Shown: positions 1 to 64,000 of the stretch, in pieces | How positions within the stretch are numbered: position 1 is the stretch's first letter | Layout of the letters: every line of letters begins with the position of its first letter | Source of the DNA: Caballeronia udeis | Lineage (GTDB): Bacteria > Pseudomonadota > Gammaproteobacteria > Burkholderiales > Burkholderiaceae | DNA length: 64,000 nt | Direction of reading: 5' to 3' | NCBI RefSeq assembly: GCF_001544555.2 | Contig: NZ_FCOK02000002.1 | Coordinates: 124,001-188,000, forward strand | Position numbers and translations under genes: made by a program | Notes under the pieces: generated by a model | Database searches by the model: none | What the model was told of the DNA's origin: nothing | Seen by the model: the letters and a program-made list of their open reading frames with translations, nothing else

Positions 1-2
1 TG

Positions 3-41
3 CTGCTCGACCAGTTGAAGAATCGCGGCTCGCGTGACTAA
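3..41 (+). CDS. C-terminal end of an upstream gene, possibly a sugar ABC transporter permease
   Basis: Only the last 12 codons are inside the window (ending LKNRGSRD, then TAA). A short basic tail 31 bases before a sugar dehydrogenase gene would fit the cytoplasmic end of a sugar ABC permease. That is inference from context, and the fragment is too short to identify. Confidence 0.35.
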   Translation: MLDQLKNRGSRD

Positions 42-72
42 ATGCGGCGACTAAAAGAGAGGTTAGGGACAG

Positions 73-864
73 ATGGCCAGTTCAGTCGATAAAACCCTCG
101 CGCGCTATCCGAGCCTCGCCGGAAAAGTCGTGCTGATTACCGGCGGTGCGACCGGCATTGGCGCGGCGTTCGTCGAGCATTTCTTCGATCAGGGCGCGAA
201 GGTCGCATTCTTCGATATCGACACCAATGCCGGCGAAGCGCTCGCGGACCAGCTCGGCGCGGACCTGGCCGACGGGCAATTCCGGCCCATGTTCCTGCGC
301 GTGGATCTCACCAATATCGACGCGCTGCGCAAAGGCATTGCCGATGTACGCACCACGTTGGGGCGCATCGGCGTGCTGGTGAACAACGCGGCGAACGACA
401 GGCGTCACAAGATCGAGGACGTGACCCCCGAGTCCTACGACGCGGGAATCGCGGTGAATATCCGCCATCAGTTTTTCGCGGCACAGGCGGTGATTGACGA
501 CATGAAGCAGCTCGGCGGCGGGTCGATCGTGAACCTGGGCTCGATTAGCTGGATGCTTAAACAGGGCGGTTTTCCGGTGTACGTGACCGCAAAAGCGGCC
601 GTTCAAGGTATGACGAATGGCCTCGCACGCGATCTGGGCCCGTTCAACATCCGGGTGAACACGCTTGTCCCGGGATGGGTGATGACGGACAAGCAACGCC
701 GCTTGTGGCTGGATGAAGCCGGCAGGCGCGCGATCAAGGAAGGCCAGTGCATTGATGCGGAATTGCTGCCCGTGCATCTTGCGCGTGCCGCGTTGTTCCT
801 GGCGTCTGACGACAGCAGCATGATGACCGCGCAGGAAGTGGTCATTGACGGAGGCTGGGCATGA
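73..864 (+). CDS. SDR family NAD(P)-dependent sugar dehydrogenase
   Basis: A 263-residue classical short-chain dehydrogenase. The Rossmann nucleotide motif TGGATGIG is at residues 23-30, the NNAAND motif follows, and the catalytic Ser157, Tyr170 and Lys174 (YVTAK) are in place. The C-terminal part ends in the usual VIDGGWA. Its stop overlaps the start of a SMP-30 lactonase gene (ATGA), and an aldose epimerase lies downstream. The likely role is therefore oxidation of an aldose to its lactone in a non-phosphorylative pathway; arabinose, xylose or galactose are all possible substrates. An AG-rich stretch before the ATG could serve as the ribosome site. The family is certain, the substrate is not. 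Confidence 0.85.
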   Translation: MASSVDKTLARYPSLAGKVVLITGGATGIGAAFVEHFFDQGAKVAFFDIDTNAGEALADQLGADLADGQFRPMFLRVDLTNIDALRKGIADVRTTLGRIGVLVNNAANDRRHKIEDVTPESYDAGIAVNIRHQFFAAQAVIDDMKQLGGGSIVNLGSISWMLKQGGFPVYVTAKAAVQGMTNGLARDLGPFNIRVNTLVPGWVMTDKQRRLWLDEAGRRAIKEGQCIDAELLPVHLARAALFLASDDSSMMTAQEVVIDGGWA

Positions 865-1748
865 AAGCGGATCTGCTGATCGACAGCCAATGTGCGCTGG
901 GTGAGGGCGCAACGTGGTGTGCCGAAACCGGGCGTTTTTACTGGACGGATATTGAAGGCGAGCGTTTGTGGCGCTACGATCCACGCGATGCCGGTTCCGT
1001 TTCGTTCGCCATGCCGGAACGGCTTGCATGCTTCGCGTTATGCGCCGATGCTGACGTGCTGTTGCTCGGACTCGCTTCGCGGCTGGCGTTCTTTAGTCTG
1101 AAGACTGGCGCGATCGAAACGATCATGCCGGTGGAAGCCGATCTGCCGACGCGCATCAACGACGGCAAATGCGACCGCCAGGGGCGCTTCGTGTTCGGCA
1201 CGAAACATGACGTGGAGAAGGCGGAGAAGATTGGCGGGTTTTATCGGTTGAACGGAGATCTGTCGCTTGAGCGTTTGCCGCTCGGCGAGTGTGCGATTTC
1301 GAACAGCATCGCGTTCAGTCCGGATGGGTCGCGCATGTATTTCTGCGATTCCCCGGAGCGCGAGATTCGCGTCTGTGATTACGATTCGTTTGCAAATCAG
1401 CGCGTGTTTGTCGAACTGTCAGATGCGAGCGGCGAGCCGGACGGTTCTGCCGTCGATAGCGATGGTGGCTTGTGGAACGCGCAGTGGGGCGGCGGCCGCG
1501 TGGTGCGTTATGACGCCGATGGCCGCGAAACAGCGCGCATCGAGGTGCCGACGGCGCAGCCAAGCTGCGTCGCGTTCGGTGGGGCGCAGTTCGGCACGGT
1601 GTATATCACGAGCGCGCGGGTCGGATTGGATGCAGGCGCGTTGCAGGACGATCCGCACGCGGGCGCGGTGTTTGTTGCGGCTATTGCCACACCGCTGGCG
1701 AGGGGTATCGCCGAGCCGGTGTTTCGCGGACATAACCGCGCGCAATGA
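861..1748 (+). CDS. SMP-30/gluconolactonase family sugar lactonase
   Basis: A 295-residue six-bladed propeller lactonase of the SMP-30/LRE family. The metal-ligand pattern is visible: Glu in LGEGATW near residue 15, Asn-Asp in RINDGKCD, Asn in ISNSIAFSPDG and Asp in EPDGSAVDSDGG. It is expected to hydrolyse the sugar lactone made by the SDR enzyme just upstream, with which it shares a 4-base ATGA overlap indicating coupled translation. Length is normal for the family. The exact lactone cannot be read from the sequence. Confidence 0.88.
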   Translation: MKADLLIDSQCALGEGATWCAETGRFYWTDIEGERLWRYDPRDAGSVSFAMPERLACFALCADADVLLLGLASRLAFFSLKTGAIETIMPVEADLPTRINDGKCDRQGRFVFGTKHDVEKAEKIGGFYRLNGDLSLERLPLGECAISNSIAFSPDGSRMYFCDSPEREIRVCDYDSFANQRVFVELSDASGEPDGSAVDSDGGLWNAQWGGGRVVRYDADGRETARIEVPTAQPSCVAFGGAQFGTVYITSARVGLDAGALQDDPHAGAVFVAAIATPLARGIAEPVFRGHNRAQ

Positions 1749-1919
1749 GATGCGGGTCGGTGCAGCGGGGCTCTACACGCTGCACCGCAGATCCGCGGTA
1801 TCACGTTCCAAGCAAAACACGAGTCGGCGCGCACGACGCGCCGCCCGCAGCTTCCCGGGCACACTGGCGCCTCAGGCCAGGACCACGGGATCGATCGCCT
1901 CTCGTTCGGAGTCAGCCAT

Positions 1920-3029
1920 ATGACCGTTGCCCGCTCAGCAGGAAGCCCCACGCCCACGCCAGCGTCGTCCCGGGCAGCAGTGCCCACCCGCCGCTCGAAG
2001 CTTGCCGCCGCGACGGAGCCGCCGATTCGCCCGGGGCCGGCGACGTCGGTCGTCGCAATGGGCGGTCCGGGTGTCAACGGTTGCATCACGCTGGCCAACG
2101 CACAATTACGCCTCGATGTCGCGCCCGCTCTCGGCGGCGGCATCACGCGCTTTGACTGGCGCAGCGACGGCGCACTGGTGCCGATCTTCCGGCCGTGCCT
2201 CGCGCCGAGCGCGGCCACCGATCCGAACGAACTCGCGTGTTATCCGCTGCTGCCGTATTCGAACCGCATCGGCGGGGGGCGGTTTCAGTTTTTGGGCCGC
2301 GGTGTCGATGTGCCTTGCAACCGGCCCGGCGAGCCGCTGCCGCTGCATGGCGACGGCTGGCTTGGCGCGTGGGACGTGGCGTCGGAGACTCCGACGCACG
2401 TGCGCCTGACCCTCGATCGCCGCGATGGCGCGCCGTATTCGTATCTGGCGACCCAGTCGTTTACGCTCGAAGCGTCGACGCTCGTGGTGACGCTTTTTAT
2501 CCAGAACACCGGGCGCGATGCATTGCCGTTCGGGCTGGGATTGCATCCGTTCCTCACGCGCGAAGCCGATACCGAGTTGTCCGCGGCCGCCGACGGCTTG
2601 TGGCTTTGCGGCGACGACTTCCTGCCGATCCGTCACGTTCCGGCCCCGCCCGCGTGGCAATTCGGCGTGGCTTACCCCATGCCCGCAGCGATGGTGAACA
2701 ACGCATTCACCGGCTGGAGCGGACGCTCGAGCGTGATGTGGCCGAAGCGGCGGTTGTCGCTGACCATTTGCGCCGATACCGATTACTACGTGCTCTACGC
2801 GCCGGCAGGCCAGAATTTCTTCTGCTTCGAACCCGTCGATCACCCGATCAACGCGGTGAATCTGCCCGGCGGCGGTGCGGCGCACGGCATGACGGTGCTG
2901 GCGCCGGGCGAAGGCCTGACGCGCGAGTTCAGCTTTACTGTTGAACGGTCAGGAGAAGCCAAGCGGCGCGGGCGGCCTAAGCAGCCCGCGGGGCAGAAAG
3001 CTCGCAAGACGGCGGCGGTCGTGCGGTGA
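1920..3029 (+). CDS. Aldose 1-epimerase (galactose mutarotase family)
   Basis: A mutarotase-fold protein that interconverts the alpha and beta anomers of an aldose, supplying the form used by the dehydrogenase and lactonase upstream. Two conserved catalytic-site histidines are seen in PLHGDGW and GLGLHPF, and the proline- and aromatic-rich [10 protein letters not shown] motif lies near the C-terminus. The first roughly 46 residues are Ala/Pro/Ser-rich and unlike the fold; an in-frame ATG at 2058 would remove them, so the start is uncertain. The tail after about residue 340 is basic and low-complexity. The 171 bases between this gene and the lactonase hold nothing recognisable. Confidence 0.82.
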
Positions 3030-3132
3030 GGCGGTTGCCGTTAGCGATTGGCCGTTAGCCGCGTGTCAAAGAACGCCGCGGCGGCGCGTTAAAATGCGGC
3101 ATCGCTTATTTGCCCTTTCGTCCCGGATGCCC

Positions 3133-3948
3133 ATGTCTTTCATCGAATCGCTCAACGCCGCCTGGTCGCGGACCCAGTCTCTACTCTGTGTCGGACTTGA
3201 TCCGGAGCCGTCACGGTTTCCCGGTGCATTGAACGGCCGTGCTGATTCGATCTTCGACTTTTGCCGCGACATTGTTGACGCTACGGCGCCGTTCGCCTGC
3301 TCGTTCAAACCACAGATTGCGTATTTCTCGGCGCATCGGGCGGAGGATCAGCTCGAGCGGTTGATTGCGCATATTCACGCCGAGCATCCCGGTTTGCCCG
3401 TGATCCTGGACGCAAAACGCGGCGATATTGGCAGCACCGCCGAGCAATATGCAATCGAAGCGTTTGATCGATACAAAGCCGATGCCGTCACGGTCAATCC
3501 GTATATGGGGTTTGATTCGGTTCAGCCGTATCTGGAACATGACGGAAAGGGCGTAATCATTTTGTGCCGCACGTCGAATGCCGGTGGGTCGGATCTGCAG
3601 TTTCTTGAGGTCGATGGAACGCCGCTTTATCAGGTCGTGGCGCGGCTGGCCGCCGGGAAGTGGAATGCGAGCGGGCAATTAGGCCTGGTCGTGGGTGCGA
3701 CGTTTCCCCGGGAAATTGAAGTCGTACGGTCTATTGTTGGCGATATGCCGCTTCTGATTCCGGGCATTGGCGCTCAAGGCGGTGACGTTGAAGCGACTGT
3801 TCGTGCCGGGCGGGATTCGTCGGGCAAAGGCGGGATGCTGATTAATTCTTCGCGCGCGATTATTTATGCGGGCAAGGGCGATGATTTTGCTGACGCTGCG
3901 GCCGAAGCGGCACGGCGGACGCGCGACGCGATTAATGCAGTGGTTTGA
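3133..3948 (+). CDS. pyrF: Orotidine 5'-phosphate decarboxylase (type 2)
   Basis: A 271-residue decarboxylase that makes UMP from OMP, the last step of pyrimidine synthesis. The signature [14 protein letters not shown] holds the Lys and Asp of the catalytic network, and VNPYMGFDS and [13 protein letters not shown] (phosphate-binding region) follow in the order seen in the long subfamily. The ATG at 3133 (MSFIESL) is chosen because the family begins there; an in-frame ATG two codons upstream is possible, while the much longer open frame back to 2941 overlaps the epimerase gene and is not family-like. Confidence 0.95.
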
Positions 3949-3984
3949 AGGGGTTGTCCGCTCGGGGCCCGGGACAGAAGGGCC

Positions 3985-4923
3985 TTATCCCTCGATGATT
4001 TGCTGAATCCGCTCCAGCGCCGCAACGGTAGAGCCCTCTACGGCGCAATCCACGATCTTCCGATCCTCGATGCTTCTCAGCCACGTCAGTTGGCGTTTAC
4101 ACAACTGACGCGTCGCGAACACGCCTTTATCGCGCATGGTCGCGTAGTCGATTTTCCGGTCGAGGTATTCCCAGACCTGGCGGTATCCGACACAGCGCAT
4201 CGATGGCATTGCCGGCGTTAAATCGCCACGTGCGCGCAATGCCTCGACTTCTTCTATCAGGCCTGCCTTCAGCATCTCGTCAAAGCGCTTTTCGATTCGC
4301 TTATGCAGCACGCTTCTATCCGATGGCTCCAACGCGATCGGAACAAATTCAGGGTCACCCTCCCGGCTCCTTTTCGGGTCTTTTAATATCGCGGATAGGG
4401 TTCTGCCCGTCAGCATATGAACCTCCAACGCACGCTGGATCCGCTGCGAATCGTTGGGCGCGAGCCGTGCTGCGGTTTCCGGATCGATAGCCATTAGTCG
4501 CGCGTGCATTGCGGGCCAACCATCTCGTGCTGCTTCCGCGTCAAGTTCAGCGCGCATTTGCGGATTCGCCTCCGGCAAATCGTTTAATCCACGCGTCAAT
4601 GCCATGTAATACAACATCGTGCCGCCGATCAGTAGCGGGATGCGTCCGCGCGCTTCAATCTCTGCCACCAGCTTCAACGCATCATTCCGAAACTGCGCCG
4701 CCGAATATGCTTCGGTCGGGTCAATGATGTCGATCAGATGATGCGCCGCCACCGCGCGTTCCTCTGCCGTGGGTTTCGCCGTGCCTATATCCATGCCGCG
4801 ATAAACCAGCGCCGAATCCACGCTGATGATTTCCACCGGCCGGCGTTGAGCGAACGCGAGCGCCGCGGCGGTCTTTCCGGATGCCGTCGGTCCCAGCAAA
4901 CAGGCAATACGCCGCGCGCTCAT
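3985..4923 (-). CDS. miaA: tRNA dimethylallyltransferase
   Basis: A 312-residue enzyme that adds a dimethylallyl group to A37 of tRNAs reading UNN codons. The P-loop GPTASGKT lies at the N-terminus, with [18 protein letters not shown] (tRNA- and DMAPP-site residues), LIGGTMLYY and the C-terminal [11 protein letters not shown] following in order. The ATG at 4923 overlaps the stop of mutL as ATGA, which both sets the start and indicates coupling; an open frame continuing upstream to 5088 lies inside mutL and is rejected. The mutL-miaA order is common in proteobacteria. Confidence 0.96.
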
Positions 4924-6929
4924 TGACCGCGCATGAAGAGTCGGTCGAGATCGCCGAGCGTCAGCTGGAACCAGGTCGGACGGCCATGGTTGCACTGGTC
5001 GCCACGCTCGGTGGCTTCCATCTGGCGCAGCAATCCGTTCATTTCGTCCAGCGTCAGACGCCGGTTTGCCCGTACCGCGTGATGGCATGCCAGCGTGCCC
5101 AGCAATTCATGCTGGCGCTCGGTCAGGACCCGTGAGCCGCCGTAAGCCTGCAAATCCGAAATCACCGCACGCGCCAAAGATTGCAAATCGGCATCTTTCA
5201 GCAGCGCAGGGACCGCACGGATAGCGATCGAACCCGGCGACAGAATCGCCAGATCGAAGCCCAGCGCGTCCAGTACTTCACGCTCTTCCTCGACCACACC
5301 CATTTCCACGGCATCGACGGTCATTGTCACCGGAATCAGCAACGGCTGAACCGCGATCGCCCGGTCAGCGAGCGAGTTCTTGAACTGCTCGTAAAGGATC
5401 CGCTCGTGGGCCGCGTGCATGTCGACGATGATCAGCCCCTGCGCGTTCTGCGCCAGCACGTAGATGCCGTGAATCTGGCCCAGCGCGAAGCCCAATGGCT
5501 GCTCACTGGCCCCTATGTCCGGAGCACCCGGCATCGCGGCGTAGAGCGGCGCGCTGGCCTGGTTCGGTGAGTAAGCGTCTGAACTCACGCTCGCGGCGAG
5601 CGTCGTGCCCTGGGGCGTGCCGGCGTTCAGATCGCGGCGGCCGAACAACGCGTCGTACAGCGCCAGCGGTTGCGCGACCGGCAAGTTGCCCTGCGTCATC
5701 CTCGATTGCCGCAGCCAGTTCGTGCCGGTGTCGTTTCTCTGCCCCGAACCTGGCGTGGAATCGGTCAGCGAACTTGTGCCCATACCCGCCAAACCCGCGC
5801 CCGCGTAAGGCCGTGCGCTAAACGATGCGATTCCTGTTGGCTCCAATTGCGCGGCGTGGCCGCCAGCCGTCGTTTCCGGCGATGCTCCCGCATTACGCGC
5901 CAACGCCCGCTGCACGGCGTGGAACACATACTGGTGGATCGAGCGCGAATCGCGAAAACGCACTTCGATCTTCGATGGATGCACGTTCACATCGACGGAT
6001 TCCGGCGGCAAATCCAGGAACAGCACGTACGAGGGATACCGGTTGCCGTGCAGAACGTCCTCGTAAGCCGCGCGCACGGCGTGCGTCAGCAGCTTGTCGC
6101 GCACAAAGCGGCCGTTCACGAAGAAGTATTGCTGGTCGGCGCGGCCGCGGCTCGCGGTCGGCAAGCCGGCGCAGCCGTACACGGCCAGTGGTCCGGCGCG
6201 TTCGTCGAGCGGCAGGTGCGCGGTGGCGAAGACGTCGCCGAGAATTTTTGCCACGCGCGTGGACGGGTCCGACGCGTTCCAGTGCTCGACGGCCTTGCCG
6301 TTATGAATCACCGATATCGCAATGTCCGGCCGCGCCAGTGCCACCCGCCGGATCACTTCCAGGCAATGCCCGAGTTCGGTCTGCTCGCTCTTCAGGAATT
6401 TCCGGCGTGCGGGCGTGTTGAAGTACAGCTCGCGCACTTCCATGGTCGTACCGATAGTTCCGGCCGCGGGCGAGATCGCACCGGTCTGGGCGTCGATGCG
6501 CGTGGCATGCGCACAGGCCGCCGTCCGGCTGGTGATGAAAAGCTCCGCCACCGATGCAATCGACGCCAGCGCTTCCCCGCGGAACCCAAGCGACGCCACG
6601 GCTTCGAGCTCGGCAAGCGAGCGGATCTTGCTGGTGGCGTGGCGCAACAAGGCCAGAGGGAGTTCGGCGGGCGGAATGCCGCAGCCGTCGTCGACGATCA
6701 TGATGCGCTTCACGCCGCCTTCGTCTAGCGTGATTCGCAAGCTCGACGCGCCCGCGTCCAGCGCGTTTTCGAGCAATTCCTTCACCACGGACGCCGGCCG
6801 TTCGACCACCTCGCCCGCCGCGATCTGGCTGATCAGCTGGTCGGGCAGGGGTTGAATGGCGCGCAGCGGACGCGCGGCGGGGGCGGGCGAATCGGAAATC
6901 GCGTCGGATGAGTCGATGAGATCGGGCAT
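4920..6929 (-). CDS. mutL: DNA mismatch repair protein MutL, endonuclease type
   Basis: A 669-residue MutL. The N-terminal GHKL ATPase has the Glu-Asn of [24 protein letters not shown] and GFRGEAL in order. A low-complexity linker spans about residues 360-460. The C-terminal domain carries [12 protein letters not shown], matching the metal-dependent endonuclease motif DxHAxxExxxxE, plus ACHHAVRA and CNHGRP, which are further parts of the nicking site. Organisms without MutH use this type to nick the new strand. The gene is divergent from the DedA gene and shares an ATGA overlap with miaA downstream. Confidence 0.96.
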
Positions 6930-7195
6930 GCCGAATTATAAAGCTTCGCGCCGGTGAACGATTTCGTCGCCGTTCGGTCTCCCAGTACGCGATTGCCGTG
7001 GTGCCGTCTTGTGCGGTCCAGCGCGCCAATAAGTGCCAAAAACCGGTTAATGAATATCCGCTTCGGGAATTTTCCCGCGTCGAGTTCGGTATCATGGCGC
7101 GACTGTTTTTATCGCAACGTTTGCAACGGTATGCCCGTGCATGCACGCTGCCGTGCGCTAAGTTTCCGCTAATTCAATCCTGATCGAGGCCCCTT

Positions 7196-7855
7196 TTGGA
7201 TACGCTGCTGTCATTCCTGACTCTTATTCTTCACATAGACAAATCGCTCGGGTATTTCATCCAGCATTACGGTGCATGGGTGTACGCGGTGTTGTTCCTG
7301 ATCGTGTTCTGTGAAACCGGGCTCGTGGTGTTTCCATTCTTGCCAGGCGATTCGCTGCTCTTCATTGGCGGCGCGTTCGCGGCAAGCGGCTCGATGGATC
7401 TCGGCGCGTTGATCGTGCTGCTGCTGATCGCCGCCATACTTGGGAATACGGTGAATTACTGGATTGGCCGCGCGATCGGCCCCAAGGTATTCGATACCCA
7501 CATTCCCGTGCTCGAACGTTTCCTCGATCGCGAAGCGCTGCGCAAGACGCAAGGTTTCTACGAGCGCCACGGCGGCAAGACCATCGTGCTCGCGCGCTTC
7601 GTGCCTATCGTGCGGACGTTTGCGCCATTTGTTGCGGGCGCATCGGCGATGAAGGCATCGCGTTTTCAATTGTTCAACATACTCGGCGCGCTGACCTGGG
7701 TATTGCTGCTCGTGCTGCTTGGTTATTTCTTCGGCAATATCCCGTTTATTCGCCAGTATCTGAACGTGATCGCGCTGGTTGGCGTGTGCGCGGCGATTGT
7801 GCCGATCGTGTTGGGCGCGTTGTGGAAAGTCATGCGGCGCAAAGCGGGCAGTTGA
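7196..7855 (+). CDS. DedA family inner-membrane protein
   Basis: A 219-residue multi-pass membrane protein of the DedA/SNARE-associated (VTT) family. Known members act in lipid scrambling or undecaprenyl-phosphate recycling and membrane homeostasis. The family pattern is clear: FPFLPGDSLLFIGGAFA near residue 50 with the acidic re-entrant-loop residue, then FYERHGGKTIVLARFVP and RTFAPFVAGAS with the conserved arginines, then hydrophobic helices. The start is TTG at 7196, six bases after a GAGG ribosome site; no ATG fits. A basic C-terminus (VMRRKAGS) would be cytoplasmic. Confidence 0.88.
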   Translation: MDTLLSFLTLILHIDKSLGYFIQHYGAWVYAVLFLIVFCETGLVVFPFLPGDSLLFIGGAFAASGSMDLGALIVLLLIAAILGNTVNYWIGRAIGPKVFDTHIPVLERFLDREALRKTQGFYERHGGKTIVLARFVPIVRTFAPFVAGASAMKASRFQLFNILGALTWVLLLVLLGYFFGNIPFIRQYLNVIALVGVCAAIVPIVLGALWKVMRRKAGS

Positions 7856-8101
7856 GTCGGGCAGTTGAGTCGCATTGATTGGTTCGACAGCGCTTTCGAA
7901 GCCGCCGGGGCGGTGCTTTGAAGGGGCGAGCATCACAGGCATGGTGGTGCGTCCGCCGGTGTCTTCGCCGCAAAAACGTAAAAGGTTAGAATGCCGAATC
8001 GTCGGATCGGCGTTTCGAATATCGAGATGAACGATTCCGATATTTCGTGAACAAACGTTAAATGTTTTATGCTGGCGAAGGTTGGCGAGGTGTCATGGTT
8101 G

Positions 8102-8278
8102 ATGGTGGAACAAACACGAAGTGAAGCGGGAGCGGCGCGCAACTGGCGTCGTCTCAGGCTGGCGGTGGCGGTGCTGGGTGTGACGGCGCTGCTCGCCGGC
8201 TGCGGGATTTTTGGCTGCGGCGGCAGTGCAACGAACGGCGGGGCTTTCGGCGGGTGCGGGGCCGGCATGCGGTTCTGA
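8102..8278 (+). CDS. Small Gly/Cys-rich putative lipoprotein
   Basis: A 58-residue protein with a basic N-terminus (RNWRRLRL), a hydrophobic stretch and a lipobox LLAGC, after which the mature part is only about 23 residues and consists mostly of Gly, Cys, Ala and Ser. The ATG at 8102 follows a GCGAGG ribosome-like stretch; an in-frame ATG at 8069 is the alternative. No family is recognised. It is the first of three consecutive lipobox proteins, with the NlpD-like gene 56 bases downstream. Short lipoproteins of this kind are often anchors or entericidin-like toxins, but nothing here proves either. Confidence 0.6.
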   Translation: MVEQTRSEAGAARNWRRLRLAVAVLGVTALLAGCGIFGCGGSATNGGAFGGCGAGMRF

Positions 8279-8334
8279 GCGCCCACGCGCAGCCCGGAAA
8301 TATCGATAACAGGAAGTCAGGGAAAACGGCAAGC

Positions 8335-9249
8335 ATGGCGGTATCGCGTTCAGGTAATTCAGGATGGGCCGTCAACGGCCGGGTGGGCGTGCTGGGTGCG
8401 CTCGTTTCTATCGGCGTGGCTGTCTCGATCGCCGGTTGCTCGACGGCGCTTACGCCTGCGCCAATCGTCGACCAGTCGACGGGCGGCACGAGTTCGCCTG
8501 TGGTGATTCCCACTACGCCACCGAATGCCGGGCCTACCGGGCCGGTCGCCGTTGCGCCGCCGGTGCAGGCGGACGCCGGGCCGGGGTTTTATCGCGTGAA
8601 GCCGGGCGATACGCTTTACGGCATCGCGCGTGCGCAGAAGCAGCGCCCATCCGATCTCATCAAGTGGAACAACCTGCCCGAGAGCAAGCAGGTCAACATT
8701 GACCAGTTGCTGCGGGTTGCGCCGCCTGGCAGTACACCTTCGGCCAGCACCGATGACTGGAGCAAACAGGCTTCGTCGGCGGCCGGATCGAAGTCGGCGC
8801 CACCGATCATCGGCGCGCCGCCGGCTACGGCGAACAACAACCCCGCCCCCGATACCAGCACGCCCGCGATCAATTCGAAGGGCGCGTGGCTTGCGTGGCC
8901 GGCACAAGGCGACGTGATCACGAAGTTTGGCGAGGGCGGCAGCAAGGGTATCGATATTGGCGGCAAGCTCGGCGAGCCGGTGAAAGCCGCGGCCGCCGGA
9001 CGCGTGGTTTATGCGGGCAGCGGCTTGCGGGCCTACGGGCAGATGATCATCGTCAAGCACAGCAACGACTTCCTCACGGCCTACGCGCACAACAGCAAGC
9101 TGCTGGTGAAGGAAGGCGACACCGTGCGCCAGGGTGCGCCAATCGCGGAAATGGGGACGGGGCCGAACAACAAGCCGCTGCTGCATTTCGAATTGCGCAA
9201 GTCCGGTCAGGCGGTCGATCCGGTTCCGTCACTCAAGAAGGCGGGATGA
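8335..9249 (+). CDS. NlpD-like LysM/M23 lipoprotein, probable amidase activator
   Basis: A 304-residue lipoprotein. The signal peptide ends in the lipobox VSIAGC, a Pro/Thr-rich linker follows, then one LysM peptidoglycan-binding domain (YRVKPGDTLYGIA, about residues 86-130), a second linker, and a C-terminal M23 fold from about residue 183 to the end. The M23 metal ligands are missing: the usual His before GIDI is a Lys (SKGIDIGG) and the usual HLHFE is LLHFE. This is the pattern of E. coli NlpD, which activates the AmiC amidase rather than cutting peptidoglycan. An amiC gene occurs at 47668-49215. The start at 8335 places the signal sequence correctly. Confidence 0.88.
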   Translation: MAVSRSGNSGWAVNGRVGVLGALVSIGVAVSIAGCSTALTPAPIVDQSTGGTSSPVVIPTTPPNAGPTGPVAVAPPVQADAGPGFYRVKPGDTLYGIARAQKQRPSDLIKWNNLPESKQVNIDQLLRVAPPGSTPSASTDDWSKQASSAAGSKSAPPIIGAPPATANNNPAPDTSTPAINSKGAWLAWPAQGDVITKFGEGGSKGIDIGGKLGEPVKAAAAGRVVYAGSGLRAYGQMIIVKHSNDFLTAYAHNSKLLVKEGDTVRQGAPIAEMGTGPNNKPLLHFELRKSGQAVDPVPSLKKAG

Positions 9250-9284
9250 CGAACAGCGCGCGTGCAACAGTGAGGGCTGCGGAC

Positions 9285-9851
9285 ATGCATCGACCGATGA
9301 AGCGACTCATGCTCGTGGCTGCGTGCATAGCTGCCGTGTCACTCACTGGCTGCAACGACCAGCAAAACGCGGACGCCATGAACAAGTTGAAAGCGTTTTT
9401 CAATGCCGTCAAACCGGACGCGTTGCTGCTGAAGGACCTGACTCCAGGCGTCACGACCGAGGCGCAGATCCGCGACCAGATGGGCGAGCCGGAGACGGTG
9501 CGCACCTATACCGACGGTTCGAAGCGTCTCGAGTATCCGCGCGGTCCGGCGGGGACGAACACCTATTTCGTCGATATCGATGCGAACGGCAAGTTCGTCG
9601 CCGTCACGCAGGTCCTGACGGCGGAAAACATCGCCAAGGTACGGCCGGGCATGACGCAGGACGAGGTTCGCAGGCTGCTGGGCAAGCCCACCACCATTGC
9701 CGAATATCCGCTGAAGAAGGAGCGCGTGTGGAGCTGGCACTGGGAAGAGGGCGGTGTGACCCGCGACGCCATGTTCAACGCGCATTTCGGCCCAGATGGC
9801 ATTGTGACGACCACCTCGCGATCGGAAGCATTAGGTGGCGGCAAGCATTGA
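9285..9851 (+). CDS. SmpA/OmlA (BamE-like) domain lipoprotein
   Basis: A 188-residue lipoprotein with lipobox SLTGC and two copies of the short BamE-type motif: LTPGVTTEAQIRDQMGEP near residue 50 and VRPGMTQDEVRRLLGKP near residue 125. BamE belongs to the outer-membrane protein assembly complex. The doubled domain and extra length suggest a relative rather than BamE itself. The ATG at 9285 has an AGGG ribosome site 8 bases upstream; an ATG at 9246 overlapping the previous stop (ATGA) is also possible and would couple it to the NlpD-like gene. Confidence 0.78.
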   Translation: MHRPMKRLMLVAACIAAVSLTGCNDQQNADAMNKLKAFFNAVKPDALLLKDLTPGVTTEAQIRDQMGEPETVRTYTDGSKRLEYPRGPAGTNTYFVDIDANGKFVAVTQVLTAENIAKVRPGMTQDEVRRLLGKPTTIAEYPLKKERVWSWHWEEGGVTRDAMFNAHFGPDGIVTTTSRSEALGGGKH

Positions 9852-9886
9852 GCGGGAGTAGAGGGGCACGGGGCATAGCTAATTCG

Positions 9887-10297
9887 ATGCACGATCAAAA
9901 ATCAAAACACGCGCATGAGCGCGAGGCACTGATGGCGCTGGCGGCGCGTCATCGCGCAGAGCGGGCGAGGGCGTTGGAAGCGGACGGTGCGCTCTGGCAA
10001 TGCGGACGAGGCCATGCCTGGGACGACGGCGTCAGTGCGGCGCAAAACGTGCGCTGCATGAACTGCGTGGCGCAACGCCGTGAGCAGCATACCGAACGAT
10101 TGAAAGCACTCGCGCGAGAGCGCGGCGGACGGTTGATATCGCCGTCTTACGTCGATGCCGCCACACCCCTGCAATGGGAATGCGCGTTCGGACATGCCTG
10201 GGCTGCACCACCGGACGCCGTGATGCGTCGCTGGTGCGCGGAGTGCTTGCGCCGAGGCGTGTATGACTCAACGTATGCTCTGAAGACCTTATCGTAG
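9887..10297 (+). CDS. Hypothetical protein with two tandem zinc-ribbon/treble-clef units
   Basis: A 136-residue soluble protein. Two units share the pattern W-x-C-x-x-G-H-x-W followed about 15-20 residues later by C-x-x-C: WQCGRGHAWDD with CMNC, and WECAFGHAWAA with CAEC. Each would bind one zinc. Between them lies a basic helical stretch (RREQHTERLKALARERGGR). The pattern resembles the probable zinc-ribbon domains next to restriction-endonuclease-like folds, but no nuclease motif is visible here. It follows the BamE-like gene by 35 bases. Function unknown; DNA or RNA binding is a guess. Confidence 0.68.
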   Translation: MHDQKSKHAHEREALMALAARHRAERARALEADGALWQCGRGHAWDDGVSAAQNVRCMNCVAQRREQHTERLKALARERGGRLISPSYVDAATPLQWECAFGHAWAAPPDAVMRRWCAECLRRGVYDSTYALKTLS

Positions 10298-10389
10298 CCA
10301 CGCGCAAATTATTTTCGATTCGTCCGGAATAGACGGGAAAAAAATGGGTTCGCCCTAGTACCAACCCGTTAAACACCTTGGAGTCGAAA

Positions 10390-10716
10390 ATGAAAAAGAT
10401 TGCCCTGTTCGTGATGTCCGCTGCCGTCCTTGCATCGTCGAGCGTATTTGCCCAGGCTCAAGGCCTGACCCGTGCGGAAGTCCGCCAGCAACTCGTTGAA
10501 GCGCAGCAAGACGGTTCACAATTGGTTAGCAATGCTTCTTATCCCGATGTCGCGCGTATTTATACGAATCAGGTCGCGCAGACGAGGCAGGGCACTTCGG
10601 CATACGGTGGCGTGACCGCAGGGTCGAGCGTGAGTTCGGCGCGTGTCGCGAACGGCAGCGGCCACGAAGCCTGTGTCGGACCGGTTAGCTTCTGCAACAT
10701 CTATGCAGGTTCGTGA
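10390..10716 (+). CDS. DUF4148 domain secreted protein
   Basis: A 108-residue protein with a cleavable signal peptide (MKKIALFVMSAAVLASSSVFAQA) and the DUF4148 core, a short helix (GLTRAEVRQQLVEAQQDG) followed by YPD. This is one of the many small periplasmic DUF4148 proteins multiplied in Burkholderiaceae, whose role is unknown. Two cysteines near the end (ACVGPVSFCN) could form a disulfide. The ATG at 10390 follows a GGAG six bases upstream. Confidence 0.85.
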   Translation: MKKIALFVMSAAVLASSSVFAQAQGLTRAEVRQQLVEAQQDGSQLVSNASYPDVARIYTNQVAQTRQGTSAYGGVTAGSSVSSARVANGSGHEACVGPVSFCNIYAGS

Positions 10717-10775
10717 TGGCTGCACGGACGGCTCGTTCATGCCCGGTATGAGTCGCGAGTCGTCCCTTTCGTGAT

Positions 10776-11204
10776 TTATCGCAGAAGGATCAATTGAGGC
10801 ACGGCGTTCGCGCCGCACCAGACAATCGCGTTTTGCGCATGCCGCGCGCCGAGTTGTTTCGCCACGTCCAGCGGTAAGCCGAGGATCAGGAAACTCGGTT
10901 CACCCGGCCATTGACCCGACGGATGCTCGCCTATCCCTTCGATAAACCTCAAGCCCTCGCCAAGGAGTTCATCTGCCAGCGCGGCTTGCCGGCGCGTATT
11001 GGCATCTGCATCGGTCAACGTGCTGAACGGATTCGCAGCGGTCACAAACGCGCTGCAGTCGACGGCATAAGCCCGATGAAGTTCGGCGAGCGCAGGATTA
11101 GCGATGCCTATATGCAACGTCGCAGGGGTATCTCCCAGGACGCGATAGTGCGTTTCCTCATAAGCCCGGAGCATGTCCGGGTCGATGGCGGAATTGAGTT
11201 GCAC
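10776..11204 (-). CDS. DUF3293 domain protein
   Basis: A 142-residue soluble protein with the DUF3293 features in order: an N-terminal YEETHYRV strand, AFVTAANPFS near the middle, a polar helix, then EPSFLILGL and the C-terminal QNAIVWCG. The biochemical role of the family is unknown. The start is taken as GTG at 11204 because a perfect AAAGGAG sits five bases upstream; the open frame runs on to 11336, but that extension has no ribosome site and is not family-like. It is divergent from the biosynthetic operon that starts at 11475. Confidence 0.82.
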   Translation of the reverse strand: MQLNSAIDPDMLRAYEETHYRVLGDTPATLHIGIANPALAELHRAYAVDCSAFVTAANPFSTLTDADANTRRQAALADELLGEGLRFIEGIGEHPSGQWPGEPSFLILGLPLDVAKQLGARHAQNAIVWCGANAVPQLILLR

Positions 11205-11374
11205 GTTATCTCCTTTCGCGAGCACGAAATCCCGGCTAAGTGCGTTCCGAAGAAATCCTATCAGAATGGAAACGTGCACCGTTGTTGTCGTGCCGGTATC
11301 GGGGTTGGCCGAGAATGAAATCCCGAGCTCGCGCATTGTGCGGAAATCGGCAACGCGATGTTTCCTTTTCGTGG

Positions 11375-11403
11375 TTGAACAAATCCGCTATAGCGTCGAT
11401 ATT
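11375..11403 (+). promoter_or_regulatory. Possible sigma70 promoter for the 11475-20980 operon
   Basis: TTGAAC (11375-11380) and GATATT (11398-11403) each match the consensus hexamers at four of six positions, with a 17-base spacer. They lie about 70 bases before the first gene of the operon. This is a weak match and was not tested against chance. Confidence 0.35.
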
Positions 11404-11474
11404 TAATGCCAACCGCCGCACGCTGAGCCAGCCGGCCGGGAACACACAAACACTTTGTGGAGTTCAGGTTGGCC

Positions 11475-13952
11475 ATGACAACTCGCGCGAACAGCTGTGT
11501 CATCGAAAGCGATGCGGTCGCATCATTCCCGGACATACTGTCCACCGAAGCGGTGGATTTCATCGCGGCGCTGCATCGCGAATTCGAGCAATCGCGTCAG
11601 CACGTTCTGCACTATCGCAAGGAGCGATCCGACCATCGGCTGCATGGAGGCAGCTTCGAATTCCTATCGAGCACCGCGGGCATACGCAACGATCCGGACT
11701 GGCGCGTGCGCGTAGCCCCCGACGATCTGATCGACCGGCGCGTGGAGATCGCAGGTCCGGCGGAGAACCGGAAGATCGTCATCAATGCGCTCAACGCTCA
11801 TGCTCAGGTGTGGGTGGCCGATCTGGAAGACGCGATGTCACCCACCTGGCACAACGCTTTAGCGAGCCAGCGCAACCTGATGGATGCGGTCAAAGGGGAC
11901 ATTGCCTACCTTGATCCGAGCGGCAAGCAATACAGGCTCGAAGGCAGCACGACGGCGATCGTGGTCAGGCCACGCGGCTGGCATTTGTCCGAGCAGCATG
12001 TGCTTGTTGATGGACGCGCCGTATCGGCTAGTCTGGTCGATTTCGGCCTGTATTTCTTTCATTGTGCCCGCAGGCAAATCGAGCGCGGCAGCGGCCCCTA
12101 TTTCTATTTGCCCAAGCTGGAGAACCACGTCGATGCGCAGCTCTGGAACAACGTATTCGAATTCGCGCAGGACTGGGTTGGCATCCCACGGGGCAGCATC
12201 CGGGCGACAGTGCTTATCGAGCACATTGGCGCTGCTTTCGAAATGGACGAGATACTGCATGCTCTCGGCCCTCACGCCGCTGGACTGACGGCTGGACGCT
12301 GGGATTATCTGTTCAGTATTGCGAAGGAGTTTAGGCGCCGAGCGGACTTCGTCTTTCCAGACCGTGCGGAACTGACGATGGGGCTGCCGTTCATGCGCGC
12401 CTATACCGAGTTGCTGATCCGTACCTGCCATCGACGCGGCACGCACGCCCTGGGCGGCGTCGCTACGCAGATTCCGGACCGGCACGACATGCAAGCTCGA
12501 AACCGTGCGGTCGAGGCCGTGCGCCGCGACAAGGAGCGCGAGGCTGTCGAGGGTTTCGACGGCACCTGGGTGGTTCACCCCGACCTGGTCCCGGTGTGTC
12601 ACGCCGCCTTTGACCGGGTACTTTGCGGGCGAGCGCATCAGATCAGCCGCTTGCACGGCAAGGTCGAGACAACGGCAGCGGACCTGATGGCCGCCGATCG
12701 TCTTGATGGTCAAATCACCGAACACGGCTTGCGGTCCAACATCGCGGTGTCGATCCGCTACCTGGAAGCGTGGTTGCGCGGTCATGGATCGGTCAGGCTG
12801 TTCGGCCTGATGGAAGGCACAGCGACTGTCGAGATTGCCCGTTCGCAGATCTGGCAGTGGTTGCACCACGGCGTGCATTTGCATGATGGCCGCAGGGTGA
12901 CGCGCGAACTGGTGCGCGCCATGGTCGCCGACGAGATAGATCGATATCGCGCAGAATCAACGCAAACGCAGACCGGACACGACATTGAACGGGCCAGGGC
13001 TTTGTTTGAAGAAGTGGCCATGAACGAGGACTTTCCTGAATTCCTGACCATCCCGGGTTATGTGCTGTTATGTCCACCGCACGTGCTTGATACGGACCCC
13101 GCCCAATCGACATCGGCCAGGGAAACCGTGTTGGCGCTCCCATGCAGCAGCGGCATGTTCACGCATTTGCAGCTTAAGCCACGCGTTGTGTTTTCCTTTG
13201 GTTTCATGGGCTGGTCAGCGTGGTTGATCGAACACGCCGTCTCGCATGCGGCGTTGATCCGGGACCATGCGACCGGGTTCGTTCCCATCGGTCTCGAGAT
13301 TGCTTATCTGCATCCATCGACGTTCTTCGATTGCGAGTCGCTGAGCATCACCACGCGGATCAGGACCTGGAACCCGAAACGATTCCATACCCTGCAGGAC
13401 GTGGAGGTGCGGCTTGCGAACGAACATGGTGTGTCGGTCGCTCGCGTGTTCATGCAGGAGGTGTGCGTTCGGATCCAGTCGATTGAAACACTTGCGGCAG
13501 CGCCGGGACGGGTGGCCGGAGATCTCGCGAAGCTGTTGCTCGACTGTCCCGACGATATCGACGAGCGCCCCGTGCTGCTCAATCGCGGCGTCAAACGAGT
13601 GCCGGAGAACGCCGAAGCCATTGCTGAGTACCGGCATGAGTTCGTTGTCCATCGTCACGGATGCGAAGTGGCCGATCAATGGTATTCCGAGCATGTATGC
13701 GATTACATCGGCGATAGCCGCGAGGCCATGGTGTTCCTGCTACTGGACAAACATCCGGAACTGCTCGCGGGTCTCGCTCAGCGTATAGAGCGTTTGAGTA
13801 TCGGTTTGCGCCGGCCCTTCATGCTTTTCGACCGAGGCCAGGTCGTGACCACGGCTTATCGCGTGGGCGCCGAAATTCATTTCGTCCATCAGTTGCTTAC
13901 CGCATCCGGTGCCGACGCCGGTGATGCGGCCGAAGTGTTCCTGTCGCCGTGA
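11475..13952 (+). CDS. Malate synthase A homologue fused to a C-terminal hotdog-like region
   Basis: An 825-residue protein. Residues 1 to about 532 align along their full length with AceB-type malate synthase: RPRGWHLSEQHV, GPYFYLPKLENH, TVLIEH (Glu249), AGRWDYLFS (Asp277, metal ligand), FDGTWVVHP and SQIWQWLHHG, ending FLTIPGYVLL where AceB ends. The catalytic-base Asp of the MEDAAT motif (Asp447 in E. coli AceB) is replaced: the sequence reads MEGTAT, with Gly448. Residues about 533-825 are an added region whose strand-helix pattern (for example FHTLQDVEVRLANE and RPFMLFDRGQVVTTAY) suggests one or two hotdog folds, as in acyl thioesterases and dehydratases. It is the first gene of the operon. 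An ordinary glyoxylate-shunt role is unlikely. A GTG at 11457 is an alternative start. Confidence 0.82.
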   Translation: MTTRANSCVIESDAVASFPDILSTEAVDFIAALHREFEQSRQHVLHYRKERSDHRLHGGSFEFLSSTAGIRNDPDWRVRVAPDDLIDRRVEIAGPAENRKIVINALNAHAQVWVADLEDAMSPTWHNALASQRNLMDAVKGDIAYLDPSGKQYRLEGSTTAIVVRPRGWHLSEQHVLVDGRAVSASLVDFGLYFFHCARRQIERGSGPYFYLPKLENHVDAQLWNNVFEFAQDWVGIPRGSIRATVLIEHIGAAFEMDEILHALGPHAAGLTAGRWDYLFSIAKEFRRRADFVFPDRAELTMGLPFMRAYTELLIRTCHRRGTHALGGVATQIPDRHDMQARNRAVEAVRRDKEREAVEGFDGTWVVHPDLVPVCHAAFDRVLCGRAHQISRLHGKVETTAADLMAADRLDGQITEHGLRSNIAVSIRYLEAWLRGHGSVRLFGLMEGTATVEIARSQIWQWLHHGVHLHDGRRVTRELVRAMVADEIDRYRAESTQTQTGHDIERARALFEEVAMNEDFPEFLTIPGYVLLCPPHVLDTDPAQSTSARETVLALPCSSGMFTHLQLKPRVVFSFGFMGWSAWLIEHAVSHAALIRDHATGFVPIGLEIAYLHPSTFFDCESLSITTRIRTWNPKRFHTLQDVEVRLANEHGVSVARVFMQEVCVRIQSIETLAAAPGRVAGDLAKLLLDCPDDIDERPVLLNRGVKRVPENAEAIAEYRHEFVVHRHGCEVADQWYSEHVCDYIGDSREAMVFLLLDKHPELLAGLAQRIERLSIGLRRPFMLFDRGQVVTTAYRVGAEIHFVHQLLTASGADAGDAAEVFLSP

Positions 13953-13986
13953 CATCGACGTGCATCGACGCCAAAAGAGGTTGACC

Positions 13987-14250
13987 ATGACGTTCCTGTT
14001 CTCCGGTTCCCTGCTCCGGTATGTCGGTTATCGGCGGCAGATTATTTATGAAGCAAGCACGATCGACGCGGCCTTGCGCGTGTTGTTCGCCGAGTATCCG
14101 GAACTTGAAGGATTGCTAATGAATCCGGATAAGACGCTGAAACGTACGATGCGTCTCGCGATCAACAACGAAGTGATTCACAGCGATCTGACCCGGCCGC
14201 TCTCGGCAGGCGATTCGGTCGAGATCATGACCGCTATCTCCGGCGGTTAA
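13987..14250 (+). CDS. MoaD/ThiS-like sulfur carrier protein
   Basis: An 87-residue beta-grasp protein ending in TAISGG. A C-terminal Gly-Gly is adenylated by a ThiF/MoeB-type E1 enzyme and converted to a thiocarboxylate that donates sulfur. The matching E1-rhodanese fusion is the last gene of the same operon (19850-20980). Because Gly-Gly is already at the end, no JAMM protease is needed to expose it, and none is present. A GAGG ribosome site precedes the ATG. The gene lies among acyl-processing genes rather than molybdopterin or thiamine genes, which points to a dedicated biosynthetic carrier. Confidence 0.85.
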   Translation: MTFLFSGSLLRYVGYRRQIIYEASTIDAALRVLFAEYPELEGLLMNPDKTLKRTMRLAINNEVIHSDLTRPLSAGDSVEIMTAISGG

Positions 14251-14314
14251 CCCACTGACTCGCGACTGACTCGCAAGCCTGCCGCAGCCACGGCCAACGA
14301 AAGGAGAATGCTCA

Positions 14315-14554
14315 ATGTCCCTCGATACCCGGCTTCGCTCGGTATTCAACACGGTGCTGGAACTGGACAAGACGCTGCCCGATTCGGCACTGCGTTATCA
14401 AGAGACGCCAGGCTGGGATTCGCTCGGCGCGGTGTTGCTGATCTCGTCCATCGAAGAGGAGTTCAAGGTTGAGATCAATACCGGTCAGGCGTTGAACATG
14501 GATACGTTCAGCGGCGCGGCGCAGTTGCTCCGCGAGCTCGGGGTGCGGGATTGA
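14315..14554 (+). CDS. Acyl carrier protein
   Basis: A 79-residue carrier protein with the phosphopantetheine site GWDSLGAV (Ser36) and the following hydrophobic helix LLISSIEEEFKVEI. A strong AAGGAG lies before the ATG. It probably carries the acyl intermediate handled by the LuxE-like, InhA-like and FabG-like enzymes encoded next. It is distinct from housekeeping AcpP, whose site is normally DSLDTVEL. Confidence 0.93.
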   Translation: MSLDTRLRSVFNTVLELDKTLPDSALRYQETPGWDSLGAVLLISSIEEEFKVEINTGQALNMDTFSGAAQLLRELGVRD

Positions 14555-14567
14555 GCGGGCAATCGTC

Positions 14568-15626
14568 ATGAACGGTTCGCCGACAAGCCAGAGCGCGCGC
14601 GAGTCCGCGCTGTTGCCGCAGATGGTCGAACTGATCGAGCATCATCGGCGCGCGTGTCCTGCGTACGCTCGTGTGCTCGATGCAATCGGTCACTCGTCAG
14701 GCCGCCGCTATGCGCAAACCCGGGAACTGCCGTGGCTGCCTGTGCGCCTTTTCAAGGAGCACGCGCTGATCAGCACCGGCCGCGAACAAGTGGCGGTGCT
14801 GACGTCGTCCGGTACGACCGGTGCGAACGTCAGCCGGATCGCGCTGGACCGTGACGCCGCTGAGCATCAGCGAGGTTTGCTCACTGCGACGCTGGCAACG
14901 GTGCTCGGTCCCCGACGTCTGCCGTTGCTCATTGTCGACTCGCCGTCGGCGGTGCGCCGCGAACGCTCGACCATACGCGGAGCGACCGTGCTCGGCGTGA
15001 TGAACGTCGGTCGCGAGCATGCCTTTGCGCTGGATGACGAGCAGGGCATCGACGCCACCGCCGTCGAGAATTTTCTGCAACGCCACGGCCACGCAACGTT
15101 CCTGATCTTCGGCTTCACGTCTCTCGTCTGGACACGGTTCCATGCATTCGCACGATCACGCGGATTCGATCTGGCCAACGCGGTCCTGTTGCACACAGGC
15201 GGCTGGAAGAAGCTCGCTGACCTGGCGGTATCGCCGCGAGAATTCCGCGCGAGCTTTCTCGAAGCAACCGGCCTTCGACGATGCCACAACTTCTACGGAA
15301 TGGTCGAGCAGGGCGGCACGATCCATATTGAATCGGCATCGGGCGACGGCTTTTATTGCCCCGATTTCGCCGATGTCATCATCCGTGATCCGCAGACCTG
15401 GGAGGAGGCCCCGGTCGGCGCGGAAGGGGTTATCGAAGTGTTGAGCGCCGCGCCGCGTGCGCATCCGGGGCATGTGTTGCTGACCGAAGACCGGGGCGTG
15501 GTGCATGGCATCGACGATGGTGAGTGGCCGGGCAAACGCTTCTCCGTGCTCGGCAGGCTCGCGCGCGCCGAACCTCGGGGATGCGCGGACACACTGCCCG
15601 AAACCGCCTACGGAGCGCAATCATGA
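14568..15626 (+). CDS. LuxE-family acyl-protein synthetase (adenylate-forming)
   Basis: A 352-residue protein of the LuxE/PaaK-like group. The adenylate-binding loop is SSGTTGANVSRIALD near residue 83, LPWLPVRLFKEHAL typical of LuxE precedes it, and HNFYGMVEQGGTIH plus the VLLTEDRG region follow. In luminous bacteria LuxE activates a fatty acid as acyl-AMP and passes it to LuxC for reduction to an aldehyde; a LuxC homologue is encoded at 18587-19824. Its stop overlaps the next start as ATGA. Substrate unknown. Confidence 0.88.
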   Translation: MNGSPTSQSARESALLPQMVELIEHHRRACPAYARVLDAIGHSSGRRYAQTRELPWLPVRLFKEHALISTGREQVAVLTSSGTTGANVSRIALDRDAAEHQRGLLTATLATVLGPRRLPLLIVDSPSAVRRERSTIRGATVLGVMNVGREHAFALDDEQGIDATAVENFLQRHGHATFLIFGFTSLVWTRFHAFARSRGFDLANAVLLHTGGWKKLADLAVSPREFRASFLEATGLRRCHNFYGMVEQGGTIHIESASGDGFYCPDFADVIIRDPQTWEEAPVGAEGVIEVLSAAPRAHPGHVLLTEDRGVVHGIDDGEWPGKRFSVLGRLARAEPRGCADTLPETAYGAQS

Positions 15627-16390
15627 ATGGTTTGCTCGAAGGGCGGTGTTTGCTTATCACCGGCGTCATCAACCATGCATCGATCGCATTTGCGGTCGCA
15701 AAGCTCGCTCAGGAGCAGGGCGCGGAGATCGTGCTCACTGGCCACGGCCGGCTGCACATGGTCGAGGACGCGGCTAGCCGCTTGCCGCGCCCGCCGCCGG
15801 TTGTCGAACTCGATGTCACGCAAAACGAACAACTCGCCACGCTGGCCGAGCGCCTGCGGGTTCATGTGCCGCGGCTGGACGGTGTGCTGCACTCGATCGC
15901 GTTTGCGCCGCGTGGGGCCGTTAGCGGGGAGTTCCTGGCGACGAGCTGGGCCGATGTATCGACGACCTTGCAGGTATCGGCGTATTCGCTGCAGGCGCTG
16001 ACCAACGCGGTGCTGCCATTGATGGACGCAGGAGGGTCGATCGTGGGCCTGGATTTCGATGCCTCCATGACATGGCCCGCCTACGACTGGATGGGCGTCG
16101 CCAAGGCGGCACTGGAATCGAGCGCGCGTTACCTCTCTCGCGATCTGGGCGCGCGCGGGATACGCGTCAATCTGGTCGCGGCAGGTCCTTTGCGTACCGC
16201 CGCCTCTCACGGCGAGCCGCGTTTCACCGATATCGCTGCCGCCTGGCGAGCCCGCGCGCCACTCGGCTGGAATCCCTCCGACGCCAGCGGCGTCGCCCGC
16301 ACGTGCGTGGCGTTGCTGTCGGACTGGCTCCCTGCCACCACCGGCGAAATCGTGCATGCCGATGGTGGTTTCCACACGATAGGAATCTGA
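15623..16390 (+). CDS. InhA-type enoyl-ACP reductase
   Basis: A 255-residue SDR of the FabI/InhA branch. The N-terminus (GLLEGRCLLITGVINHASIA) has the family's altered nucleotide loop. The active site is InhA-like: Phe145 in GLDFDAS, Tyr154 and Lys161 in YDWMGVAKAALES, at the spacing of InhA Phe149, Tyr158 and Lys165. NLVAAGPLRT and LLSDWLPATTGEI also read like the mycobacterial enzyme rather than E. coli FabI. It would reduce a 2-enoyl thioester with NADH. It starts inside the LuxE-like stop codon (ATGA) and lies 24 bases before a FabG-like gene. The actinobacterial likeness is recalled from known sequences, not searched. Confidence 0.88.
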   Translation: MNGLLEGRCLLITGVINHASIAFAVAKLAQEQGAEIVLTGHGRLHMVEDAASRLPRPPPVVELDVTQNEQLATLAERLRVHVPRLDGVLHSIAFAPRGAVSGEFLATSWADVSTTLQVSAYSLQALTNAVLPLMDAGGSIVGLDFDASMTWPAYDWMGVAKAALESSARYLSRDLGARGIRVNLVAAGPLRTAASHGEPRFTDIAAAWRARAPLGWNPSDASGVARTCVALLSDWLPATTGEIVHADGGFHTIGI

Positions 16391-16414
16391 CATGGCGCGG
16401 TTCCGGGGGTATCG

Positions 16415-17167
16415 ATGAATACGGCGAGTTTCAGCAATCGTATTGCCGTGGTGATCGGCGGCACGCGTGGCATTGGTCAGGCGAGTGCGCGGCTGCTGGC
16501 CGCGGCGGGAGCGACCGTGATACTCACCGGCACCGATCAGGCGAAAGCCGAACGCGAGGCGCAGCAGCTTGCTGCCGAGTACGGTGTGAGCGCAACGGGG
16601 CGGGAACTGGATCTAAGCGACTACGCGTCGATCAGCGTGACCATCAAGTCGATTGCCGCCGAGCACGGCGCGATCGACGCGCTGGTGCTCAGCGCGGGTC
16701 TCATGCAGAGCACGCCGCTCGGAATGACCCCGGAGCCGGTTGCACGCCATCTGCTCGACGTCAATCTGCTGGGTGCTATCGAAGTGCTGCAGGCGAGCGC
16801 GAAAGTGATGATGCGGCGGCGTCGCGGCGCGATTGTCTTGCTCGCATCCATAGCGGGCGAGCGCGGTGCGCCGGGCCAGGCGGTCTACGCGGCGACCAAG
16901 GCCGGCATTGCAGCGCTGGCGCGCTCGGCGGCCAAGGAACTGGGACCACTCGGCATTCGGGTGAATGCGGTGGCGCCCGGTTTGATCGATACCGATCTGC
17001 TGGCGAATCTCCCCAACGATGTCATCGCCACGCGTCGCGCCCAGACGGCGTTGCGCAGGCTTGGCACAGCGACTGAGGTGGCGACGACAATCCGCTTCCT
17101 GCTCAGCGACGAAGCGTCTTTTATCACCGGGCAAGTGCTGGGCGTAGATGGAGGCCTGATCTTATGA
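16415..17167 (+). CDS. FabG-type 3-oxoacyl-ACP reductase (SDR)
   Basis: A 250-residue classical SDR: GGTRGIG nucleotide loop at residues 14-20, SAGLM in place of the usual NNAG, a Ser in LLASIAGE, and Tyr-Lys in YAATKAG, with GVDGGLIL at the end. It probably reduces a 3-oxoacyl chain on the operon's acyl carrier protein. Its stop overlaps the ATG of the AMP-binding gene (ATGA), so translation is coupled. Substrate length and type cannot be judged. Confidence 0.88.
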   Translation: MNTASFSNRIAVVIGGTRGIGQASARLLAAAGATVILTGTDQAKAEREAQQLAAEYGVSATGRELDLSDYASISVTIKSIAAEHGAIDALVLSAGLMQSTPLGMTPEPVARHLLDVNLLGAIEVLQASAKVMMRRRRGAIVLLASIAGERGAPGQAVYAATKAGIAALARSAAKELGPLGIRVNAVAPGLIDTDLLANLPNDVIATRRAQTALRRLGTATEVATTIRFLLSDEASFITGQVLGVDGGLIL

Positions 17168-18590
17168 ACACATTCGGCGTCAATGCTTGCCTGATCGATG
17201 CGGCCAGCGGCCTGAGCTTGCGCGGGCGCGAGTTCGCCGCGCGAATTCACGCGATGGAAGACGAACTGCATGCGCTGCCGCCCGGCCTGCTCTTTTTACC
17301 CGCGCCATGCCATGGACCGTCGATACCGTGTGCCGCTATCTCGCCGCGTTTCGCCAGGGCCGGGCGCTCGCGTTGCTTGATCCGGGCATGGAGCCGGACA
17401 CGCTGACGGAACTGATTGCGCGATTCGAACCGGCGGGCCTGTGGCAGCCTGGAATCGAAACGCCTGCGCCCGAGGGTTATCGCCATGTCGCGCATGGGTG
17501 GATCAGGCAGGCGAGCGCGGTGGCCGTGCATCCCGATGTGGCCTTGCTGCTGACCACCTCCGGCTCGACCGGCGCGGCCCGCATGGTGCGCCTGTCACGG
17601 CAGGGTGTACTCGCCAACGCCGCTGCGATCGTGCGAGCGCTGGACATCACCGGCGCGGAAATCGCACCGGCCAGTCTGCCGTTCTACCTGGGCTACGGCT
17701 TGTCGGTGCTCAACAGCCATCTGCTGGCGGGCGCTACTGTGGTGGTGAATGCGTATCCGGTGATCGGCCCGGATTTCTGGGCATGTGTCGACCACTACGG
17801 AGCGACTTCCTTCGCTGCGGTGTCGCATACCTATGAGCTGCTCGCGCGTTTGCGATGGACACCGTCGGCACATCCCGGCCTGCGCACGATGACACAATCC
17901 GGCAGTCGCATGCGGCCTGAACTGATTGCACAACTTGTCCGTGGCATCGGCCGGTCGGAAGGACGTTTCTATCTCATGTACGGGCAAACGGAAGCAACGG
18001 CCCGGATGGCGGTTCTGCCGGCGCACCGCATTGGCGAGAAGTGCGGTTCGGTCGGCGTGGCCGTGCCGGGCTCAGCGTTGTCTATTCGTATTGAATCCGG
18101 TGAGGAGACCCGTGAGCCGGACGTCGTCGGTGAAGTTATCTTCCGCGGACCAGGCGTCATGATGGGTTACGCCGATACCGCCGCCGATCTCGCCCGTGGC
18201 GACGATTCCCGCGGCGTGCTGCACACAGGGGATATCGGGCGCTTCGACCAGGAGGGGTATCTCTATCTCGAGGGCCGTCTCAAGCGGATTGCCAAGCTAT
18301 TCGGACAACGTATCAACCTGGATGCAGTCGAACGCGTGGCTATTGAAGCGGGTGCTGAAGGCGTGACGATCGCGGTTTCGCGCAACGACGAAGCGATCGT
18401 GTTGTGGTGCGAAGGCGAGGCCGAAGCGGCGCGGCTGGAACTTATTTCGCGCAGCGTCGCGGAACGACTCGGCGTGAACCGGCATGGTGTTGTTGCACGC
18501 GCAATCGATAAATTGCCGCTGCTGCGCAACGGCAAGATCGATTACCGGGCGCTGGTTCGTGCGGCCATTGAAGACAAGGCACCGACATGA
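17164..18590 (+). pseudogene. AMP-binding acyl ligase with a frameshift near its 5' end
   Basis: The first frame starts at the ATG at 17164 (MNTFGVNACLIDAASG) and reads to about 17300; the rest of the protein continues in the -1 frame from about 17298 (PWTVDTVCRYLAAFRQG) to 18590. Restoring one T in the CTTTTTA run at 17291-17297 gives a continuous reading frame of 475 residues, normal for a small ligase. The remainder is well kept: P-loop TSGSTGAARM, YGQTEATARM, LHTGDIGRF, and the catalytic Lys in LRNGKIDY. It would activate an acid as acyl-AMP. A product from ATG 17307 would lack the N-terminus and has no ribosome site. It could be a real lesion or a homopolymer error. Confidence 0.8.
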
Positions 18591-19824
18591 TCCGGCCGCT
18601 GTTCCCGATGGGCGCGCCGCTTGAAGCATCGGCGTTGCTTGAGTCGATGCTTCAAGCGACGCGCGACCCAGAGTCCGGCCTGGCTCTGCAAGTCGGCGAT
18701 GAACGCATGCTCGATTTCCTCGATGCAGTCGGCCAGCGCCTGCGTGTACCGGCGCTGGCACGACGCCATCCGGAACTGGGACCACTCGGCGCGTACCTTC
18801 GTCGCGGTCACCTTGGTTCGGAACTGGCGCGGCTTGATACCGGGGATCGCACGCTGCGTTTTCCTCAAGGGCTGGTTTTTCACATCGCGCCCGGCAATGC
18901 CGATACGGTGTTCGTCTACTCCTGGGCCTTGTCCGCGTTGGCCGGAAATCGCAATGTCGTGCGGGTATCGGATCGGGGTGGAGAAGCCACCGAGGCCGTG
19001 CTCGCCGCGTTGGCGCAGAGTCTGGATGAGGCCGATCCCGTGGTGGCGAAGACGCAGCGGATCGTGAGCTACGACCATCGTGACGAGGCTGCGACGTCGG
19101 CACTTTCGGCCGCCTGTGACTTGCGAGTGTTGTGAGGCGGCGATCGCGCCATTGACGATATCCGTCATTCACCGCTGCGGCCATCGGCGCGGGATCTCAC
19201 GTTTGCGAACCGGTCTTCGTTTGCGGTGATCCGCGCGACGGCTTTTCTGCTGGCCGACGCGCCTCAGAGAAAACAGGCGGTAGATGCATTTCATTCGGAT
19301 GCCTACTTATTTGGTCAGCAGCATGCGCGTCTCCCGGAACGATTTTCTGGATTGGCACGGAACCGGATGTAGCGGACGCGCAAGTTGCGTTCGCGGCATT
19401 GCTGGTCCAAACGGTAGAGGTCCGGGGGCCGCGCACAGACGCTGCGATGGCTATCCAGAAACATGTTGCCGCTTACGGTCTGGCTGCGGAAGGTGTCGCC
19501 GACAACGTGCGTTTTATCGGCAACGAGATCGCTTTCGTGCGGCTCGCCACGCCTGTCCGCCTCCCGCGCCGCTGGCTTGGAACCGGGACGTTTCCGCATC
19601 TGCGCCTTGAATCGCTCGACGAGCTGATACCCCTGTTGCAACGTCAGGATCAGACGCTGACGTATTTCGGTTTCACTGTCGACGAGATGGTTTCGTTCGC
19701 CCGGAAAGCATCCAGACGGGGCATCGATCGCATCATGCCGATGGGACGTGGGCTCGAATTCTCCACGATGTGGGACGGCTACGACCTCCTGCGCGAGTTC
19801 ACCCGCCTGGTCACGGTGAGTTGA
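18587..19824 (+). pseudogene. LuxC-like acyl reductase with a nonsense codon and a frameshift
   Basis: Reading begins at ATG 18587 (MIRPLFPMGAPLEAS), overlapping the ligase stop, and follows the LuxC family: LVFHIAPGNADTVFVYSW, then DLRVL. At 19133-19135 a TGA replaces the Trp codon of the conserved WGGD. The same frame continues GGDRAIDDIRHSPLRPSARD to LFGQQ near 19320. There one base is missing, and the active-site stretch ACASPGTIFWIG and the C-terminus continue in the next frame to 19824. Adding one base gives 413 codons, normal for the family. LuxC reduces a fatty-acyl thioester to an aldehyde; as printed, no functional enzyme can be made. Confidence 0.88.
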
Positions 19825-19849
19825 TTCTGATTCGCTCATAAGGAGCACG

Positions 19850-20980
19850 ATGATGATTAAGGCGATAGTCGAACTGTCCCCGGAACAGGCGCACGAACGC
19901 CAGCGGTCGGGCGCATTGATGGTGGACGTGCGTGAGGACGGCGAGCGCGCGGCCGGAATGGCCGAGGGGGCGATGGGGGTCAGCAAGGGCCGGCTGGAGG
20001 CTGAACCGGGGGCATGGTTGCCTGAGCTTGACGGTGAGATCCTGCTGATCTGCGGGGTGGGCGCACGTTCGCTGCAGTGTGCGAGGTTGCTGCAATCGCG
20101 GGGTTATACACACGTTGCCTCGGTCAGCGGTGGCACTACACGATGGAAAGCAGCCGGTTTGCCGATGAGCGCGGCTACCGCCGACGCTGATTTTCTCGAA
20201 CGATATTCCCGCCACTTACGCCTCGCCGAAGTGGGACTGGACGGCCAACGAAAGCTCGCGGCCGCGCGGGTGGCGCTGATCAGCGCGGGCGGGCTGGGTT
20301 CGCCGGCGGCGCTCTACCTGGCTGCGGCAGGGATCGGCCATATCACGCTTATCGACGATGATCTCGTCGATCGCAGCAATCTGCAGCGCCAGGTGCTGCA
20401 TCGCGATGTCGATATCGGCACGCCCAAGGTCGAGTCCGGTTGCCGGACCTTGGCGGCGCTCAATCCTCATGTGGTGATCGAACCGCAACGCACGCGGTTG
20501 CTCGCGAGTAATGTCGAGGCGTTGATTCGCGGGCACGATGTCGTGATCGACGGCTCCGACAATTTTTCCACGCGCTATCTGGCCAACGATGCGTGCGTGC
20601 GGCTGGGTCTGCCGATGGTCTACGGCGCGGTGCAAGGTTTCGAAGGGCAGGTCAGCGTGTTCTGGCCGGCGCGGGAGGGTGGCAGTTGCTATCGGTGCCT
20701 GTTTCCGGAACCGCCGCCGGCGGCATTCGCGCCAAACTGCGCCGAAGCGGGTGTGCTTGGCGTGCTGCCGGGGGTGATCGGGTTGTTGCAGGCGACCGAG
20801 GCGATCAAGTTGATTTTGGGTATTGGTGAGTCGCTGTCCGGTACCTTGCTGCAGTTCGACGCGCTGGGAATGCGGTTTAACCGCTTGCGCTTGCTGCGAG
20901 ACCCCGCTTGCCCACGTTGCGGAAATGGTGTGACGGCTGGCGATTATGTGGATGTGCCGACGGCTTGCGGGGTGGGGTGA
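19850..20980 (+). CDS. Rhodanese-ThiF/MoeB fusion (sulfur carrier activating enzyme)
   Basis: A 376-residue two-domain protein. Residues 1 to about 110 are a rhodanese with active-site Cys68 in CGVGARS. Residues about 122-376 are an E1-like adenylyltransferase: SAGGLGSP nucleotide loop, DDDLVDRSNLQRQ, the Asp of DGSDNFSTRY, and a zinc site CYRC plus CPRC. It should adenylate the C-terminal Gly-Gly of the sulfur carrier at 13987-14250 and supply persulfide sulfur. The domain order is the reverse of MoeZ/MOCS3, where ThiF comes first. An AAGGAGC ribosome site lies before the ATG. It is the last gene of the operon. Confidence 0.9.
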   Translation: MMIKAIVELSPEQAHERQRSGALMVDVREDGERAAGMAEGAMGVSKGRLEAEPGAWLPELDGEILLICGVGARSLQCARLLQSRGYTHVASVSGGTTRWKAAGLPMSAATADADFLERYSRHLRLAEVGLDGQRKLAAARVALISAGGLGSPAALYLAAAGIGHITLIDDDLVDRSNLQRQVLHRDVDIGTPKVESGCRTLAALNPHVVIEPQRTRLLASNVEALIRGHDVVIDGSDNFSTRYLANDACVRLGLPMVYGAVQGFEGQVSVFWPAREGGSCYRCLFPEPPPAAFAPNCAEAGVLGVLPGVIGLLQATEAIKLILGIGESLSGTLLQFDALGMRFNRLRLLRDPACPRCGNGVTAGDYVDVPTACGVG

Positions 20981-21020
20981 GGGCTCAGTTTGCGTGCAAC
21001 CCAAAATGCCTTCCACAATG

Positions 21021-21050
21021 AGAAAAGGGCCCAGCTTGCGCTGAGCCCTT
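21021..21050 (-). terminator. Rho-independent terminator after tRNA-Lys
   Basis: An imperfect stem with arms GGGCTCAGC and GCTGGGCCC lies just beyond the tRNA 3' end and is followed, reading the minus strand, by TTTTCTC. It may also stop transcription of the facing biosynthetic operon. Confidence 0.75.
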
Positions 21051-21058
21051 CATGTCTT

Positions 21059-21134
21059 TGGTAGGCCGTACGGGATTCGAACCTGTGACCAACGGATTAA
21101 AAGTCCGCTGCTCTACCAGCTGAGCTAACGACCC
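21059..21134 (-). tRNA. tRNA-Lys (anticodon UUU)
   Basis: A 76-nt tRNA with encoded CCA. The acceptor arms GGGTCGT and ACGGCCT pair (with one G-U), the D arm is AGCTCAGCTGGTAGAGC, the anticodon loop CTTTTAA carries TTT, and the T loop is GGTTCGAATCC. The body closely resembles E. coli tRNA-Lys. Confidence 0.97.
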
Positions 21135-21234
21135 AAAGAGCCGAAATTATAGTCACACCGACCGCAAGTTGTCAACGGAGCGTAAAAATGCTCCGCATCG
21201 CGGAACGGCGGAAATCGTACACAAAACCCATAAG

Positions 21235-21268
21235 AAAAAGCCCGCAGCAACCACGCTACGGGCTTTTT
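21235..21268 (-). terminator. Terminator of the tol-pal operon
   Basis: A stem AAAAAGCCCG / CGGGCTTTTT with a 14-base loop lies 28 bases after the cpoB stop. The A/T arms give a T run on either strand, so it can work in both directions. Confidence 0.85.
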
Positions 21269-21296
21269 CAACGAGAGGCGCAAAGACCAGCTTTGC

Positions 21297-22058
21297 TTAC
21301 TTCACCTGCGACATCTTGCTTTCAGCCGACTGCGCGGCTTCCGTTCCGCCGTACTGCGAGATGACCTGATCCAGCGTCTTTTTCGCAGCGGCTTTTTGAC
21401 CTTGCTCGATCTGGTTGTTCGCGATAGCGAGCAGCGCATCAGGCGCTCGCGGATGCGTTGGGTATTTCGTCACCAGATTTTGCCAGGTTGCGGTCGATGC
21501 CTTGTAATCACGCAGCGCATACAGCGCATTGCCCAGCCAATATTGCGCGGTCGGCTGGTACGGGCTGTCCGGATACTTGGCGACAAACGTCCTGAACGAT
21601 GCAGCAGCGTTCTTGAAGTCGCCATTACGGAATTGCGTTGACGCGGCATTGAACGCTTCAGTCTCGCCGGGCTGCACCGTCCCTTGCACGCCATCCACCG
21701 TCTGCTGCTGCGGTTCGAACTTCTTCAACCGGCCATCGAGGTCGGTGTAGTAGTCCTTTTGCTGCTTTTGCAACGTCGTCAATTGGTTGGCCAGGTCCTC
21801 GTTCTGGCCTCGAAGCGTAGCGACCTGCTGATTCAACTGATCGAGACGATTCGATTGATCGAGGATCGTGCGCTGAGCGGCGGACAACTGGCTAGCCAGG
21901 CTGTCCGTTTTCGTGCGCAAATCGAGCACGGCTTTGCGCGCTTCATTGTCATCAAACAACGCCGCGTGCGCCGACCCGCCGACCACGGCCGAACCCAACA
22001 AACAAGCAACTGCGACCGAGCGCAGCGAGGGGAAGCGATACAACATACGGCGACTCAC
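21297..22058 (-). CDS. cpoB: Tol-Pal coordinator CpoB (YbgF)
   Basis: A 253-residue periplasmic protein: signal peptide ending AHAA, a coiled coil at about residues 40-100 rich in Gln and Leu heptads (trimerisation region), then TPR repeats from about residue 130 (FNAASTQFRNGDFKNAAASF, YQPTAQYWLGNALYALRDY, PDALLAIANNQIEQGQ). CpoB links peptidoglycan synthesis by PBP1B with Tol-driven outer-membrane constriction. It is the last gene of the tol-pal operon, 15 bases after pal, and is followed by a terminator. Confidence 0.94.
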   Translation of the reverse strand: MSRRMLYRFPSLRSVAVACLLGSAVVGGSAHAALFDDNEARKAVLDLRTKTDSLASQLSAAQRTILDQSNRLDQLNQQVATLRGQNEDLANQLTTLQKQQKDYYTDLDGRLKKFEPQQQTVDGVQGTVQPGETEAFNAASTQFRNGDFKNAAASFRTFVAKYPDSPYQPTAQYWLGNALYALRDYKASTATWQNLVTKYPTHPRAPDALLAIANNQIEQGQKAAAKKTLDQVISQYGGTEAAQSAESKMSQVK

Positions 22059-22073
22059 CCGTGACTGGTTACG

Positions 22074-22580
22074 TTACTGTTGATAAACGAGATCAGCGCG
22101 GCGATTCTGCGCCCACGACGCTTCATCATGCCCCGTTGCTTGCGGCTTTTCCTTGCCCAGGCTCACGGCTTCCATCTGCGTGTCGGCCACACCCAGCAGC
22201 GACATTGCGCGACGCACAGCTTCAGCACGCTTCTGGCCCAGCGCCAGGTTGTACTCGCTCGTGCCGCGTTCGTCGGTGTTGCCCTGGATTAGGACGTGAC
22301 GGTCCGGATGGCTCTTCAGATACTGCGCGTGCTGTTGCAGCAGCGGCTGATAGTCGTCACGAACAGCGTAGCTGTCGAAGTCGAAGTAAATGCTGCGCTT
22401 GGCCAGCGGGCTGTTCGGATCGTTCAGCGGATCGACGTTGACCTGTTGAACTGCGTTCGCGTCGGGTTGCGTGCCGATCGCGCCTTTGTTTGCACCTTCA
22501 TCCAGCTTCACGCCTGAATGACATGCGGCCAATGCACCGACCATCGCCACTGCAAAGCCGATACGAATTTTAGACATCAT
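22074..22580 (-). CDS. pal: Peptidoglycan-associated lipoprotein Pal
   Basis: A 168-residue outer-membrane lipoprotein with lipobox ALAAC and an OmpA-like peptidoglycan-binding domain: IYFDFDSYAVRDDY, then GNTDERGTSEYNLALGQKRA with the Asp and Arg that grip diaminopimelate. It ties the outer membrane to peptidoglycan and binds TolB, encoded just upstream. GGAG lies before the ATG. Length is typical. Confidence 0.97.
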   Translation of the reverse strand: MMSKIRIGFAVAMVGALAACHSGVKLDEGANKGAIGTQPDANAVQQVNVDPLNDPNSPLAKRSIYFDFDSYAVRDDYQPLLQQHAQYLKSHPDRHVLIQGNTDERGTSEYNLALGQKRAEAVRRAMSLLGVADTQMEAVSLGKEKPQATGHDEASWAQNRRADLVYQQ

Positions 22581-22624
22581 GGTTACTCTCCTTGTGTGTT
22601 GCTGCTTAAGTTATTGCGTGAGGT

Positions 22625-23917
22625 TTATTGCATGAACGGACCCCAGGACGGCTCGCGTACGCTGCCCCCCTGAAGCGACAAGACTTGCCGCGTACGACCA
22701 TCAGTCGACACGGCCGCCAACACGCCACGCCCGTTCACCTGGGTGGCGTAGAGGATGTACTGACCATTCGCCGCAAAACTGGGCGATTCGTCTGCTGTGG
22801 TATCGGTCAGGCCAGTTGCCGTGCCGGACGCGAGGTCCAGCAAATACAACTTGAAGCCGCCGCCAACACGCGAAATGTACGCAATCTGCTTGCCGTCCGG
22901 GCTCACTCGCGGGCTTGTATTGTAATTGCCCGTGAATGTGACGCGCTGTGCCTGGCCGGCGCTTTCGCCGTTCGCCGACATCTTGTAGATCTGAGGTGCG
23001 CCGCCGCGGTCGCTCGTGAAATAAATCGTGTTGCCATCGGGAGAGTAAGCCGGCTCGGTGTCAATCGAGCTGCCCAGTGTCAGGCGACGCAAACCGCTGC
23101 CGTCCGCGTTCACCTGGAAAATCTGCGTGTTGCCGGTAGTCGACAGGGCGACCGCAAGCTTGCGGCCGTCCGGTGCCCACGCCGGTGCACTGTTATTGCC
23201 CTTTTGATTCGATACGATCACACGCTTGCCAGTCGGCAGGTCGTGGATATAAACAACGGGTTTTTTCTTTTCGAACGAAACGTACGCGACCTTGGTGCCG
23301 TCAGGCGACCACGCCGGCGAGATGATCGGCTCGGGGCTGGACAGCGCAATGCGCGCGTCCTGACCATCGGAGTCCGAAATCTGCAACTGATAACGGCCGC
23401 CGGTCTTGATCACATACGACAGGCGCGTGGCGAAAACACCACGATCGCCCAGCAATTTCGCGTAGATATAGTCCGCAACCTTGTGTGCGCTCATGCGCAA
23501 ACCGCTTTCCGGGCTGACAAGCGACAGGCCGCCCAGGTTTTGCTGCTTGACCGTGTCGTACAGGCGGAAGCGCACTTCGTACTGGCCGTTCGGCAGGCGA
23601 TTCACGCTACCGGACACGAATGCGTCCGCACCTTTCGCTTTCCAGCTGCCGAGGTCGACAGAATCCGTTTCCGACACGGGCGTGGCGCCCGCGTCAATAT
23701 TTGTAAACTTGCCGCTGCGCGCCAGATCCTGACGAACAATCGCGCTGATCTGCTGCGGCGAATTTGCTTCGTTGGCAAACGTGGCGGTGGCAATGGGAAA
23801 TTGGGTAGAACCCACGCCCGTCACAAGCACATTCAACTGCGCATGGGCAGCGGTGCCCGCAGCGATCAGGCAGGATGCAACAAGCGTTTTCAAGCCAAGC
23901 TTCGTCATCAAACTCAT
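22625..23917 (-). CDS. tolB: Tol-Pal system protein TolB
   Basis: A 430-residue periplasmic protein, the same length as E. coli TolB. It has a signal peptide ([16 protein letters not shown]), an N-terminal alpha/beta domain, then a beta-propeller with repeated SPDGxxIAY-type blades ([52 protein letters not shown]). The ATG at 23917 (MSLMTKLG) is chosen because it places the signal peptide correctly; the frame stays open to 23983 without a signal-like start. Confidence 0.96.
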
Positions 23918-24033
23918 GTATCTGGTTCCAGAAAAAGCGATTTTTAAACTACCGGCGGCAGCAGAAGAGACCACCAGACGCACAATTCGTTCCCGTCAAG
24001 GCTCATTGTGCGCTGTCGTTTTACCATGTCCGT

Positions 24034-25131
24034 TCAACCACCCGCCGGACGCATTGTGATCGTAAACGTCGGCGGTGCCTGACCGTTGATGTCCAGTGGC
24101 ATCGGATCCGAGAGCTGAACTGCGCGGAGCGCGGCCTGGTCCCACTGATCGTTGCCGCTCGAGCGCTGGATTGAGGCAGACAACAGCGTGCCGGTTGCCG
24201 GAGAGACACGTACCGAGATCACCGTCTCAAGTCCCGCTGTTTCTCCTCCCCACCTGATGTTTGGACGAACGCGCCGCTGCACCTTCTCAGCGTACCCGGC
24301 CGATGTTGCCGTCCCACCCGCGCCGCGACCTGTGCCGCTCTTGGCCAGTCCTTCGCCGCTGTCGCTCGTTCCGCCACCCGCCTGACCCTGCAACGCCGCA
24401 AGCCGGGCACTACGTTCCTTATCAAGCTTGGCTTTCGCCTGCGCGTCGGCCTGGGCCTTGGCTTTCGCCTTGGCATCCGCCTGAGCCTTGGCCTTGGCGT
24501 CTGCCTGCTCCTGCGCCTTCGTTTCGGCTTCCTTCTGTTGCTTCGCGGCTTTCGCTGCGTCAGCTTCCTTCTCTTTCGCCTGTTGCGCCTTCTGCTGATC
24601 GAGCTTCTGCTGAGCAAGCTGCTTTTGCTTATCGGCCTGTTTCTGCTTATCCTGAGCCGCTTTTTGCGCCGCCAGAGCGGCTTGCTGCGCAGCTTGTTGT
24701 GCTGCGAGCTGTTGCTGGCGCTTGGCCTCCGCTTCCTGGTCGGCTAGCTGCTGCGCACGTTGCTGTTCAGCGAGTTGCGCGGCGCGGGCCGCTGCTTCCT
24801 GCTGCTTGCGTTTCTTTTCCTGCAATGCGATGTCCGCTTCCTCGTCCTTCGCCGGCGGCGGTGCCGGCTGCACCTTGATCGGCGGCGCGGGCGGCGGAAC
24901 AGGGCGGGGCGTGGGCACCGCCTGATCCGGGATGTCGGTCCACAGTTCTGCCTCGGCGCCAGCCGGGGTGTTGTTCTGCCAGTTGACGCCGTGATACAGG
25001 AGGATACCGAGCAGCACGTGCATCAGCGCGGCAAGCGCGAACGCTTTCCATGTCCCGCGTTCACGCGGCGGACGGACGGGGCGCGCGCTGACCCGCGCAC
25101 CATGGTGACTGCTGGACTGCCGATTCATCAT
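24034..25131 (-). CDS. tolA: Tol-Pal inner-membrane protein TolA
   Basis: A 365-residue protein: one transmembrane helix (AFALAALMHVLLGILLY) near residue 35, a Pro-rich segment, a long Ala/Lys/Gln/Glu helical domain (about residues 95-245), a Gly/Ser linker, and a C-terminal TonB-like domain with RPNIRWGGET and ISVRVSPATGTL that contacts TolB or Pal. Its ATG overlaps the tolR stop (ATGA). The repetitive helical codons explain several long false reading frames on the other strand. Confidence 0.95.
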   Translation of the reverse strand: MMNRQSSSHHGARVSARPVRPPRERGTWKAFALAALMHVLLGILLYHGVNWQNNTPAGAEAELWTDIPDQAVPTPRPVPPPAPPIKVQPAPPPAKDEEADIALQEKKRKQQEAAARAAQLAEQQRAQQLADQEAEAKRQQQLAAQQAAQQAALAAQKAAQDKQKQADKQKQLAQQKLDQQKAQQAKEKEADAAKAAKQQKEAETKAQEQADAKAKAQADAKAKAKAQADAQAKAKLDKERSARLAALQGQAGGGTSDSGEGLAKSGTGRGAGGTATSAGYAEKVQRRVRPNIRWGGETAGLETVISVRVSPATGTLLSASIQRSSGNDQWDQAALRAVQLSDPMPLDINGQAPPTFTITMRPAGG

Positions 25132-25574
25132 TGCGATTTGACTAACAATCCGACCCGTTTGACGCCTCGCGCCTTCATATCCGACATCACGTTCATGACG
25201 ACTTCATATTTCACGGTCTTGTCGGCGGCAATCACGACGGGCTGGTCGGGATGCGATTCCTGGCGATTCAGCACGAACGCCTTGAGGTCGCCCTCCGTCA
25301 TGCTCTGCTGCTGCGCCGCGCCGCCGTCGTCCTTGTAGCGCACGGTCATGCTGCCGTCGGCCTTGATATTGACCACGACCGGCGGCGTTTGCTCCTGCGG
25401 AGCCGCATTGCCGACCGTCGGCAAGTTGATGATGGAAGGCGAGACGAGCGGGGCGGTTACCATGAAAATGACGAGCAGCACGAGCATCACGTCAATGTAC
25501 GGGACGACGTTGATGTCGGACATGGCGCGCCTTGAGCTGCCGCGCATGCTGGAACGCATTGGACCTCCGGCCAT
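25128..25574 (-). CDS. tolR: Tol-Pal proton-channel protein TolR
   Basis: A 148-residue ExbD/TolR protein. The single transmembrane helix carries the proton-conducting Asp in INVVPYIDVMLVLLVIFM, and the periplasmic domain ends in VGLLVKSQ. The ATG at 25574 (MAGGPMRSS) is 10 bases after the tolQ stop; the longer upstream frame lies inside tolQ. The TolQ-TolR complex drives TolA with the proton gradient. Confidence 0.95.
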   Translation of the reverse strand: MAGGPMRSSMRGSSRRAMSDINVVPYIDVMLVLLVIFMVTAPLVSPSIINLPTVGNAAPQEQTPPVVVNIKADGSMTVRYKDDGGAAQQQSMTEGDLKAFVLNRQESHPDQPVVIAADKTVKYEVVMNVMSDMKARGVKRVGLLVKSQ

Positions 25575-25584
25575 ACTGGACTCC

Positions 25585-26262
25585 TTAGTGGGCCTGACGC
25601 TGCAAGATGTTCGAGAACTCTTCGATAAACGTTTCGAAGCGAATGGCCAGGCGGTCGATATCGTGTGCGTAGCGGTTGTACGCCACCACTGCGGGAATCG
25701 CGGCGAACAGGCCGATTGCCGTGGCCACGAGCGCTTCGGCAATACCCGGCGCCACGTTAGCAAGCGTTGCCTGCTGTACGTTAGCCAGGCCGCGGAACGA
25801 ATTCATGATCCCCCAGACCGTGCCGAACAAACCAATATACGGGCTGACCGAGCCAACCGACGCGAGAAACGCGAGGTTGACTTCCAGCACATCCATTTCA
25901 CGCTGGAACGCGGCGCGCATGGCGCGGCGTGAACCATCGAGAATGGCCGCCGGATCATTCATGCGGCGCTCTTTGCCCTTGAGGAACTCACGCATGCCCG
26001 ATTCGAAGATCCGTTCCAGCGCACCAATTGTGTGGCGGTTGTTGGCAGCACTTTGATAAAGCGCCTGCAGGTCACCGCCCGACCAGAAATCGCGTTCGAA
26101 ACGCTCGGTCTGATTCTGCGCGCGCCGAATGGCAAACCACTTGCGAATGATGTAGGTCCACGACAACAACGACAGTATCAGCAGCAGCGCCATGACGGCC
26201 TGCGCCAGCAGGCTTGCATGGATGACGAGAGAAACGATCGACAGGTCTTGTGTAGTGTTCAT
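25585..26262 (-). CDS. tolQ: Tol-Pal proton-channel protein TolQ
   Basis: A 225-residue MotA/ExbB/TolQ-type protein with three membrane helices: near residue 20 (MALLLILSLLSWTYIIRKW), and a pair with VGSVSPYIGLFGTVWGI and IAEALVATAIGLFAAIPAVV, the most conserved blocks of the family. It forms the proton channel with TolR. It lies 187 bases after ybgC, and its own promoter could be in that gap, which shows nothing clear. Confidence 0.96.
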   Translation of the reverse strand: MNTTQDLSIVSLVIHASLLAQAVMALLLILSLLSWTYIIRKWFAIRRAQNQTERFERDFWSGGDLQALYQSAANNRHTIGALERIFESGMREFLKGKERRMNDPAAILDGSRRAMRAAFQREMDVLEVNLAFLASVGSVSPYIGLFGTVWGIMNSFRGLANVQQATLANVAPGIAEALVATAIGLFAAIPAVVAYNRYAHDIDRLAIRFETFIEEFSNILQRQAH

Positions 26263-26449
26263 AAAAGTCCGCTGTTACGTCCCAAAGGGGCGTCCGAGGT
26301 GCACTGGCTCGGAATTGTCAGGTTTTCGACAAACGACTGAAAGCGTAGACAGGTCCGGCAAGCAGATGCTCGGTACTTCTATGCCTGCATGCCTGATGGC
26401 ACGCGGGCTCGATTCAGTTCAGGTCTTGATGGAGTCAAAGAGTCTTTGT

Positions 26450-26971
26450 CTACATGGGTTTTTCTGAACAAGATGATTTAAACGGTACTGGCACCGCCAT
26501 GGTTGACGCGTTATTTGAGACAGATTCTTGCGGTCCGCGGCGTAACCCGTTGAGCACCGAGGCAGGAATCCCGACCGGGCGGATGGCGCCGACACTGACC
26601 GACGCCACCTTGATGTCGCCGGAAGCCAGCAAGGTGCCGTCCCGCCGGGCTTCCTGATGGAAATCCACCGATGCTCCGCCAATACGCTCGATCCGGCTTA
26701 CCACATGAATGACGTCATCGAGGCGCGCGGGCGCTGAATACTCCAGCGCCGTGCGCTTGACGACGAACAACACGCCGTCCGACTCGGCCAGCACACGCTG
26801 GTCGATGCCGCACGCCCGCAACCATTCAGTGCGTGCCCGTTCGAAAAACTTCAGGTAGTTCGCGTAGAAGACGATGCCGCCGGCGTCGGTGTCCTCGTAA
26901 TAGACCCGGAGCGGCCAATCGAAGGTCAAGAGGCCGTTCGCCTTCCGAGGCTCGCTGGTGGACATGTTCAT
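26450..26971 (-). CDS. ybgC: Tol-Pal associated acyl-CoA thioesterase YbgC
   Basis: A 173-residue hotdog thioesterase with the 4-hydroxybenzoyl-CoA thioesterase signature YYEDTDAGGIVFYANYLKF, whose Asp is catalytic, and the EYSAPARLDD strand. YbgC hydrolyses short or medium acyl-CoA or acyl-ACP and is linked to phospholipid synthesis; it heads most tol-pal operons, as here. The tail after about residue 145 is longer than in E. coli and not conserved-looking. Confidence 0.93.
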   Translation of the reverse strand: MNMSTSEPRKANGLLTFDWPLRVYYEDTDAGGIVFYANYLKFFERARTEWLRACGIDQRVLAESDGVLFVVKRTALEYSAPARLDDVIHVVSRIERIGGASVDFHQEARRDGTLLASGDIKVASVSVGAIRPVGIPASVLNGLRRGPQESVSNNASTMAVPVPFKSSCSEKPM

Positions 26972-27075
26972 CCGTGCATTTTACCGGAAGCCGCAAAACG
27001 TCCGTCGAATCGTGCTGTTGGTTGCTGCTTTCTGGCAACCATCGGCTGGACGCCTGGCATATTCACTGGCCCAAA

Positions 27076-27822
27076 TCAGCCGCGGTGCACGGTCAATGGA
27101 GCAAATGACTGCGCGATCGGCATCAACTCGATGGCGTTGATATTCACGTGCGCCGGGCGCGTGGCGATCCAGTAAATGGAGTCGGCAATGTCCTCGGGCG
27201 TCAGCGGCTGCATGTCCTTGTAGACGTTCGAGGCCTTCGAGTCGTCACCTTTGAAGCGAACATTCGAGAACTCCGTGCCCCCGCACAGGCCCGGTTCGAT
27301 GTCGGTGACGCGCAACGCCGTGCCGCTCAGGTCCGCGCGAAGGTTCAGGCTGAACTGGCGCACGAATGCCTTGGTCGCGCCATAAACATTGCCGCCCGCG
27401 TAAGGATACGTGGCCGCGACCGAACTCAGATTGAACACGTGCCCACGATTGCGTTCGACCATGCCGGGCAATAACGCGTGCGTGACCGTGACCAACCCCT
27501 TGCAGTTGGTATCGATCATGTTGTTCCAGTCGTCCAGGCTCGCCCGCTGCGCCGGTTCCAGACCGAGCGCCAGGCCGGCATTGTTGACGAGCACGTCGAT
27601 TTGCGAAAAAGCATCCGGCAGCGCCGCGACGGCCGATTTGATCGCCGCCTCGTCGCGAACGTCGAGTTCGACGGGCAACAGCGCGTCGCCGAGTTCTTGC
27701 GACAGCGCCAGCAGGCGGTCTTTACGGCGCGCGGTTGCAATGACGCGATGGCCGCCTTTGACAAACGTGCGCGCAATGGCTGCGCCGAAGCCGGCGGAAG
27801 CGCCAGTGACAAATACAATCAT
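27076..27822 (-). CDS. ydfG: YdfG-like NADP-dependent 3-hydroxy acid dehydrogenase (SDR)
   Basis: A 248-residue SDR, the same length as E. coli YdfG, which oxidises L-allo-threonine, serine and other 3-hydroxy acids. It has TGASAGFG at residues 6-13, NNAGLALGLEPA, Ser in NLSSVAATYPYAGG, and YGATKAF with Tyr and Lys. The ATG at 27822 gives a family-like N-terminus (MIVFVTGASAG); the open frame upstream to 28050 is unlike the family. It is divergent from the glyA transcription unit. Confidence 0.86.
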   Translation of the reverse strand: MIVFVTGASAGFGAAIARTFVKGGHRVIATARRKDRLLALSQELGDALLPVELDVRDEAAIKSAVAALPDAFSQIDVLVNNAGLALGLEPAQRASLDDWNNMIDTNCKGLVTVTHALLPGMVERNRGHVFNLSSVAATYPYAGGNVYGATKAFVRQFSLNLRADLSGTALRVTDIEPGLCGGTEFSNVRFKGDDSKASNVYKDMQPLTPEDIADSIYWIATRPAHVNINAIELMPIAQSFAPLTVHRG

Positions 27823-28148
27823 GTGCGGATTCCGGTTGTAATGTTGTGCGTCAGGTTTCTGAAGGGAACTCTTGCGCGCCGCCGCCCGGGCGTTCGCGAG
27901 AAAGCGGGAAAGCGTACTTCGATTGCTGCGACGCGGCAAGTTGTCAGCATTTATGTCTTTCAATTCGCTTGTGAGGCGGGCTTGGCAGCGTAAATACCGC
28001 TCCCGGCCGGCAATTCTAGCGCCTGGGTGACACCAGGGTGATGTTTGCACCCGGGTGCCGCCAGAACGATCCGGCCTTGGAAGCGCCTGTTTAAGGGGTT
28101 TTCCGGCAGTTGCCTATTCTCAGGCGGCCCATTAAACTAAGGCTCTCC

Positions 28149-28245
28149 AGCCCTGCGTAACTGGCGACAAGGATCTTCGGATCCAAGGTGGATTAACCCA
28201 CCGGGAAGCGCAGGGTGTCGTTTTGCCGTTCGCCTGGGCAGCTGA
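28149..28245 (+). ncRNA. ZTP (pfl) riboswitch controlling glyA
   Basis: All parts of the ZTP/pfl motif are present in order. P1 pairs CCCTGCG (28151-28157) with CGCAGGG (28209-28215). CTGGCG (28161-28166) follows, then a GGATC-TTCG-GATCC hairpin (28171-28184), then the core GGTGG-ATTAAC-CCACCGGGAAGC. The 3' element GCCGTTCGCCTGGGC (28225-28239) supplies the CGCC that pairs with GGCG of the upstream loop as the pseudoknot. ZTP (AICAR triphosphate) signals a shortage of 10-formyl-tetrahydrofolate, and glyA supplies one-carbon units, which fits. It lies about 160 bases before the glyA start. Confidence 0.92.
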
Positions 28246-28407
28246 GATCCGCACGCGCTCGTTGCGTTGCCGGTGGCTGTCCGTCTCGCGTAAACGGAGC
28301 TTATCTCTTCCGCCTCGCTTGGGACCCATCGTGCTTCTCGCTCTTGCGGCGTAGCGCATATGTACACGCGCGATCCGGTCAACTGACACCCATTCAACGG
28401 AAAACGT
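28246..28407 (+). promoter_or_regulatory. Remaining glyA leader
   Basis: The region from the riboswitch to glyA should contain the expression platform. No clear terminator hairpin with a T run is visible, so control at the translation level or by Rho is possible. The opposite side, 27823-28148, must hold the promoters of glyA and of the divergent ydfG-like gene, but no convincing hexamers were found. Confidence 0.4.
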
Positions 28408-29655
28408 ATGTTTGATAAAGCCCAAAGTACCATCGCCCAAGTCGATCCGGAATTGTTTGCGGCGATCGAGCAGGAAAACCGCCGGCAGGAAGATCACATT
28501 GAACTGATCGCGTCGGAAAACTACACGAGCCCGGCTGTCATGGCCGCCCAAGGCTCGCAACTCACGAATAAATACGCGGAAGGCTACCCGGGCAAGCGCT
28601 ATTACGGCGGTTGCGAGTACGTCGATATTGTCGAGCAACTGGCGATCGACCGCGTGAAGCAATTGTTCGGCGCGGAAGCCGCCAACGTGCAGCCGAATTC
28701 CGGCTCGCAAGCCAATCAGGGCGTGTTCTTCGCCATGCTCAAGCCCGGCGACACCATCATGGGCATGAGCCTGGCTGAAGGCGGCCACCTCACGCACGGT
28801 TCGCCGGTGAACATGTCCGGCAAGTGGTTCAACGTGGTCAGCTACGGCCTGAACGAAGCCGAAGACATTGACTACGACAAAACCGAAGAACTGGCTAAGG
28901 AACACAAGCCGAAGCTGATCGTGGCGGGCGCGTCCGCGTTCGCGCTGAAGATCGATTTCGAACGGCTGTCGAAGATCGCAAAGAGCGTCGGCGCGTATTT
29001 CATGGTCGACATGGCGCATTACGCCGGTCTGATCGCAGCCGGTGTTTATCCGAACCCGGTGCCGTTCGCTGACTTCGTCACGACCACAACCCACAAGAGC
29101 CTGCGTGGCCCGCGCGGTGGCGTGATCCTGATGAAAGCCGAGTTCGAGAAACAGATCAACTCGGCTATTTTCCCGGGCATCCAGGGTGGCCCGCTCATGC
29201 ACGTCATTGCCGGTAAGGCCGTGGCGTTCAAGGAAGCGTTGTCGCCGGAATTCAAGGCGTACCAGCAACAGGTCGCGGAGAACGCGCGGGTGCTGGCCGA
29301 GACCCTGGTGAAGCGCGGCTTGCGGATTGTTTCGGGACGTACCGAAAGCCACGTGATGCTGGTCGACCTGCGCGCCAAGCACATCACCGGCAAGGCAGCG
29401 GAAGCGGCGCTCGGCAAGGCTCATATCACCGTGAACAAGAACGCGATTCCGAACGATCCGGAAAAGCCGTTCGTCACCAGCGGCGTACGTCTCGGCTCGC
29501 CGGCCATGACCACGCGCGGTTTCGGCGTGGCGGAGGCGGAGCAGGTGGGTAACCTGATTGCCGACGTGCTGGACGCGCCGGAAGACGAAGCCAATCTCGA
29601 GCGCGTACGCGCGAAGGTCGCCGCGTTGACCAAGCAATTCCCGGTCTACGGCTAA
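28408..29655 (+). CDS. glyA: Serine hydroxymethyltransferase
   Basis: A 415-residue PLP enzyme that interconverts serine and glycine while loading tetrahydrofolate with a one-carbon unit. The PLP Lys is in [14 protein letters not shown] near residue 229; [30 protein letters not shown] and [11 protein letters not shown] are all intact. Length is typical. It is preceded by a ZTP riboswitch and followed after three bases by nrdR, the common order in betaproteobacteria. Confidence 0.98.
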
Positions 29656-29658
29656 GCC

Positions 29659-30141
29659 ATGCGCTGCCCCTTCTGCCGGCACGAGGACACGCAAGTGGCG
29701 GATTCGCGCGTGTCGGAAGATGGGGCGGCAATTCGCCGGCGGCGGCGTTGCCCCGCCTGCGACAAGCGTTTTACCACGTATGAGCGCGTGGAACTCGCGT
29801 TGCCGTCGGTCGTCAAGAAGGATGGCAGCCGTACCGAGTTCGACCGCGCCAAGATTGTGGCGAGCATGCAACTGGCGCTGCGCAAACGGCCGGTTGCCGC
29901 GGACGCCGTTGATGCCGCCGTTGCGCGGATCGAATATCAATTGCTTGGTAGCGGCGAACGAGAAGTTCGCAGCGACCGTCTGGGCGAACTCGTGATGAAC
30001 GAGCTTCGCCAGTTGGACACCATTGCCTACGTGCGTTTTGCTTCGGTCTACAAACGCTTTGAAGACGTGTCCGAATTCGAAGACGTGCTCGAGGAATTCC
30101 GGCGCGCCGCGCCGCGCAAATCCAGTCCCCGAAAACGCTGA
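29659..30141 (+). CDS. nrdR: Transcriptional repressor NrdR
   Basis: A 160-residue regulator of ribonucleotide reductase genes. The N-terminal zinc ribbon has CPFC and CPAC, then an arginine-rich segment, then the ATP-cone domain that senses dATP and ATP ([20 protein letters not shown]). It lies immediately downstream of glyA. The C-terminal tail is basic ([12 protein letters not shown]). Confidence 0.97.
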
Positions 30142-30305
30142 GCGTTTCTGCATTTCCCTGTCCTTTCTCGCTTGAACCCAGTGATCGTTTCGACAGTATG
30201 TCGAGGCTTTCGCACGTCCGATACTCGACCGATCGGCTAATGGCGCACATCGAAAATTCCCTCTAGATTGAGTGTTGGATTGAGCTCAATCGATAAGGAA
30301 TGCAG

Positions 30306-30839
30306 ATGAATTTACGATGTTTGTCAGGCTTTACGCTGGTCGAGCTCGCAGTGATCGCTGTTGTTGCGACGTTCGCTACACCGTCCGTTGTCGTCTGGCA
30401 TAAGCGCGATCAGATCGACGCGCGGGCGCGCTTGATGATGTCGACCCTGACGCTGGCACGCTCGGAAGCGATCCGGCGCGGCGCACGCGTGACCTTGTGC
30501 CGGATCGACGCCGCACGCGCGTGCCTGGCGGCGAGCAAGGCATGCGATGGCGGCTCGACCGACTGGTCGTGCGGGTGGGGGCTATTTGCCGATCGCGGCG
30601 GTGCGCGCGTGTTGTTGCGAATGCAGCCGGCGGCGAGCGCCATAGCTATCGGCGGCACGGGAAGCGAGTTGTCGTTCACGCCGCCCTCGGGCCAGGTGAT
30701 TGGCGGCTTTCGCAGCTTCGACTTCGGTGCGCGCGACAACGCGCTGAAATCGCTTGGAGTGCGCGGGCGCCGCTGTATCCGGCTCGCAGCGGGCGGTCGG
30801 GCCCGGTTGACGCAAGGCGCTTGCGGAGCGGCGACATGA
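30306..30839 (+). CDS. FimT/GspH-type minor pseudopilin
   Basis: A 177-residue type IV minor pilin. The prepilin cleavage site is GFTLVELAVIAVVA with the Glu at position 5 of the mature protein, followed by a hydrophobic helix and a globular domain typical of GspH/FimT. The ATG at 30306 follows AAGGA by six bases. It is first of five overlapping minor pilin genes and would prime or cap type IV pili; FimT proteins have also been linked to DNA uptake. Confidence 0.88.
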   Translation: MNLRCLSGFTLVELAVIAVVATFATPSVVVWHKRDQIDARARLMMSTLTLARSEAIRRGARVTLCRIDAARACLAASKACDGGSTDWSCGWGLFADRGGARVLLRMQPAASAIAIGGTGSELSFTPPSGQVIGGFRSFDFGARDNALKSLGVRGRRCIRLAAGGRARLTQGACGAAT

Positions 30840-31237
30840 AATGCTCATCGCGCAGGGTCGGGGGAGGCGATTCGCTGATCGAAGTCCTGATCGCGGTGTC
30901 GCTGACGGCCATTACGGCGCTAGGGATTATCGGTTCGCAATTGTGGCTGGCTCGCAACGAACGTTCGCTGATGGCGCGTGAGCTGGCCACGTCGATCGCG
31001 GATTCCGTTGCAGAGGGAATACGTTACGACACCGATCGCGATCCGGTCGTCGCACAATGGCGCACGCGAGCTGCTGCGCTGTTGCCGGATGGCGACGTCG
31101 ACGTGCTGGACCGTGGCGATGGTTTGCACATCGCGGTCGTGAAATGGCGGGCGCCGGTATCCGGCGGCGAAGCGTCGTGTGCAGAACCGGGCGTGGGCGC
31201 AACGCTCGACTGCGTGGCCGTGGCGTTCGCCCGATGA
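30836..31237 (+). CDS. pilV: Type IV pilus minor pilin PilV
   Basis: A 133-residue prepilin-like protein. The leader ends in Gly and is followed by DSLIEVLIAVSLTAITALGI, the PilV-type N-terminus with its Glu at position 5. Its ATG overlaps the previous stop (ATGA), and its own stop overlaps pilW the same way. The globular part is short, with two cysteines near the end (CAEPGVGATLDC). Confidence 0.86.
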   Translation: MKCSSRRVGGGDSLIEVLIAVSLTAITALGIIGSQLWLARNERSLMARELATSIADSVAEGIRYDTDRDPVVAQWRTRAAALLPDGDVDVLDRGDGLHIAVVKWRAPVSGGEASCAEPGVGATLDCVAVAFAR

Positions 31238-32058
31238 ACGCTGTCAGACGCCCTCAGCGTGGCCATACGCTGCTCGAGCTGACTATCTCCGTCGCACTCG
31301 GTTTGCTGGTCGTTCTCGCGACTATTTCACTGTATCGCGGACAACGGTTTGCCTACGATCAGGCGACGGAAACAACGCGCCTGCGCGACGCGGCAAGCAC
31401 CGCCCTCGACCTGATCGGCCAGCAAGTGCAGATGGCGGGTTTTGTCCCGGCTGGCGCCGACCCGGCCGACAAGAGCCCGGCGCTGTTCGGTTGCTCGCCA
31501 GGCCGCCCGGCCGGAAGCGACGCCGCGCTGGTGTGCGAGACGCTCGCAAGCCGTTCTGATGGCATAGCTGTCCGCTACGCCGCCGATACGATTTCCACGT
31601 GGCCGTCGTCGACCGGCTCGCCAACAGACTGTCTTGGACAGATTTCGGCGGGCGAGCGGATCGTCAACCGCTATTACGCGAAGGCGAGTTCGTCGACCGT
31701 CGAGCCCGAGCTGTATTGCGAAGGAAGCGGCAAGCCCGGAACCGGGCAGCCGCTGGTCGAGGGAGTTGAACGGCTCAGGTTCGGCTACTGGCTGAAAGAC
31801 GCATCGTCTTCCGTCGATGCCGCGGCGATCTCACCGGACCGCTGGCCGCTGGTCGTCGCTGTGGACATGTGTGTGCTCGTGCGTGGAGACAGTCCGAGCG
31901 CGACCGCTCGCCCGCGTTATGCGGATTGCGACGGTGCATCGGTCGTGTCCGCGGACGGTCGCGTCCGGCAGGTTTTCCGGCGCCGCATCGCGCTGCGGAA
32001 TGTGACAAATGCACCGAACACAACGAACGCGTTGAACGAAGCGGGCGCGGAGCCGTGA
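31234..32058 (+). CDS. pilW: Type IV pilus assembly protein PilW
   Basis: A 274-residue minor pilin. The prepilin motif is RGHTLLELTISVALGLLVVL, the PilW form, followed by a long globular domain with several cysteines (FGCSPG, LVCETL, DCLGQI, ELYCEG, VDMCVLV, YADC) that probably form disulfides. It overlaps pilV and pilX at both ends, showing a polycistronic unit. The last 20 residues are Asn/Thr/Ala-rich. Confidence 0.87.
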   Translation: MNAVRRPQRGHTLLELTISVALGLLVVLATISLYRGQRFAYDQATETTRLRDAASTALDLIGQQVQMAGFVPAGADPADKSPALFGCSPGRPAGSDAALVCETLASRSDGIAVRYAADTISTWPSSTGSPTDCLGQISAGERIVNRYYAKASSSTVEPELYCEGSGKPGTGQPLVEGVERLRFGYWLKDASSSVDAAAISPDRWPLVVAVDMCVLVRGDSPSATARPRYADCDGASVVSADGRVRQVFRRRIALRNVTNAPNTTNALNEAGAEP

Positions 32059-32597
32059 TGAAAAAACCTATCCGCTCACGTCGAGGCTCACGCGGCATCG
32101 CTTTACCTATCGTCCTGGTGATGTCGTCAATGCTGCTGGTCACCGCCGCCGCATGGCTCGAGGCGGCGCTTGTCAGCGCCCGGACCACCACCAGTCTGGG
32201 TGAACGCGTGCAGGCGTTTCACAGCGCCGACAGCGCGTTGATCCGATGCGCCGGCATCGCGCTCGAAACCGTCGCCGAGCCAGGAAGTCCCACCGGCCCG
32301 CTCACCGCTGAACCGAATAAATGGCGGCTGAAGGCTTCGTTCGAGGGTGCATCGGCGAGCGCCGTGACGCTGTTCGCATCCTGGCCATACGGGATACGGC
32401 CGCCCCAATGTCTGATCGAAGCGTGGCCCGCGCGGACTACCAATCAAGCCGGCGCTTTTTTGATTACCGCACGCGGTTTCGGCAGGATAGTGGGCAACGA
32501 GTCGTGGTTACAGCAGGAGATTGAAATGGGTGAACACGGCGCCGTGCGGCACTGGCGACGCATTGTCGCAAGGCCGTTTCAACAGGGTTCGCCATGA
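32058..32597 (+). CDS. pilX: Type IV pilus assembly protein PilX
   Basis: A 179-residue protein with the PilX N-terminus RGIALPIVLVMSSMLLVTAA after a basic leader; the usual Glu at position 5 is absent (ALPIV), as is common for PilX-type proteins with Leu/Val there. AFHSADSALIRCA is typical. It shares one base with pilW and four with the next pilin gene. Confidence 0.84.
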   Translation: MKKPIRSRRGSRGIALPIVLVMSSMLLVTAAAWLEAALVSARTTTSLGERVQAFHSADSALIRCAGIALETVAEPGSPTGPLTAEPNKWRLKASFEGASASAVTLFASWPYGIRPPQCLIEAWPARTTNQAGAFLITARGFGRIVGNESWLQQEIEMGEHGAVRHWRRIVARPFQQGSP

Positions 32598-33040
32598 CCA
32601 CCATCGTCACCATGACCACGGTACACAGGGGCTTCACGCTGCTCGAGCTCATGATTACGCTCGGCGTGGCGGCGATCATTGCGACATTCGCCATGCCGGT
32701 TTACCGGGAACAGGTGGCAAGAGGGCATCGGCTGGATGCGGTGACCGCGCTTTATCGTGCCGCCCAATACGTAGAGAGCGCGCGAACGGTTTCGAGCAAT
32801 GACGCTGCTACCAGGCTGCCGCTCGGCTTCGACCAGGCGCCCGCGTTGGGCACGGCGGTCTACGTGTTGCGCACGTTCGGCGAGTCGGAGCAGAACGGCG
32901 GGTATTCGATCGAAGCAGAGCCGGTCGACGCCGGCGACGCCTGCGGAATCTATTCGCTGGACGCAACCGGAGCCAGGTCAAACCGGTCGGCGGAAAAACT
33001 CACGCCGCCCAAGGTGGTGGCGTGCTGGAGCGGAAAATGA
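32594..33040 (+). CDS. pilE: PilE-type minor pilin
   Basis: A 148-residue pilin with RGFTLLELMITLGVAAIIA (Glu at position 5), the PAVYREQV-like turn FAMPVYREQVARGHR, and two cysteines at the end (DACGIYSLD and VACWSG) that would form the D-loop disulfide. It is the last gene of the minor pilin operon. No pilY1 adhesin gene follows; the next gene is on the opposite strand. Confidence 0.87.
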   Translation: MTTIVTMTTVHRGFTLLELMITLGVAAIIATFAMPVYREQVARGHRLDAVTALYRAAQYVESARTVSSNDAATRLPLGFDQAPALGTAVYVLRTFGESEQNGGYSIEAEPVDAGDACGIYSLDATGARSNRSAEKLTPPKVVACWSGK

Positions 33041-33080
33041 ACAGATTGAAGAAACGAAACAAACGCGAAGAACTATCCGC

Positions 33081-33575
33081 TCAGGCGTCCGGATCGACGG
33101 CAACGTCGGGCGACACAGGTTTGTCCGGACTCGATTTCATCTGTTGCCACACCCGATACGCCTCCCAGCCCAGCAGGCCCAGACCGCCCCACTTGAGTAT
33201 GGGTTTCGCGCTGGCGATCAGGCGGGAGCGCACGGGTCTCGCGAGCACCAGCGAAGCGAGCGAACTCACAACGGGATATTGCTTAAGCAACAGGGCCAGG
33301 CCACTGCCGCCACCGAACAGGCCGCTCAGCCGGCCCAGGAACCCGCTGCCTTCTGCTGCCCGGCCACGCTTGCGGCGCCCCGGCATCAGCAGACTAAGGA
33401 CGCTGAAATGCGAGACCTTGTAGCGCAGATCGGCGCTGGCCTGCGCGAGTTCCATGCGCTCGACGTCCGCCCGCGCGATCAGCAGTTCCTTGCGCAATGC
33501 GCGCATGTGGGGCGTGCTCAGCTTGTGCGCGGTCGCTCGCTTCGGAGCTTTGAAGGTGTCGTCGTAGTGACTCAT
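33081..33575 (-). CDS. DUF3318 domain protein
   Basis: A 164-residue protein of the DUF3318 family found downstream of YqjE-like genes in Burkholderia. Residues 25-50 (LRKELLIARADVERMELAQ) form an amphipathic helix; weakly hydrophobic segments around residues 85-140 may be membrane-associated (GLALLLKQYPVVSSLASLVLA). The ATG at 33575 (MSHYDDTFK) is preferred; the frame is open to 33641. It is third in the YqjD-YqjE-DUF3318 set. Function unknown. Confidence 0.75.
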   Translation of the reverse strand: MSHYDDTFKAPKRATAHKLSTPHMRALRKELLIARADVERMELAQASADLRYKVSHFSVLSLLMPGRRKRGRAAEGSGFLGRLSGLFGGGSGLALLLKQYPVVSSLASLVLARPVRSRLIASAKPILKWGGLGLLGWEAYRVWQQMKSSPDKPVSPDVAVDPDA

Positions 33576-33668
33576 GGCGTGGCGAGCTCTTGAATGATCG
33601 TCGATGAATACGGTGTGGTCGTACTGCCCGGGCATCGCCATGAGGTGAGCCCGCAGCGCTGTCAGGTA

Positions 33669-34049
33669 TCACTTGAACGTGTCGCGGTCCTTCTTGAATT
33701 CGGCAAGCGTGCCGTCGAAGACGTTAGGCGCATTGATCAGACCGGTGCGCGCGCGAAGGGCGCAAAACACGGCAACCAGCGCGTACACGACCGTGATCGC
33801 AGCAAGCGATTGCCACCGGTACGTATCCCAGAACGCAATCGCGATCAGTACCGTGAGCGTAATGAGCGCCATCATGGTGAGCATCATGGCGGCAAGGCCG
33901 AGAAAGAGCACGCCGATCAGCCGCTCCTTTTCCTCCGCGAGTTCTATGCCGATCAGTTCCAGGCGCGTTTCGAAAATGGCGAACACGGAGCTGACAATGC
34001 GGCGCAACGGCCCTTGCGTATCGTGCTGAGAGTGCCTGTCTGTCGTCAT
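33669..34049 (-). CDS. YqjE-like / phage holin family membrane protein
   Basis: A 126-residue protein with two membrane helices, residues about 45-90 (LIGVLFLGLAAMMLTMMALITL and SLAAITVVYALVAVFCALRA), an amphipathic N-terminal helix containing RLELIGIELAEEKERL, and a short cytoplasmic tail. This is the holin-like superfamily that includes E. coli YqjE; it is not evidence of a prophage. It lies 228 bases after the YqjD-like gene. Confidence 0.83.
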   Translation of the reverse strand: MTTDRHSQHDTQGPLRRIVSSVFAIFETRLELIGIELAEEKERLIGVLFLGLAAMMLTMMALITLTVLIAIAFWDTYRWQSLAAITVVYALVAVFCALRARTGLINAPNVFDGTLAEFKKDRDTFK

Positions 34050-34277
34050 GGCTTGAGCGCGAGGAGCGCGTTATTTTTGGCGCGAAGATTTCCGGCCGGG
34101 TCCTGTAGCCGCCCCGGCCGGTCTATTACTCTGAACGCCGGTCGGCAAAACCCCGGCGCTCCCAGGCGGTTGCGGTTTTCACCGGTCGAATTCCGGGTTG
34201 GCTCGCCGAATAGCCCGCCAAACTCAGCAAAGCGTGGCAAAACCGCGGCCGAACCCGGTGCCTGGACTTGACGAGGA

Positions 34278-34553
34278 TTAACGGCGGTTGATCAACAAAC
34301 CGACAACAACGCCTAAACCTGCAGCAATCCCGATTGATGCCCATGGGCGTTCGTGTACGAAGTCGTCGGTCGCACGCGCGGCTTTCTTGCCTTTCTCGAT
34401 CACCACGACTTGTGCGTCGGCAGCCTTCTCTTTCGCTTGCTTCAGGCGGCTCAGAGCGGTCTCGCGCAACTCGGATGCACGCTCGCCCGTGGCGCTTGCG
34501 GCCTGCTTCAACAGGTCTTCGGCGTCTGCGAGAACGGTTTTGATATCCGACAT
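34278..34553 (-). CDS. YqjD/ElaB family (DUF883) membrane-anchored protein
   Basis: A 91-residue protein: a long charged helix (AEDLLKQAASATGERASELR) and a single C-terminal membrane anchor ending GIAAGLGVVVGLLINRR. E. coli YqjD and ElaB bind ribosomes at the inner membrane in stationary phase. The ATG at 34553 is chosen because AAGGAG lies seven bases upstream; an ATG at 34580 is less well served. Confidence 0.88.
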   Translation of the reverse strand: MSDIKTVLADAEDLLKQAASATGERASELRETALSRLKQAKEKAADAQVVVIEKGKKAARATDDFVHERPWASIGIAAGLGVVVGLLINRR

Positions 34554-35039
34554 GAATCGCTCCTTATTAATTTCTGACATTGATGGCTCCACACGAGTAA
34601 GGCTACGCCAATCGTACCAAAGAAGCGGTCGCTAATTGGCGTCCATCCGGCCCCGAGATCAAGCCTTGCAGTTTCTGTTCCTGCTGGCACAAAGCTCGCC
34701 ATGAGGACCGTCAAAGAGGCCTTCGCGCGCGCACGTAAAGCCCTGCCATTCAATGCACGGGGTACGCAATCGTCCATCGAGCGGACGATATTCCCGTCCG
34801 CGAAAGTTTTCGCCGCGACCGAAAAATTACAAAAACGCATGACGATGTGACGGAATGTTCGTTCGTTGTGCAGGTCTAGTCCCTTATGCTTTAATTTTTG
34901 GTGGGCCGTCGTGCCGGGATGACCGTGAACGGCCTCGCCAATCCGAACCCCGGGCAAGATCCGGATACCTGCATCCAACCTGTACCAGACCTGCACCGCG
35001 TGACGAATAACCCGGTGCATCACTTTGAGGAGACACATT
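34554..35039. promoter_or_regulatory. Intergenic region between the YqjD-like and peroxiredoxin genes
   Basis: A gap of 486 bases between divergent genes. It must hold both promoters. A small inverted repeat TCGTCC / GGACGA lies near 34769-34785, and an AT-rich stretch near 34885-34900 could contain a -10 element. Nothing is clear enough to name. Confidence 0.3.
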
Positions 35040-35678
35040 ATGAGTTTGCGTCTAGGCGACACGGCGCCCGATTTCGAACAGGATTCCAGCGTGGGCCGTA
35101 TCAAGTTCCACGAATGGCTTGGCAACAGCTGGGGCGTGCTGTTTTCGCATCCGGCGGATTTCACGCCGGTCTGCACCACGGAACTGGGTCTGACCGCGAA
35201 GCTGGCGGGCGAGTTCGAGAAACGCAACGTGAAGGCGATCGCGTTGTCGGTCGATACCGTGGAGTCGCACAAGGAGTGGATCAAGGACATCAACGAGACG
35301 CAGGCGGCGAATGTCGGTTTCCCGATTCTGGCCGACGGCGACCGGAAAGTGTCCGAGCTCTACGACATGATTCACCCGAACGCAAATTTGACGCAGACGG
35401 TGCGCTCGCTTTTTGTCATCGATCCGCAAAAGAAGGTTCGGCTGACCATCACGTATCCGGCGAGCACAGGTCGAAACTTCGATGAAGTCCTGCGCGTGAT
35501 CGATTCGCTGCAACTCACCGATAGTCATTCGGTCGCCACGCCGGGCAACTGGAAGCAGGGCGACGACGTGATCATCGTGCCGTCGCTGCAAGACCCGGAG
35601 GAGATCAAGCGCAAATTCCCGAAGGGCTACAAGGCCGTGCGCCCGTATCTGCGCCTGACGCCTCAGCCGAACAAGTAA
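35040..35678 (+). CDS. 1-Cys peroxiredoxin (Prx6 type)
   Basis: A 212-residue peroxide reductase. The catalytic motif is FTPVCTTE with Cys45; the Arg in TQTVRSLFVIDP and the C-terminal Prx6-type region (LTDSHSVATPGNWKQGDDV) are present. No resolving Cys is seen, so an outside thiol would recycle it. The start at 35040 has GAGGAG just upstream. A terminator follows the stop. Confidence 0.93.
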   Translation: MSLRLGDTAPDFEQDSSVGRIKFHEWLGNSWGVLFSHPADFTPVCTTELGLTAKLAGEFEKRNVKAIALSVDTVESHKEWIKDINETQAANVGFPILADGDRKVSELYDMIHPNANLTQTVRSLFVIDPQKKVRLTITYPASTGRNFDEVLRVIDSLQLTDSHSVATPGNWKQGDDVIIVPSLQDPEEIKRKFPKGYKAVRPYLRLTPQPNK

Positions 35679-35718
35679 GCGCTTGCCGGACCGGGAGCCA
35701 AGAGCCAAGCAAAAAGCA

Positions 35719-35754
35719 AAAAGCCAATGTACGAAACACGTTGGCTTTTTGTTT
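35719..35754 (+). terminator. Terminator after the peroxiredoxin gene
   Basis: The arms AAAAGCCAA (35719-35727) and TTGGCTTTT (35741-35749) form a stem followed by TGTTTT. It is placed 40 bases after the stop and also faces the gcdH stop. Confidence 0.8.
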
Positions 35755-35799
35755 TCCAGCGGCCTCAATGAGCCGTGACGATCCCGGCAAGGACTCAAC

Positions 35800-36990
35800 T
35801 CAGAAAAACGCCTGAATTCCCGTCTGGGCACGCCCGAGGATCAGCGCGTGGATGTCGTGCGTGCCTTCGTACGTGTTCACCACTTCCAGATTCACCAAGT
35901 GCCGCGCCACGCCAAATTCGTCTGAAATACCATTTCCGCCGAGCATGTCACGCGCCAGGCGCGCGATATCCAGCGCCTTGCCACACGAATTGCGTTTCAT
36001 GATCGAGGTGATTTCGACCGCCGCCGTGCCTTCGTCCTTCATGCGGCCCAGACGCAACACGCCTTGCAGCCCGAGGGTGATTTCCGTTTGCATGTCGGCG
36101 AGTTTCTTTTGAATCAACTGGTTGGCCGCGAGCGGACGGCCGAACTGCTTACGATCCAGCGTGTATTGCCGTGCCATGTGCCAGCACGCTTCGGCCGCAC
36201 CGAGCGCACCCCACGCGATCCCGTAGCGTGCCGAATTCAGGCAGGCGAACGGGCCTTTGAGGCCGCTCACGTTCGGCATCAGGTTTTCTTCCGGCACGAA
36301 GACTTCATCCATCACGATCTCGCCGGTAATCGATGCCCGCAAGCCGACCTTGCCGTGAATGGCCGGCGCGCTCAAGCCCTTCCAGCCTTTTTCCAGGATA
36401 AAACCGCGAATCAGATCGCGGCCATCCTCTTCCAGCTTCGCCCACACGACAAATACATCGGCGATCGGCGAATTCGATATCCACATCTTCTGGCCGGAGA
36501 TCGAAAATCCGCCGTTCACCTTCTTGGCGCGCGTTGTCATGCTGGCGGGGTCCGATCCGGCGTTCGGTTCGGTGAGCCCGAAGCAGCCGATCCACTCGCC
36601 GGTCGCCAGCTTCGGCAGATATTTTTGCTTCTGCGCTTCGGTGCCGAATGCGTTGATCGGCACCATGACGAGCGACGACTGCACGGACATCATCGACCGG
36701 TAACCTGAATCCACACGTTCAACTTCGCGCGCGATCAGGCCATAGCTGACGTAGTTGAGACCGGGACCGCCGTATTGCTCGGGAATGGTCGGGCCAAGCA
36801 GGCCGAGTTCACCCATCTCACGGAAGATCGCCACGTCCGTGTGTTCGTTGCGGAACGCGTCGAGCACACGCGGCTGCAGCTTGTCCTGCGCGTAAGCGTG
36901 CGCAGCGTCGCGGATCATGCGTTCTTCGTCGCTGAGTTGCTGGTCGAGCAGCAACGGATCTTCCCAACTGAAGCGGGCGTCATCGGCCAT
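35800..36990 (-). CDS. gcdH: Glutaryl-CoA dehydrogenase
   Basis: A 396-residue acyl-CoA dehydrogenase that oxidises and decarboxylates glutaryl-CoA to crotonyl-CoA in lysine, tryptophan and benzoate breakdown. It has [15 protein letters not shown] (flavin site), [34 protein letters not shown], and the catalytic Glu in [16 protein letters not shown], all in the GCDH form. The ATG at 36990 follows AGGAG. It is divergent from an IclR-type regulator gene with a palindrome between them. Confidence 0.93.
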
Positions 36991-37037
36991 GTTGTTTCTC
37001 CTGTTTCCTCTATTCCTGATTTTCGAACTTGACTGAA

Positions 37038-37054
37038 GTTCCGCTAAGCGGAAC
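37038..37054. promoter_or_regulatory. 17-bp palindrome, probable IclR-family operator
   Basis: GTTCCGCT-A-AGCGGAAC is a perfect inverted repeat around one base, midway between the divergent gcdH (start 36990) and iclR-type gene (start 37090). Several IclR-type regulators bind TTCCG-CGGAA-like palindromes, so the neighbour is the likely binder. The assignment is inference; the symmetry is seen directly. Confidence 0.72.
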
Positions 37055-37089
37055 AATGTTTTGCAAATCAGAACCGAGTCTAACATCCG

Positions 37090-37929
37090 ATGCCAATAAC
37101 TTCCATCCGGAATTCCGAGTTGCCGAAGTCGTCCTCGAAGCTGTTTTCGAAGCCGTCAGATCCTTCAGAAGGAATTGATGAACGCAAGTTTGTCGTCGCG
37201 CTCGCCCGCGGCCTCGAGATGCTGCGCGCGTTTCGTCCGGGCGAGACCTTGCTGGGAAATCGTGATTTCGTCGATAGAACCGGCCTGCCCAAAGCCACCG
37301 TCAACCGGCTTGCGTACACGCTGACCACGCTCGGCTATCTTCGTTTTGACGAACCGGCAGGCAAATACGCGCTCGACACGGGCGTGTTGTCGCTGGGATT
37401 CGCACTGCTGGCCGGCGCCGATGCACTCGAACTCGCGCGCCCGCACATGCGGGTGCTGGCGCGGGAAATTGGCGCGGCGGTGTCGTTGGGATGCCGTGAC
37501 GGTCTCGACATGATCTATCTGGAAACCATCCGTAGCGAGACCGCGCTGACGCTCGGTCTCGCGCCCGGCTCACGGTTGTCCATGCTGACCAGCTCAATGG
37601 GCCGCGCGTATCTGGCGGTGCAGGAACCGGATCAGCGCGCGGCCTTGCTCGAAGAGCTCGGCGCGGCGGCGGAAAAAAATGGCGAAGACGGCGCGCGGCT
37701 GGTGAAGGCGGCGACGGATGCGATCGACGACTACGCGCGCGATGGCTGCTGTTATTCGTTTCGCGACTGGCACGCCGACGTGAACGCGATCGCAGCGCCT
37801 TTGCGCGATATCCGTAACGGGCGATGGCTGGTGCTGAGCAGCAGCGGGCCGGCATCGTCGATGGACGAGGCGTATTTCCGCAATATCGTTGCGCCCAAGC
37901 TACGCGCGCTGGCCGCGCGACTGGCGTGA
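37090..37929 (+). CDS. IclR family transcriptional regulator
   Basis: A 279-residue regulator. The N-terminal winged helix-turn-helix includes [35 protein letters not shown] (recognition helix) and LGYLRFD; the C-terminal IclR effector domain starts near residue 110 and contains [24 protein letters not shown] and NAIAAPLRD. Divergence from gcdH and the shared palindrome suggest control of glutaryl-CoA breakdown, with an aromatic- or lysine-derived effector as a guess. No good ribosome site precedes the ATG. Confidence 0.88.
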
Positions 37930-38070
37930 AGTAACGCCGATTAAGCCCGAATAGGGCCGCTTGATGACTAAATCGGGCCGAAAACGATGAAAACGTGATT
38001 TATAAATAACATCCCAAAAAGATGGCTCTTAGAACATAATTCGATGAAACAGCCGCAGGGAGACTAAAAA

Positions 38071-38559
38071 ATGACCGGGTTCTCGCTGGACGCAACGGAT
38101 TGCCGTATTTTGTCGGTGCTGCAAGAAGATGGACGTATCAGTAACCTTGATCTGGCTGAGCGGATTTCGCTTTCGCCGTCGGCGTGTCTGCGCCGTATGC
38201 GGCTGCTCGAGGAAGAAGGGGTAATAGCGAGCTATCGCGCGTGTCTCGACCGGGAACGGCTGGGCGTGGAGCTGGAGGCGTTCGTCCATGTTTCCATGCG
38301 CAACGACCAGGAAAACTGGCATGAGAAATTCGCGGACGCTGTGCGGGAATGGCCGGAAGTGGTGGGTGCGTTTGTCGTGACCGGCGACACCCATTACGTC
38401 CTGCGCGTGCTTGCACACAATCTCAAGCACTATTCGGATTTCATCCTGAGCAAGCTGTACAAGGCGCCGGGTGTGATCGACATTCGCTCGAACATCGTGC
38501 TTCAGACCATGAAAGATGAAGCCGGCGTGCCGGTTGCCCTGATTGAAAGAACCGGCTGA
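38071..38559 (+). CDS. Lrp/AsnC family transcriptional regulator
   Basis: A 162-residue feast/famine regulator. It has an N-terminal helix-turn-helix (DATDCRILSVLQEDGRISNLDLAERISLS, quoted by its ends), followed by the RAM ligand domain with AFVVTGDTHYVLRVLAHN and an end strand DIRSNIVLQTMK. It sits alone, facing the flavin reductase gene tail to tail. The upstream 140 bases are AT-rich, as expected for an Lrp-type control region. Target unknown. Confidence 0.9.
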   Translation: MTGFSLDATDCRILSVLQEDGRISNLDLAERISLSPSACLRRMRLLEEEGVIASYRACLDRERLGVELEAFVHVSMRNDQENWHEKFADAVREWPEVVGAFVVTGDTHYVLRVLAHNLKHYSDFILSKLYKAPGVIDIRSNIVLQTMKDEAGVPVALIERTG

Positions 38560-38613
38560 ACGAGCGTAATAAACGAGCGTCTTAAAATTAACCGAGCTGT
38601 GGCAAGTCGAACG

Positions 38614-39123
38614 TCACAGTGACCCAAGCGTATGAAACTGCCCCGCCTGAAACACCAGCGGGGCAATTTCCGCTGCATCCTCGTGCACGCCACATCGCTC
38701 CACCTGACCCACGAAGATCACGTGATCGCCTTCCTGATAGCGGCTGCGGTTGTGGCATTCGAACCACGCCAGGGCGCCATCCAGGACGGGCATGCCGCTG
38801 TCTCCCGCAGCATGTGACACGCCGGCGAAGCGGTCACCCTTGACCGTCGCAAAGCGTTTGCACAGATCGACTTGGGTGGCTGCGAGCACGTTGACCACGT
38901 AGTGGCTATTGGCCTGGAATACCGGCATGGAGGCGGATTTGGTCGCGAGGCTCCACAACACGAGTGGCGGATCGAGTGAAACGGAGTTGAACGAACTGGC
39001 GGTGATGCCGATCAACTGGCCGGACTCGGCGCGCGTGGTGATGACGGTGACGCCAGTGGCAAACTGGCTGAGGGCGTCGCGGAACGCGGTAGCGTCGAAA
39101 TTCGGTGGATTGGCGCGTTTCAT
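38614..39123 (-). CDS. Flavin reductase family protein
   Basis: A 169-residue FMN-binding split-barrel protein. It has FATGVTVITT near residue 21, GITASSFNSVSLDPPLVLWSL (the flavin-binding block), HYVVNVLA and GDHVIFVGQVE. Members supply reduced flavin to a two-component monooxygenase or act alone as NADH:flavin reductases. No monooxygenase is next to it, so the partner is unknown. Confidence 0.88.
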   Translation of the reverse strand: MKRANPPNFDATAFRDALSQFATGVTVITTRAESGQLIGITASSFNSVSLDPPLVLWSLATKSASMPVFQANSHYVVNVLAATQVDLCKRFATVKGDRFAGVSHAAGDSGMPVLDGALAWFECHNRSRYQEGDHVIFVGQVERCGVHEDAAEIAPLVFQAGQFHTLGSL

Positions 39124-39378
39124 CGGGGTGGGTTCAGGTTCGACGGTATCGGCGAAATCCAGGCGGCAAACAATAGCTGAACAATAAGCCGGATGAAGTT
39201 TTCGAAGTCATCGGAGGATTGGCGATTGTGACGATTCTATCGGAATCAGCCTGTTCGCCGCGGTGCTAAAGGCCGTACTGACAACGCGGACAACCGAAAA
39301 CCAGTAAGCTGGAAGGGTTGATTCACAGGCGTCCGCGCGCATTTGGTAGGTCTCGCGGAACACGAACCAGGAGCCAGC

Positions 39379-39939
39379 ATGACGCAACATGACGAGCAGG
39401 CAAAGCGCGAAACCGCCACCATTGGCGGCGGTTGCTTTTGGTGTACCGAAGCGGTTTTTCTAGGCGTTGAAGGCGTGCTGTCGGTGGAATCGGGCTATGC
39501 CGGCGGCCAGGTCAAGCACCCTTCATACGAACAGGTCTGCGACGGCACGACCGGTCACGCCGAAGTCATCAAGGTGGAGTTCGATCCTGCGGTGATCGGG
39601 TATAGGGACGTGCTGGAGATTTTCTTTGCGACCCACGATCCGACGCAACTCAACCGGCAAGGCAATGATGTGGGTACGCAGTACCGGTCGTCCATCTTCA
39701 CGCACTCCGACGAACAACGGAAGATCGCGCTGGAAGTGATCGATGAATTGCAGGAAGAGGGAATCTTCGACGGCAAGATCGTCACCGAAGTCACGCCGCT
39801 GAACGGCAATTATTTTCCGGCCGAGGACTATCACCAGAACTACTTCGAGCAGCATCCGAATCAGGGATACTGCGCGTTCGTGGTCGCGCCGAAGGTGGCG
39901 AAGTTCAGGCAGAAGTTCGCGCATCGGCTGAAACGCTGA
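39379..39939 (+). CDS. msrA: Peptide methionine-S-sulfoxide reductase MsrA
   Basis: A 186-residue repair enzyme for oxidised methionine. The active site is GGGCFWCTEAVF with the catalytic Cys, and then GYAGG, the YRSSIF block, and YFPAEDYHQNYFEQHPNQGYC with the resolving cysteine. The ATG at 39379 (MTQHDEQ) follows AGGAG by six bases. A strong terminator follows. Confidence 0.97.
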   Translation: MTQHDEQAKRETATIGGGCFWCTEAVFLGVEGVLSVESGYAGGQVKHPSYEQVCDGTTGHAEVIKVEFDPAVIGYRDVLEIFFATHDPTQLNRQGNDVGTQYRSSIFTHSDEQRKIALEVIDELQEEGIFDGKIVTEVTPLNGNYFPAEDYHQNYFEQHPNQGYCAFVVAPKVAKFRQKFAHRLKR

Positions 39940-39981
39940 GCGTTTGAATCGCACGGTTTGAATCGTACATAAGGCAAGACG

Positions 39982-40009
39982 GGCTTCGCGAAATCGAAGC
40001 CTTTTTTTT
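39982..40009 (+). terminator. Terminator after msrA
   Basis: A stem GGCTTCG / CGAAGCC with a six-base loop is followed by eight T residues. Confidence 0.92.
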
Positions 40010-40020
40010 ATTCAAGCGGC

Positions 40021-41070
40021 TTATGTCCGCGGCAGCCCGGCCGCCACGTTCCGTGCGATCTTGAAACAGGTCAGCGGCGCCGATCCCTCTGCCTTGTTGT
40101 TCACCGCGATCACCACCGGCTGCCCTGCCAGCGCGTAGCGCAGCGCGAGTTCGGCGAGTGCTTCGTGCGTGTCCGGGTCTTCATCGACGAGTTTGTCGAA
40201 CGGCTCGTACTTCGCTTTCGCCTGCTCGTATTTAAAGCCGCCGTGCAGACTCCAGCGCACGATCAGCGGCCCAAGTCCGCCTTCGTCCAGCAGCGCAAGC
40301 GCCTTCGCCTGGCGCCGGGGATCGGGCATGCGCGCATGAATGCCGACGCAATATCGGACCTTGGCGTCACGCAGCACGCGGATGAAACGCGGCGTCAGCA
40401 TGATGGCGTCGCGCAACTCCACCGCGTAGCAACTTTCACCGGGCAGTGGCGGCAACGCGTTGAGAAACGCGGAGATCCGCCCGAGGAAGGCGGTTGGATC
40501 GACGATCAGCGCGTCCGGTAACGGTGGAATCTGGAACACGAGCGCGCCGGCTTTTTCGCCCAGGCCGGCGATGCACGGCTGCACGAATTCGTCGATGGCG
40601 ATGCGCGGGTTCAGGAAAGCGGGGTTATCGCCGGTGGGGGCGCCTTTGTCGCCGCGGACGGTGGCGTCGGTGACGGAAGCCGGCGCTTTCACGATGAAGC
40701 GGAAATGGGCGGGCACCTGGTTCGCATAGCGCGCATAGTCAGCCACCGACAACGGCCCGTAGAACGAACGGTCTATCGATACGCAACGCAGCAACGGATG
40801 CGTACCGAGCGCGTTGAGGCCATCGCGCGAGAGCTTCGCGGACGAGTATTCGTCGCCGTAGACAATGTCCCGCCAACCCGGAAACGACCATGTCGAGGGA
40901 CCTATATGAACCGTGTCGGGAAGGCGAAGAGCTAACGCGTGATGTTCAGGCGCGGCGAGGGCGGGCAAGACGCCGCCGCGTGATTTCGTTTTTGTGGGAG
41001 CCGGTTTGCTGTCTCCCGTTTCCGGCGCTTCCACCGCTCCGAACAGATCGACCTGCAGCGTGGAGTGCAC
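40021..41070 (-). CDS. DUF72 domain protein (YecE-like TIM barrel)
   Basis: A protein of 349 residues if translation starts at the GTG at 41070, chosen because GGAG lies six bases upstream; no ATG is available after the cfa stop, and the open frame back to 41265 overlaps cfa. The DUF72 fold is clear: IGPSTWSFPGWRDIVY, SFYGPLSVADYARYANQVP, FRFIVKAPASVTD, and a late QPVVIAVNNKAEGSAP. An extra N-terminal linker is Pro/Ala-rich. E. coli YecE is in the family; its role is unknown. Confidence 0.82.
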   Translation of the reverse strand: MHSTLQVDLFGAVEAPETGDSKPAPTKTKSRGGVLPALAAPEHHALALRLPDTVHIGPSTWSFPGWRDIVYGDEYSSAKLSRDGLNALGTHPLLRCVSIDRSFYGPLSVADYARYANQVPAHFRFIVKAPASVTDATVRGDKGAPTGDNPAFLNPRIAIDEFVQPCIAGLGEKAGALVFQIPPLPDALIVDPTAFLGRISAFLNALPPLPGESCYAVELRDAIMLTPRFIRVLRDAKVRYCVGIHARMPDPRRQAKALALLDEGGLGPLIVRWSLHGGFKYEQAKAKYEPFDKLVDEDPDTHEALAELALRYALAGQPVVIAVNNKAEGSAPLTCFKIARNVAAGLPRT

Positions 41071-41144
41071 ATGCGGCTCCACGCCCGCATCTGGTTCATC
41101 ACCGGATGCGGGTTCGTGGGAAGCGGGGGAGTCAGGCGCGGAAC

Positions 41145-42359
41145 TCAGAGCGCTTTGTCGTAGATATACCGGCGCGACCACGGCAGCGTTTTCGCGCTGC
41201 GCCCGGCCTTGCGGCACACAATCTGGTAAATCGACACATCGTCGTTTTCGAATGCGTACGCACACCCTGCAAGATACACGCGCCAGATGCGGAATTTTTC
41301 ATCGTCGACAAGGCTCTTCGCCTGCTCCGACTTCGTCTCGAAATTTTCCGCCCAGATGTCGAGCGTACGCGCGTAGTGACGGCGCAGGCTTTCCACGTCG
41401 ACAGCTTCCAGACCGCCTTCCTGCAGTGCTTCGAGTGCGAGCCCGATGTGCGGCAACTCGCCGTCCGGGAACACGTACCGGTCGATGAACTCGCCGCCGC
41501 CAAGCGCCGTTTCGCCGCTGTTGAAGTCCGTCGACGTAATGCCGTGGTTCATGGCAATGCCGTCGTCGACCAGCAGTTCGCGCACCTTGGCGAAGTAACC
41601 GGGCAGGTTCTTGCGGCCGACGTGCTCGAACATGCCGACGCTCGTGATCCGGTCGAACTGGCCTTGTACGTCGCGATAATCCTGCAGGCGGATTTCGATC
41701 TGGCCTTCCAGTCCGGCGTCTTTCACGCGCTTCGTGGCGAGATCGAACTGGTTCTGGGAGAGCGTGACGCCCACGCATTTCGCGCCGAATTTCTGGGCGG
41801 CGCGCAAGACGAGTGCCCCCCAGCCGCAGCCGATGTCGAGCAGGCGCTGGCCCGGTTGCAGCTGGATCTTCGTGAGAATGTGGTCGATCTTCTTGATCTG
41901 CGCGGTGGCGAGGTCTTCATCGCCGTTCTCGAAATACGCGCACGAGTAGACCATGTTCTTGTCGAGCCACAGCGCGTAGAACTCGTTCGATACATCGTAG
42001 TGGTACTGAATGGCTTTCTTGTCCGACGCCTTCGTATGATTGAAGTAGCGCCGCACGCGCGCCAGCTTGCTCGCGCTCGTGACGGTGTTCTTGGCCAGCC
42101 CGTAGCCAATATTGATGATGTCCGACAGCTTGCCTTCGATGTCGATCTTGCCCTTCACATAGGCTTCACCGAGGTTGTCGAGACTCGGTTCCAGCAGATA
42201 GGGCAGAGCGGTTGCGCTCTTCACATGTAGCGTGACTTGCGGCGCCGCGAAACTTCCGAAGTCATGTTGCTGTCCATCCCACAGTACCAACCGGGCGGGC
42301 AGGTTTGCCCGGTCCCGAATGTCCTGCACCCACTGCGTCAGCTTTTTCTCCCAAAACAT
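41145..42359 (-). CDS. cfa: Cyclopropane-fatty-acyl-phospholipid synthase
   Basis: A 404-residue methyltransferase that turns unsaturated acyl chains of membrane lipids into cyclopropane chains using SAM. The SAM site is LDIGCGWGALVLRAA near residue 175. SVGMFEHVGRKNLPGYF, the bicarbonate-site block, and the C-terminal LDIWAENFE and FRIWRVYLAGCAYAFENDD follow. The N-terminal domain binds lipid. Often induced in stationary phase and acid stress; no promoter was recognised in the 205 bases upstream. Confidence 0.95.
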   Translation of the reverse strand: MFWEKKLTQWVQDIRDRANLPARLVLWDGQQHDFGSFAAPQVTLHVKSATALPYLLEPSLDNLGEAYVKGKIDIEGKLSDIINIGYGLAKNTVTSASKLARVRRYFNHTKASDKKAIQYHYDVSNEFYALWLDKNMVYSCAYFENGDEDLATAQIKKIDHILTKIQLQPGQRLLDIGCGWGALVLRAAQKFGAKCVGVTLSQNQFDLATKRVKDAGLEGQIEIRLQDYRDVQGQFDRITSVGMFEHVGRKNLPGYFAKVRELLVDDGIAMNHGITSTDFNSGETALGGGEFIDRYVFPDGELPHIGLALEALQEGGLEAVDVESLRRHYARTLDIWAENFETKSEQAKSLVDDEKFRIWRVYLAGCAYAFENDDVSIYQIVCRKAGRSAKTLPWSRRYIYDKAL

Positions 42360-42564
42360 GCTCGTTCTCCGCGCTCAGATGAAAATGAAGCTAAACCGGG
42401 TCGATTGCACTGCACGTTTGCGCTGCGTTCGCGATGCCTTTGTCGCTTGCCCTTCTCTGTTTGCCCTTCGCCACCCGGACACGCCGCAACGAGACGCGTT
42501 TTAATGCGGGTCCAGTCAATACGGGTCCACGAGGAACCCGGCGAAAGTCGAAGTCTTGCTAAGG

Positions 42565-43221
42565 CTAAGGCGATAAGCGGACGATCTGCCATTGCTGGCC
42601 GTTCGCCCCGAGCGTGTGTGCAGCACGTTTATAGACGACACGGTCATGCAACCGTGACGGCCGGCCCTGCCAGAATTCGATGGTGTCGGGAACGAGCCGG
42701 TAGCCGCCCCAATGTGGCGGACGTGGCGGGTTGTCACCGTATTTCGCAATCAATTCGCGCTCGCGGGCTTCAAGCACCGCGCGGCTTTCGATCACTTCAC
42801 TCTGCTCCGACGCCCACGCGCCTATTCGCGATCCAAGCGGGCGCGACGCGAAATACGCATCGCTTTCTTCCGGACTTGTCTTGACGACGGAGCCCTCGAT
42901 ACGCACCTGGCGTTCGAGTTCGATCCAGTAAAACAGCAGACTCGCCGCAGGGTTGCTCGCGAGTTCGTGACCTTTGCGACTGAGGTAGTTCGTGAAGAAA
43001 ACAAAGCCCCGGTCGTCTACGCCCTTGATCAGCACAATGCGTGCCGAAGGACGGCCGCGCTCGTCGACGGTCGCGAGCGTCATGGTATTGGGTTCGGGTA
43101 ATTGTGCGTCGAGCGCCTGCGCTAACCACGTTTCGAATTGTCGAATCGGGTTGGGATCCACGTCGGATGTTTCCAGCGATCCGAGGGAATAATTCTTTCG
43201 AAGATCAGCGAGGGTCGTCAT
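42565..43221 (-). CDS. pdxH: Pyridoxamine 5'-phosphate oxidase
   Basis: A 218-residue FMN enzyme making pyridoxal phosphate. It has [40 protein letters not shown] and the C-terminal signature [16 protein letters not shown] with the Arg and His that bind substrate. The ATG at 43221 ([14 protein letters not shown]) fits the family; the open frame extending to 43494 runs through AT-rich intergenic DNA. No clear ribosome site. Confidence 0.96.
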
Positions 43222-43561
43222 TTTCTTATGCAAACGCTTCAATCGCATTAGTATAGCCAAGCTCGTCAAATTCTGCGCTTTACCACCAATATCCCTTTGA
43301 TCTTTAATGATTAAGATCATGATCCCGGGCGACAAAATTTGACTCAACTCGGCAATTATTTTCATTTTGCTTTCAAAAACTGGCCGTTGATTTCTTACGT
43401 CCAATCTTCGATAAGGCAGAATACGCAATTCAGCGAATTCCTGCTGATATCCGCTTCTATCGTTGCGATAGCGCGTCAGTGCTGACCGCGCCATTCGCCG
43501 CTATTCTGATGCTCTCCTGCCCTTGTTTTTGCGAGTTTCGCTTACCTTCCGCGTGCCCATC
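43222..43561. promoter_or_regulatory. AT-rich divergent promoter region of pdxH and tcdA
   Basis: A gap of 340 bases, clearly richer in A and T than its surroundings. It contains a 7-bp inverted repeat, TGATCTT (43298-43304) and AAGATCA (43313-43319), separated by eight bases, which could be an operator. No other element was recognised. Confidence 0.4.
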
Positions 43562-44422
43562 ATGACCGCTTTTCCTGCCTCTGCCGATGCTTTGAATTTT
43601 AACTCCGCTACGCCGGAGATTGAAGCCGCCGACCGCGCCCGGCGCTTCGGCGGGGTGGCACGCTTATACGGTCCGGCCGGGCTCGCGGCGTTCGAACGCG
43701 CGCACGTCGCGGTGATCGGAATTGGCGGTGTGGGCTCGTGGGCGGTCGAAGCGCTGGCGCGCAATGCGATCGGGCGCCTGACGCTGATCGACCTCGACAA
43801 CGTGGCCGAAAGCAATACGAACCGCCAGGTGCACGCGCTGGACGGCAACTACGGCAAGCCCAAGGTGAGCGCGATGGCCGAGCGCATCCACCTGATCGAT
43901 CCGGCGTGCTGCGTGGAGCAGGTCGAGGATTTTATCGAGCCCGCGAATTTCGATTCGGTGCTGGGCGGCGGTTTCGATTTTGTGATCGATGCAATTGACA
44001 GCGTGCGTACGAAAACGGCGCTAATTGCGTGGTGTGTTGCGCACGAACAGCCATTGATCACCGTGGGGGGAGCGGGTGGGCAACTCGATCCGACGCGAAT
44101 TCGTATCGACGATCTGGCGCTCACGATCCAGGATCCGTTGCTTTCGAAGGTGCGCGGACAACTGCGTAAATTGCACGGTTTCCCGCGTGGACCGAAAGCG
44201 AAGTTCAAGGTGAGCGCGGTCTATTCCGACGAGCCGCTGATCTACCCCGAAGCGCCCGCTCGCGACGCCGGCGAGGCGGCTGCATCAGAAGAAACAGCGC
44301 CCGTTGCTACGGGACCGGTCGGACTGAACTGCGCGGGATTCGGATCAAGTGTCTGCGTGACGGCAAGTTTCGGATTCGCCGCTGCTGCTTATGTCTTAAG
44401 AGATATCGCGAAACGCGCTTAA
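43562..44422 (+). CDS. tcdA: tRNA threonylcarbamoyladenosine dehydratase
   Basis: A 286-residue E1-like enzyme that cyclises t6A37 to ct6A in tRNAs reading ANN codons. It has ARLYGPAGLAAFERAHVAVIG, the nucleotide loop IGGVGSWAVEALAR, DLDNVAESNTNRQ, and IDAIDSVRTKTALI. The C-terminus carries GLNCAGFGSSVCVTASFG. The start at 43562 (MTAFPAS) is chosen by family length. Unlike the ThiF domain at 19850-20980 there is no rhodanese and no sulfur carrier nearby, so sulfur transfer is not implied. Confidence 0.93.
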   Translation: MTAFPASADALNFNSATPEIEAADRARRFGGVARLYGPAGLAAFERAHVAVIGIGGVGSWAVEALARNAIGRLTLIDLDNVAESNTNRQVHALDGNYGKPKVSAMAERIHLIDPACCVEQVEDFIEPANFDSVLGGGFDFVIDAIDSVRTKTALIAWCVAHEQPLITVGGAGGQLDPTRIRIDDLALTIQDPLLSKVRGQLRKLHGFPRGPKAKFKVSAVYSDEPLIYPEAPARDAGEAAASEETAPVATGPVGLNCAGFGSSVCVTASFGFAAAAYVLRDIAKRA

Positions 44423-44449
44423 ACATTGTGCGCGACTCAAAAGATTAAA

Positions 44450-44477
44450 AAAATGGCCGCTTTCAAGCGGCCATTTT
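44450..44477. terminator. Bidirectional terminator between tcdA and the YbbN-like gene
   Basis: A 13-bp stem AAAATGGCCGCTT / AAGCGGCCATTTT with a two-base loop region lies between two converging genes, with A and T tracts on both sides. Confidence 0.9.
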
Positions 44478-44548
44478 CAAAACGTCTTCTCGCTAATATA
44501 TGTTCAAACTATTTGAAAGGTTTTGGCGCCGGGCATTTATTTAATGTA

Positions 44549-45397
44549 TCAGTTAATTGCCGCGCTCAATTTGCGGCGCCATTGCGAAACCACTTCCGGC
44601 TGATGTGCGGCCAGACCGAATACCGACAACATGGTTTTGCGGCCCACGTCGTCCATGAACGTGCGGTCACGCGTCACGATCGCGAACAAATGCTCCAGCG
44701 CGCCGTTGTAATCGCGGCCCGCGATCAGCCGGTTGGCCAGTGCGAAACGGGCCTCCAGATCATCCGGATTCGCGTTCACTGCGTCGATCAGCGCGTCTGC
44801 GGGTGGGAGGCTCTCAGCGGCATCGGCGGCGTCCAGCTCCGTTTTTAGCGCGTTGTAGCGGTCGTCGATCCCCTGCGTGGTTTTCGGCGACAGCAACTTT
44901 TCTTCGTCGCGTGCTTCGTCCGTGCGGCCCGCAGCGAGTAGCCACTCGATCAGGTCCAGCCGCGCGTCGTCATAACCGGGATCAAGCGCCAGCGTTGCCT
45001 TGATATGGTCAATGGCCAGATCGGTCTCACCGGCCGCATAGGCCGCGTGCGCGGCACGTCGCTCGGCTTCCGCGCCGTCCGGAACCAGTTTGTCGATGAA
45101 CTCGCGCAACTGGCCTTCCGGCAGCACGCCGATGAACTGGTCGACGGCACGGCCGTCTGCAAACGCGACCACGTGCGGAATGCTGCGCACCTGGAAGTGC
45201 TGCGCCAGTTCGGGATTTTCATCGACATTCACTTTCACCAGCTTCCACTTGCCCGCGCCTTCCGCTTCCAGCCGCTCGAGCATCGGGCCGAGCGTCTTGC
45301 ACGGACCGCACCACGGCGCCCAGAAATCGACGAGCACCGGCGCAAGCGTGGACGCGGCGATTACGTCCTGTTCGAACGTGGCGAGTGTTGTATCCAT
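44549..45397 (-). CDS. YbbN-like thioredoxin-TPR protein (CnoX type)
   Basis: A 282-residue protein. Residues 1-110 are a thioredoxin fold with active site WAPWCGPCKTLGPM (both cysteines kept, unlike E. coli YbbN/CnoX, which has SxxC). Residues about 115-282 are TPR-like helices (AAHAAYAAGETDLAIDHIKA and LEARFALANRLIAGRDYNGA). E. coli CnoX hands oxidised substrates to GroEL and DnaK. GGAGGA precedes the ATG at 45397. Confidence 0.9.
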   Translation of the reverse strand: MDTTLATFEQDVIAASTLAPVLVDFWAPWCGPCKTLGPMLERLEAEGAGKWKLVKVNVDENPELAQHFQVRSIPHVVAFADGRAVDQFIGVLPEGQLREFIDKLVPDGAEAERRAAHAAYAAGETDLAIDHIKATLALDPGYDDARLDLIEWLLAAGRTDEARDEEKLLSPKTTQGIDDRYNALKTELDAADAAESLPPADALIDAVNANPDDLEARFALANRLIAGRDYNGALEHLFAIVTRDRTFMDDVGRKTMLSVFGLAAHQPEVVSQWRRKLSAAIN

Positions 45398-45519
45398 GGT
45401 GTTCCTCCAGAAACGCGTAAACGATGAACAATTATCTTGGGGCAAGCCGGCCAAGTTCAACCGGGCGCACACCTGATTCAGCGGCGGGCCCGAACCTCAG
45501 GCCTTGAGCCCCGCAATCT

Positions 45520-46419
45520 TCAGGCATCAGACGGATTGGCCGGGCGGCGCGGTGGCGGCAACGGGATAAACTCCGTCTCGCCGGGAACCTGGCCTATCCG
45601 CTGTTCACTCCATGCCAGTTTTGCGGCCTCAATTTTCTCTCGTGAACTCGCCACGAAATTCCATTCGATGAAACGCGGACCGTCCAGCGGCGCACCGCCG
45701 AGCAGCATCGCGATCGCGCCTTCCGTGCTGCGGAGATTGGCGGAAAATCCGGGCTTCAGCACTGCCATCTGGCCGGCGGGCAGCGCGTCGCCGTCAATGG
45801 TGAGATCACCTTCCAACAGATAGACTCCGCGTTCCTCATGTTCCGTATCGAGCGTCACGGCACTGTTCGCCGAAAATTGCGCCGCGACATAGAGGGTGGG
45901 GGAGAACGTGGTGGTCGGCGCTGTTTCACCGAAAGCGCTGCCGGCGATCACCCGCAGGTTCACGCCATTGCGTTCGAGTTGCGGCAGCGTCGCGGCCGGA
46001 TGGTGTTCAAACGACGGTGCACACTCCTCTTCCGCTACCGGTAGCGCGACCCATGTCTGGATGCCGTGCATGTTCTGCCCGGCGGCGCGTTCCTCGTCGG
46101 GCGTGCGTTCCGAATGCACGATGCCGCCGCCGGCCGTCATCCAGTTCACGTCGCCGGGGGTGATTTTCTGGACCGAGCCGACGCTGTCGCGATGCATGAT
46201 CGCTCCCTCGAAGAGATACGTCACGGTCGCCAGGCCTATGTGCGGATGAGGGCGCACGTCCAGCCCCACGCCGGGCACGAGCGTTGCCGGGCCGATATGA
46301 TCGAAGAAGATGAACGGCCCGATGGTCCGGGCAGCCAGTGCGGGCAATACCCGACGCACCATGAGGCCGCCAACGTCGTGCTGATGCGGCTTGAGAAACG
46401 CTTGAATTGTGGAAGACAT
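45520..46419 (-). CDS. Pirin family protein
   Basis: A 299-residue bicupin. The N-terminal cupin holds the metal site in RPHPHIGLATVTYLFEG with HRDS and the Glu of IVHSERT; the C-terminal domain is a second cupin-like barrel (RGVYLLEGDLTIDGDALPAG). Bacterial pirins such as YhhW can act as quercetin dioxygenases. The ATG at 46419 is chosen because the pirin fold starts there. Role in this organism unknown. Confidence 0.92.
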   Translation of the reverse strand: MSSTIQAFLKPHQHDVGGLMVRRVLPALAARTIGPFIFFDHIGPATLVPGVGLDVRPHPHIGLATVTYLFEGAIMHRDSVGSVQKITPGDVNWMTAGGGIVHSERTPDEERAAGQNMHGIQTWVALPVAEEECAPSFEHHPAATLPQLERNGVNLRVIAGSAFGETAPTTTFSPTLYVAAQFSANSAVTLDTEHEERGVYLLEGDLTIDGDALPAGQMAVLKPGFSANLRSTEGAIAMLLGGAPLDGPRFIEWNFVASSREKIEAAKLAWSEQRIGQVPGETEFIPLPPPRRPANPSDA

Positions 46420-46711
46420 AAGGACGTCCGGATTGCGTACTCGGAAATGCAATTCTACTGGGCGTCGTCTCGAAGCACGCAAGCGGTATCCGGGCGGTAT
46501 GCCATTCGGCCGACCATTCAAACCGGAACCTGAGGTCGCCGACAGACGCAACGCGGGATCGCCTTATCCGAACGGGCTATGGCGTGAGTTTGTACAACGC
46601 ATTTGCAAAATCGTCCGCTACAGTGTCGAATTGCGTTCGATCTGAATTCGGAGCTTCCGGTGTCCGGCCTGATCCTGAAAACAGCTTCGAATAAAACTCA
46701 CGGAGACGGCG

Positions 46712-47596
46712 ATGTCGCCCAAGGATTTGTTGTCCGCGCTGATTGTCATTCTCGCCTGGGGCGTGAACTTCGTCGTGATCAAGGTGGGTCTGCACGGCGT
46801 GCCGCCCATGCTTCTAGGTGCGTTGCGCTTCACGCTGGTCGCATTCCCGGCCGTGTTTTTCGTCAAGCGGCCGGCTATTGCGTTTCGCTGGCTGTTCGCT
46901 TACGGCGCGACTATCTCGTTCGGGCAATTCGTGCTGCTTTTCTACGCAATGTCTGTTGGCATGCCGGCCGGCCTTGCGTCGCTGGTGTTGCAGGCGCAGG
47001 CGTTTTTCACGCTGATCTTCGCGGCCATGATTCTGGGTGAGGGGTTTCGCGGGCCGAACGTCGCGGGTTTGCTGATCGCGGCGTGCGGGCTGGCGGTGAT
47101 CGGCGTGCAGGCTGGGCACGCCATGACCGTTGCCGGTTTCCTGCTGACGCTCGTGGCCGCAGCCATGTGGGGCATGGGCAATGTCATCACGAAGCGCATG
47201 GGCAAGGTCGACCTGTTGTCGCTCGTGGTGTGGGCGAGCCTCGTGCCGCCGTTGCCGTTCCTCGCGCTCTCGCTGATGGTGGAGGGGCCGGCGCGCATTT
47301 CGGCCAGCTTGTCGGGCATTTCGCTCACGTCGGTTCTTGCGATTGTTTATCTCGCGTTTATCGCAACGATGCTCGGTTATACGTTGTGGGGAAAGCTGCT
47401 GGCCCGTTATCCGGCGAGTCAGGTCGCGCCGTTTTCCTTGCTCGTGCCCATTGTCGGGCTGGCTTCGGCGGCATTGCTGCTTGATGAAGGGCTGAGCCCG
47501 ATGCAATTCGTGGGGGCGGTGCTGGTGATGACCGGACTGGTGGTCAACGTGTTCGGCGGATGGTTTCGGCAGCGGTTTTTATCGACGGCACGTTAG
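46712..47596 (+). CDS. EamA family (DMT superfamily) transporter
   Basis: A 294-residue membrane protein with about ten hydrophobic helices in two EamA repeats; the first begins LIVILAWGVNFVVIKVGLHG, the second near residue 145 (LTLVAAAMWGMGNVITKRMG). Similar to E. coli EamA (YdeD), an exporter of cysteine pathway metabolites, but the substrate cannot be told. GGAG lies upstream of the ATG. Confidence 0.9.
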   Translation: MSPKDLLSALIVILAWGVNFVVIKVGLHGVPPMLLGALRFTLVAFPAVFFVKRPAIAFRWLFAYGATISFGQFVLLFYAMSVGMPAGLASLVLQAQAFFTLIFAAMILGEGFRGPNVAGLLIAACGLAVIGVQAGHAMTVAGFLLTLVAAAMWGMGNVITKRMGKVDLLSLVVWASLVPPLPFLALSLMVEGPARISASLSGISLTSVLAIVYLAFIATMLGYTLWGKLLARYPASQVAPFSLLVPIVGLASAALLLDEGLSPMQFVGAVLVMTGLVVNVFGGWFRQRFLSTAR

Positions 47597-47667
47597 AGGC
47601 AGGTCGAAGCTGTCCGCTCGCGGTGGCAGAACGGTGCCTGCGGTCCCGCGCGAGCGAATACAGCCCT

Positions 47668-49215
47668 TTACGTCATCCGGCTCTTTGCGAGCGGCGGGTT
47701 GGCCGCGAAATAACGCTTGATGCCCTTCATGATCGCGTTCGCCATCTTGTCGCGATAAGCGTCGTCGTTCAGACGCTGCTCCTCTTCGGGGTTACTGATA
47801 AACGCGGTTTCCACGAGGATCGACGGAATGTCCGGCGCTTTCAACACCGCAAAGCCGGCTTGCTCCACTGATCCCTTGTGCAACTTGTTGATATCGCCAA
47901 TCTCGTTCAGCACGAAATTGCCATAGCGCATCGAGTCACGAATCTGCGCGGTGGTCGACATGTCGAACAACGCCCGGTTGACGCTCGCGTCCTGCGTCGT
48001 CACGTTGATCCCGCCGATGGAATCCGACGAGTTCTCCTTGTTCGCCATCCAGCGTGCAGCCGCGCTCGACGCACCGTGATCGGAGAGTGCGAACACGGAC
48101 GAACCGCGTGCCGAGGGCGTGGTGAACGCATCGGCGTGTATGGAAACGAACAGGTCCGCGCCCACGCGACGCGCCTTCTGCACCCGCACGTTGAGCGGCA
48201 CGAAGAAGTCGGCGTCGCGCGTCATCATGGCGCGCATGTTCGGCTGGGCGTCGATCTTGGCGCGCAGCTTCCTGGCGACATCAAGGGCAATGTGCTTTTC
48301 GTACGTTCCGCCACTGCCGATCGCACCTGGATCTTCGCCGCCATGGCCCGGGTCGATCGCGACGGTAAGCAGGCGCGTCGTGCCCGACTTGTTGCTCTTC
48401 GGATTGGCGAAGCCGTAGTCGTCGCTGGTGTTGCTGCCGGACGAGTCGTCCTGGTTAGCCAAGGCCGTAGGCGGTGCCGGCTTGACCGTGGGCCGGGGCT
48501 TCGGGAAAGCGGGAATCGGGGGAACGGGCGTGGGCGACGACGGTGCGCGCGGCTGATCGGACTGCGCGTACTTCTGGAAAAACTCGTCGGTGTTGTCCGG
48601 CACGTTCGCTTTCGGCGGCGTGGCGGGGCCGCTCAGCGTAGCGGGCGGCGGGGCCTGATTCGGGCTGGTCTGATCGATAGCCTGTTGCTTGTGCTCGGAC
48701 TGGGCGAGCAAATCCATCAGCGGGTCGGGTGCAACGGCCGGATATAAATCGAAGACCAGGCGGTACTTGTAGCTGCCGATCGGCGTCAGCGTGAACACTT
48801 GAGGTTTCACGGACCCCTTCAGGTCGAACACCATGCGCACCACGTGCGGCTGATATTGGCCGATGCGCACCGACTGGATCTGCGGGTCGTTCGGCGTGAT
48901 CTTCGAGACGAGGTCCTTCAGTTCCTGATCGAGATCGAGCCCATTCAGGTCGACCACCAGCCGGTCCGGACCCTGCAGCAATTGCTGGCTGTTTTGCAGC
49001 GGCTGATCGGACTCGATCGTGACCCGGGTGTAATCGCGGGCCGGCCACACGCGCACGCCGAGCACCGAGCTCGCGTACGCGAGCTTCGGTCCGAGCAGCG
49101 CTAGCGCGATGGTCGAAGCGCCCGCGCGCAGCACCTGGCGCCGCCGCCAGTTGTGCGAGGCCGTGGCGGTCGATTCGATCGAATGGAACGGCTTGATCAA
49201 CAGCTTTCGAGACAT
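47668..49215 (-). CDS. amiC: N-acetylmuramoyl-L-alanine amidase AmiC
   Basis: A 515-residue periplasmic amidase that splits daughter-cell peptidoglycan. The N-terminus has a twin-arginine signal (RRRQVLRAGASTIALALLG), as in E. coli AmiC. An AMIN domain spans about residues 50-150, then a Pro/Ser/Asn-rich linker, then Amidase_3 from about residue 285: AIDPGHGGEDPGAIG and TYEKHIALDVARKL (zinc His and Glu), SIHADAF, and VETAFISNPEEE with the catalytic Glu. It overlaps tsaE by 19 bases. The NlpD-like protein at 8335-9249 may be its activator. Confidence 0.95.
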   Translation of the reverse strand: MSRKLLIKPFHSIESTATASHNWRRRQVLRAGASTIALALLGPKLAYASSVLGVRVWPARDYTRVTIESDQPLQNSQQLLQGPDRLVVDLNGLDLDQELKDLVSKITPNDPQIQSVRIGQYQPHVVRMVFDLKGSVKPQVFTLTPIGSYKYRLVFDLYPAVAPDPLMDLLAQSEHKQQAIDQTSPNQAPPPATLSGPATPPKANVPDNTDEFFQKYAQSDQPRAPSSPTPVPPIPAFPKPRPTVKPAPPTALANQDDSSGSNTSDDYGFANPKSNKSGTTRLLTVAIDPGHGGEDPGAIGSGGTYEKHIALDVARKLRAKIDAQPNMRAMMTRDADFFVPLNVRVQKARRVGADLFVSIHADAFTTPSARGSSVFALSDHGASSAAARWMANKENSSDSIGGINVTTQDASVNRALFDMSTTAQIRDSMRYGNFVLNEIGDINKLHKGSVEQAGFAVLKAPDIPSILVETAFISNPEEEQRLNDDAYRDKMANAIMKGIKRYFAANPPLAKSRMT

Positions 49216-49751
49216 GACTTTCCTGTTTCGCTAAACGCGCGCGCTGTCAGCACGCGGCCTTCGCCTTCCTGTTCCAGCGTGAATTCGAGATCCGGCACAC
49301 CCAGCAGTCCGCCAGCGCGTTGCGGCCATTCGACCAGGCAGATCGCGCCTGCATCGAAGTATTCGCGAAAGCCGGCGTCGGCCCATTCGGCTGGATCGGC
49401 AAAGCGATATAGATCGAAGTGATAGAGCTCGAGCGGACCCGTTTCCGTTGCAAGCGAATAGGGTTCGACAAGCGTGTAAGTGGGACTGCGCACGCGGCCC
49501 GCGTGACCGAGCGAGCGCAGCGTCGCGCGCACCAGCGTGGTTTTACCCGCACCCAGGTCACCGATCAACTGGACCTGCAAACCCGGAAAACGTTCGTTCG
49601 GGGTGCTCGAATTCTTGAGGCGGGCCTGCAGGATCGCCTGCGCGAAGCGGCCACCGAAGGCGAGCGTCGCGTCTTCGTCGGGCAGGTCGAAGCGGCGTTC
49701 GAGCAGCGCGGCGGAAGGGTTTGCAAACGATCGAGTGAGGCTGTCGGGCAT
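49197..49751 (-). CDS. tsaE: tRNA threonylcarbamoyladenosine synthesis ATPase TsaE
   Basis: A 184-residue ATPase working with TsaB and TsaD in t6A synthesis. The Walker A motif is GDLGAGKTTLVRA near residue 65; SPTYTLVEPY, LYHFDLYRFADPAEW and VEWPQRAGG follow as in the family. The N-terminal 30 residues are an extension. It overlaps amiC, a pairing conserved in many proteobacteria. It is divergent from queG with only 17 bases between the starts. Confidence 0.94.
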   Translation of the reverse strand: MPDSLTRSFANPSAALLERRFDLPDEDATLAFGGRFAQAILQARLKNSSTPNERFPGLQVQLIGDLGAGKTTLVRATLRSLGHAGRVRSPTYTLVEPYSLATETGPLELYHFDLYRFADPAEWADAGFREYFDAGAICLVEWPQRAGGLLGVPDLEFTLEQEGEGRVLTARAFSETGKSCLESC

Positions 49752-49768
49752 TCTCGTAAAATGTCGTG

Positions 49769-51025
49769 ATGAACCGTTTGCCGGAACACCCTGTGGAACG
49801 CGAGAGCGCGTCAGACGACGCCGCCGCGGACACGCGCCACTTCAGATTTGACGACGAAGCCGCGCTGGCTGAACTCGCGCTGCGCATCAAGGCGTGGGGG
49901 CGCGAGCTGGGGTTCGCTGCAGTCGGCGTCAGCGACGCCGACTTGACGGAAGCCGAAGAAGGCCTGGCTTCATGGCTCGAAGCAGGCTATCACGGCGAGA
50001 TGGATTATATGGCCAAACATGCGATGAAACGCGCAAGGCCAGCCGAGCTTGTGGCCGGCACGCGACGCGTTATTACAGTTCGGATGGCCTACTTGCCGGC
50101 ATCAACGCTTGCCGGCAAGGCCCGCGAAAGTGCCGCGACAGCCGACGGTCAGGCAACTGACTGGCGCGCGGCGGAATGGGCTCGAATAGCCGATCCCGCG
50201 GCGGCGGTGGTGTCGGTCTACGCCCGCGGCCGCGACTATCACAAGGTCATGCGCACCCGCTTGCAGCAGTTGGCCGAGCGCATTGAAGCCGAGATTGGCA
50301 CGTACGGCTACCGCGTATTTACGGATTCCGCGCCCGTTCTCGAGGTCGAGCTCGCGCAGAAGGCGGGCACCGGCTGGCGCGGCAAACACACGCTTTTGCT
50401 GCAAAGCGATGCCGGGTCGCTGTTTTTTATCGGCGAGATCCTGGTGGATATTCCTCTGCCCGCCGACGCCGACGTCAATCCGGATCAAGCGCCCGAACAC
50501 GATGGCGCGCATTGCGGAAGCTGTAGGCGCTGCATCGACGTTTGCCCGACCGGGGCGATCGTGGCGCCGTATCGCGTGGATGCGCGCCGTTGTATTTCGT
50601 ATCTCACCATCGAGTTGAAAGGCAGCATTCCCGAAGATTTGCGGCCGCTTATCGGCAATCGGGTTTATGGTTGCGACGATTGCCAGCTCGTATGTCCGTG
50701 GAACAAGTTCGCGCAGGCCGCGCCGGTCGCGGATTTCGATGTGCGTCATGGGCTCGATCGCGCGTCGCTTGTGATGCTGTTCGGCTGGAGCGCCCATGAT
50801 TTCGATGAACGCATGCAAGGCAGCGCGATTCGCCGTATCGGACACGAGCGATGGTTGCGTAATATTGCGGTGGCGATGGGCAATGCGTTGCGCTCGCCGG
50901 TTTTGGGCGCCGACGAGCGCTCGGCAATACGCGATGCATTGAATGCCCGCGCCGGGGATGCTTCGGAGCTGGTCCGTGAACACGTCGAATGGGCGCTGCG
51001 GCAGGAAGCATCACCGCACGTGTGA
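49769..51025 (+). CDS. queG: Epoxyqueuosine reductase QueG
   Basis: A 418-residue cobalamin and iron-sulfur enzyme completing queuosine synthesis in tRNA. Two 4Fe-4S clusters are supplied by CGSCRRCIDVCPTGAI and CDDCQLVCPWNKFA; the N-terminal cobalamin domain includes HGEMDYMAKHAMKRA and VVSVYARGRDYHKVMR. A short HEAT-like tail ends it. The starts of tsaE and queG face away from each other, so the two promoters must overlap the opposite gene. Confidence 0.95.
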   Translation: MNRLPEHPVERESASDDAAADTRHFRFDDEAALAELALRIKAWGRELGFAAVGVSDADLTEAEEGLASWLEAGYHGEMDYMAKHAMKRARPAELVAGTRRVITVRMAYLPASTLAGKARESAATADGQATDWRAAEWARIADPAAAVVSVYARGRDYHKVMRTRLQQLAERIEAEIGTYGYRVFTDSAPVLEVELAQKAGTGWRGKHTLLLQSDAGSLFFIGEILVDIPLPADADVNPDQAPEHDGAHCGSCRRCIDVCPTGAIVAPYRVDARRCISYLTIELKGSIPEDLRPLIGNRVYGCDDCQLVCPWNKFAQAAPVADFDVRHGLDRASLVMLFGWSAHDFDERMQGSAIRRIGHERWLRNIAVAMGNALRSPVLGADERSAIRDALNARAGDASELVREHVEWALRQEASPHV

Positions 51026-51060
51026 CTTAACGCATGACCTCAGGCTTACAGGAAAAATCA

Positions 51061-51984
51061 ATGGAAGTGACCGAGGCAGAACGCGCGCCGGAACTCGTGT
51101 CGAGCAGCGCATCGATCGACCTTTTTTGCGACGCGCTCTGGCTCGAACATGGCCTCGCCAAGAACTCGCTCGAAGCTTACCGGCGCGATTTGCGCTTGTT
51201 CGCCGAATGGTTGTCGAAGACGCGCGGCGGCACTGTCGATACCGCCACCGAAGCAGACATGAATGCCTATCTCGCCGCCCGTCGCGCGGACAAGGCCACG
51301 TCCGCCAACCGCCGCTTATCGGTTTTTCGACGCTACTACGCGTGGGCATTGCGAGAGCATCGCGCGCCCGCCGATCCTACGATCAAGCTGCGTTCGGCCA
51401 AACAGCCGCCGCGCTTTCCCAAGACCTTGAACGAAGCCCAGGTCGAGGCGTTGCTGAACGCACCCGATGTGGAATCCGCGCTGGGGCTGCGCGACCGGAC
51501 CATGCTTGAGCTGATGTACGCGAGCGGCCTGCGCGTGACCGAACTGGTGACGTTGAAGACCGTGGAAGTGGGCTTGAACGAAGGCGTGGTGCGCGTGATG
51601 GGCAAGGGGTCGAAGGAGCGCCTTATTCCGTTCGGGGCGGTCGCACACGACTGGATCGAGCGCTATTTGCGTGAATCGCGGCCGGTGTTGCTTGGCGCCC
51701 GCGCCGCGGATGCGTTGTTCGTCACCACGCGCGGCGAAGGCATGACGCGCCAGCAGTTCTGGAACATCATCAAGCGCCACGCGCTTACCGCCGACGTGCG
51801 CGCGCCGCTCTCACCGCATACCTTGCGGCATGCGTTCGCCACGCACCTGCTCAATCACGGGGCCGACTTGCGCGTGGTGCAAATGCTGCTCGGCCATACG
51901 GATATTTCCACGACGCAGATCTACACCCACGTTGCGCGTGAGCGACTGAAGACGCTGCATCACGACCATCATCCGCGTGGCTGA
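51061..51984 (+). CDS. xerD: Site-specific tyrosine recombinase XerD
   Basis: A 307-residue recombinase that with XerC resolves chromosome dimers at dif. The N-terminal SAM-like domain has LEHGLAKNSLEAYRRDL; catalytic residues are the Arg of YASGLRVTELVTL, the Lys of VMGKGSKERLIPFG, the HTLRHAFATHLLNHGADLR pair, the His of LLGHTDISTT and Tyr in QIYTHV. The ATG at 51061 has an AGGA about nine bases upstream, better than the ATG at 51034. It lies in a conserved chromosomal order, not in a mobile element. Confidence 0.93.
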   Translation: MEVTEAERAPELVSSSASIDLFCDALWLEHGLAKNSLEAYRRDLRLFAEWLSKTRGGTVDTATEADMNAYLAARRADKATSANRRLSVFRRYYAWALREHRAPADPTIKLRSAKQPPRFPKTLNEAQVEALLNAPDVESALGLRDRTMLELMYASGLRVTELVTLKTVEVGLNEGVVRVMGKGSKERLIPFGAVAHDWIERYLRESRPVLLGARAADALFVTTRGEGMTRQQFWNIIKRHALTADVRAPLSPHTLRHAFATHLLNHGADLRVVQMLLGHTDISTTQIYTHVARERLKTLHHDHHPRG

Positions 51985-52004
51985 AGGTTGCGGCAGGTGC
52001 GAAC

Positions 52005-53546
52005 TTAAAGTTCGTCCCTGAGCTTGTGTTTCAACACCTTTCCCGTCGATGCCGCCGGCAACGCGGCCAGCACGCGGATCTCGGCGGGGCGCTTGTAAGG
52101 CGCAAGCCGGTCCGCGCACCACTGGACGATATCGTCAGGCAGCGCATGCACCGACGGCAGCAATTCGACGAACGCAATCACTTCCTCGTTGCCCTCGACC
52201 GCCCGCCCGATCACTGCCGATTGCAGCACATCGGGATGTGAGTTCAGCACGTTCTCGACTTCGGCCGGATACACATTGAAGCCCGAACGGATGATCAGTT
52301 CCTTGCTGCGCCCGACGATATACAACGCACCGTCCGGCGCCTGACGCGCAAGGTCACCTGTTTTGAGCCAGCCGTCTTCCGTGACCGTCGCCCGCGTCTG
52401 CGCTTCATTGCGGTAGTACCCGAGCATCACGTTCGGCCCGCGCACCCATAGTTCACCGACTTCACCCGGCGCCACATCCACGCCATCGAGCGCGACGAAT
52501 CGCAGTTCGATACCGGGTATGGGGTCGCCCGCAGAGCAGTCGTCGCGCGGCGCGTCGAGCATGGTCTGCGATATGGTCGGACTGCTTTCCGTCATCCCAT
52601 AGCCGTTGTGCAGCGGCACTTTGTACAAGCCTTCAACGCGGGCTTTCAGCGCGGCATCGAGCGGAGAGCCGCCGGAATACGCGAAGCGCAACGCGGGTGC
52701 GCGCCACGGCGTACCGCTGGTCTGCACGTGCTCAACGAGTTTTGCGTGCATGGCCGGCACGCCCTGGAAGATCGAAACGTTCTCCTCAGTCAACGCTTGC
52801 CGCACGGCGTCCGGGGCGAAGCGCGACGCGAGCCGCAGCGTTGCTCCCGCGTACAGGCTGCCGAGACAGACCGACGCCAGCCCGTAGATGTGCGTAATCG
52901 GCAGCACCGCGTACACCACGTCTGCAGGCGTCACGCGCCGCAACGTGCTGGACATGGCCGCGATAAACAACACGTTGCGATGCGACAGCATCACGCCTTT
53001 CGGCGCGCCGGTCGTGCCCGTGGTGTAGATCAGCGCGGCACATTGACGGGCGGGATCGGTTTCAACAGGCTCAGGCGATACGTTTTCATCGACGATAAAA
53101 CGCCACGCGCCCACGTTCGTTGCAGTTGCCGCTGCCACTTCGGCGGCGTTCAACCGGCCCGCATGATTCGCGGCATCCTTCGAGGCATCGACGGTGAACG
53201 CTACCACCCGCGGTTTTGCGTGCGCTCTGATAGCGTCGACTTCGCTTGCCGAAAGCCGTGCGTTCGTGAGCAGACACCAAGCGTCTAGCTTCGCCACGGC
53301 GAACATCAGCACGACCTGCGCCACGCAATTCTCACTCACGATCATCACGCGATCGCCGCCTTGCACGCCGGCTTGCGCGAGCTGGCGGGCGGTGTTGTTA
53401 ATGGCCTCAACCAGTTCCGCCGCGTTCAGGCGCCGCTTGTCTTCGATCAACACAACGTGCTGCGGATCGCGGGCGGCGAGGCGCGCGGGGATATCGGAAA
53501 TACGTGCGGGCAATGCGGCGAGCAGGGCGGCGACATCCATGTCCAT
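52005..53546 (-). CDS. AMP-dependent acyl-CoA synthetase/ligase
   Basis: A 513-residue adenylate-forming ligase: P-loop YTTGTTGAPKGVML, then GYGMTESSPTISQ, WLKTGDLARQAPDGALYIVGR, and the catalytic Lys of PAASTGKVLKHKLRDEL near the end. It would make acyl-CoA from a carboxylic acid. It begins one base after the stop of an acyl-CoA dehydrogenase gene, so the two probably act in one acid-degradation route, ligase first and dehydrogenase second. Substrate not determined. Confidence 0.9.
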   Translation of the reverse strand: MDMDVAALLAALPARISDIPARLAARDPQHVVLIEDKRRLNAAELVEAINNTARQLAQAGVQGGDRVMIVSENCVAQVVLMFAVAKLDAWCLLTNARLSASEVDAIRAHAKPRVVAFTVDASKDAANHAGRLNAAEVAAATATNVGAWRFIVDENVSPEPVETDPARQCAALIYTTGTTGAPKGVMLSHRNVLFIAAMSSTLRRVTPADVVYAVLPITHIYGLASVCLGSLYAGATLRLASRFAPDAVRQALTEENVSIFQGVPAMHAKLVEHVQTSGTPWRAPALRFAYSGGSPLDAALKARVEGLYKVPLHNGYGMTESSPTISQTMLDAPRDDCSAGDPIPGIELRFVALDGVDVAPGEVGELWVRGPNVMLGYYRNEAQTRATVTEDGWLKTGDLARQAPDGALYIVGRSKELIIRSGFNVYPAEVENVLNSHPDVLQSAVIGRAVEGNEEVIAFVELLPSVHALPDDIVQWCADRLAPYKRPAEIRVLAALPAASTGKVLKHKLRDEL

Positions 53547-53547
53547 T

Positions 53548-54699
53548 TCAAATCTCCGTGCCGCGCATGAGCCCGCGCGCGATGATCACCTGTTGAATTT
53601 GCGACGTGCCTTCGTAAAGCCTGAAGAGCCGCACGTCGCGATAAAAACGTTCGACGCCGTACTCCGAGATATAGCCCGCGCCACCGTGCACCTGTACCGC
53701 GCGGTCGGCCACGCGGCCGCACATCTCGGTGGCGAAATATTTGGCGCATGAGGCTTCTATGGACACGTCGCGGCCCTCGTCGCGCCGGCGTGCGGCATCG
53801 AGCACCATGCATTCGGCCGCATAGATCTCGGTCTTGCTGTCGGCGAGCATGGCCTGCACGAGCTGGAATTCGACAATCGGCTGGCCGAACTGCTTGCGTT
53901 CCATCGCGTAGGCGAGGGCGTCGCGCAGCATCCGTTTGGCCGCTCCAATAGAGATGGCTGCGATGTGCAAGCGCCCTTTATCGAGCACTTTCATGGCCGT
54001 CTTGAACCCGACGCCTTCCACGCCGCCAATCAGTTGCGCGGCCGGAATGCGGCAGTTCTCGAAGATCACGTCGCAGGTATGCGCGCCGCGCTGGCCCATT
54101 TTCTTGTCGGGTTTGCCGAGCGACAACCCGGGTGACTCGCGCTCGACAATGAATGCCGAAATGCCGCTTGCGCCTTTGGCGTCGCTCGTGCGCGCCATCA
54201 CGGTAAAGATGCCGGCTTCCGGTGCGTTGGTGATGAAGCGCTTCGTGCCGTTCAGCACGTAGTGGTCGCCGTCCTTGCGCGCCGCGGTTTTCAGCGACGC
54301 CGCGTCCGAACCCGCGTCCGGCTCGGTCAGGCAGAACGAGCCGATCAGATCGCCGGCAGCAAGCTTGGGCAGATAGTGCTGCTTCTGCTCCTCGCTGCCG
54401 TCGAGCAGAATGCCAATCGATCCGATGCCGTTGTTCGTGCCTATCACGGACCTGAATGCCGGCGATGTCTGGCCGAGTTCGAACGCCACGCGGACTTCCT
54501 CTTCCATTGTCAGGCCGAGGCCGCCGTAAGCCTCCGGGATGGTCAGCCCGAACAGGCCGATCTCGCGCATGGCGGCGAGCACATCGGCGGGAATCTGGTC
54601 GGTTTCGTCGACTTCCGCTTCACGGGGTACGAGCGTTTCCCGTACGAAGCGGCGAATGGCGTCTTCAAGCAACGTCTGGGTTTCCGAATCACGAATCAC
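53548..54699 (-). CDS. Acyl-CoA dehydrogenase
   Basis: A 383-residue FAD enzyme. It has SFCLTEPDAGSDAASLKT (flavin block), FITNAPEAGIFTVMART, YAMERKQFGQPIVEFQLVQ, and YEGTSQIQQVIIARGLM near the end. The start is GTG at 54699 with AAGGAG seven bases upstream; the frame stays open to 54753. In many bacterial members the base is the Glu in the YEGTS motif, present here. Paired with the downstream acyl-CoA ligase. Confidence 0.92.
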   Translation of the reverse strand: MIRDSETQTLLEDAIRRFVRETLVPREAEVDETDQIPADVLAAMREIGLFGLTIPEAYGGLGLTMEEEVRVAFELGQTSPAFRSVIGTNNGIGSIGILLDGSEEQKQHYLPKLAAGDLIGSFCLTEPDAGSDAASLKTAARKDGDHYVLNGTKRFITNAPEAGIFTVMARTSDAKGASGISAFIVERESPGLSLGKPDKKMGQRGAHTCDVIFENCRIPAAQLIGGVEGVGFKTAMKVLDKGRLHIAAISIGAAKRMLRDALAYAMERKQFGQPIVEFQLVQAMLADSKTEIYAAECMVLDAARRRDEGRDVSIEASCAKYFATEMCGRVADRAVQVHGGAGYISEYGVERFYRDVRLFRLYEGTSQIQQVIIARGLMRGTEI

Positions 54700-54823
54700 G
54701 TTGAATCTCCTTGAGGCATACGCCGAATGAGCACTTGCGAACGATCGTGCCACAGTAAATCGGCCTGCACAATTGACCGTTCGGCCGATGGTGGCCGTGC
54801 TTTCGCGCCGCTACAATGCCGTC

Positions 54824-55315
54824 ATGTCCAAGGTAAAACACATTTCCGAGACCCCCGCGACGCAGTTTTTGCGCCGGCACAAGGTCGCTTTTGGCGAGCA
54901 TCCTTATGAGTATGTCGAGCATGGTGGCACGGAAGAATCGGCGCGCCAGCTTGGTGTGGACGAACATTGCGTGGTCAAGACGCTCGTGATGGAGGACGAA
55001 CAAGCGAAGCCGCTGATCGTGCTCATGCACGGCGACAAAACGGTCTCGACCAAGAATCTTGCCCGGCAGATTGGCGCGAAGCGCGTTGAGCCGTGCAAGC
55101 CGGAAGTGGCCAACCGGCATTCGGGTTTCCTGATCGGCGGCACATCGCCATTTGGCACGAGGAAGGCAATGCCGGTGTACGTGGAATCCAGCATCCTGGA
55201 CCTCGACACAATCTATCTGAACGGCGGGCGGCGCGGGTATCTGGTGAGCATTGCGCCGCCGGTCCTGACTGACCTGCTGAAGGCTACGCCCGTGAGTTGC
55301 GCGAGCGTCGATTAA
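54824..55315 (+). CDS. ybaK: Cys-tRNA(Pro) deacylase YbaK
   Basis: A 163-residue editing enzyme that removes Cys wrongly attached to tRNA-Pro. It has TPATQFLRRHKVAFGEHPYEY, VVKTLVMEDE with the essential Lys, GGTSPFGTRK and AIDL-like DLDTIYLNGGRRGYLVSI. The ATG at 54824 (MSKVKHI) is chosen by family length. 62 bases before plsY. Confidence 0.93.
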   Translation: MSKVKHISETPATQFLRRHKVAFGEHPYEYVEHGGTEESARQLGVDEHCVVKTLVMEDEQAKPLIVLMHGDKTVSTKNLARQIGAKRVEPCKPEVANRHSGFLIGGTSPFGTRKAMPVYVESSILDLDTIYLNGGRRGYLVSIAPPVLTDLLKATPVSCASVD

Positions 55316-55377
55316 AATGCGCGTCCTGAAGTCTTGCGCCCGCTTCTGTTTCTGTTCCCGAAGATAAGAAGAAATCA

Positions 55378-56001
55378 ATGAACAATGTGATTGTCGCTGT
55401 GGTGGCTTACCTGATCGGCTCGATCTCGTTTGCGGTGGTTGTCAGTTCGGCCATGGGTCTTGCCGACCCGCGTTCGTACGGTTCCGGCAACCCGGGCGCA
55501 ACGAACGTGCTGCGTACCGGCAACAAGCTGGCGGCCGTCCTGACGCTGCTCGGCGATGCGTTCAAAGGCTGGTTGCCCGTGTGGTTCGTCGTGCATTTCG
55601 GCGCCCGGTTCGGGCTTGATTCCACGGCTGTCGCGCTGGCCGCCATCGCGGTGTTTCTCGGGCATTTGTTCCCGATATTCTTCAAGTTCCAGGGCGGCAA
55701 GGGCGTAGCGACGGCAGCGGGCGTGCTGCTCGCCATCAACCCGGTGCTGGGGCTGGCCACTTTGCTGACGTGGGTGATCATTGCGTTTTTCTTCCGGTAT
55801 TCGTCGCTGGCGGCGCTGGTGTCGGCGGTGTTCGCGCCGTTCTTCGATGTCTTTCTTTTCGGCCCCAGCCGTATCTCGCTGGCGGTTGCAGCGATGAGCG
55901 CGCTGCTGATCTGGCGGCATCGCGGCAATATCAAGAAGCTGCTGGATGGCAAGGAAAGCCGGATCGGGGAGAAGAAGCGGGCGGCTGAAGCGGTTGAATA
56001 A
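55378..56001 (+). CDS. plsY: Glycerol-3-phosphate acyltransferase PlsY
   Basis: A 207-residue inner-membrane enzyme making lysophosphatidic acid from acyl-phosphate. The three family motifs are seen: [34 protein letters not shown] (phosphate and glycerol-3-phosphate sites), and [17 protein letters not shown]. Five or more hydrophobic helices; a charged C-terminal tail. A terminator follows. Confidence 0.96.
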
Positions 56002-56039
56002 AACGCTGTAAAACCGCGTGCAGCGAAAGCAGGAATGAA

Positions 56040-56068
56040 GAAAGCCGCCCTGAAGGCGGCTTTCTTTT
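56040..56068 (+). terminator. Terminator after plsY
   Basis: A stem GAAAGCCGCC / GGCGGCTTTC with a five-base loop (CTGAA) is followed by TTTT. The A/T arms mean it may also serve the opposite strand (yajQ, 160 bases away). Confidence 0.9.
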
Positions 56069-56228
56069 AATCATTGTCTCGCAGCGATCGAACGGTAGAT
56101 GGGGTGGGTTGGGGGTGGGTTTTTCCTGCTTCAGCAGCGTGTTCCAAAATGGAAATAACTGCAGATCAACAACAACTCAACGCCCGACTACCGATTAGCC
56201 AAACCCACGCACCCGGCGAACACCACGC

Positions 56229-56714
56229 TCAATCGCGGAAATTATTAAAATCCAGCGGCGTATCCGTCACGTCCTTCTTCAGCAACGCAATGGCGCTTTG
56301 CAGGTCATCGCGCTTCGTGCCGTTGATGCGCACCGAGTCGCCCTGAATACTGGCCTGGACCTTGATCTTGCTGTCCTTGATTATCCTGACGATTTTCTTC
56401 GCCAGATCGCCGGTTACACCCTTCTTGATCTCGACGACTTGCTTCAACTTGTCGCCGCCAATCTTCTCGATCTTGCCGTAATCGAGAAACCGCACGTCCA
56501 CATTGCGTTTCGCGAGTTTCGACAACACCACGTCCTTGACCTGGCCGAGCTTGAAATCGTCGTCGGCAAAAAGCGTCAGTTCACGATCCTTTTGCTCGAC
56601 GCGCGCGTCCGAACCCTTGAAGTCGAAGCGCGTGGCAATTTCCTTGTTCGATTGTTCGATGGCGTTTTTCACCTCGATCATGTTTGCTTCGCTGACGACG
56701 TCAAACGATGGCAT
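56229..56714 (-). CDS. YajQ family nucleotide-binding protein
   Basis: A 161-residue protein with the YajQ fold of two ferredoxin-like halves: [51 protein letters not shown], and [15 protein letters not shown]. Some members bind cyclic di-GMP and affect virulence gene control; others bind tRNA or GTP. The ATG at 56714 is set by the strict family N-terminus. Confidence 0.95.
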
Positions 56715-56851
56715 CTGCATTCCCCTTCGTTGATGCGAGGCGTGGCGTAAGGCTCGCACGCACTCGCTATAATCACGGACCACCATCATTCTACCGATGC
56801 CGTCCCGGTTTGCCCAAGGCCACCCCCGATCCTGACCCAAACGTTTCCTCA

Positions 56852-57871
56852 ATGTCCGAGTTCCAACTTCTCTCCGATTACCCGCTGCTTGGGCATAACA
56901 CGTTCGGTTTCGACGTCCGCGCCAAGCATGCCGTTCGGCTGACGGAAGAAGCGCAGATCCCGGCGCTTGCTCGCGACGCGCGTCTAAGCGGCATGCGGCA
57001 ACTGGTGCTCGGCGGCGGCAGCAACGTCGTGCTGACGCGCAATTTCGATGGGGTTGCGTTGCTTGTGGAACTGCGCGGCCGTCGTGTGATTCACGAAGAT
57101 CATGGCGCCGTTTTTGTAGAAGCCGGCGCAGGGGAGAACTGGCACGAATTCGTCGCGTGGACCTTGTCGCATGGCTTGCCCGGGCTCGAAAACCTTGCGC
57201 TGATTCCCGGCACGGTGGGCGCGGCGCCGATCCAGAACATAGGCGCCTACGGGCTGGAAATGGGTGAGCGCTTCGAGCGTTTGCGGGCGATTGAATTATC
57301 GACGGGAGAAACGCGGGAATTTGATCGCGATGCGTGCGCGTTCGGTTACCGCGACAGTTTTTTCAAGCAGGAAGGGCGTGGGCGTTTTGTGATCGTATCG
57401 GTGACTTTTCGTCTGCCGAAAGCGTGGACGCCACGAGCAGATTACGCGGATATCGCGCGCGTGCTCGAGACCAGCGGCGCGAACAATCCGCAGGCTATCT
57501 TCGATGCGGTCGTCGCTGTGCGTCAGGCCAAGTTACCCGACTGGCGGGTGCTCGGGAATGCCGGCAGCTTTTTCAAGAACCCGGTGGTGAGCGCAACCGC
57601 ATTCAATGCGTTGAAGGCGCTTGAGCCGGAACTGGTGTCGTATCGGCAGCAGGACGGGCAGTTCAAATTGGCCGCCGGCTGGCTGATCGACCGATGCGGC
57701 TGGAAAGGCCGCGCGATCGGAGCCGCCGCCGTGCACGACCGGCAGGCGCTGGTCCTGGTGAACCGCGGCGGTGCGTCGGGCGCACAAATCCTCGAACTCG
57801 CCGACGCAATCAAACGCGACGTGCACGCGCGTTTCGCGGTCGAGCTTGAAGCGGAGCCGGTGTGTCTTTGA
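56852..57871 (+). CDS. murB: UDP-N-acetylenolpyruvoylglucosamine reductase
   Basis: A 339-residue FAD enzyme that makes UDP-MurNAc. It has [25 protein letters not shown] (FAD site), [19 protein letters not shown], the YRDSFFK motif with its Tyr and Ser, and the C-terminal Glu region. This is the type I enzyme with the Tyr loop. The ATG at 56852 (MSEFQLL) is chosen by family length. Confidence 0.96.
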
Positions 57872-57921
57872 TTTAAAGCTGCGCGGGACGCAACCGGAAC
57901 AACAGAAATTGCTCCACCAAC

Positions 57922-57947
57922 AAAAAACCCGCCGTTGGCGGGTTTTT
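57922..57947. terminator. Bidirectional terminator between murB and argG
   Basis: A stem of AACCCGCC / GGCGGGTT with a GTT loop and long A and T tracts lies between two converging genes. Confidence 0.92.
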
Positions 57948-57984
57948 CATTTCAACTTCACAACTTCAACCAAACCGGGCTAAC

Positions 57985-59214
57985 TCAACCGCCACGCTTG
58001 CGACGTGCATTCTCGGCAATCCGCATGCGCAGGGCGTTCAGCTTGATGAACCCGCCAGCGTCGGCTTGATCGTACGCGCCACCGTCGTCATCGAACGTTG
58101 CGATGTTCTTGTCGAACAGCGTTTCCTTCGAATCACGCGCAACCACCGTCACGCTGCCCTTGTACAGCTTCACGCGCGTCCAGCCGTTGACCTTGTCCTG
58201 CGTGTGGTCGATCAGCACTTGCAGCGCGCGCCGCTCTGGGCTCCACCAGTAGCCGTTGTAAATCAACGCGGCGTAACGCGGCATCAGATCGTCCTTCAGG
58301 TGCGCCACTTCACGATCCAGCGTGATCGACTCAATCCCGCGATGTGCCTTGAGCATGATCGTGCCGCCCGGCGTTTCATAACAACCGCGCGACTTCATGC
58401 CGACATAGCGGTTCTCGACCAGATCCAGCCGGCCAATGCCGTGCTTGCCGCCAATCGCGTTCAATGCCGTCAGCATGTCCGCCGGCGACAAACGCTTGCC
58501 GTTCAGCGCAACCGGATCGCCCTTCTCATATTCGATATCCAGATATTCCGGTTGATCCGGCGCGTCTTCGGGCGCAACCGTCCAGCGCCACATATCGGCT
58601 TCGGCTTCGGCCTTCGGATCTTCCAGGTGACGCCCTTCGAACGAAATATGCAGCAGGTTCGCGTCCATGGAGTAGGGCGCGCCGCCTTGCTTATGCTTCA
58701 TTTCGATCGGAATGCCGGCCTTTTCCGCGTAAGCCAGCAGCTTTTCACGCGACAACAGATCCCATTCGCGCCACGGCGCGATCACCTTGATACCCGGCTC
58801 GAGCGAGTAATAACCCAACTCGAAACGCACCTGGTCGTTGCCCTTGCCGGTTGCCCCATGCGACACGGATTGCGCACCAACCGCACGGGCGATCTCGATC
58901 TGGCGTTTCGCGATCAGCGGACGCGCGATCGACGTGCCGAGCAGGTACTCACCTTCATAGATGGTGTTGGCGCGGAACATTGGGAACACGAAGTCGCGGA
59001 CAAATTCCTCACGCAGATCTTCGATAAAGATGTTGTCCTGCTTGATGCCGAGTTGCAGCGCTTTCTTGCGCGCCGGTTCGAGTTCTTCGCCCTGACCGAT
59101 GTCAGCGGTGAACGTCACGACTTCGGCGTCGTAGTTGTCCTGCAACCACTTCAGGATGACGGAGGTATCGAGGCCGCCTGAGTAGGCGAGCACGACTTTT
59201 TTGATATCGCTCAT
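57985..59214 (-). CDS. argG: Argininosuccinate synthase
   Basis: A 409-residue ligase joining citrulline and aspartate with ATP. The PP-loop is [18 protein letters not shown] at the N-terminus; [15 protein letters not shown] and [17 protein letters not shown] follow. Length fits the short, AAA-type subfamily. Transcribed in the same direction as argF just upstream, 180 bases apart, so a shared transcript is possible. Confidence 0.98.
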
Positions 59215-59316
59215 GGTGAACTCGTATGGCTGGAAAACGGTGTGCGCCGGGCTTTCAGCGCGCGGAAAACCGCTATTTTGACATCAAATGGCGGCTGTTC
59301 CGCATTTTTGGGGCGA

Positions 59317-59342
59317 TGCGGCGTTTCGACAGAAACGCCGCA
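59317..59342. repeat. 11-bp perfect inverted repeat between argG and argF
   Basis: The arms TGCGGCGTTTC and GAAACGCCGCA are separated by four bases (GACA). It lies in the argF-argG gap. On the minus strand no T run follows, so it is not a standard terminator. An RNA processing or stabilising hairpin, or an operator, is possible. Confidence 0.6.
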
Positions 59343-59394
59343 CGCTTGGCTAAACGCTGCAATCGGCTGGGATTGTGCCGCTCAATCAAGCAGC

Positions 59395-60324
59395 TCAATG
59401 ATTGAGTTTGCCGAGCAACAGGTATTCCATCAATGCCTTCTGGACGTGCAGCCTGTTTTCGGCTTCGTCCCAGACCACGCTCTGCGGACCGTCGATCACG
59501 TCCGCGCTCACTTCCTCGCCGCGATGCGCCGGCAGGCAGTGCATGAAGAGGGCGTCCGGATGAGCGCGCGCCATCATGTCGGAGTCGACGCACCAGTCCG
59601 CGAAGGCTTTCTTGCGCACTTCGTTCTCGGCTTCGAAGCCCATGCTGGTCCAGACGTCCGTGGTGACGAGGTCGGCCCCGGTGCAGGCGTCGTTCGGATC
59701 GGCGAATTCTTCGTAGAACGGCGCGCTGTCGGGAGAAACCAGTGAATGGTCGAGCGTGTAGCCGGGCGGCGTGGACAGGCGCAACTTGAAGCCGAGGATT
59801 TGCGCCGCTTCGATCCACGTGTACAGCATGTTGTTCGCGTCGCCGACCCAGGCCACGGTTTTCCCCGCGATCGGTCCGCGCAGTTCGTAGTAGGTGAAGA
59901 CGTCGGCCAGCACCTGGCACGGGTGATATTCGTTCGTCAGACCGTTGATCACGGGCACGCGGGAATTCTCGGCGAAGCGCTGGATGATGTGCTGGCCGAA
60001 CGTTCGGATCATGATGATGTCCACCATGCGCGACACCACTTGCGCAGCGTCCTCGATCGGTTCGCCGCGGCCGAGCTGGGTGTCGCGCGTGCTGAGGAAC
60101 ACGGCGTGGCCGCCAAGCTGGAAGATACCCGCTTCGAACGAGAGCCGCGTACGCGTTGAATTCTTCTCGAAGATCATCGCCAGCGTGCGGTCGTGCAGCG
60201 GATGGTAGGTCTCGTAGCTCTTGAACTTGCGCTTCAGAATACGGGCGCGTTCGAGCACGTAGTCATAGTCGTCGAGAGAGAAATCCTTGAACTGCAAATA
60301 ATGGCGAATTTTTTTTTCGGTCAT
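59395..60324 (-). CDS. argF: Ornithine carbamoyltransferase
   Basis: A 309-residue enzyme making citrulline from ornithine and carbamoyl phosphate. It has FEKNSTRTRLSFEAGI with the carbamoyl-phosphate site STRTR, GLTNEYHPCQVLADVFT, and the ornithine loop MHCLPAHRGEEV. The ATG at 60324 (MTEKKIRHYLQFKDFS) fits the family; the open frame upstream to 60576 does not. Confidence 0.97.
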   Translation of the reverse strand: MTEKKIRHYLQFKDFSLDDYDYVLERARILKRKFKSYETYHPLHDRTLAMIFEKNSTRTRLSFEAGIFQLGGHAVFLSTRDTQLGRGEPIEDAAQVVSRMVDIIMIRTFGQHIIQRFAENSRVPVINGLTNEYHPCQVLADVFTYYELRGPIAGKTVAWVGDANNMLYTWIEAAQILGFKLRLSTPPGYTLDHSLVSPDSAPFYEEFADPNDACTGADLVTTDVWTSMGFEAENEVRKKAFADWCVDSDMMARAHPDALFMHCLPAHRGEEVSADVIDGPQSVVWDEAENRLHVQKALMEYLLLGKLNH

Positions 60325-60513
60325 GAAAAATGCGTACGGCGGCTTCAGCCGGCAAATTCGCCGGACGGCGCCGCCGTCGTGGTGGTATCGAATTTCAGCA
60401 TAAAGGAATTTCCGGCGTTTGACGAGGTCGCCAAATAGCCGATGCGCGCCGCCATACGCCGTCTGGAGCGGTTTAGAGGCTTTGTGTGCAGTGCGGAAAA
60501 AGGGCCTCTGCTG

Positions 60514-61006
60514 TATAATCTGCGAGGTTTCTCCGGCGGTCCTGACGCTTTTCGACTGCTTACGAAGCAGATCCACTCACGGGCTTAAGCGGACTTAACC
60601 TGCGGAGTCAATCCGCGGACTCAACCCACAGATTTAGCGCAGTGTTGCGCGGTCAGAGCAGGAAGAGTCAGAGCAGGGAGTCAGCCAGTTCGCTGCCACG
60701 CGAGTGCGTCTCGCATGTACCTGCGTGCTTGCCTGGCAGTCGTGTACGGGAGTCATCATGAGTTGATTGCCGTCCCCAAGGCGACTCGGGCGACGTCGCA
60801 GTTCGGTCAATGAGTGGCCAACGAGTGGTCGATGAGCGGGTGGATGCAGGTCGAAGAAAGGGGCCGGGTCTCACCGGCCGCGACGCTGCCGGACGAGGCG
60901 GAATTCAGCGCCGGAGGTTGTAGCCGATAACTTTCCGGTTCACCTTGCCAACCATGCATGCGCGTTCGCCGGCGTTCTCCGCCGGTCGTCAAACAGGTAT
61001 TCCTAC
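60514..61006 (+). promoter_or_regulatory. Promoter-like -10 element and long leader before the DUF3579 gene
   Basis: A perfect TATAAT is at 60514-60519, but no -35 box stands 16-18 bases upstream. The 490 bases to the next ATG lack a supported gene. They contain a near-duplicate unit GTCAGAGCAGG at about 60652-60680, loosely repeated GAGTGG/GAGCGG units at about 60810-60840, and a CCGGCG / CGCCGG hairpin (60969-60985) shortly before the start codon. A structured 5' leader or a small RNA is possible. Confidence 0.4.
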
Positions 61007-61339
61007 ATGGCCGAAACAATTCCAACCGAATACTTCATTCAGGGCATTACGTCGAACGGCAAGACTTTTCGGCCAAGCGACTGGTCGGAACGGCTTTGCG
61101 GCGTGATGTCCGGGTTCGGCCCGGGCAAGCGCGGTCCGAATGCCCGGCTGCAATATTCCATCTATGTACGCCCGACCTTGCTCGGCAACGTGAAGACGGT
61201 GATCCTCGATTCCCGCTTGCGCGACATTGAGCCTATGGCTTTCGATTTCGTGATGAACTTCGCCAAAGACAATGACCTGCTTGTGACGGAGGCGTGCGAA
61301 TTGCCGCCTCATCACGCCACGCAGCAACAACATGGCTGA
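61007..61339 (+). CDS. DUF3579 domain protein
   Basis: A 110-residue soluble protein typical of betaproteobacteria, usually next to argF. It has EYFIQGITSNGKTFRPSDWSER, FGPGKRG and RLRDIEPMAFDFVMNFAKDN. Structure and function unknown; the conserved Trp-Ser-Glu-Arg and Gly-rich segments are the family core. The ATG follows AGGT only, a weak ribosome site. Confidence 0.87.
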   Translation: MAETIPTEYFIQGITSNGKTFRPSDWSERLCGVMSGFGPGKRGPNARLQYSIYVRPTLLGNVKTVILDSRLRDIEPMAFDFVMNFAKDNDLLVTEACELPPHHATQQQHG

Positions 61340-61398
61340 CCGCGCGGCTAACTGAGCGGGAGGGGTCTTTGAGAAGGCCTCTTTTCGAAGCACACGAC

Positions 61399-61426
61399 AA
61401 AAAACCCGCCATTAGCGGGTTTTTTT
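61399..61426. terminator. Bidirectional terminator between the DUF3579 gene and rpsT
   Basis: A stem AAAAAACCCGC / GCGGGTTTTTT with a five-base loop, between converging genes. Confidence 0.92.
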
Positions 61427-61549
61427 GTTGCTGTCTTTTGTTGCCGTTTGCTGTTTTAAGCGTCAGGACAAATCGGAACAAAAGCAAAGCTGCAGCCTGT
61501 CACGCGCCCGTCAAAGTAAAGACACGCAAAAGGGCGACAACCAGAATCC

Positions 61550-61825
61550 TTAAGCAGCAGGTGCTTGCAGACCCTTGATAGCGGCCGACAGACGGCTCTT
61601 ATGGCGAGCAGCCTTGTTCTTGTGGACGATGCGCTTGTCCGCAATGATGTCGATGGTCTTGACCGACGTCTTGTAGATTTCTGCAGCCTTGGCTTGGTCG
61701 CCGGCGTCGATCGCCTTGCGAACGGCCTTGATGGCGGTGCGGAATTTCGAGCGCAGCGCCGAGTTGTGCGAGTTTGCCTTGGCGCCTTGACGGGCGCGCT
61801 TGCGGGCTTGTGCGGTATTTGCCAT
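61550..61825 (-). CDS. rpsT: 30S ribosomal protein S20
   Basis: A 91-residue basic three-helix ribosomal protein: [20 protein letters not shown] at the start, [15 protein letters not shown], and [19 protein letters not shown] near the end. AAGGA lies before the ATG. It is divergent from murJ, a common arrangement in this group. Confidence 0.98.
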
Positions 61826-62327
61826 GACGGTTCCTTATCCTGTTCCAGCTATGTGTTTCAGCGCTTCCCGTTCTGCTTCTGGATGGGATTCAGCTCGAAG
61901 CTGGCCCGACTCCACACAAGATAAAACGAGGTCAATCCGATGCGCTGTTTATGATCAAACCCTCGGGATCGATTGCCCGAAAGCGCAAAAACGTCGAAAG
62001 AAGACGTGAAGCCGCCGTGCTTGCAGGCGCCCTTTTTACAAGTTGACAAGTTACTTCGCAACTTGCGTAAAAGTGCCGAAAGCGGATTCAGGAGCTTCGA
62101 AACCGGCGATTATAGCAACGAAATCATGGGACTGGCAAGCGCGGCCGGTTTTTGCCGGGTGTCGCAGGGAATCAACCCCGCCGAACCGTAACCGGTATCC
62201 GAGGGTATCGGCAAGTATCGGCAAGTACGCTCAGCTGCCTGCACGCGACCGAAGTTGCAAATTCTAACGAATCGCCAATGGTTGCAACGTCTCGCGTTCA
62301 TAATGCGGCCCGTATAATAAGCGCCCC
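61826..62327. promoter_or_regulatory. Intergenic region rpsT-murJ with a TATAAT close to the murJ start
   Basis: A gap of 502 bases. TATAAT at 62313-62318 ends nine bases before the murJ ATG, so a transcript from it would start only a few bases before the codon. No Shine-Dalgarno sequence precedes the ATG. An inverted repeat CAAGTT / AACTTG is at 62047-62065. The rpsT promoter must lie in the left half, but no clear hexamers were found there. Confidence 0.45.
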
Positions 62328-63878
62328 ATGAATCTATTCCGAGCCCTACTGACGGTCAGCGGCTTCACGCTGCTTTCCCGCGTGACCGGCCTGGTCCGCG
62401 AAACGCTGATCGCGCGAGCCTTCGGCGCCAGTCAATTCACCGACGCATTCTACGTCGCCTTCCGCATACCGAACCTGTTGCGGCGCTTGTCCGCCGAAGG
62501 AGCGTTCTCGCAGGCGTTCGTGCCTATCCTGGCCGAGTTCAAGAACACGGAAGGCCACGACGCCACCAAGGCCCTCGTCGACGCCATGTCGACCGTGCTC
62601 GCCTGGGCGCTTGCCGTTGTGTCACTGGCAGGCGTGGCGGGTGCGTCCTGGGTCGTGTTTGCGGTCGCCTCGGGACTGGAACACGACGGTCACGCGTTCG
62701 GCCTCGCGGTGACCATGACCCAGATCATGTTCCCGTACATCATCTTCATTTCGCTGACATCGCTGGCGTCCGGGGTGCTCAACACCTATCGGCAGTTCTC
62801 CCTGCCCGCGTTCGCGCCCGTGCTGCTCAACGTGTCGTTCATCGGGGCCGCCGTCTTCCTCGCGCCGCATCTGAAAGTGCCGGTCTACGCGCTCGCCTAT
62901 GCGGTGATCGTCGGCGGGGTCCTGCAGTTTCTCGTGCAGTTGCCCGGCCTCAAGAAGATCGACATGATCCCGCGCATCGGCCTGAATTTCTTTCGGGCGT
63001 TGCGGCATCCGGGCGTCAAGCGCGTGCTGATCAAGATGGTCCCCATGACGTTTGGCGTGTCGGTTGCCCAACTGAGCCTGATCATCAATACGAACATTGC
63101 GTCGCGGCTTGGTCCGGGCGCTGTGTCGTGGATCAATTACTCGGATCGTCTGATGGAGTTTCCCACCGCGCTGCTCGGCGCGGCGCTGGGCACCATCCTG
63201 TTGCCAAGCCTCTCGAAGGCGCACGTGGACGCCGATCCGGTCGAATATTCGGCGCTGCTCGACTGGGGCCTGCGCATCACGTTCCTAATGGCCGCGCCAA
63301 GCGGATGCGCGCTGTTTTTCTTCGCGGAACCGCTGACAGCCACGCTGTTCCATTACGGTAAATTCGATGCGCATTCCGTCGTCATGGTCGGCCGCGCGTT
63401 GTCGGCGTACGGCGTCGGGCTGGTCGGACTGATCCTCATCAAGATCCTCACGCCCGGTTTTTACGCGAAGCAGGACATCAAGACGCCGGTGATCATCGGC
63501 ATCATCGTGTTGATCGCCATTCAGGTCAGCAACCTGATTTTCGTGCCGATCTTCGCGCATGCCGGATTGACACTGTCGATCGGGCTGGGCGCCTGCGTGA
63601 ATGCAACGCTATTGTTCATCGGCTTGAGGAAACGCGGGATTTACCAACCCTCGCCAGGATGGATGCGCTTCTTCGCGCAACTCGTCGGCGCGTGCCTCGT
63701 GCTCGCGGGCGTGATGCATTGGGTGGCCGGCAATTTCGACTGGATCGGCATGCGTGCCGCACCTCTGGAGCGAATCATGCTTCTCGGTGCAAGCCTGGTC
63801 GTATTCGGTGCGCTATATTTCGGTATGCTCTCCGCGATGGGCTTTAAATACGCGTATTTCAGAAGGCGAACTCTGTGA
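62328..63878 (+). CDS. murJ: Lipid II flippase MurJ (MviN)
   Basis: A 516-residue membrane protein with about 14 helices that moves lipid II across the inner membrane. It has TLLSRVTGLVRETLIARAFG, FTDAFYVAFRIPNLLRRL and EGAFSQAFVPILAE at the N-terminus, all with the conserved arginines of the central cavity, and PTALLGAALGTILLPSLS later. Its stop shares one base with the next start (TGATG). Confidence 0.97.
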   Translation: MNLFRALLTVSGFTLLSRVTGLVRETLIARAFGASQFTDAFYVAFRIPNLLRRLSAEGAFSQAFVPILAEFKNTEGHDATKALVDAMSTVLAWALAVVSLAGVAGASWVVFAVASGLEHDGHAFGLAVTMTQIMFPYIIFISLTSLASGVLNTYRQFSLPAFAPVLLNVSFIGAAVFLAPHLKVPVYALAYAVIVGGVLQFLVQLPGLKKIDMIPRIGLNFFRALRHPGVKRVLIKMVPMTFGVSVAQLSLIINTNIASRLGPGAVSWINYSDRLMEFPTALLGAALGTILLPSLSKAHVDADPVEYSALLDWGLRITFLMAAPSGCALFFFAEPLTATLFHYGKFDAHSVVMVGRALSAYGVGLVGLILIKILTPGFYAKQDIKTPVIIGIIVLIAIQVSNLIFVPIFAHAGLTLSIGLGACVNATLLFIGLRKRGIYQPSPGWMRFFAQLVGACLVLAGVMHWVAGNFDWIGMRAAPLERIMLLGASLVVFGALYFGMLSAMGFKYAYFRRRTL

Positions 63879-64000
63879 TGACGACGACGCGCATCCTCGA
63901 CTATTTCACCTCGCTAGTGGCCGAGGACGAGAGTCTGCCGCTCACCGAGGCGGCGTTGTCGCTTGCCCAGGACGCGTATCCGGATCTCGATTTGCAGGGT
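63878..64000 (+). CDS. N-terminus of a SirB1-like protein (cut by the window end)
   Basis: Forty-one codons are present, starting MTTTRILDYFTSLVAEDESL, then LTEAALSLAQDAYPDLDLQG. The helix and the acidic PDLDL turn match the start of SirB1-type transglutaminase-like/TPR proteins, which often follow murJ in this group. The call rests on a short piece and on context. Confidence 0.6.
   Translation, partial: MTTTRILDYFTSLVAEDESLPLTEAALSLAQDAYPDLDLQG

What the first reader, a model, noticed from the sequence alone, without database searches (positions are those of the whole stretch)
11475..20980. Nine-gene operon combining acyl-chain enzymes with protein-thiocarboxylate sulfur transfer
Seen: a malate synthase homologue, a MoaD/ThiS-like carrier ending in Gly-Gly, an acyl carrier protein, LuxE-like, InhA-like, FabG-like, AMP-ligase, LuxC-like and rhodanese-ThiF genes, all on one strand with gaps of at most 64 bases and four ATGA overlaps. 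Known: carrier plus E1-rhodanese pairs supply sulfur in thiamine, molybdopterin and some natural products such as thioquinolobactin; LuxE and LuxC turn acids into aldehydes. Inference: the operon makes a small acyl-derived metabolite with a sulfur or thiocarboxylate step. I know of no described pathway with this set.
Basis: partly seen in the sequence, partly recalled or inferred. Interest (0 to 1): 0.9.

Follow-up and report, generated by a model that had tools for sequence, protein, structure and literature searches.

The report
Sulfur-carrier operon with baseless malate synthase
A rare set of nine bacterial genes travels between genomes as one unit and appears to build a small sulfur-containing molecule, using a sulfur-carrier protein together with a malate synthase relative that has lost the residue its normal chemistry needs.

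Summary
The nine genes are real, on one strand and tightly packed, but in this strain two look broken: the AMP-ligase changes frame, and the LuxC-like gene has an in-frame stop and a frame change. Six other Burkholderiaceae genomes carry all nine in the same order; five show no break, one has its E1-rhodanese gene interrupted. The seven copies lie at four unrelated sites; all nine genes are under purifying selection (dN/dS 0.07-0.27). The first gene is no ordinary malate synthase: its catalytic-base aspartate is glycine in 7 of 7 copies. In 299 family genomes the usual motif is found in 224, the glycine motif only in the 3 operon carriers. It also carries a ~277-residue, probably hotdog (thioesterase-like) extension. 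Homologues of that extension lie by a ThiS carrier in 17 of 18 loci, in Actinobacteria, myxobacteria, Yersinia, Pseudomonas and Burkholderiaceae. Best reading: a horizontally moving pathway to a small sulfur metabolite with ThiS and the extension as sulfur-transfer core. Product and chemistry are unproven.

The parts
11475..13952 (+). Malate-synthase-fold protein with hotdog-like extension (MSh), 825 aa
   Evidence: Pfam MS_TIM-barrel/MS_C/MS_N; TIGR01344 682.7 bits, cut-off 594.5; best solved relative 3cux
12816..12818 (+). Codon for Gly448 where malate synthases have the catalytic-base Asp (E. coli MSA Asp447)
   Evidence: Alignment (6 copies), motif scan (7 copies), pattern counts; role of the Asp from passages of PMC3832036 and PMC3112382
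13119..13949 (+). Extension, 277 aa, probably hotdog (4HBT/YbgC-type) at least in its first half, with CEVADQW motif
   Evidence: A3 profile hits YbaW 1njk E=1.2e-6, positions 41-138; 4HBT_2 in 7 of 14 family members but not in the window member itself
13987..14250 (+). ThiS/MoaD-like sulfur carrier, 87 aa, C-terminal Gly-Gly
   Evidence: Pfam ThiS 42 bits; alignments (GG in 15 of 15 rows)
14315..14554 (+). Acyl carrier protein, 79 aa, DSL motif
   Evidence: Pfam PP-binding; motif in 6 of 6 copies checked
14568..15626 (+). LuxE-like acyl-protein synthetase, 352 aa
   Evidence: Pfam LuxE 107.7 bits; solved LuxE 7xc6 E=1.2e-7
15623..16390 (+). FabI/InhA-like enoyl reductase (SDR1), Y-x6-K present; ATGA overlap with LuxE
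   Evidence: NCBIfam NF005908 384 bits, cut-off 299; motif in 6 of 6 copies checked
16415..17167 (+). FabG-like SDR2, Ser-Tyr-Lys pattern present
   Evidence: Pfam adh_short_C2; motif in 6 of 6 copies checked
17164..18590 (+). AMP-forming ligase, frame change near 17307 in this copy (open frame 17187-18590)
   Evidence: Pfam AMP-binding; compared with L036 gene
18587..19824 (+). LuxC-like acyl reductase, broken in this copy (stop at 19133-19135, later frame change)
   Evidence: Pfam LuxC on the first piece, no family on the last; 408-aa relative in L036 hits LuxC; breaks located
19850..20980 (+). Rhodanese-ThiF (E1) fusion, 376 aa; rhodanese-loop Cys and two CxxC motifs present
   Evidence: Pfam ThiF 260.9 bits and Rhodanese 41.1 bits; 1jw9 MoeB E=5.3e-59; motifs

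Best explanation
The operon encodes a self-contained, horizontally moving pathway to a small sulfur-containing metabolite. SHOWN by sequence: sulfur-relay parts (rhodanese, E1, carrier ending Gly-Gly), an ACP with a ligase, two SDR reductases, a LuxE/LuxC pair, and a malate-synthase fold lacking its C-H base and fused to a hotdog-like domain whose relatives accompany ThiS in other phyla. INFERRED: (1) the rhodanese domain takes sulfane sulfur and the E1 domain adenylates the carrier, giving ThiS-COSH. (2) The AMP-ligase loads a small carboxylic (perhaps 2-oxo) acid onto the ACP, and the FabG- and FabI-like enzymes reduce it. (3) The malate-synthase barrel keeps the Mg and 2-oxo-acid site but cannot make an acetyl enolate in the usual way, so it takes a nucleophile that needs no C-H base: most boldly the carrier's sulfur, otherwise a decarboxylating thioester. 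(4) The hotdog-like domain, working with ThiS, cleaves or transfers the thioester between carrier and product, releasing the sulfur compound. (5) LuxE and LuxC reduce an acyl group to an aldehyde. In the window strain the LuxC and ligase steps are probably lost.
For: Nine genes colinear in 7 genomes at four chromosomal sites, flank homology in 4 of 21 pairs; dN/dS 0.07-0.27 in 27 comparisons among 4 copies and 0.07-0.21 among window, L020 and L036. Asp-to-Gly in 7 of 7 copies, while the residues I take for Mg ligands and oxo-acid contacts (E249, D277, R165/R167, E118/D119; mapped by motif, recalled) are kept in the 6 copies aligned. ThiS next to the extension's homologues, or one gene away, in 17 of 18 loci; their divergences correlate (r=0.83, 11 loci). 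Own thiamine and Moco genes elsewhere; an AceB with the usual Asp on C60.
Against: No product, expression or enzyme data. The hotdog assignment is weak for the window protein itself: alone it has no 4HBT hit in Pfam, only a sub-threshold MNIO match (19 against 25 bits) and a sub-threshold YbgC match (17.7 against 141.35 bits); the better evidence is the family profile, first half only. The ThiS-extension correlation partly reflects shared ancestry. The ligase/LuxE/LuxC set also occurs without sulfur genes. Two of seven copies are broken, and the window's E1 nucleotide loop differs (SAGGLGS). My expression for a LuxC catalytic Cys matched none of 5 copies. No transporter or regulator among the nine. 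No structure could be predicted.
Confidence: 0.45

Rival explanations
1. Thiocarboxylic-acid synthesis: the ligase/ACP activates a carboxylate and the hotdog-like domain, in the role PtmU4 plays in thioplatensimycin, moves sulfur from ThiS-COSH onto the acyl group. The malate-synthase domain still joins carbon, for example with a decarboxylating malonyl thioester.
For: Ligase plus carrier machinery is the thioacid logic of PMC6006322 (passages); one hotdog-superfamily protein, AmcE, is a decarboxylase (PMC10698177, passages).
Against: No CoA-transferase family among the nine proteins (Pfam); LuxE/LuxC reduction has no obvious place in such a route.
Confidence: 0.25
2. A surface-glycan acyl cassette, as in flagellin-glycosylation islands, that gained sulfur genes.
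For: ACP, FabG, AMP-ligase, LuxE and LuxC occur together in Aeromonas and enterobacterial flagellin islands (PMC7874193, PMC4875605; passages), beside annotated glycosyltransferases in L017 and, by eye, glycan genes in L016, L022 and L025.
Against: None of the nine genes is a glycosyltransferase or sugar enzyme, and the copies lie at four unrelated sites; gene order differs from the glycan cassette.
Confidence: 0.12
3. ThiS acts as a ubiquitin-like protein tag (SAMP-like) rather than a sulfur donor.
For: Weak matches to moaD_arch and SAMP1, both below cut-off.
Against: Rhodanese fused to the E1, and pairing with small-molecule acyl enzymes.
Confidence: 0.05
4. Duplicate thiamine or molybdopterin supply.
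For: E1 scores over the MoeB cut-off NF006444 (541.2 against 449 bits).
Against: Housekeeping thiS-thiG, moaD-moaE, moaA-moaD and moeB-like loci found elsewhere.
Confidence: 0.02

Closest known systems
Malate synthase A (TIGR01344; E. coli 3cuz, 3cux)
   Same: Homology over about 530 residues, over the curated cut-off; most active-site residues kept
   Different: Catalytic-base Asp is Gly in 7 of 7 copies; 81 positions, this one included, are fixed differently from 4 housekeeping enzymes; ~277-residue C-terminal extension
Thioacid cassette PtmA3/PtmU4 with sulfur-carrier machinery (PMC6006322, passages)
   Same: Acid-activating ligase and a sulfur carrier with a GG end
   Different: No type III CoA-transferase in the operon; ACP, SDRs, LuxE/LuxC and base-less malate synthase added
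ACP-FabG-AMP ligase-LuxE-LuxC set of flagellin-glycosylation islands (PMC7874193, PMC4875605, passages)
   Same: Same five families
   Different: Different gene order, no glycan genes in the operon, four extra genes including the sulfur relay
Stand-alone ThiS-extension clusters, e.g. S. clavuligerus pSCL4 (L032), Paraliomyxa (L044), Yersinia vastinensis (L043), found here
   Same: ThiS beside the same domain family; an E1 in 2 of 11 (L043, L045)
   Different: Domain not fused; an acyl-CoA-dehydrogenase homologue in 9 of 11; no match to the operon's ACP, LuxE or LuxC in L041-L049 or L031
Cispentacin ligase AmcH (PMC10698177, passages)
   Same: The 2-oxoglutaryl-ACP ligase model is the AMP-ligase's fourth-best NCBIfam hit (106.2 bits, cut-off 370)
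   Different: Far below cut-off; no ketosynthase or cyclization factor here

Membership tests
Malate synthase A | Score over curated model cut-off | tested here: met
   682.7 against 594.5 bits
Malate synthase A | Mg ligands and active-site Arg conserved | tested here: met
   E249, D277, R165/R167, E118, D119 invariant in 6 operon copies and the housekeeping enzyme; their roles mapped by motif from recall
Malate synthase A | Catalytic-base Asp in MED-x-AT motif | tested here: not met
   Gly448 in 7 of 7 operon copies (alignment of 6)
Malate synthase A | Makes malate from acetyl-CoA and glyoxylate | not testable with these tools
   needs an enzyme assay
[quoted passage not shown]
   no CoA-transferase family among the nine proteins; rest of the genome not searched
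PtmA3/PtmU4 thioacid cassette | Sulfur carrier ending Gly-Gly | tested here: met
PtmA3/PtmU4 thioacid cassette | PtmA3-type acyl-CoA synthetase | tested here: inconclusive
   AMP-binding ligase present; the 25 NCBIfam hits shown (of 83) are other subfamilies, all below cut-off
Flagellin-island acyl cassette | ACP, FabG, AMP-ligase, LuxE, LuxC together | tested here: met
   order differs
Flagellin-island acyl cassette | Neighbouring glycosyltransferase or pse genes | tested here: inconclusive
   none among the nine and no shared flanks between the four sites; flanking genes were not scanned by family, and L020/L036 have an unassigned 381-aa gene upstream
Thiamine ThiS-ThiG or Moco MoaD-MoaE | Neighbouring thiG or moaE; only such pair in genome | tested here: not met
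   those neighbours belong to other loci, C96 and C7
4HBT hotdog superfamily | Sequence similarity to 4HBT/YbgC | tested here: inconclusive
   family profile hits YbaW E=1.2e-6 for positions 41-138 only; window member alone has no 4HBT hit; no structure available

The most novel reading that the evidence does not exclude
The malate-synthase fold has been turned into a carbon-sulfur bond-forming enzyme: without its C-H base it lets the ThiS thiocarboxylate, not an acetyl enolate, attack a Mg-bound 2-oxo acid, and the fused hotdog-like domain then cuts the carrier off. ThiS plus this domain family would be a general sulfur-insertion module used across phyla with different electrophile-making partners (base-less malate synthase here, acyl-CoA-dehydrogenase homologues elsewhere).
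Probability: 0.18. Interest if true: 0.92.

Novelty: new variant of a known kind. Interest (0 to 1): 0.72.

Why it matters
It joins two fields, protein-thiocarboxylate sulfur transfer and acyl-carrier chemistry, through a protein that a curated model would name malate synthase A. The glycine switch is a sharp, testable claim. The pairing of ThiS with this domain family gives a marker for finding further sulfur pathways in several phyla.

Tried and rejected
Paulomycin link: the cluster table lists a malate synthase (pau45) and a ThiF, but pau45 is 85% identical to an AceB and the authors found no ThiS gene in the cluster (PMC4425429, passages), so dropped. hhalign of the extension profile against the window's own YbgC-like protein was uninformative (1.2% probability). 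The sub-threshold MNIO match in 6 of 14 extension members (2 of 14) is taken as chance, unproven. Motif expressions that failed: both LuxC expressions matched 0 of 5; HTGD in the ligase matched 2 of 5; C-x-EAGV was absent in L039 only; GxGGxGS was absent in the window only. Composition, tRNA and plasmid ThiS searches gave no clue to the product. Literature: searches listed no paper on the nine-gene set; two searches returned 0 papers; (181 papers, 20 listed) ThiS also matches the word this, and (37 papers, 10 listed) I saw listings only. One search gave the papers on the five-gene glycan set. The library holds open-licence papers only.

Limits of the counts. One search scanned with one degenerate motif, so the 14 loci are a lower bound. 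Searches used patterns that differ also at a second codon (Val against Ala) and allow no mismatch: a glycine form with Ala there would be missed, and 75 of 299 genomes, G047 among them, lack the usual pattern. One search saw about 1 to 9 kb of flank per side. Some dS values are near saturation. Dropped as repeats: L027-L029, L053, L062, L064-L066; L030 is the same place as L031 and L021 as L040; L063 (G311) is taken to be L036's genome, not verified. L049 was kept and is the 1 of 18 without ThiS; its gene frame is unclear. One search used 4 of 7 copies; one search used 6 of 7 (5 for ligase and LuxC).
Full report
WHAT IS THERE. The window is G000:C2:124001-188000 of a 10.05-Mb genome. Its genus group includes G047, whose contig C25 has the same length (564136) as the Burkholderia sp. 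Leaf177 contig NZ_LMPF01000025.1, and G311, which I take to be Caballeronia sp. dw_19; so it is probably Caballeronia or close kin (inference). Nine genes lie on the + strand from 11475 to 20980 with gaps of at most 64 bases and three ATGA overlaps. Pfam confirms every family. Motifs of the ACP, both SDRs, the rhodanese loop and the E1 CxxC pairs are present in the 6 copies checked (meanings of motifs recalled).

TWO GENES LOOK BROKEN IN THIS COPY. Against the Caballeronia sp. dw_19 copy (L036), the ligase matches in two frames meeting near 17307, and LuxC runs into a TGA at 19133-19135 and then changes frame. dN/dS of the pieces is still low (0.15-0.17 against L036), so the breaks are recent or are sequencing errors. 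In G250 (L020) the E1-rhodanese gene is split by a stretch with two IS21-like reading frames (IS21 label by eye). Thus 2 of 7 copies are broken, in different genes.

CO-CONSERVATION. All nine genes occur in the same order in six further genomes: L020 (G250), L036 Caballeronia sp. dw_19, L037 Paraburkholderia haematera, L038 P. fungorum, L039 P. tropica, L040 Burkholderia sp. Leaf177. In L036-L040 each gene gives one unbroken match, without stops in L036, L037, L039 and L040 and as listed open frames in L038. Of 21 pairs of copies, 4 share flanking sequence within the stretches held (window-L020, window-L036, L020-L036, L037-L038): four chromosomal sites. dN/dS between L036 and L037, L039, L040 is 0.07-0.27 for all nine genes, 27 comparisons. 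The unit is rare: the extension is found in 4 of 58 genomes of the genus, 4 of 299 of the family (3 operons plus G083) and 1 of 398, the window's own, in a phylum sample.

THE MALATE SYNTHASE IS NOT A NORMAL ONE. It scores over the malate synthase A cut-off, but the catalytic-base aspartate is Gly448 in all seven copies (alignment of six). Passages of PMC3112382 identify Asp447 of E. coli MSA as the base position; passages of PMC3832036 say the residue is conserved across malate synthases and the CitE-like superfamily (Glu in one group) and that Asp-to-Asn in E. coli MSG abolishes activity. In 299 family genomes the usual DNA motif is found in 224 and the glycine motif in 3, the three operon carriers of that sample (the patterns also differ at a second codon). 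The strain has another malate synthase with the usual Asp on C60. Between 4 housekeeping enzymes and 7 operon proteins, 81 positions are fixed differently, Asp-to-Gly448 and Thr-to-His250 among them.

THE EXTENSION IS A PARTNER OF ThiS. The family profile matches YbaW/YbgC thioesterases in its first half (1njk E=1.2e-6); the window member alone does not reach a 4HBT hit in Pfam. One genome scan with this domain returned 14 loci; with the window, L020, G083 (L031) and S. clavuligerus (L032) this makes 18. ThiS lies next to it or one gene away in 17 of 18; L049 is the exception. An E1 is adjacent in 9 of 18: the 7 operons (interrupted in L020), L043 (with rhodanese domain) and L045. Outside the operons an acyl-CoA-dehydrogenase homologue is adjacent in 9 of 11; L041 has the domain and ThiS without it. 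ThiS and extension divergences correlate (r=0.83, 11 loci, permutation p=0.0001; r=0.86 with 15), which common descent alone can also produce.

THE ACYL SET. Nine loci with a LuxE relative but outside this operon (L016-L019 and L022-L026) have ligase and LuxC relatives beside it in 9 of 9 and an FabG-like relative in 8 of 9 (not L024); none had an MSh, ThiS or E1-rhodanese match. Passages of two papers describe the set in flagellin islands, product unknown. LuxE relatives occur in 14 of 299 family genomes. So the operon looks like two modules joined: a glycan-type acyl cassette and a ThiS-extension-E1 sulfur module, plus a FabI-like enzyme.

HOW IT MAY WORK. See Best explanation. Steps 1 and 2 follow from general knowledge of the families; steps 3 to 5 are inference. 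One shared oddity supports step 3: the usual partner elsewhere, the acyl-CoA-dehydrogenase homologue, also lacks a glutamate at the two usual base positions in the 9 aligned proteins (read by eye; those positions are recalled). Both partners of ThiS and this domain would then be acyl-thioester enzymes that gave up alpha-proton chemistry.

HOUSEKEEPING CHECK. thiO-thiS-thiG on C96, moaD with moaE on C7, moaA with moaD on C21, a MoeB-like gene on C47 and a TcdA-like gene at C2:167664 (names read by eye from the translations). The operon pair is not the strain's only carrier system.

VERDICT. A real, rare, mobile nine-gene pathway; a new variant of sulfur-carrier biosynthesis. Its product is unknown, and this strain's copy is probably defective.

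Noticed in passing
L031 10625-18555 and L044 5885-14187: G083 and the myxobacterium Paraliomyxa share a larger cluster around ThiS-ACAD-extension: methyltransferase, small tautomerase-like protein, TrmO-like protein, PF10118 metal hydrolase and a HemN-like radical SAM enzyme (Pfam for three L031 proteins; other labels by eye).
   Followed up: partly
L042-L048, L031, L032 (alignment A5): Acyl-CoA-dehydrogenase homologues beside ThiS and the extension lack glutamate at both usual catalytic positions (by eye, positions recalled), paralleling the Asp-to-Gly change in the operon's malate synthase.
   Followed up: partly
L033 5235-11423 and L035 5308-9355: Distant relatives of this ThiS in Mycetohabitans and Pantoea plasmids sit beside an E1 and YcaO-TfuA genes (annotation).
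   Followed up: no
window 19850-20980: The nucleotide loop of the E1 reads SAGGLGS here but GAGGLGS in the five other copies checked, perhaps another sign of decay.
   Followed up: no
window 21059-21134: A tRNA-Lys gene (- strand) lies 78 bases past the operon's end; whether it served as an insertion site was not tested.
   Followed up: no
L020 13757-14902 and L036 6922-8067: A 381-residue gene lies directly upstream of the operon in two copies; no such open frame is listed at that place in the window.
   Followed up: no
L016 2639-17390: Nonomuraea gerenzanensis has the ACP-SDR-ligase-LuxE-LuxC set (LuxE 58.6% identical) beside pseudaminic-acid-like genes and glycosyltransferases (labels by eye).
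   Followed up: no

Follow-up and report, generated by a model that had tools for sequence, protein, structure and literature searches.

A Co-conserved Operon of Acyl-chain Enzymes, a MoaD-like Carrier and Its E1 in Burkholderiaceae, Headed by a Malate Synthase-like Protein without the Catalytic Base

RESULTS

Genes of the Operon and Their Spread

The window analyzed here is a stretch of 64,000 nucleotides of Caballeronia udeis (NZ_FCOK02000002.1, positions 124,001 to 188,000), and coordinates are given as positions within it. Nine consecutive gene families, all on the + strand, occupy positions 11475–20980, each name being backed by Pfam or NCBIfam. The first gene encodes a two-part protein, i.e. 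a malate synthase-like region (residues ~1–531) followed by a further ~290 residues, and its parts are listed separately.

11475..13064, + strand: gene 1, N-terminal part, malate synthase A-like without the catalytic base (TIGR01344; comparison with canonical malate synthase sequences and solved structures)
13065..13952, + strand: gene 1, C-terminal part, double-hotdog with an invariant HxCExADQW motif (AlphaFold2 fold; motif)
13987..14250, + strand: MoaD/ThiS-like carrier ending in Gly-Gly (PF02597, 42 bits, cut-off 22.5)
14315..14554, + strand: acyl carrier protein (ACP) with a DSL motif (PF00550, 24.4 bits, cut-off 20.8)
14568..15626, + strand: LuxE-like acyl-protein synthetase (PF04443, E 8.2e-31)
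15623..16390, + strand: InhA-type enoyl reductase (NF005908, 385.6 bits, cut-off 299; InhA is the best PDB match)
16415..17167, + strand: FabG-like short-chain reductase (Pfam/NCBIfam)
17164..18590, + strand: AMP ligase, frameshifted near 17310 (PF00501, E 2.8e-33)
18587..19824, + strand: LuxC-like acyl reductase, broken (first piece E 4e-8, weak)
19850..20980, + strand: rhodanese-ThiF (MoeB-like) E1 and sulfurtransferase (PF00899, E 1e-77; PF00581, E 2.6e-10)

The first-pass annotation of this DNA had named nine families on one strand with gaps of at most 64 bases, and both statements are borne out, LuxC weakly from its first piece; the largest gap (64 bases) separates MoaD from the ACP. It had also counted four ATGA overlaps, of which three are present (15623, 17164, and 18587).

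The same gene order recurs in ten loci, namely the window, eight other Burkholderiaceae and one Silvimonas, eight of which hold all nine families while two lack FabG. Pairwise dN/dS is low for every operon gene (0.065–0.213 over five pairs from four genomes, the two pairs with locus L010 being rough as dS exceeds 1 for several genes). Shared order and low dN/dS together indicate that the operon is more than a chance assembly. Because the loci trace back to a single scan that took the fused protein as its query, and to the follow-ups of that scan, they are not a random sample. On plasmids, 80 of 72,556 records matched the fused protein, but none covered at least 80% of it, and no transporter or regulator common to all loci was seen in their flanks. 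Tandem tRNA-Lys repeats were considered as an island mark and set aside, no exact copy of at least 18 bases being present elsewhere in the window. The operon appears to be rare, patchily distributed and common to a few soil bacteria. Our literature search, weak in its ThiS-based part because the term matches “this,” turned up no description that we recognized of the gene set or its chemistry. The ten loci support the earlier view of a co-conserved operon that combines acyl-chain enzymes with a dedicated carrier/E1-rhodanese pair.

The Copy in the Window Is Decaying

In the AMP ligase the N terminus of the relatives fits the frame that starts at 17164 and the remainder fits another; against the intact protein of locus L006, which lies in Caballeronia sp. 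dw_19 and has its operon undamaged, residues 1–48 align in one frame and residues 48–473 in the other. The LuxC gene is likewise not one open gene, as it contains an in-frame TGA (19133–19135) and a frame change near 19330, whereas the intact relative in L006 matches the family with E 3.7e-25. Seven of the nine genes are therefore open, and the sequence does not support nine genes that still work together in C. udeis.

We consider it likely that the operon is here a non-functional relic, the mark of a lost pathway rather than a trait of the strain, which would be compatible with a role in making a sulfur-bearing acyl metabolite elsewhere. Besides the three separate breaks across two genes, the first Gly of the GAGGLGSP nucleotide loop of E1 is Ser in the window only, a sister genome (G250) has an IS21-type insertion in its E1 gene, and in Burkholderia sp. 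S171 the same place holds a gene 1 reduced to about its first 318 codons. On the other hand, the source genome is a 242-contig draft, seven genes are still open, and the LuxC pieces keep dN/dS values of 0.11–0.17 against L006, L074, and L010, which points to recent breaks or, with lower probability, to errors.

The Malate Synthase-like Domain Has Lost Its Essential Base

The first part of gene 1 scores 682.7 bits against TIGR01344, above the curated cut-off of 594.5. Residues that we take, by alignment plus recall, to correspond to the Mg ligands (Glu and Asp) and the activating Arg of malate synthase A (MSA) are conserved at positions 249, 277, and 165/167 of the window protein. The catalytic base in MSA is Asp 447, an essential residue (PMC3112382). 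At the equivalent position gene 1 has Gly (residue 448), with His at residue 250, and the exchange of Asp for Gly is found in all ten operon copies and in 26/26 fused proteins among the matches listed; for comparison, the base Asp is present in all seven canonical malate synthase rows and in two solved structures. Because the essential base is lost in every copy found, the domain is, judged by its sequence, probably not a malate synthase, and a role of the first gene as such an enzyme is not supported. The source genome carries another malate synthase.

A Double-hotdog Domain Recurs with MoaD

At E 0.001 the C-terminal ~290 residues of gene 1 match no Pfam family. The AlphaFold2 model (pLDDT 85.2) is a double-hotdog whose best solved folds, among the matches listed, are acyl-ACP thioesterases, with hydratase/dehydratase folds lower (Z 16–17). 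It shares the double-hotdog fold of FatA/FatB (PF01643), but in the fold-match rows listed FatA/FatB and LnmK are 9–13% identical to it and have another motif at the site. PF01643 is absent from the Pfam matches of 18 hotdog members at E 1, and hhalign gave a probability of 0.1% against two bacterial acyl-ACP thioesterase members, one of them partial, a result that is weak alone. A weak Pfam match to MbnB_TglH_ChrH (18.8 bits, cut-off 25) was discarded in favor of the hotdog fold. Public records label relatives of this domain acyl-CoA thioesterase.

In all 24 loci examined, which otherwise have unlike gene neighborhoods, an ORF for a MoaD-like protein ending in Gly-Gly lies near the hotdog gene. 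The loci span Burkholderiaceae, Silvimonas, Streptomyces/Saccharothrix, and Chloroflexi, and most adjoin acyl-activating or acyl-CoA dehydrogenase genes; in two Chloroflexi loci the MoaD-like call is weak (L044, no family; L047, 21.3 bits, cut-off 22.5). The MoaD-hotdog pairing is a recurring module.

The domain could simply hydrolyze acyl thioesters in the usual way, or supply the dehydratase that completes a cycle with FabG and FabI, and in either case its nearness to MoaD would reflect a common pathway and no direct sulfur transfer. The solved folds and the public name of the relatives speak for this. However, the thioesterase motif HVNN is not seen in the family, HxCExADQW being present in its stead (in 120/120 free-standing hotdog relatives among the matches listed), and relatives elsewhere adjoin acyl-CoA dehydrogenases and MoaD, not FabG. 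We regard this explanation as unlikely.

Carrier, E1 and Acyl-chain Enzymes Retain Their Motifs

The Gly-Gly tail of the carrier, the CxxC pairs of E1, and the rhodanese Cys motif CxxGxRS are kept in all ten operon loci. The source genome has further genes of the ThiS and ThiF families, so that the operon carrier and E1 are additional and not the strain's only molybdopterin or thiamine pair; a tblastn search found no match at E 0.001 between the operon MoaD and three other ThiS-family loci (L060–L062). On the acyl side, the Ser of the ACP DSL motif and the C-terminal Cys of LuxE (RGC) are kept in 10/10 loci, and the LuxC Cys motif QAAC, disrupted in the window, is kept in 9/9 others; the two Cys residues are presumably the ones acylated. 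The sole PDB match of the LuxE-like protein is LuxE (7xc6). A search of the source genome shows the InhA-type reductase to be distinct from the other FabI, which is encoded on contig C66 and shares 35% identity with it. A derivation of the operon FabI from those of three Streptomyces clusters was dropped, since the tree, which is unrooted and modestly supported, sets the three cluster copies apart from other Streptomyces copies but places the operon with neither group. The operon holds no KS gene, nor a dehydratase gene unless the hotdog is one.

Such a gene set might also make a short acyl aldehyde or acid free of sulfur, with MoaD, merely charged by E1, serving as a ubiquitin-like or regulatory partner or as acyl acceptor of the hotdog enzyme. 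LuxE, LuxC, ACP, FabG, and FabI would alone suffice for an aldehyde, both Lux-type enzymes retain their Cys motifs, and the second NCBIfam match of MoaD, below its cut-off, is the modifier SAMP1. What makes us doubt this explanation, and rate it as improbable, is the rhodanese domain of E1, present with its Cys in all ten loci, which a sulfur-less modifier pathway would not need.

DISCUSSION

Tentatively, and at somewhat less than even confidence, we read this patchily distributed operon, of which the window carries a decaying copy, as a set of genes for making a small acyl metabolite that contains sulfur. This reading draws on the shared order in ten loci and low dN/dS, on the conserved carrier/E1 motifs in a genome with other genes of both families, on the MoaD-hotdog pairing, on the thioesterase-like fold, and on the consistent loss of the malate synthase base. 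The earlier suggestion of a small acyl metabolite with a sulfur step gains from the dedicated, conserved carrier and E1, while the sulfur transfer and the product we still infer. Against it count the missing KS and dehydratase, the lack of a common transporter or regulator, the weak MoaD calls in Chloroflexi, the non-random loci, and the broken copy, as well as the fact that a hotdog domain is equally suited to hydrolysis or dehydration.

In such a pathway, as it might run in relatives with all genes intact, the rhodanese-ThiF protein would, as its family suggests, adenylate the Gly-Gly tail of MoaD and swap AMP for sulfur to give a MoaD thiocarboxylate. A small carboxylic acid would then be loaded onto the ACP by the AMP ligase, its oxidation level being set by FabG together with the InhA-type FabI. 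The double-hotdog domain may bind the acyl-ACP and deliver the sulfur of MoaD to the acyl group, giving a thioacid or thiol, a step suggested by the recurring pairing observed, and LuxE and LuxC may reduce a carboxyl group to an aldehyde. The malate synthase-like domain, its base being absent, would no longer carry out the acetyl-CoA/glyoxylate reaction; more speculatively, its Mg/2-oxoacid pocket could be used with a nucleophile that needs no enolizing base, e.g. sulfur or a decarboxylating unit.

Several known systems share parts of this scheme. The carrier and E1 of thioquinolobactin are QbsE/QbsC, likewise a dedicated carrier and a ThiF-rhodanese protein within a small-molecule cluster, and that cluster has, to our knowledge, no acyl-chain, LuxE/LuxC, or malate synthase-like genes. 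Distant likenesses link the ACP to AmcB (19.6 of the 80 bits of the cut-off) and the AMP ligase to the 2-oxoglutaryl-ACP ligase AmcH (106.2 of 370 bits) of cispentacin. The thioacid cassette of thioplatensimycin and thioplatencin consists of the ligase PtmA3 and PtmU4, whose homologues occur in the clusters for PDTC, thioquinolobactin, and yatakemycin (PMC6006322). As proposed here, a carboxylate is activated and then receives sulfur from a carrier-protein thiocarboxylate, but PtmU4 is described as a type III CoA-transferase that works on CoA esters (PMC6006322). A cassette of this type has the two-domain transferase beside its ligase; in the operon, Pfam assigns no CoA-transferase family to any of the nine genes, and the enzyme linked to MoaD has a hotdog fold. 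The paulic acid genes of paulomycin (ligase, ACP, acyl-CoA dehydrogenase, ThiF-like protein, and cysteine desulfurase) also combine sulfur machinery with ACP-bound acyl chemistry; we considered them as a match and keep them as a parallel only, as their authors report no carrier gene and the portion of the article consulted does not mention a hotdog-MoaD pair (PMC4425429). Recruitment of a condensing enzyme of central metabolism to a Burkholderiaceae natural-product cluster has a parallel in BolR, a citrate synthase-like protein of different fold and pathway that has been put forward as the enzyme behind the citrate-derived bolagladin starter (PMC7756342).

For expression, the decaying copy in the window is a poor choice. 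The fused protein lies above a curated malate synthase cut-off and yet belongs to a clade found as a whole without the essential base, so that a database label like “malate synthase A” is probably wrong for it. It is conceivable, if distinctly unlikely, that the MoaD/double-hotdog pair is a new, widely scattered sulfur-insertion module in which the hotdog enzyme, through its invariant HxCE site, hands the sulfur of the MoaD thiocarboxylate to an ACP-bound acyl chain, and that the fused, base-less malate synthase condenses a 2-oxoacid with a partner that bears sulfur (or decarboxylates), an activity that we know of in no member of the malate synthase fold. If our main reading is right, bacteria would have a second way, beside the PtmU4-type CoA-transferases, of moving sulfur from a protein to small acyl compounds, and the MoaD-hotdog pair would serve as a handle by which pathways of this kind can be sought across several phyla.

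Gene organization and other copies in the genome

The first-pass annotation described a nine-gene operon, and its nine families do lie in a row on one strand:

11475 to 20980, + strand: malate-synthase-like protein with an extra domain, MoaD/ThiS, acyl carrier protein (ACP), LuxE, InhA-type FabI, FabG, AMP ligase, LuxC, rhodanese-ThiF (E1)

Intergenic gaps are at most 64 bases, as annotated; the four ATGA overlaps reported are reduced to three junctions. These are not housekeeping genes. The draft genome (242 contigs, 10.05 Mb) encodes a second, 532-residue malate synthase, four more ThiS-family matches (one weak) and two more ThiF-family genes above the cut-off (one of 277 residues, 250.8 bits), so that the carrier and E1 are not the strain's only ThiS- and ThiF-family genes, a possibility raised initially. 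The window also encodes, at 43523-44422 (+), a ThiF-family protein with a partial PF00899 match, and a ZMP/ZTP riboswitch (28147-28246, +) lies 5' of a serine hydroxymethyltransferase gene (28408-29655) and appears ordinary.

The malate-synthase-like domain lacks the catalytic base

PMC3112382 gives the catalytic base of malate synthase as Asp 447 in MSA and Asp 631 in MSG, where Asp631Asn left no measurable activity. The equivalent position, residue 448 in the window, is Gly in 9 of 9 aligned operon proteins (the region is missing from the remnant in Burkholderia sp. S171, L012), in the second piece of the Silvimonas malate-synthase-like gene and in all 26 fused proteins listed, which are partly the same copies, and Asp in 7 of 7 canonical malate synthases and both matched solved structures. 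Residue 250, adjoining a Mg ligand, is His in all 11 operon-type rows as opposed to Thr in the 7 canonical rows. The Mg ligands and Arg are conserved; with these retained and the base lost, the sequence suggests that the domain probably binds Mg and a 2-oxoacid, and that the usual acetyl-CoA enolisation would not be possible.

MoaD is the constant partner of the double-hotdog domain

The extra domain, a double-hotdog fused to the C terminus of gene 1 or encoded separately, was found at 24 loci, namely ten operons, ten Streptomyces or Saccharothrix loci, two in Chloroflexi and two in a single genus of the window's own family (L076, L077). In 23 of the 24 a small open reading frame with a Gly-Gly terminus is no more than 2.6 kb away, and at the remaining locus, L051, a MoaD match was found by tblastn and Pfam, a count that is not a random sample because most loci stem from one scan seeded with the fused protein. 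Pfam supports the Chloroflexi frames poorly, with no family matched for L044 and 21.3 bits (cut-off 22.5) for L047, and a later, divergent match (genome G893, locus L104) has a candidate frame of the same kind.

The gene neighbourhoods of these loci are unlike each other. The order in Streptomyces L050 (7919-15345) is AMP ligase, MoaD, hotdog, acyl-CoA dehydrogenase, ACP and a second acyl-CoA dehydrogenase, and the other Streptomyces and Saccharothrix loci look similar in their layout of open reading frames. An MFS transporter and a desaturase-like protein are encoded close to this uncharacterized cluster (L045-L055, e.g. L050); the L045 copy carries its own ThiF-rhodanese gene. Three Streptomyces loci (L048, L052, L054) have a second InhA-type FabI within or beside the cluster, with another elsewhere in the genome; this second FabI adjoins an alpha/beta-hydrolase gene (by Pfam for L048 and L052). 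The Chloroflexi order is MoaD-like, hotdog, acyl-CoA dehydrogenase, and that of L076 (9625-11990) and L077 (9624-11989) is MoaD, acyl-CoA dehydrogenase, hotdog; a predicted metal-dependent hydrolase gene adjoins the row in L076. This constant pairing with MoaD is the best clue to function.

Distribution and flanks

Within the window's genus, 4 of 58 genomes carry the hotdog domain (own copy counted). The corresponding counts are 5 of 144 for the genus of P. haematera, 3 of 199 for the genus of a Streptomyces genome, and 7 of 398 sampled across the family by alignment query (five fused, two free-standing). Across the order, a less sensitive single-sequence query found it in 1 of 399, the window's own genome. 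In Silvimonas terrae (Chitinibacteraceae) the operon lacks FabG and the hotdog is a separate gene. The upstream flank (M23/LysM peptidase side) is common to the window, L006 (Caballeronia sp. dw_19), L074 and L012, and the downstream flank (tRNA-Lys and TolA-binding gene) to the window, L006 and L012, the L074 stretch stopping short of it; the remaining loci have other neighbours. This patchy distribution, together with the unlike neighbourhoods, points to possible horizontal transfer. An AbiEii-type nucleotidyltransferase gene (L006:20050-20787; L012:10997-11488; fuller in L006) separates the operon, or what is left of it, from the tRNA-Lys/Tol side.

The window's copy is decaying

Judged from its sequence, the window's copy is decaying. 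Aligned with the intact L006 protein, the AMP ligase switches reading frame near 17310: residues 1-48 are read in the 17164 frame, and a different frame encodes the remainder. LuxC is interrupted twice, by an in-frame TGA (19133-19135) and by a change of frame near 19330. In the E1 nucleotide loop, GAGGLGSP, the first Gly is replaced by Ser; all 9 of the other loci have Gly there. In the sister genome G250 the E1 gene is split by an inserted IstB-type gene and a 504-residue open reading frame with a weak, below-cut-off transposase match, an arrangement like that of IS21 elements. At the same place in L012 gene 1 is reduced to roughly its first 318 codons, and window 12429-21015 has no counterpart. 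All genes present are open in six of the ten operon loci (L006, L007, L008, L009, L010, L088); the remaining four are the window, L074, Silvimonas L039, where the malate-synthase-like gene is spread over two frames, and L087, whose ligase has an in-frame stop early on that a later start perhaps bypasses. For each gene, dN/dS by the Nei-Gojobori method falls in the range 0.065-0.213 (five pairs, four genomes).

A putative route for sulfur

From what is known of these families, E1 would carry out sulfur chemistry on MoaD. From its fold and its pairing with MoaD, we infer that the hotdog may be where this sulfur meets an ACP-bound acyl group; any malate-synthase-like step is speculative and constrained by the absent base. 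The nearest described system is the thioplatensimycin thioacid cassette (PMC6006322), in which the sulfur step belongs to a type III CoA-transferase rather than the hotdog proposed here. A literature search, with most subscription papers outside its reach, recognised no published account of the nine-gene set, which we file as a putative carrier-protein sulfur incorporation system.
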